From Candidatus Nitrosopumilus sp. (GTDB lineage Archaea > Thermoproteota > Nitrososphaeria > Nitrososphaerales > Nitrosopumilaceae): a stretch of 8,032 nt of DNA. Made by a program: the position numbers and the translations under genes. The DNA lies in contig JAOUAE010000058.1 in the NCBI GenBank assembly GCA_029861085.1, forward strand, positions 1-8,032, in the 5' to 3' direction. Of the stretch, positions 1 to 8,032 are shown one piece after another (positions within the stretch are counted from its first letter, which is position 1; every line of letters begins with the position of its first letter). The notes under the pieces were generated by a model. It saw only the letters and a program-made list of their open reading frames with translations. It did no database searches and was not told where the DNA came from.

Positions 1-263
1 ATGCAATGTGGACGGTAATAACCCAAAAGAAGAAAGGATATTCTATGCATCCTGAAACAATTCGATGGAAGGGAAAACTAAAGGCAATGTATCTCAGACA
101 TGAAGAATTAGTAAAAGAGATGAGTTATAGGGGATACGACCACAAAAGTCCCCTTGACAAAAGAAAGGCAACTGGAAAATCCATTCAGGATATCTTCATA
201 GATACTCCAGCAAAACAAGTTACAATTCTAAAAAACAAAAATTGTGATTGCAAATTAAAATGA
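1..263 (+). CDS. Pyrimidine-dimer DNA glycosylase (endonuclease V type), C-terminal part, 5' end outside the window
   Basis: The reading frame is open from the left edge (first whole codon GCA at 3) to TGA at 261-263, so about 86 C-terminal residues are visible. The stretch KKGYSMHPETIRWKGKLKAM, then RHEELVKEM and RGYDHKSPLD, matches what I remember of the C-terminal half of the Pyr_excise family (T4 endonuclease V-like). There the conserved block 'GEHREL-HA-W' precedes 'GYS-HPET-RWKGKLKALY-RH'. The first bases, xAT GCA ATG TGG, fit 'HAMW', so the ATG at 6 is probably internal and not the start. This family excises UV-induced pyrimidine dimers by glycosylase/AP-lyase chemistry. The catalytic N-terminal amine and the catalytic glutamate lie upstream and cannot be checked. 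The tail ends with a C-D-C pair. Family call fairly confident; activity is inferred. Confidence 0.75.
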   Translation, partial: AMWTVITQKKKGYSMHPETIRWKGKLKAMYLRHEELVKEMSYRGYDHKSPLDKRKATGKSIQDIFIDTPAKQVTILKNKNCDCKLK

Positions 264-267
264 TTCA

Positions 268-272
268 TTTTT
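268..272 (+). terminator. Possible T-run terminator after the glycosylase gene
   Basis: Five T follow closely after the stop codon at 261-263, and a second T6 lies at 312-317. Archaeal RNA polymerase commonly terminates at such runs without a hairpin. The tract is short, so this is weak. Confidence 0.3.
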
Positions 273-320
273 CATTTGGTCTCAAAAGTTAGCATCAGAA
301 GTACATTTTGATTTTTTGGT

Positions 321-328
321 AAATATAA
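321..328 (+). promoter_or_regulatory. TATA box for the 30-residue membrane peptide
   Basis: The sequence aaatataa is centred about 23-24 bases before the ATG at 348. This spacing fits a leaderless archaeal transcript starting at or next to the ATG. Confidence 0.5.
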
Positions 329-347
329 TCAATGAATACTAGATGTT

Positions 348-440
348 ATGGATGGGGCTCAATTCATAGTGCCGATTTTAATTGCTTTGGCAGTTGGAAT
401 TTTTGTAGGGACCAGAATCTGGATCTTGTTTAGAAAATAA
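348..440 (+). CDS. Small single-span membrane protein, 30 residues, unknown function
   Basis: An ATG-to-TAA frame of 30 codons. The product begins MDGAQF, continues with an uninterrupted hydrophobic helix at about residues 6-21 (IVPILIALAVGIFVG) and ends TRIWILFRK, with the positive charges at the C-terminal end. The alternating hydrophobic composition, an acidic residue near the start and a basic tail are typical of a real small membrane peptide. An upstream TATA-like element at the right distance for a leaderless mRNA supports expression. It stands alone between a plus-strand repair gene and a minus-strand sensory gene. I do not recognise a family. The ORF is short enough to have arisen by chance. 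Confidence 0.45.
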   Translation: MDGAQFIVPILIALAVGIFVGTRIWILFRK

Positions 441-595
441 CATTGAAAGGTTATCCATTATTTTCATTAAATCAATTGCTTAATGTCAAATATTTCTATT
501 TCATTGAGATGAAATATCCCTTGAATTCTGTAAATTGGTGCATGAAATCTAATTTATGATTAAACAAAAATCAAAACAATGTAACGATGAGGGAT
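441..595. other. Short intergenic stretch without a supported gene
   Basis: This lies between the small membrane peptide and the 3' end of the minus-strand DICT gene. It is AT-rich. Only ORFs of about 15-16 codons occur, without convincing start signals. On the minus strand, T-rich sequence at 561-580 probably ends the DICT transcript. Confidence 0.4.
561..580 (-). terminator. T-rich terminator of the DICT gene
   Basis: Read on the minus strand, this is a series of T runs (attgttttgatttttgttta) starting 16 bases after the TAA stop at 596-598. That is typical of archaeal hairpin-independent termination. Confidence 0.4.
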
Positions 596-1150
596 TTATT
601 GAATGGCGAACTTAGTCCCAAGCGTTTTGCCCATCACTTTTAGAGCATATCTGCAAACGTTTGGATTAAGGGTGAAAAATCCTCTAAACTTCCCATTCTC
701 AAATTCTTCGGCGATCAAACCGAATGGGCCATAGGGACCTCTTGTAATGACGGTCCAGACATTTGCCAAATCCGTATTTTGGCAACTTAAAAATTCTGAG
801 TTTGATGATAGTTCCTTGCTTGGAATAACGGGCTTGTCAAAATCCGCAATAATCCAAACTTTGGGGATGTTTTTCACCATCTCTTGATATCTTTTTTTGA
901 CAAATGAAAATCTGGCTATCTTTTCAAATGTAGCAAGCAATGGCTGGTGATTTTCTTGCGCATATTTTTCAATCATGACACTAAGATTGTACAACGGTTT
1001 TCTTTCCGCTAAGAAGTTATGATATCCGGCCTCGATAAATTGGTCTAGCTTCCAAATGGGAAGTGTTGAATTATCCAGGTCGTGCCATTCTGCAAGTTGT
1101 GGAAATTCTTCCCATACCTGACCAACAAAATTAGCATAAGGACTTTCCAT
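596..1150 (-). CDS. DICT-type sensory domain protein
   Basis: 184 residues, ATG start at 1150. The region at about residues 52-175 follows the layout I recall for DICT domains (named from diguanylate cyclases and two-component systems). It has an N-terminal helix with L-x-x-L-S-x-x-I-E (residues 53-61), then LLATFEKIARFSF-x-KKRY (71-88). A hydrophobic strand with an acidic residue follows (VWIIADF, 98-104), then a later strand (NVWTVITRGPYG), and finally GFFTLNPNVCRYAL (157-170), which matches the usual 'G-f-T-x-d-p-x-V' ending. DICT domains are thought to sense light or redox signals and are often fused to output domains. Here there is none: only about 50 helical residues precede the domain, so it presumably signals through a partner. 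No membrane segment. It diverges from the DUF6659-like gene at 1249. Coding is near-certain; the family call is from memory of the pattern. Confidence 0.72.
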   Translation of the reverse strand: MESPYANFVGQVWEEFPQLAEWHDLDNSTLPIWKLDQFIEAGYHNFLAERKPLYNLSVMIEKYAQENHQPLLATFEKIARFSFVKKRYQEMVKNIPKVWIIADFDKPVIPSKELSSNSEFLSCQNTDLANVWTVITRGPYGPFGLIAEEFENGKFRGFFTLNPNVCRYALKVMGKTLGTKFAIQ

Positions 1151-1165
1151 GGTATCTAATTTTCA

Positions 1166-1178
1166 ATATAAGATTTAA
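1166..1178 (-). promoter_or_regulatory. TATA region for the DICT gene
   Basis: On the minus strand the sequence ttaaatcttatat lies about 16-28 bases before the ATG at 1150. It is consistent with a leaderless or nearly leaderless transcript. No Shine-Dalgarno sequence is present. Confidence 0.45.
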
Positions 1179-1217
1179 GTTAATCCTTTAGAATTTCTCT
1201 AGTGTTGTTACCTAATT

Positions 1218-1226
1218 GTTTTTATT
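1218..1226 (+). promoter_or_regulatory. TATA box for the first DUF6659-like gene
   Basis: The sequence gtttttatt is centred about 27 bases before the ATG at 1249. There is no Shine-Dalgarno sequence, so a leaderless mRNA is likely. Confidence 0.45.
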
Positions 1227-1248
1227 CTCTGAGACATTAATCTAATCA

Positions 1249-1653
1249 ATGGGACGATATGAAAAACTTCTTGACATGCTAATGGATTTCAATAACTCCA
1301 TTAGATTTGCAGCAATTAGCAATACAACTGGAGACATATTATGGCATAGCAAAAGAAATGATGCTAAAATTTTGGTTCCGTTATCTGAAACCAAAAAAAC
1401 ATTACGACGTGAGGCTTCAGACTGGGTTGATCGATGTAAACTTGAGGAACGAGATAACCTGGGAAGAGCAATGTATCACATAACCTCTTTTGAAAAAATA
1501 AAACGAATCACCATACCCATTGACGCATTCCATCTCTTGTTTGTCAGCGTTGACAATGAGCCGTTAAAAAAGACCAAAAAAAAGAGTTATGGTAGATTGG
1601 TAGAGATGGGAAAAATTATGTCTATTGTGGATTTTGTAAATACTTTTGAATAG
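1249..1653 (+). CDS. DUF6659-like small cytosolic protein, paralogue 1
   Basis: 134 residues with no membrane span or signal peptide. It begins MGRYEKLLDMLMDFN and continues with a beta-strand-turn-strand unit, SIRFAAISNTTGDILWHS (residues 17-34). This resembles the start of thaumarchaeal DUF6659 proteins and, more loosely, roadblock/profilin-like folds. Further blocks are VPLSETKKTL (43-52), an aromatic-rich helix, then YHITSFEKIKRITIP (76-90) and a hydrophobic strand HLLFVSV (95-101). The C-terminal segment SYGRLVEMGKIMSIVDFV (113-130) adds a helix. About half of the aligned positions are identical with the protein at 1839. Function is unknown; a role in small signalling or scaffold assemblies would be inference from the fold resemblance only. 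The ATG is supported by the upstream TATA element. Confidence 0.8.
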   Translation: MGRYEKLLDMLMDFNNSIRFAAISNTTGDILWHSKRNDAKILVPLSETKKTLRREASDWVDRCKLEERDNLGRAMYHITSFEKIKRITIPIDAFHLLFVSVDNEPLKKTKKKSYGRLVEMGKIMSIVDFVNTFE

Positions 1654-1659
1654 AATTCT

Positions 1660-1670
1660 ATTTTTTTCTT
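1660..1670 (+). terminator. T-run terminator after the first DUF6659-like gene
   Basis: Eight consecutive T followed by C-T-T begin about 7 bases after the TAG stop. This makes it the clearest archaeal terminator in the window, and it implies the two paralogues are transcribed separately. Confidence 0.55.
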
Positions 1671-1805
1671 ACCACAAATACCAAAAAACCATCATTGGAA
1701 ATACTTTCTCATTATGGGATTACGAGTTATAAGGAAAAAATCAAATGTTTCACGAGCATCAGTCTTGTATTTTTTGTATAGTTTACCATCAGGTAATTAG
1801 TTTAG

Positions 1806-1816
1806 AATATTTATTA
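1806..1816 (+). promoter_or_regulatory. TATA box for the second DUF6659-like gene
   Basis: The sequence aatatttatta is centred 27-28 bases before the GTG at 1839. It supports this GTG as the start of a leaderless transcript. Confidence 0.5.
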
Positions 1817-1838
1817 ACAGAAATGCGGAATAATCTGT

Positions 1839-2237
1839 GTGGAAAAATACGAGCAACTTCTCAACATGCTAATGGATTTCAACAAGAGCATCAGATTTGG
1901 AGCTGTATGTAATCCTCAAGGAGAACTACTTTGGCATAGTCAACGAGAGGGTGTAAAGAACATTGTCCCATATGAGGATACAAAACAAACTATTTTACGA
2001 GCAATAGATTCATGGAAAGAAAATTTGAAAATTACTGATAATATAGGATCAGGACTTTATTCCATTACATCCTATGAGAAGATTAAGAGGATAACAATTC
2101 CGCTAGGGGATGGAAATACATTATTCATTAGTGTAAACAATGAGATTCCATCCAAGAAAAAAACCAAAAGCTATGGTCATCTTGCAGAAATGGGAAAAAT
2201 TCTCTCCATTGTTGACTTTGTAAAATCTCAAAAGTAG
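1839..2237 (+). CDS. DUF6659-like small cytosolic protein, paralogue 2
   Basis: 132 residues, GTG start (GTG GAA AAA TAC) chosen because the homology with the protein at 1249 begins exactly here and a TATA-like element sits about 27 bases upstream. Conserved blocks with its neighbour include YEQLLNMLMDFN (4-15), SIRFGAVCNPQGELLWHS (17-34), YSITSYEKIKRITIP (74-88), LFISV (95-99), and SYGHLAEMGKILSIVDFV (111-128). It lacks two residues found near position 68 of paralogue 1. The pair arose by tandem duplication, then diverged, each keeping its own promoter. Function unknown. Its 3' end faces the minus-strand gene at 2292-2627, 54 bases away. Confidence 0.8.
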   Translation: MEKYEQLLNMLMDFNKSIRFGAVCNPQGELLWHSQREGVKNIVPYEDTKQTILRAIDSWKENLKITDNIGSGLYSITSYEKIKRITIPLGDGNTLFISVNNEIPSKKKTKSYGHLAEMGKILSIVDFVKSQK

Positions 2238-2240
2238 GTT

Positions 2241-2246
2241 AAAAAA
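2241..2246 (-). terminator. Possible T6 terminator of the minus-strand 111-residue gene
   Basis: On the minus strand six T lie about 45 bases beyond the stop at 2292, in the convergent gap with the second DUF6659-like gene. Weak because of the distance. Confidence 0.25.
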
Positions 2247-2291
2247 TCAATTCACTTGACAAATATGTCATTACTAGTATGGTATTCCTTG

Positions 2292-2627
2292 TTACTCTGA
2301 ACTACTAAAATACACCTCCAAAGTGTCAAACTTGTCTTGATGGCCTGCAACATAATGCAGCACATCCTGAGAATCAATCTCAATCCATTCTGAGACGCCT
2401 TTGAAATAAACGGTATCCTCAATGCATGCATCACCCGGACCTGACAGTCTGATCAACACCTTGTCTTCAGTAGGAATGAGAAATGGAAGTTTGATTAGCT
2501 TGTCTATCCAATGCCCCTGTATGTTTATCGTATGCTCCTTGCCGTTAAGTTCTGCCTTTCCTTTAAAATATGACTCTGCGATATCCAGTCTGTTTATTTT
2601 TATCTCTAGCATGGATTGATATTTCAT
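2292..2627 (-). CDS. Hypothetical soluble beta-rich protein, 111 residues
   Basis: I do not recognise a family. The ATG at 2627 is preferred over the internal ATG at 2612 because a TATA-like element sits about 27 bases upstream of it. The sequence alternates hydrophobic and polar residues as expected for an antiparallel beta structure: MLEIKINRLDIAESYF (6-21), HTINIQGHWI (32-41), KVLIRLSGPGD (56-66), DTVYFKGVSEWIEI (71-84), TLEVYFS (102-108). No membrane helix, signal peptide or nucleotide-binding motif. One cysteine (C68), with three histidines at 32, 39 and 91 and another at 96. It diverges from the antiporter gene across a 183-base spacer, which may hold shared regulation. Plausibly a lineage-specific conserved protein. 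Confidence 0.75.
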   Translation of the reverse strand: MKYQSMLEIKINRLDIAESYFKGKAELNGKEHTINIQGHWIDKLIKLPFLIPTEDKVLIRLSGPGDACIEDTVYFKGVSEWIEIDSQDVLHYVAGHQDKFDTLEVYFSSSE

Positions 2628-2649
2628 GATCTAGTTTGTCGTTTGTCAG

Positions 2650-2659
2650 TAATATAATC
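2650..2659 (-). promoter_or_regulatory. TATA box for the 111-residue hypothetical gene
   Basis: On the minus strand this reads gattatatta, centred about 27 bases before the ATG at 2627. It is one of the better TATA matches here and decides the start codon. Confidence 0.55.
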
Positions 2660-2692
2660 AGGAAAAAATTTTAGCTGGTGCCAACTTTGTTG

Positions 2693-2711
2693 AAAAAAAA
2701 GGTGTTTTTTT
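2693..2711. repeat. A8/T7 inverted repeat in the divergent promoter region
   Basis: Eight A, the spacer GGTG, then seven T form a perfect A:T stem of at least seven pairs between two divergently transcribed genes. It could act as a weak bidirectional terminator, a DNA bend or simply be low-complexity sequence. No function is shown. Confidence 0.4.
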
Positions 2712-2777
2712 GAAAAGGAACCAAAGATAATCCATAAGATGTCTAAAACTAATTTAATGATCTGTTGTTGTGGAATT

Positions 2778-2786
2778 GAATTAATA
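2778..2786 (+). promoter_or_regulatory. TATA box for the antiporter gene
   Basis: The sequence gaattaata is centred about 28 bases before the ATG at 2811. It is consistent with a leaderless transcript. Confidence 0.45.
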
Positions 2787-2810
2787 CGGTATGTTCTAAC
2801 ATCCTAATGA

Positions 2811-4583
2811 ATGGTTTCTGCAGGAGTTACGGAATTTCTAAGCTTATTGGTGATTCTTTTTGGTGGAGGGATGATAAGTGCATGGATCATGCACAAAATA
2901 CATTTTCCTACAATTATTGGTTTTATCCTAATTGGCATAATTGCAGGTCCGTTTGGGCTGGGGCTGGTAAAAGATACAGAACTGATCAACTTGCTTGCAG
3001 AATTTGGCATAATCATACTGCTTTTTGTGATAGGCCTAGAATTTAGTTTAAAGAAGCTGCAGAAAGTTGGATTTACAGGGATTTTAGTCGGTACAATTCA
3101 ACTGGCAATAGTATTTTCATTGGGATACGTGGTGGCCCTGGCATTTGATTGGACCCATCTTGAAGCGCTTTTCTTGGGAAGCATTCTGTCAATTACAAGC
3201 ACTGCCATATCATTGCGTTTTCTCAGAGACCTTAAGCTGGTAAACACAGACGAATGGAACACTGTCGTGATAATTCTCATCATCGAGGATCTTGCGGCAG
3301 TTCTGCTATTGACCATTCTGGGTGATGCAACCAAAGGTGATGGCTTTGCCCTAACTGATTTTGGATTGATCATACTTCAGAGTATCGTATTTTTTGTGAT
3401 AACATTTGGTGTAGGGATAAAGATCATTCCCAAGCTTTTAGAGCATGTCAGCAAAATCAAGATGGAGGAGGCCCTGTTCATCTCCTCCCTTGCGCTGGTG
3501 TTTGGACTGTCCGTCCTCGCTCACTTTTTGAATCTGAGTAGTGCCGTTGGGGCATTTTTGATGGGGATGATCATTGCGTCCACAAAGTTTTCTGAGCCAA
3601 TAATCTCAAAGGTTCTTCCCCTTCGAGATTTTTTCCTGATAATGTTTTTTGTCTCCATAGGAATGCTTGTAAACATTGCACTAATCCCCGAGGTGATTTG
3701 GATCACTATTCCAATTGTAATTGTGGCAATAATTGGAAAGTTCATCGGAAACATGTTTGCAGCATCATTTGCTGGAAATACGCTTGTCAGCGCGTCTACA
3801 ATTGGGATAGTGATGATACCCATCGGAGAGTTTTCATTCATCATTGCAAAACTTGGTGCCGACAGTGGAAGTATCAGGGAATCAATTTTCCCAATAACGA
3901 TATTGGTCGCCATAATTACGATGTTGATGATGCCCCTTCTCTTAAGGGCAATACCGACAAAAGCAGATCCCAAATCAATTGTGCCAACCAGATTGCTGAA
4001 TACCATATTTTATGCGGGTATGCTACTAAGGGGGAAACCCGCCAATGAGAAATCCAATTCGGATCAAATTACGGGTGTTAAAAAATATGCCCCACTAATC
4101 TTGGTCCATATCGTCGTGATAGTCACCATACTGGCTGCAATGAATTATTTTTCGCCATCAATTATCTCATTGATGAATGAATTGGAAATCCCCTTCTTGA
4201 TCGAACCAGAAGTATTTCTCGTGATTCTGACTGTGATGATCTTAATCTATCCGATAGTCTCATTCTTTGGCAGAACAGAAAAAATAATTTCAGATATTTG
4301 CAATACGATTACAATCAACTTTAATTCAAAGGAGAAAAAACAGGTTGACAGGCCATTGTACAAGGTGATTCGAAATTCACTGTTCATGGGTCTGATGTTA
4401 CTATTGGTATCAATCTTCATCAGTTTTGTGGAATTTGAAGACAGTACAATCACAATCATAATTTCAGCTGTGGCGTTGATCATAACATTGCCACTCATTT
4501 TGGACACCATTTTTGCGATAAAGAGGCTGACCCAAACTCATGTGTTTGACAGCTGGATGCCAACCGAAAAGGAAAATGATTGA
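2811..4583 (+). CDS. CPA2-type cation:proton antiporter (KefB/KefC-like), without RCK domain
   Basis: 590 residues. About residues 8-380 form the Na+/H+-exchanger domain with roughly 12-13 helices. Family signatures include HFPTIIGFILIGIIAGPFGL (31-50), the TM3 motif LLFVIGLEFSLKKL (70-83), SITSTAISLRFLRDL (127-141) and IIEDLAAVLLL (157-167). In the last of these, E159-D160 is the ion-binding pair, where Kef proteins usually have QD and electrogenic antiporters DD. AVGAFLMGMIIA (245-256) and IPIGEFSFIIAKLG (336-349) are also typical. After a linker (about 381-425) come four more predicted helices (about 427-446, 463-486, 522-541, 545-569) and a short charged tail. Kef proteins usually carry a Rossmann-type TrkA/RCK regulatory domain there, which is absent. 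It acts in the cell membrane exchanging K+ or Na+ for protons in pH or ion homeostasis; the ion is not predictable. Faces the usp gene. Confidence 0.88.
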   Translation: MVSAGVTEFLSLLVILFGGGMISAWIMHKIHFPTIIGFILIGIIAGPFGLGLVKDTELINLLAEFGIIILLFVIGLEFSLKKLQKVGFTGILVGTIQLAIVFSLGYVVALAFDWTHLEALFLGSILSITSTAISLRFLRDLKLVNTDEWNTVVIILIIEDLAAVLLLTILGDATKGDGFALTDFGLIILQSIVFFVITFGVGIKIIPKLLEHVSKIKMEEALFISSLALVFGLSVLAHFLNLSSAVGAFLMGMIIASTKFSEPIISKVLPLRDFFLIMFFVSIGMLVNIALIPEVIWITIPIVIVAIIGKFIGNMFAASFAGNTLVSASTIGIVMIPIGEFSFIIAKLGADSGSIRESIFPITILVAIITMLMMPLLLRAIPTKADPKSIVPTRLLNTIFYAGMLLRGKPANEKSNSDQITGVKKYAPLILVHIVVIVTILAAMNYFSPSIISLMNELEIPFLIEPEVFLVILTVMILIYPIVSFFGRTEKIISDICNTITINFNSKEKKQVDRPLYKVIRNSLFMGLMLLLVSIFISFVEFEDSTITIIISAVALIITLPLILDTIFAIKRLTQTHVFDSWMPTEKEND

Positions 4584-4648
4584 ATCAAAATACGCTCTAA
4601 AACAACTAGTATCACAAATGCTGATTCCCAGAAACATGAAAAGTAATT

Positions 4649-4662
4649 GAAAAAGAAAAATT
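4649..4662 (-). terminator. T-rich terminator of the usp operon
   Basis: On the minus strand this reads aatttttctttttc, about 25 bases past the stop of the 54-residue gene at 4687. It lies between convergent transcripts. Confidence 0.45.
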
Positions 4663-4686
4663 ATTCTTCATAATTTTATACTGTCT

Positions 4687-4851
4687 TCATAATCCGTCCT
4701 TGATTGTCAAAAGTTTAGCAAACCACAGAGTAGACAATCTCATAAGTATTACAAGTGATGATACACCAAAAAGATCCAATTCCCATCTTCTGATAAAACG
4801 TCTGATCACAACGATTGTTTGTTTATGATTGGAACAACATCCTGATATCAT
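4687..4851 (-). CDS. Small membrane protein translationally coupled to usp, 54 residues
   Basis: The ATG at 4851-4849 overlaps the TGA stop of usp (4850-4848) as ATGA, a standard translational-coupling junction. A GGAG lies four bases before the ATG, within the last usp codons. The product starts MISGCCSNHKQT, has a basic amphipathic part (VVIRRFIRRWELDL, 14-27) and then one hydrophobic helix at about 28-50 (FGVSSLVILMRLSTLWFAKL). It ends in KDGL. The CC-x2-H cluster at residues 5-9 could bind metal, but that is speculation. The stop is followed by a T-rich terminator, so usp and this frame would share one mRNA. I do not recognise the family. A chance ORF is possible, but the overlap, ribosome site and membrane-like composition make a real gene about as likely as not. 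Confidence 0.45.
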   Translation of the reverse strand: MISGCCSNHKQTIVVIRRFIRRWELDLFGVSSLVILMRLSTLWFAKLLTIKDGL

Positions 4852-5285
4852 TTTTCTCCATTGGTGATTAAAACAGAGCACTTTGTATGTCCTACAACCC
4901 CACTTGCGACGCTTCCCAGCACAATCTTTCTAAAGCCTGTCCGGCCATGGGATCCCATGACAACCAAGTCCATACCATGACTATCTGCATATCCTACTAT
5001 TGCTTCTGAAGATGAGGGATTGTGAACTATCTTTATCGAGAATGATATATTCTTGGCCTTTGCTCTGTCTTCGAGCGTTTTAAGCATCGCAGTGGCGGCA
5101 TCCTCCTCCTCATCCTGAATTTCCTGCATGCGTGTCAGAGACATCCCAGAAGAATCCGATATTTTTGACTGAATGACTGTCATGACTGTCAGCTCCGATT
5201 CAAACTTTTCTGCAATTTCCAATGCCTGCTCATATGCTTTTTCAGAGTATCCGGAACCATCAAACGGTACAAGTATTTTTTTCAA
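4848..5285 (-). CDS. Universal stress protein, UspA family
   Basis: 145 residues, the usual length of a single-domain Usp. It begins MKKILVPFDGSGYSEKA, the standard first strand with the nucleotide-contacting D9. It ends with the ATP-binding signature G-2x-G-9x-G-S, as G111-S-H-G114 through G124-S125, followed by a C-terminal strand SVLITN (137-142). A charged loop rich in D/E (57-62, QDEEED) sits between the first strand pair and helix 2. DLVVMGSHGRTG (106-117) is the canonical fourth strand and loop. Such proteins are cytosolic dimers that bind ATP and help under stress. They occur next to or fused with cation antiporters in many genomes, which makes the convergent antiporter neighbour notable, though they are on opposite strands. 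Probably co-transcribed with the overlapping 54-residue frame. Confidence 0.93.
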   Translation of the reverse strand: MKKILVPFDGSGYSEKAYEQALEIAEKFESELTVMTVIQSKISDSSGMSLTRMQEIQDEEEDAATAMLKTLEDRAKAKNISFSIKIVHNPSSSEAIVGYADSHGMDLVVMGSHGRTGFRKIVLGSVASGVVGHTKCSVLITNGEK

Positions 5286-5305
5286 TGTATTTGATTTTGT
5301 TTTTC

Positions 5306-5317
5306 AAAATTTATACC
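5306..5317 (-). promoter_or_regulatory. TATA box for usp
   Basis: On the minus strand the sequence ggtataaatttt is centred about 26-27 bases before the ATG at 5285. It is the strongest TATA match in the window and fits a leaderless mRNA. Confidence 0.6.
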
Positions 5318-5429
5318 ATGTGTCTGATTTTTCTATTTGATAAAATATCTAAAATCCAAAAAATAATCCTTAAACAATAATTTAATTAAAATTAATCAAA
5401 CAGGAAGTAATCCATGTTTCATAGGTGGG

Positions 5430-5435
5430 AAAAAA
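5430..5435 (-). terminator. T6 terminator of the zinc-finger gene
   Basis: Six T on the minus strand begin directly after the TAA stop at 5438-5436 (taattttttccc). Confidence 0.4.
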
Positions 5436-5534
5436 TTAAGATGAAATCTCTGTTGAACACTCATCAGAACATATTCTCCTGTTAAAGACATCTTCATATT
5501 TTCTACCACAATGAACACATTCCCTGAAACTCAT
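5436..5534 (-). CDS. Tiny zinc-finger protein, 32 residues (CxxC...CxxxC)
   Basis: ATG at 5534, TAA at 5438-5436. The product starts MSFRECVHCGRKYEDVFNRR and continues ICSDECSTEISS. Four cysteines, C6-x2-C9 and C22-x3-C26, form a complete treble-clef or zinc-ribbon-like set with the G-R/K turn after the second cysteine expected for a zinc knuckle. A TATA-like element lies exactly 26 bases before the ATG and a T6 run follows the stop, so a compact, leaderless transcription unit is well supported. One-knuckle proteins of 30-60 residues are frequent in Nitrososphaerota. The partner (DNA, RNA or protein) is unknown. It transcribes towards usp. The full Cys set together with both transcription signals makes chance unlikely despite the length. 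Confidence 0.68.
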   Translation of the reverse strand: MSFRECVHCGRKYEDVFNRRICSDECSTEISS

Positions 5535-5555
5535 GATTCAATTACGTGTTCTAAT

Positions 5556-5564
5556 GATATAAAC
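5556..5564 (-). promoter_or_regulatory. TATA box for the zinc-finger gene
   Basis: On the minus strand gtttatatc is centred at 5560, exactly 26 bases before the ATG at 5534. It decides the start and supports the gene. Confidence 0.55.
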
Positions 5565-5613
5565 ACAGCATAGATTAGAAATCAATTACCACTAGAAATT
5601 TGATGATATGTTC

Positions 5614-5623
5614 TTGATATATC
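5614..5623 (+). promoter_or_regulatory. TATA box for the 42-residue membrane protein
   Basis: The sequence ttgatatatc is centred about 25 bases before the ATG at 5643, so this ATG is preferred over the one at 5649. It is divergent from the zinc-finger promoter at 5556-5564. Confidence 0.5.
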
Positions 5624-5642
5624 TGATTCAGAAACATTATTC

Positions 5643-5771
5643 ATGGTCATGAAACTTGATGAGAAAAAAACGGTGTTTGCGGGATTATTGATTACTCTTG
5701 GAATAACAATTCTTGGAGGATTCATTCTGACTGCATTCCTGATGCCCGAATGCAGGAATGTGATATGCTAA
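5643..5771 (+). CDS. Small single-span membrane protein, 42 residues
   Basis: ATG start with TAA at 5769-5771; an alternative start is M3 at 5649. The product has a charged start (MVMKLDEKKT), one hydrophobic helix at about residues 11-33 (FAGLLITLGITILGGFILTA) and a short tail MPECRNVIC with two cysteines five apart (C37, C42). The tail would be outside if the lysines stay in the cytoplasm, which would allow a disulfide or metal contact. A TATA-like element sits at the right distance upstream. It is the first of three short plus-strand genes, followed after 39 bases by the one at 5811. No family recognised. Confidence 0.55.
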   Translation: MVMKLDEKKTVFAGLLITLGITILGGFILTAFLMPECRNVIC

Positions 5772-5790
5772 ATCCAACACAACATTGTCT

Positions 5791-5796
5791 GGAGGA
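5791..5796 (+). promoter_or_regulatory. Shine-Dalgarno-like GGAGGA upstream of the 81-residue gene
   Basis: A perfect anti-16S match, but 11 bases before the TTG at 5808 and 14 before the ATG at 5811, longer than ideal. It suggests the gene is translated from an internal position of a longer mRNA starting at 5643. No TATA element lies near 5785. Confidence 0.4.
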
Positions 5797-5810
5797 AACT
5801 CATAGATTTG

Positions 5811-6056
5811 ATGTGGTTTGAATTTGAATTCTTTAATTGGATTCCTACTTTGGTTAGATTACAATCAGTCAAAGATGAAAATTGGCAAGTAATTCGTAAA
5901 TCTATGCTGAAAACCACTTTGGAATTCAAATATGAAACTTTACAAAAATGGCTTGAGACAAACAAATACTCTGAAAAATCTAAGGTGCAAACTCAAAATT
6001 ATGTACAAGCATTAAGACGAGGTGGTCTAATTAGATATCTTGGGTGTGATGATTAG
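5811..6056 (+). CDS. Hypothetical small protein, possible winged-helix/HTH fold, 81 residues
   Basis: ATG at 5811 chosen; TTG at 5808 would add one residue and lies nearer to the GGAGGA site. The N-terminus is aromatic and acidic (MWFEFEFFNWIP). Then come three helix-like segments: about residues 23-38 (ENWQVIRKSMLKTTLE), 40-50 (KYETLQKWLET) and 54-70 (SEKSKVQTQNYVQALRR). The end, GGLIRYLGC, looks like the start of a wing. The order of a helix, a polar helix with S/T-Q, then 'LRRGGLIRYLG' resembles small winged-helix DNA-binding proteins, but I cannot name a family. No membrane span. Its stop is only 3 bases before the next ATG (6060), so the two are almost certainly one operon. Confidence 0.68.
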   Translation: MWFEFEFFNWIPTLVRLQSVKDENWQVIRKSMLKTTLEFKYETLQKWLETNKYSEKSKVQTQNYVQALRRGGLIRYLGCDD

Positions 6057-6059
6057 AAT

Positions 6060-6311
6060 ATGAAATTAGTGATTCTAATTACCCTGGGAATTGTGCTTGG
6101 ATCAGTCATTGTTATCGTTGCCGTAACAAATTCTACTTTTGATAATTATGTGTCAGAGCGTGATCAACGAAATCTTCAATATTCACTAAACGACTGTAAA
6201 GTATTATTTGTAGATGGATATGAACGGGATGATTGCTTTGAAAAATCAATTAATGCATTTGGAACTGATAAACAAAAACAACAATGGAGATCAGGATTTT
6301 ACAACCCTTAG
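6060..6311 (+). CDS. Small membrane-anchored extracytoplasmic protein, 83 residues
   Basis: Starts 3 bases after the stop of the previous gene, so it is co-transcribed. Residues 3-23 (LVILITLGIVLGSVIVIVAV) form an uncleaved signal anchor with a single lysine before it. The remaining 60 residues are hydrophilic and probably outside the cell. Two cysteines (C46 and C59, in the segments LNDCKVLF and ERDDCFEKS) could form a disulfide, as is common for small secreted thaumarchaeal proteins. Many N and Q residues. No recognised domain. Together with the 42-residue gene at 5643, this makes two single-span proteins flanking a putative regulator. Confidence 0.7.
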   Translation: MKLVILITLGIVLGSVIVIVAVTNSTFDNYVSERDQRNLQYSLNDCKVLFVDGYERDDCFEKSINAFGTDKQKQQWRSGFYNP

Positions 6312-6365
6312 ATTCTAAGATTAAACAATACTCTTAACTTCTTTAGGTATCTAGAAAATGAAAAT

Positions 6366-6375
6366 CTTTATTTTT
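6366..6375 (+). terminator. T-rich terminator after the 83-residue gene
   Basis: The sequence ctttattttt lies about 55 bases after the stop at 6311 and is followed by further pyrimidine-rich sequence. It precedes the next promoter. Confidence 0.35.
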
Positions 6376-6393
6376 CCTGTCTTTACTTTATCA

Positions 6394-6401
6394 TTTTTTA
6401 A
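6394..6401 (+). promoter_or_regulatory. TATA-like element for the secreted protein gene
   Basis: The sequence ttttttaa is centred about 25-26 bases before the ATG at 6423. It supports a leaderless start. Confidence 0.4.
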
Positions 6402-6422
6402 TGGTATCAAGTAAATTCTTTT

Positions 6423-7004
6423 ATGAAAAAATTATTGGTTGCAACATTAATTGGGTTTTCTCTAACTGCATATTTTGGATTGACTGTGTTTATTTTGCCT
6501 GAACAATATATGTCGCATGAAAAACTGGTCTCACAGCCCCACTTTGATGTCAAAATCTCTGACAGAGAGATTTCTTTAGGCGAATCATTCAGACTTGACA
6601 TTGTCACAGAAAACAGGGGGGAGTACGGGGATATCCATATTCTCTCAACGGCATTTCCAGATTTAACTCAGGTTGGCAATGTGGTCAATATTGTAACATA
6701 TGATTTTACACAGCCTCCTACCAACATAGTTCCTGGGGATGAGATGATTGCAAAATATAGTGGGGGGTTAGAGCACACGGTTGCAAAATATCCTTCAATT
6801 GAGGCGATGAGTAGGCCTATTCATCCGGGTTCAACATATCATTTATCACAAATCATTACCCCTGAGAAACAGGGGAACTTTTCAATATTCGTAAAATCAG
6901 TCAACATCCCCCATACAAGTGATCTTTCTCATCATCCACAAACAGGAATTTTAGATCATCAGGAGGAATATGTCCAGGTTTATTCAATTAATGTAAATCC
7001 CTAA
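6423..7004 (+). CDS. Membrane-anchored extracytoplasmic beta-sandwich protein, His-rich C-terminus
   Basis: 193 residues. MKK followed by a hydrophobic stretch to about residue 25 (LLVATLIGFSLTAYFGLTVF) is a signal peptide or N-terminal anchor; no lipobox cysteine is present. The rest alternates like an immunoglobulin-like beta sandwich: HFDVKISDREISLGESF (40-56), RLDIVTENRGEYG (57-69) with the 'N-x-G' turn typical of such domains, then VGNVVNIVTYDF (84-95) and GNFSIFVKSVNIP (151-163). Histidines cluster at 164, 170, 171 and 179, with others at 32, 40, 72, 118, 134 and 140, so metal binding is possible. Length and layout recall archaeal AmoB (about 190 residues), but the copper ligand motif H-x-H that I expect in AmoB is not visible. 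The polytopic protein at 7031 follows 26 bases on. Function unknown. Confidence 0.78.
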   Translation: MKKLLVATLIGFSLTAYFGLTVFILPEQYMSHEKLVSQPHFDVKISDREISLGESFRLDIVTENRGEYGDIHILSTAFPDLTQVGNVVNIVTYDFTQPPTNIVPGDEMIAKYSGGLEHTVAKYPSIEAMSRPIHPGSTYHLSQIITPEKQGNFSIFVKSVNIPHTSDLSHHPQTGILDHQEEYVQVYSINVNP

Positions 7005-7010
7005 TATTTT
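7002..7010 (+). promoter_or_regulatory. Possible TATA element for the polytopic membrane protein
   Basis: The sequence taatatttt overlaps the stop codon of the preceding gene and is centred about 25 bases before the ATG at 7031. The gene may have its own start site in addition to read-through. Confidence 0.3.
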
Positions 7011-7030
7011 GTAAAGAAATACTGAAAGTC

Positions 7031-8032
7031 ATGGATGTTTTAAGATCAAAAATCTCAAATAGTTTTTTGAGTGGACATTCCGAACATGTTTTCCTTGTCG
7101 GATGTATTTTGGTAAGCTTTGGAATTTTATTGGTCACAGTAGGTGGCAGTTGGGATATAACAAATCATTTGCTAAACAAGCCTGATACTTTTTTTTCATC
7201 ACCTCATGCTTTGATGTACTTGGGAGTTACAATCTCTTTGTCGGGCGTAACTGTATCTTTTCTAAGTTGGAGACTATTGCAGAATTTTAGAAATTTGTAT
7301 TTTCTTTCTTTGAAGAATAGTCTAATCGGCATTGCATTGCTATCTGGGGCAGGACCTTTTGATTATATTTGGCACTCTAATTTTGGGTTGGACGGACTTT
7401 TGAGTCCTCCACATCTGACTTTGATTGCAGGTATGTTTTTTTGTGCAATAGGTGGAATGATTGGGATATCTAGATTTTTGAAAATTAACCACGTAAAAAA
7501 TTACCTTAGATACTTGCTAATTTTGGCAATTATGCCCGTATGGTTATCTGGATCAGGAATCATTTCATCACTGTCTTTGCCTTTTTCAAATACGGATTAT
7601 TTTCAATTTAATCCGGACCCCACATTTGCGTTTATTGCTGCAGCATTGGGATTTCCTTTTTTAATTTCAATGTCTTCTTTGCTCATTTTCAGATTATCTG
7701 GTTTTAGATTTGGGATGATGAGTATTCTCGGTGGCCTGTTTTTGTTGATTTATAGCTCCACTGCAATCATACCTAATTTTGCATTGATGGACTCAATTGT
7801 GTTTTATTCTTTGAATTTGATTCCATTTGTCATTGCAGACATAGTTTTATTTTTTAACAAAACTAAAAAGTCATTGATCTTTGTTGGAGGTCTTCTTGGT
7901 TCTATATTTTACATGGTATACTATCCATACGTGATGTATACCTTCAACGAGATCCTGCTTGGAAAATTGGTCTCCCCAAGTTTGATTTATTTTGTTTATT
8001 TTGAGATGATTGATGATGTTCTGTTGTTTACT
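7031..8032 (+). CDS. Polytopic membrane protein with duplicated PmoC/AmoC-like Asp-His-His motif, 3' end outside the window
   Basis: Open from ATG 7031 to the right edge without a stop (334 codons), so the C-terminus is missing. About ten hydrophobic segments, at roughly residues 19-39, 58-80, 93-109, 127-147, 160-180, 198-220, 228-247, 254-275, 282-303 and 315-334. Residues 41-65 and 110-134 are a gapless internal repeat. Both have D-x3-H-x5-D-x6-H-x5-G with S and P before the last H, using D42/H46/D52/H59/G65 and D111/H115/D121/H128/G134. In PmoC of methane monooxygenase the first copper triad is, as I recall, D156/H160/H173 within 'D-x-S-W-H...R-D-T-x-F-T-P-S-H', the same spacing. It is not canonical archaeal AmoC: it is longer, has more helices and has a different sequence. 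I infer a metal-binding membrane protein, distantly or convergently related. It probably works with the secreted protein encoded 26 bases upstream. Confidence 0.7.
   Translation, partial: MDVLRSKISNSFLSGHSEHVFLVGCILVSFGILLVTVGGSWDITNHLLNKPDTFFSSPHALMYLGVTISLSGVTVSFLSWRLLQNFRNLYFLSLKNSLIGIALLSGAGPFDYIWHSNFGLDGLLSPPHLTLIAGMFFCAIGGMIGISRFLKINHVKNYLRYLLILAIMPVWLSGSGIISSLSLPFSNTDYFQFNPDPTFAFIAAALGFPFLISMSSLLIFRLSGFRFGMMSILGGLFLLIYSSTAIIPNFALMDSIVFYSLNLIPFVIADIVLFFNKTKKSLIFVGGLLGSIFYMVYYPYVMYTFNEILLGKLVSPSLIYFVYFEMIDDVLLFT

Follow-up and report, generated by a model that had tools for sequence, protein, structure and literature searches.

The window, that is, the whole 8,032-nucleotide stretch of Candidatus Nitrosopumilus DNA analysed here, ends in a gene for an uncharacterised membrane protein with two Asp/His motifs. 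The question is whether these motifs are the copper sites of AmoC/PmoC, subunit C of the copper monooxygenases (CuMMO-C), in a protein that is not itself an annotated monooxygenase subunit. We name this protein F0 and the product of the gene in front of it F1. The features concerned are as follows.

6423..7004, + strand: F1, 193 aa, an N-terminal membrane helix followed by an Ig-like beta-sandwich (AF2 pLDDT 92, pTM 0.80; fold search)
7031..8032, + strand: F0, a membrane protein with homology to the core of AmoC/PmoC (ORF, homologues, profile tests, AF2 model)
7151..7225, + strand: repeat 1, from the last part of helix 1 into the first part of helix 2 (residues 41-65), with D42/H46/H59, aligned to the CuC positions
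7358..7432, + strand: repeat 2, from the last part of helix 3 into the first part of helix 4 (residues 110-134), with D111/H115/H128, aligned to the CuD positions
7487..8032, + strand: C-terminal membrane region of F0, from residue 153 on, with a conserved LPFS loop (alignments, AF2 helices)

The F0 reading frame comprises 334 aa within the window, and its C-terminus is cut by the window end; the homologues among the matches listed have 358–376 aa. A protein search with F0 has returned 1,086 homologues at E<=0.001, the best 120 of which are 71–93% identical to it. Informative names are few among these best 120 ('hypothetical protein'), and three of them are assigned to Nitrosopumilus. The window protein itself shows no match to Pfam or NCBIfam, just as the sequence-only reading of this DNA had expected when it stated that simple searches would miss the protein.

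Where the active site of the methane and ammonia monooxygenases lies has been a matter of long dispute; more recent studies, as cited in the excerpts of PMC12576850, favour CuD in subunit C. According to the same excerpts, CuC (Asp/His/His) and CuD (Asn/His/His) of pMMO lie ~6 Å apart, and none of the structures discussed there has both sites occupied at once. The M. capsulatus PmoC ligands which the sequence-only reading had named, Asp156/His160/His173 and Asn227/His231/His245, agree with those excerpts. In addition, the Nitrosomonas AmoC sequence shows D136/H140/H153, and since the excerpts of PMC7584546 give the same residues as ligands of N. europaea AmoC, our reading of the ligand positions has been checked by this agreement.

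On reading the F0 sequence again, we have recovered the doubled motif as first described: residues 41-65 (WDITNHLLNKPDTFFSSPHALMYLG) and 110-134 (FDYIWHSNFGLDGLLSPPHLTLIAG) align ungapped with 7 of 25 residues identical (D, H, D, S, P, H and G), and the triads D42/H46/H59 and D111/H115/H128 have spacings of 4 and 13, with 69 residues between the copies. The identity of 7/25 is at chance level. Actually, the best ungapped 25-mer self-match is at least 7 in 300/300 whole-protein shuffles, and that of the real F0, which is 9, is reached in 155/300. Two copies of D-x3-H-x12-H, on the other hand, appear in 0/20,000 shuffles of F0 (one or more copies: 95/20,000), and the two halves of the F0 family, taken from 21 divergent relatives, align by profile with E=3e-13 and a probability of 98%. 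As the identity within the single sequence is ordinary, the proof that the repeat is genuine comes from this family level. Judged from the family profiles, the halves of F0 are an internal duplication, which suggests that CuC and CuD may have arisen by duplication. With the archaeal AmoC profile alone, the internal repeat is not detectable.

The six ligand residues are kept in the window protein and in 120/120 listed close homologues (best 120 of 1,086), in 110/111 archaeal sequences (the remaining one has an X), and in 120/121 actinobacterial relatives (the remaining one is truncated and has no N-terminus). The archaeal set consists of ORFs of at least 150 residues that match the family profile at E<=1e-8 in 114 loci (112 with one), giving 110 distinct sequences plus the window protein, and the actinobacterial set of 121 omits P0123, which is identical to P0121 over the query. 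In 56 loci obtained by a pattern scan the conservation has been partly selected, because the search patterns held four of the six ligands; the profile-search loci, the 120 listed homologues and the bacterial set were chosen without ligand patterns. In an alignment of 21 members, with 19–53% identity to P0002 (a homologue 93% identical to F0), no columns other than those of the six ligands, F54 and Y63 (window numbering) are invariant. Thus the Asp and His residues do not vary freely among homologues, and the conservation that the sequence-only reading had wished to see is near-absolute in both the archaeal and the actinobacterial sets. The position of the CuD Asn is held by Asp throughout, namely in 111/111 archaeal sequences, in 121/121 rows of the listed homologues with the window protein included, and in 121/121 bacterial sequences. 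P0001, another homologue of 93% identity, has a tandem 14-aa duplication spanning the second triad (ALLSGAGPFDYIWH twice).

We have compared this superfamily with 18 CuMMO-C sequences, comprising eleven archaeal AmoC from the loci and seven annotated bacterial AmoC/MMO-C from plasmids, these seven being taken from ten matched plasmid records. The superfamily profile was built from 21 A4 members and 22 bacterial sequences, and contains no CuMMO-C. The two profiles align in hhalign with E=9.1e-11 and a probability of 97.0 over 112 columns, and all six ligand positions are matched up. The F0 family A2 reaches 1.5e-6 (probability 90%) against all 18 CuMMO-C, the actinobacterial profile alone gives a moderate value (E=8.6e-5, probability 60%), and when the F0-only profile A2 is compared just with the seven bacterial CuMMO-C, the value is weak (E=0.0034, probability 9.5%). 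Among the controls, E is at least 0.047 for 39 neighbourhood families and at least 0.12 for six membrane-protein families, while the best of 60 composition-class column shuffles gives 0.018 and the reversed profile 0.14.

HMMER searches over 3,202 ORFs lead to a similar picture. The superfamily profile finds 16/18 CuMMO-C at E<=1e-3 (best 2e-10), missing two Methylocystis AmoC (E=1.5 and 1.6), and the core profile finds 18/18 at E<=0.004. In the reverse direction, of the 115 double-motif ORFs of the family the CuMMO-C profile finds 44 at E<=1e-3 (best 6.6e-10), leaves 71 above this value, and reaches 94 when the limit is E<=10. The best reversed decoys are at 0.0016 for the superfamily profile, 0.054 for the core and 0.0046 for CuMMO-C. 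Overall, the reciprocal profile searches and the controlled profile-profile alignment with its six aligned ligands support the distant kinship to the CuMMO C subunit that had been proposed from the single sequence. The Pfam AmoC gathering score, for its part, is reached by neither the window protein nor P0002, both of which give no match. Weak matches to this family are confined to relatives, i.e., one of 21 members (E=0.0035), P0121 (0.044, AmoC being the sole family found), an ORF of L085 (7.3e-4 in its own genome) and L071 (0.0155); taken alone, such sub-threshold matches would mean little.

In the AF2 model made for P0002 (pLDDT 88, pTM 0.88), each of the six ligand residues is placed at the end of a helix, and all of them on the same side of the membrane. 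The sequence-only reading had named residues lying far apart in the model as a finding against its proposal. With this model Foldseek reports nothing from the PDB at E<=0.001, and neither the 50 matches listed by Foldseek nor those listed by VIA include PmoC.

F0 and CuMMO-C (PF04896) have in common the two-hairpin core with a D-x3-H-x12-H and an x-x3-H-x12/13-H triad, an acidic residue at +6 from the first His in both triads, and an aromatic one at -4 from the second His in triad 1, and the distance between the triads is 69 residues in F0 versus 71–73 in CuMMO-C. The profile alignments have shown this shared core, which is predicted to consist of two duplicated helical hairpins carrying one CuC- or CuD-aligned triad each. 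With its significant core profile similarity and the CuC set D42/H46/H59, F0 falls within the PmoC/AmoC superfamily in the broad sense. On the other hand, F0 has Asp111 in place of the CuD Asn (both His are retained), has a long C-terminal membrane region that is missing in AmoC and in short paralogues of ~197 aa, is without the bacterial-type N-terminal extension, scores below the Pfam AmoC threshold, and has no A or B partner nearby. We have rejected F0 as a CuMMO subunit C proper on account of the Asp, the unreached Pfam score and the lack of a nearby amoA or amoB. When 94 neighbourhoods with 1,530 ORFs, and the window as well, were searched with profiles of AmoA and AmoB, nothing matched at E<=1e-3, which is a weak argument, as archaeal amo genes can be scattered. 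By its profile relationships, then, F0 is a member of the CuMMO-C superfamily standing outside the CuMMO-C family proper. No report of PmoC relatives outside the CuMMOs was found in the open-licence literature, and others could exist. As a separate observation, L067:1363-1932 (minus strand) encodes an archaeal AmoC of divergent sequence, with Asn at both CuC His positions (D44/N48/N61) and the CuD triad N116/H120/H133 retained.

The F1 gene ends 26 bp upstream of F0, and F1 is found upstream of F0 in 48/56 loci. The fold search assigns F1 an Ig-like sandwich, a common type of fold, with PmoB absent among the matches listed, and against AmoB hhalign does not reach significance (E=0.011, probability 4%). 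In general layout F1 can be likened to AmoB/PmoB, having a beta domain, one membrane helix and a gene beside that of a C-like protein; the domain probably faces outward.

Several other genes were observed along the way. Within the window, 1249-1653 and 1839-2237 encode tandem related proteins of 134 and 132 aa without convincing Pfam match, and small proteins that resemble this pair by eye adjoin superfamily genes in L132, L133, L135 and L148. The Nitrosopumilus MAG of L001 (G001) has three scattered AmoB paralogues of 217–228 aa with a C-terminal hydrophobic stretch (L113, L115 and L116, on C1 near 1503177, 1310429 and 1423782), which by eye stand amid secreted-looking products. L126 (G001 C1 near 1306903; L289:3697-4077) encodes a protein of 127 aa in which the archaeal AmoA signature (PEPTLPPHMTPIEPQVGKF) is almost complete; it matches the AmoA profile with E=2.3e-11 and lies ~3 kb from an AmoB paralogue.

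The 56 loci come from scanning a single genome of each species, and their record titles are all archaeal, including Nitrosopumilus, Nitrosotalea, Nitrosopelagicus and Nitrososphaera. We have also surveyed 250 evenly drawn genomes of the class at E<=0.001, and 162 of them show a superfamily match. The F0 type (best match below 1e-100) is present in 55 genomes, 50 of which have AmoC above the Pfam cut-off, and a further 55 have weak matches only (E>=1e-35; 18 of the 55 inspected). A superfamily match occurs in 132/161 AmoC-positive genomes and is missing in 29, and 30 genomes have a match without AmoC, all of these being counts from assemblies that can be incomplete. Since 29/161 AmoC-positive genomes show no superfamily match, F0 makes an unlikely candidate for the hydroxylamine enzyme that is missing in these archaea.

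The short paralogues of ~197 aa, from Nitrosopelagicus and other genomes of the class, have both F0 triads in a core only and, unlike F0, end after this core with a conserved SGC[SA][IV][LM]; F1 is not among their nearest neighbours in three loci (L143-L145). Such stand-alone cores were seen in L042, L044-L047, L055 and L087-L098, and those in L144 and L145 lie ~4–5 kb from cytochrome oxidase genes (COX1 Pfam-checked in L144 only). The bacterial proteins with 'WD-x3-H...TP-x-H' that the sequence-only reading had mentioned do exist, in Mycolicibacterium, Nocardia, Promicromonospora and Skermania, and in Rubrobacter by tblastn only, and a profile match places them in the F0 superfamily. These actinobacterial hypothetical proteins (Mycolicibacterium P0121/P0122, Nocardia and others) have both F0 triads (profile match E=3.9e-12) in ~480 aa, with a fused C-terminal domain starting HDPGQG where F0 has the separate F1. 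A TetR gene adjoins the superfamily gene in both Mycolicibacterium plasmids.

Based on the above analyses, we consider it probable that F0 is an integral membrane metalloprotein of the CuMMO-C superfamily with two predicted copper sites, which together with F1 performs copper redox chemistry. Its triads would serve as ligands for two neighbouring metal ions, most likely copper, at the outer membrane face, and F1 would cap this face over F0, comparable to PmoB on PmoC. Without the help of an A subunit, the pair would then oxygenate or oxidise a small molecule in a copper-dependent reaction.

The main rival to this redox reading keeps F0 in the same superfamily but lets it store, sense or pass on copper (or zinc), e.g., to AMO, without catalysis. 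The conserved Asp and His residues could also serve metal transport or delivery, and no A subunit is nearby. For pMMO, the excerpts of PMC12576850 report that the earliest crystal structures had zinc at CuC, and that the copper can occupy CuC or, ~6 Å away, CuD. Some neighbours would also suit such a role: regulator genes of the BlaI/MecI/CopY family are found no more than ~3.5 kb from the two Mycolicibacterium plasmid members, one of which is also near a gene annotated with a YHS domain (Pfam YHS just below cut-off), and a cation efflux gene closely follows the F1-F0 pair in G136 (locus L149). However, no copper gene recurs among the archaeal neighbour clusters, which are partly annotated, and two triads on one face without conserved ligands toward the other face would make an atypical transport path, so that we regard metal handling as possible, though on the unlikely side.

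Much less credit is due to the idea of a PmoC-unrelated, convergent di-metal or heme membrane protein, e.g., a cytochrome b561-like bundle. Cytochrome b561 holds two hemes by His pairs toward both membrane sides, whereas the conserved residues of F0 lie at helix ends on one face in the AF2 model. That the Asp and His residues are metal-free, with a structural or proton-relay role, seems just as improbable, as their spacing and identity agree with the copper ligands at the aligned PmoC/AmoC positions and they make up 6/8 invariant residues in the 21-member alignment. Keeping to copper redox chemistry by F0 and F1, one may tentatively, and with considerable doubt, go further: AmoC/PmoC could have come from an older stand-alone di-metal membrane protein formed by doubling one helical hairpin, which would make CuC and CuD duplicate sites. 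F0-F1 would be a living member of this stock and a second, non-AMO copper oxygenase or oxidase in ammonia-oxidising archaea, with a dinuclear centre and both sites loaded.

Since the F0 family, with its doubled ligand set, is present in archaea and bacteria, the predicted copper-site module occurs outside the known enzymes. F0-type relatives, with Asp for the CuD Asn and no nearby A subunit, are a natural comparison for a lone C module, and this comparison bears on the identity of the metal as well as on the simultaneous filling of the two sites. The clear internal repeat of the F0 family offers an origin for the CuC/CuD pair, and the family adds candidate metalloproteins to ammonia-oxidising archaea and to actinobacteria.
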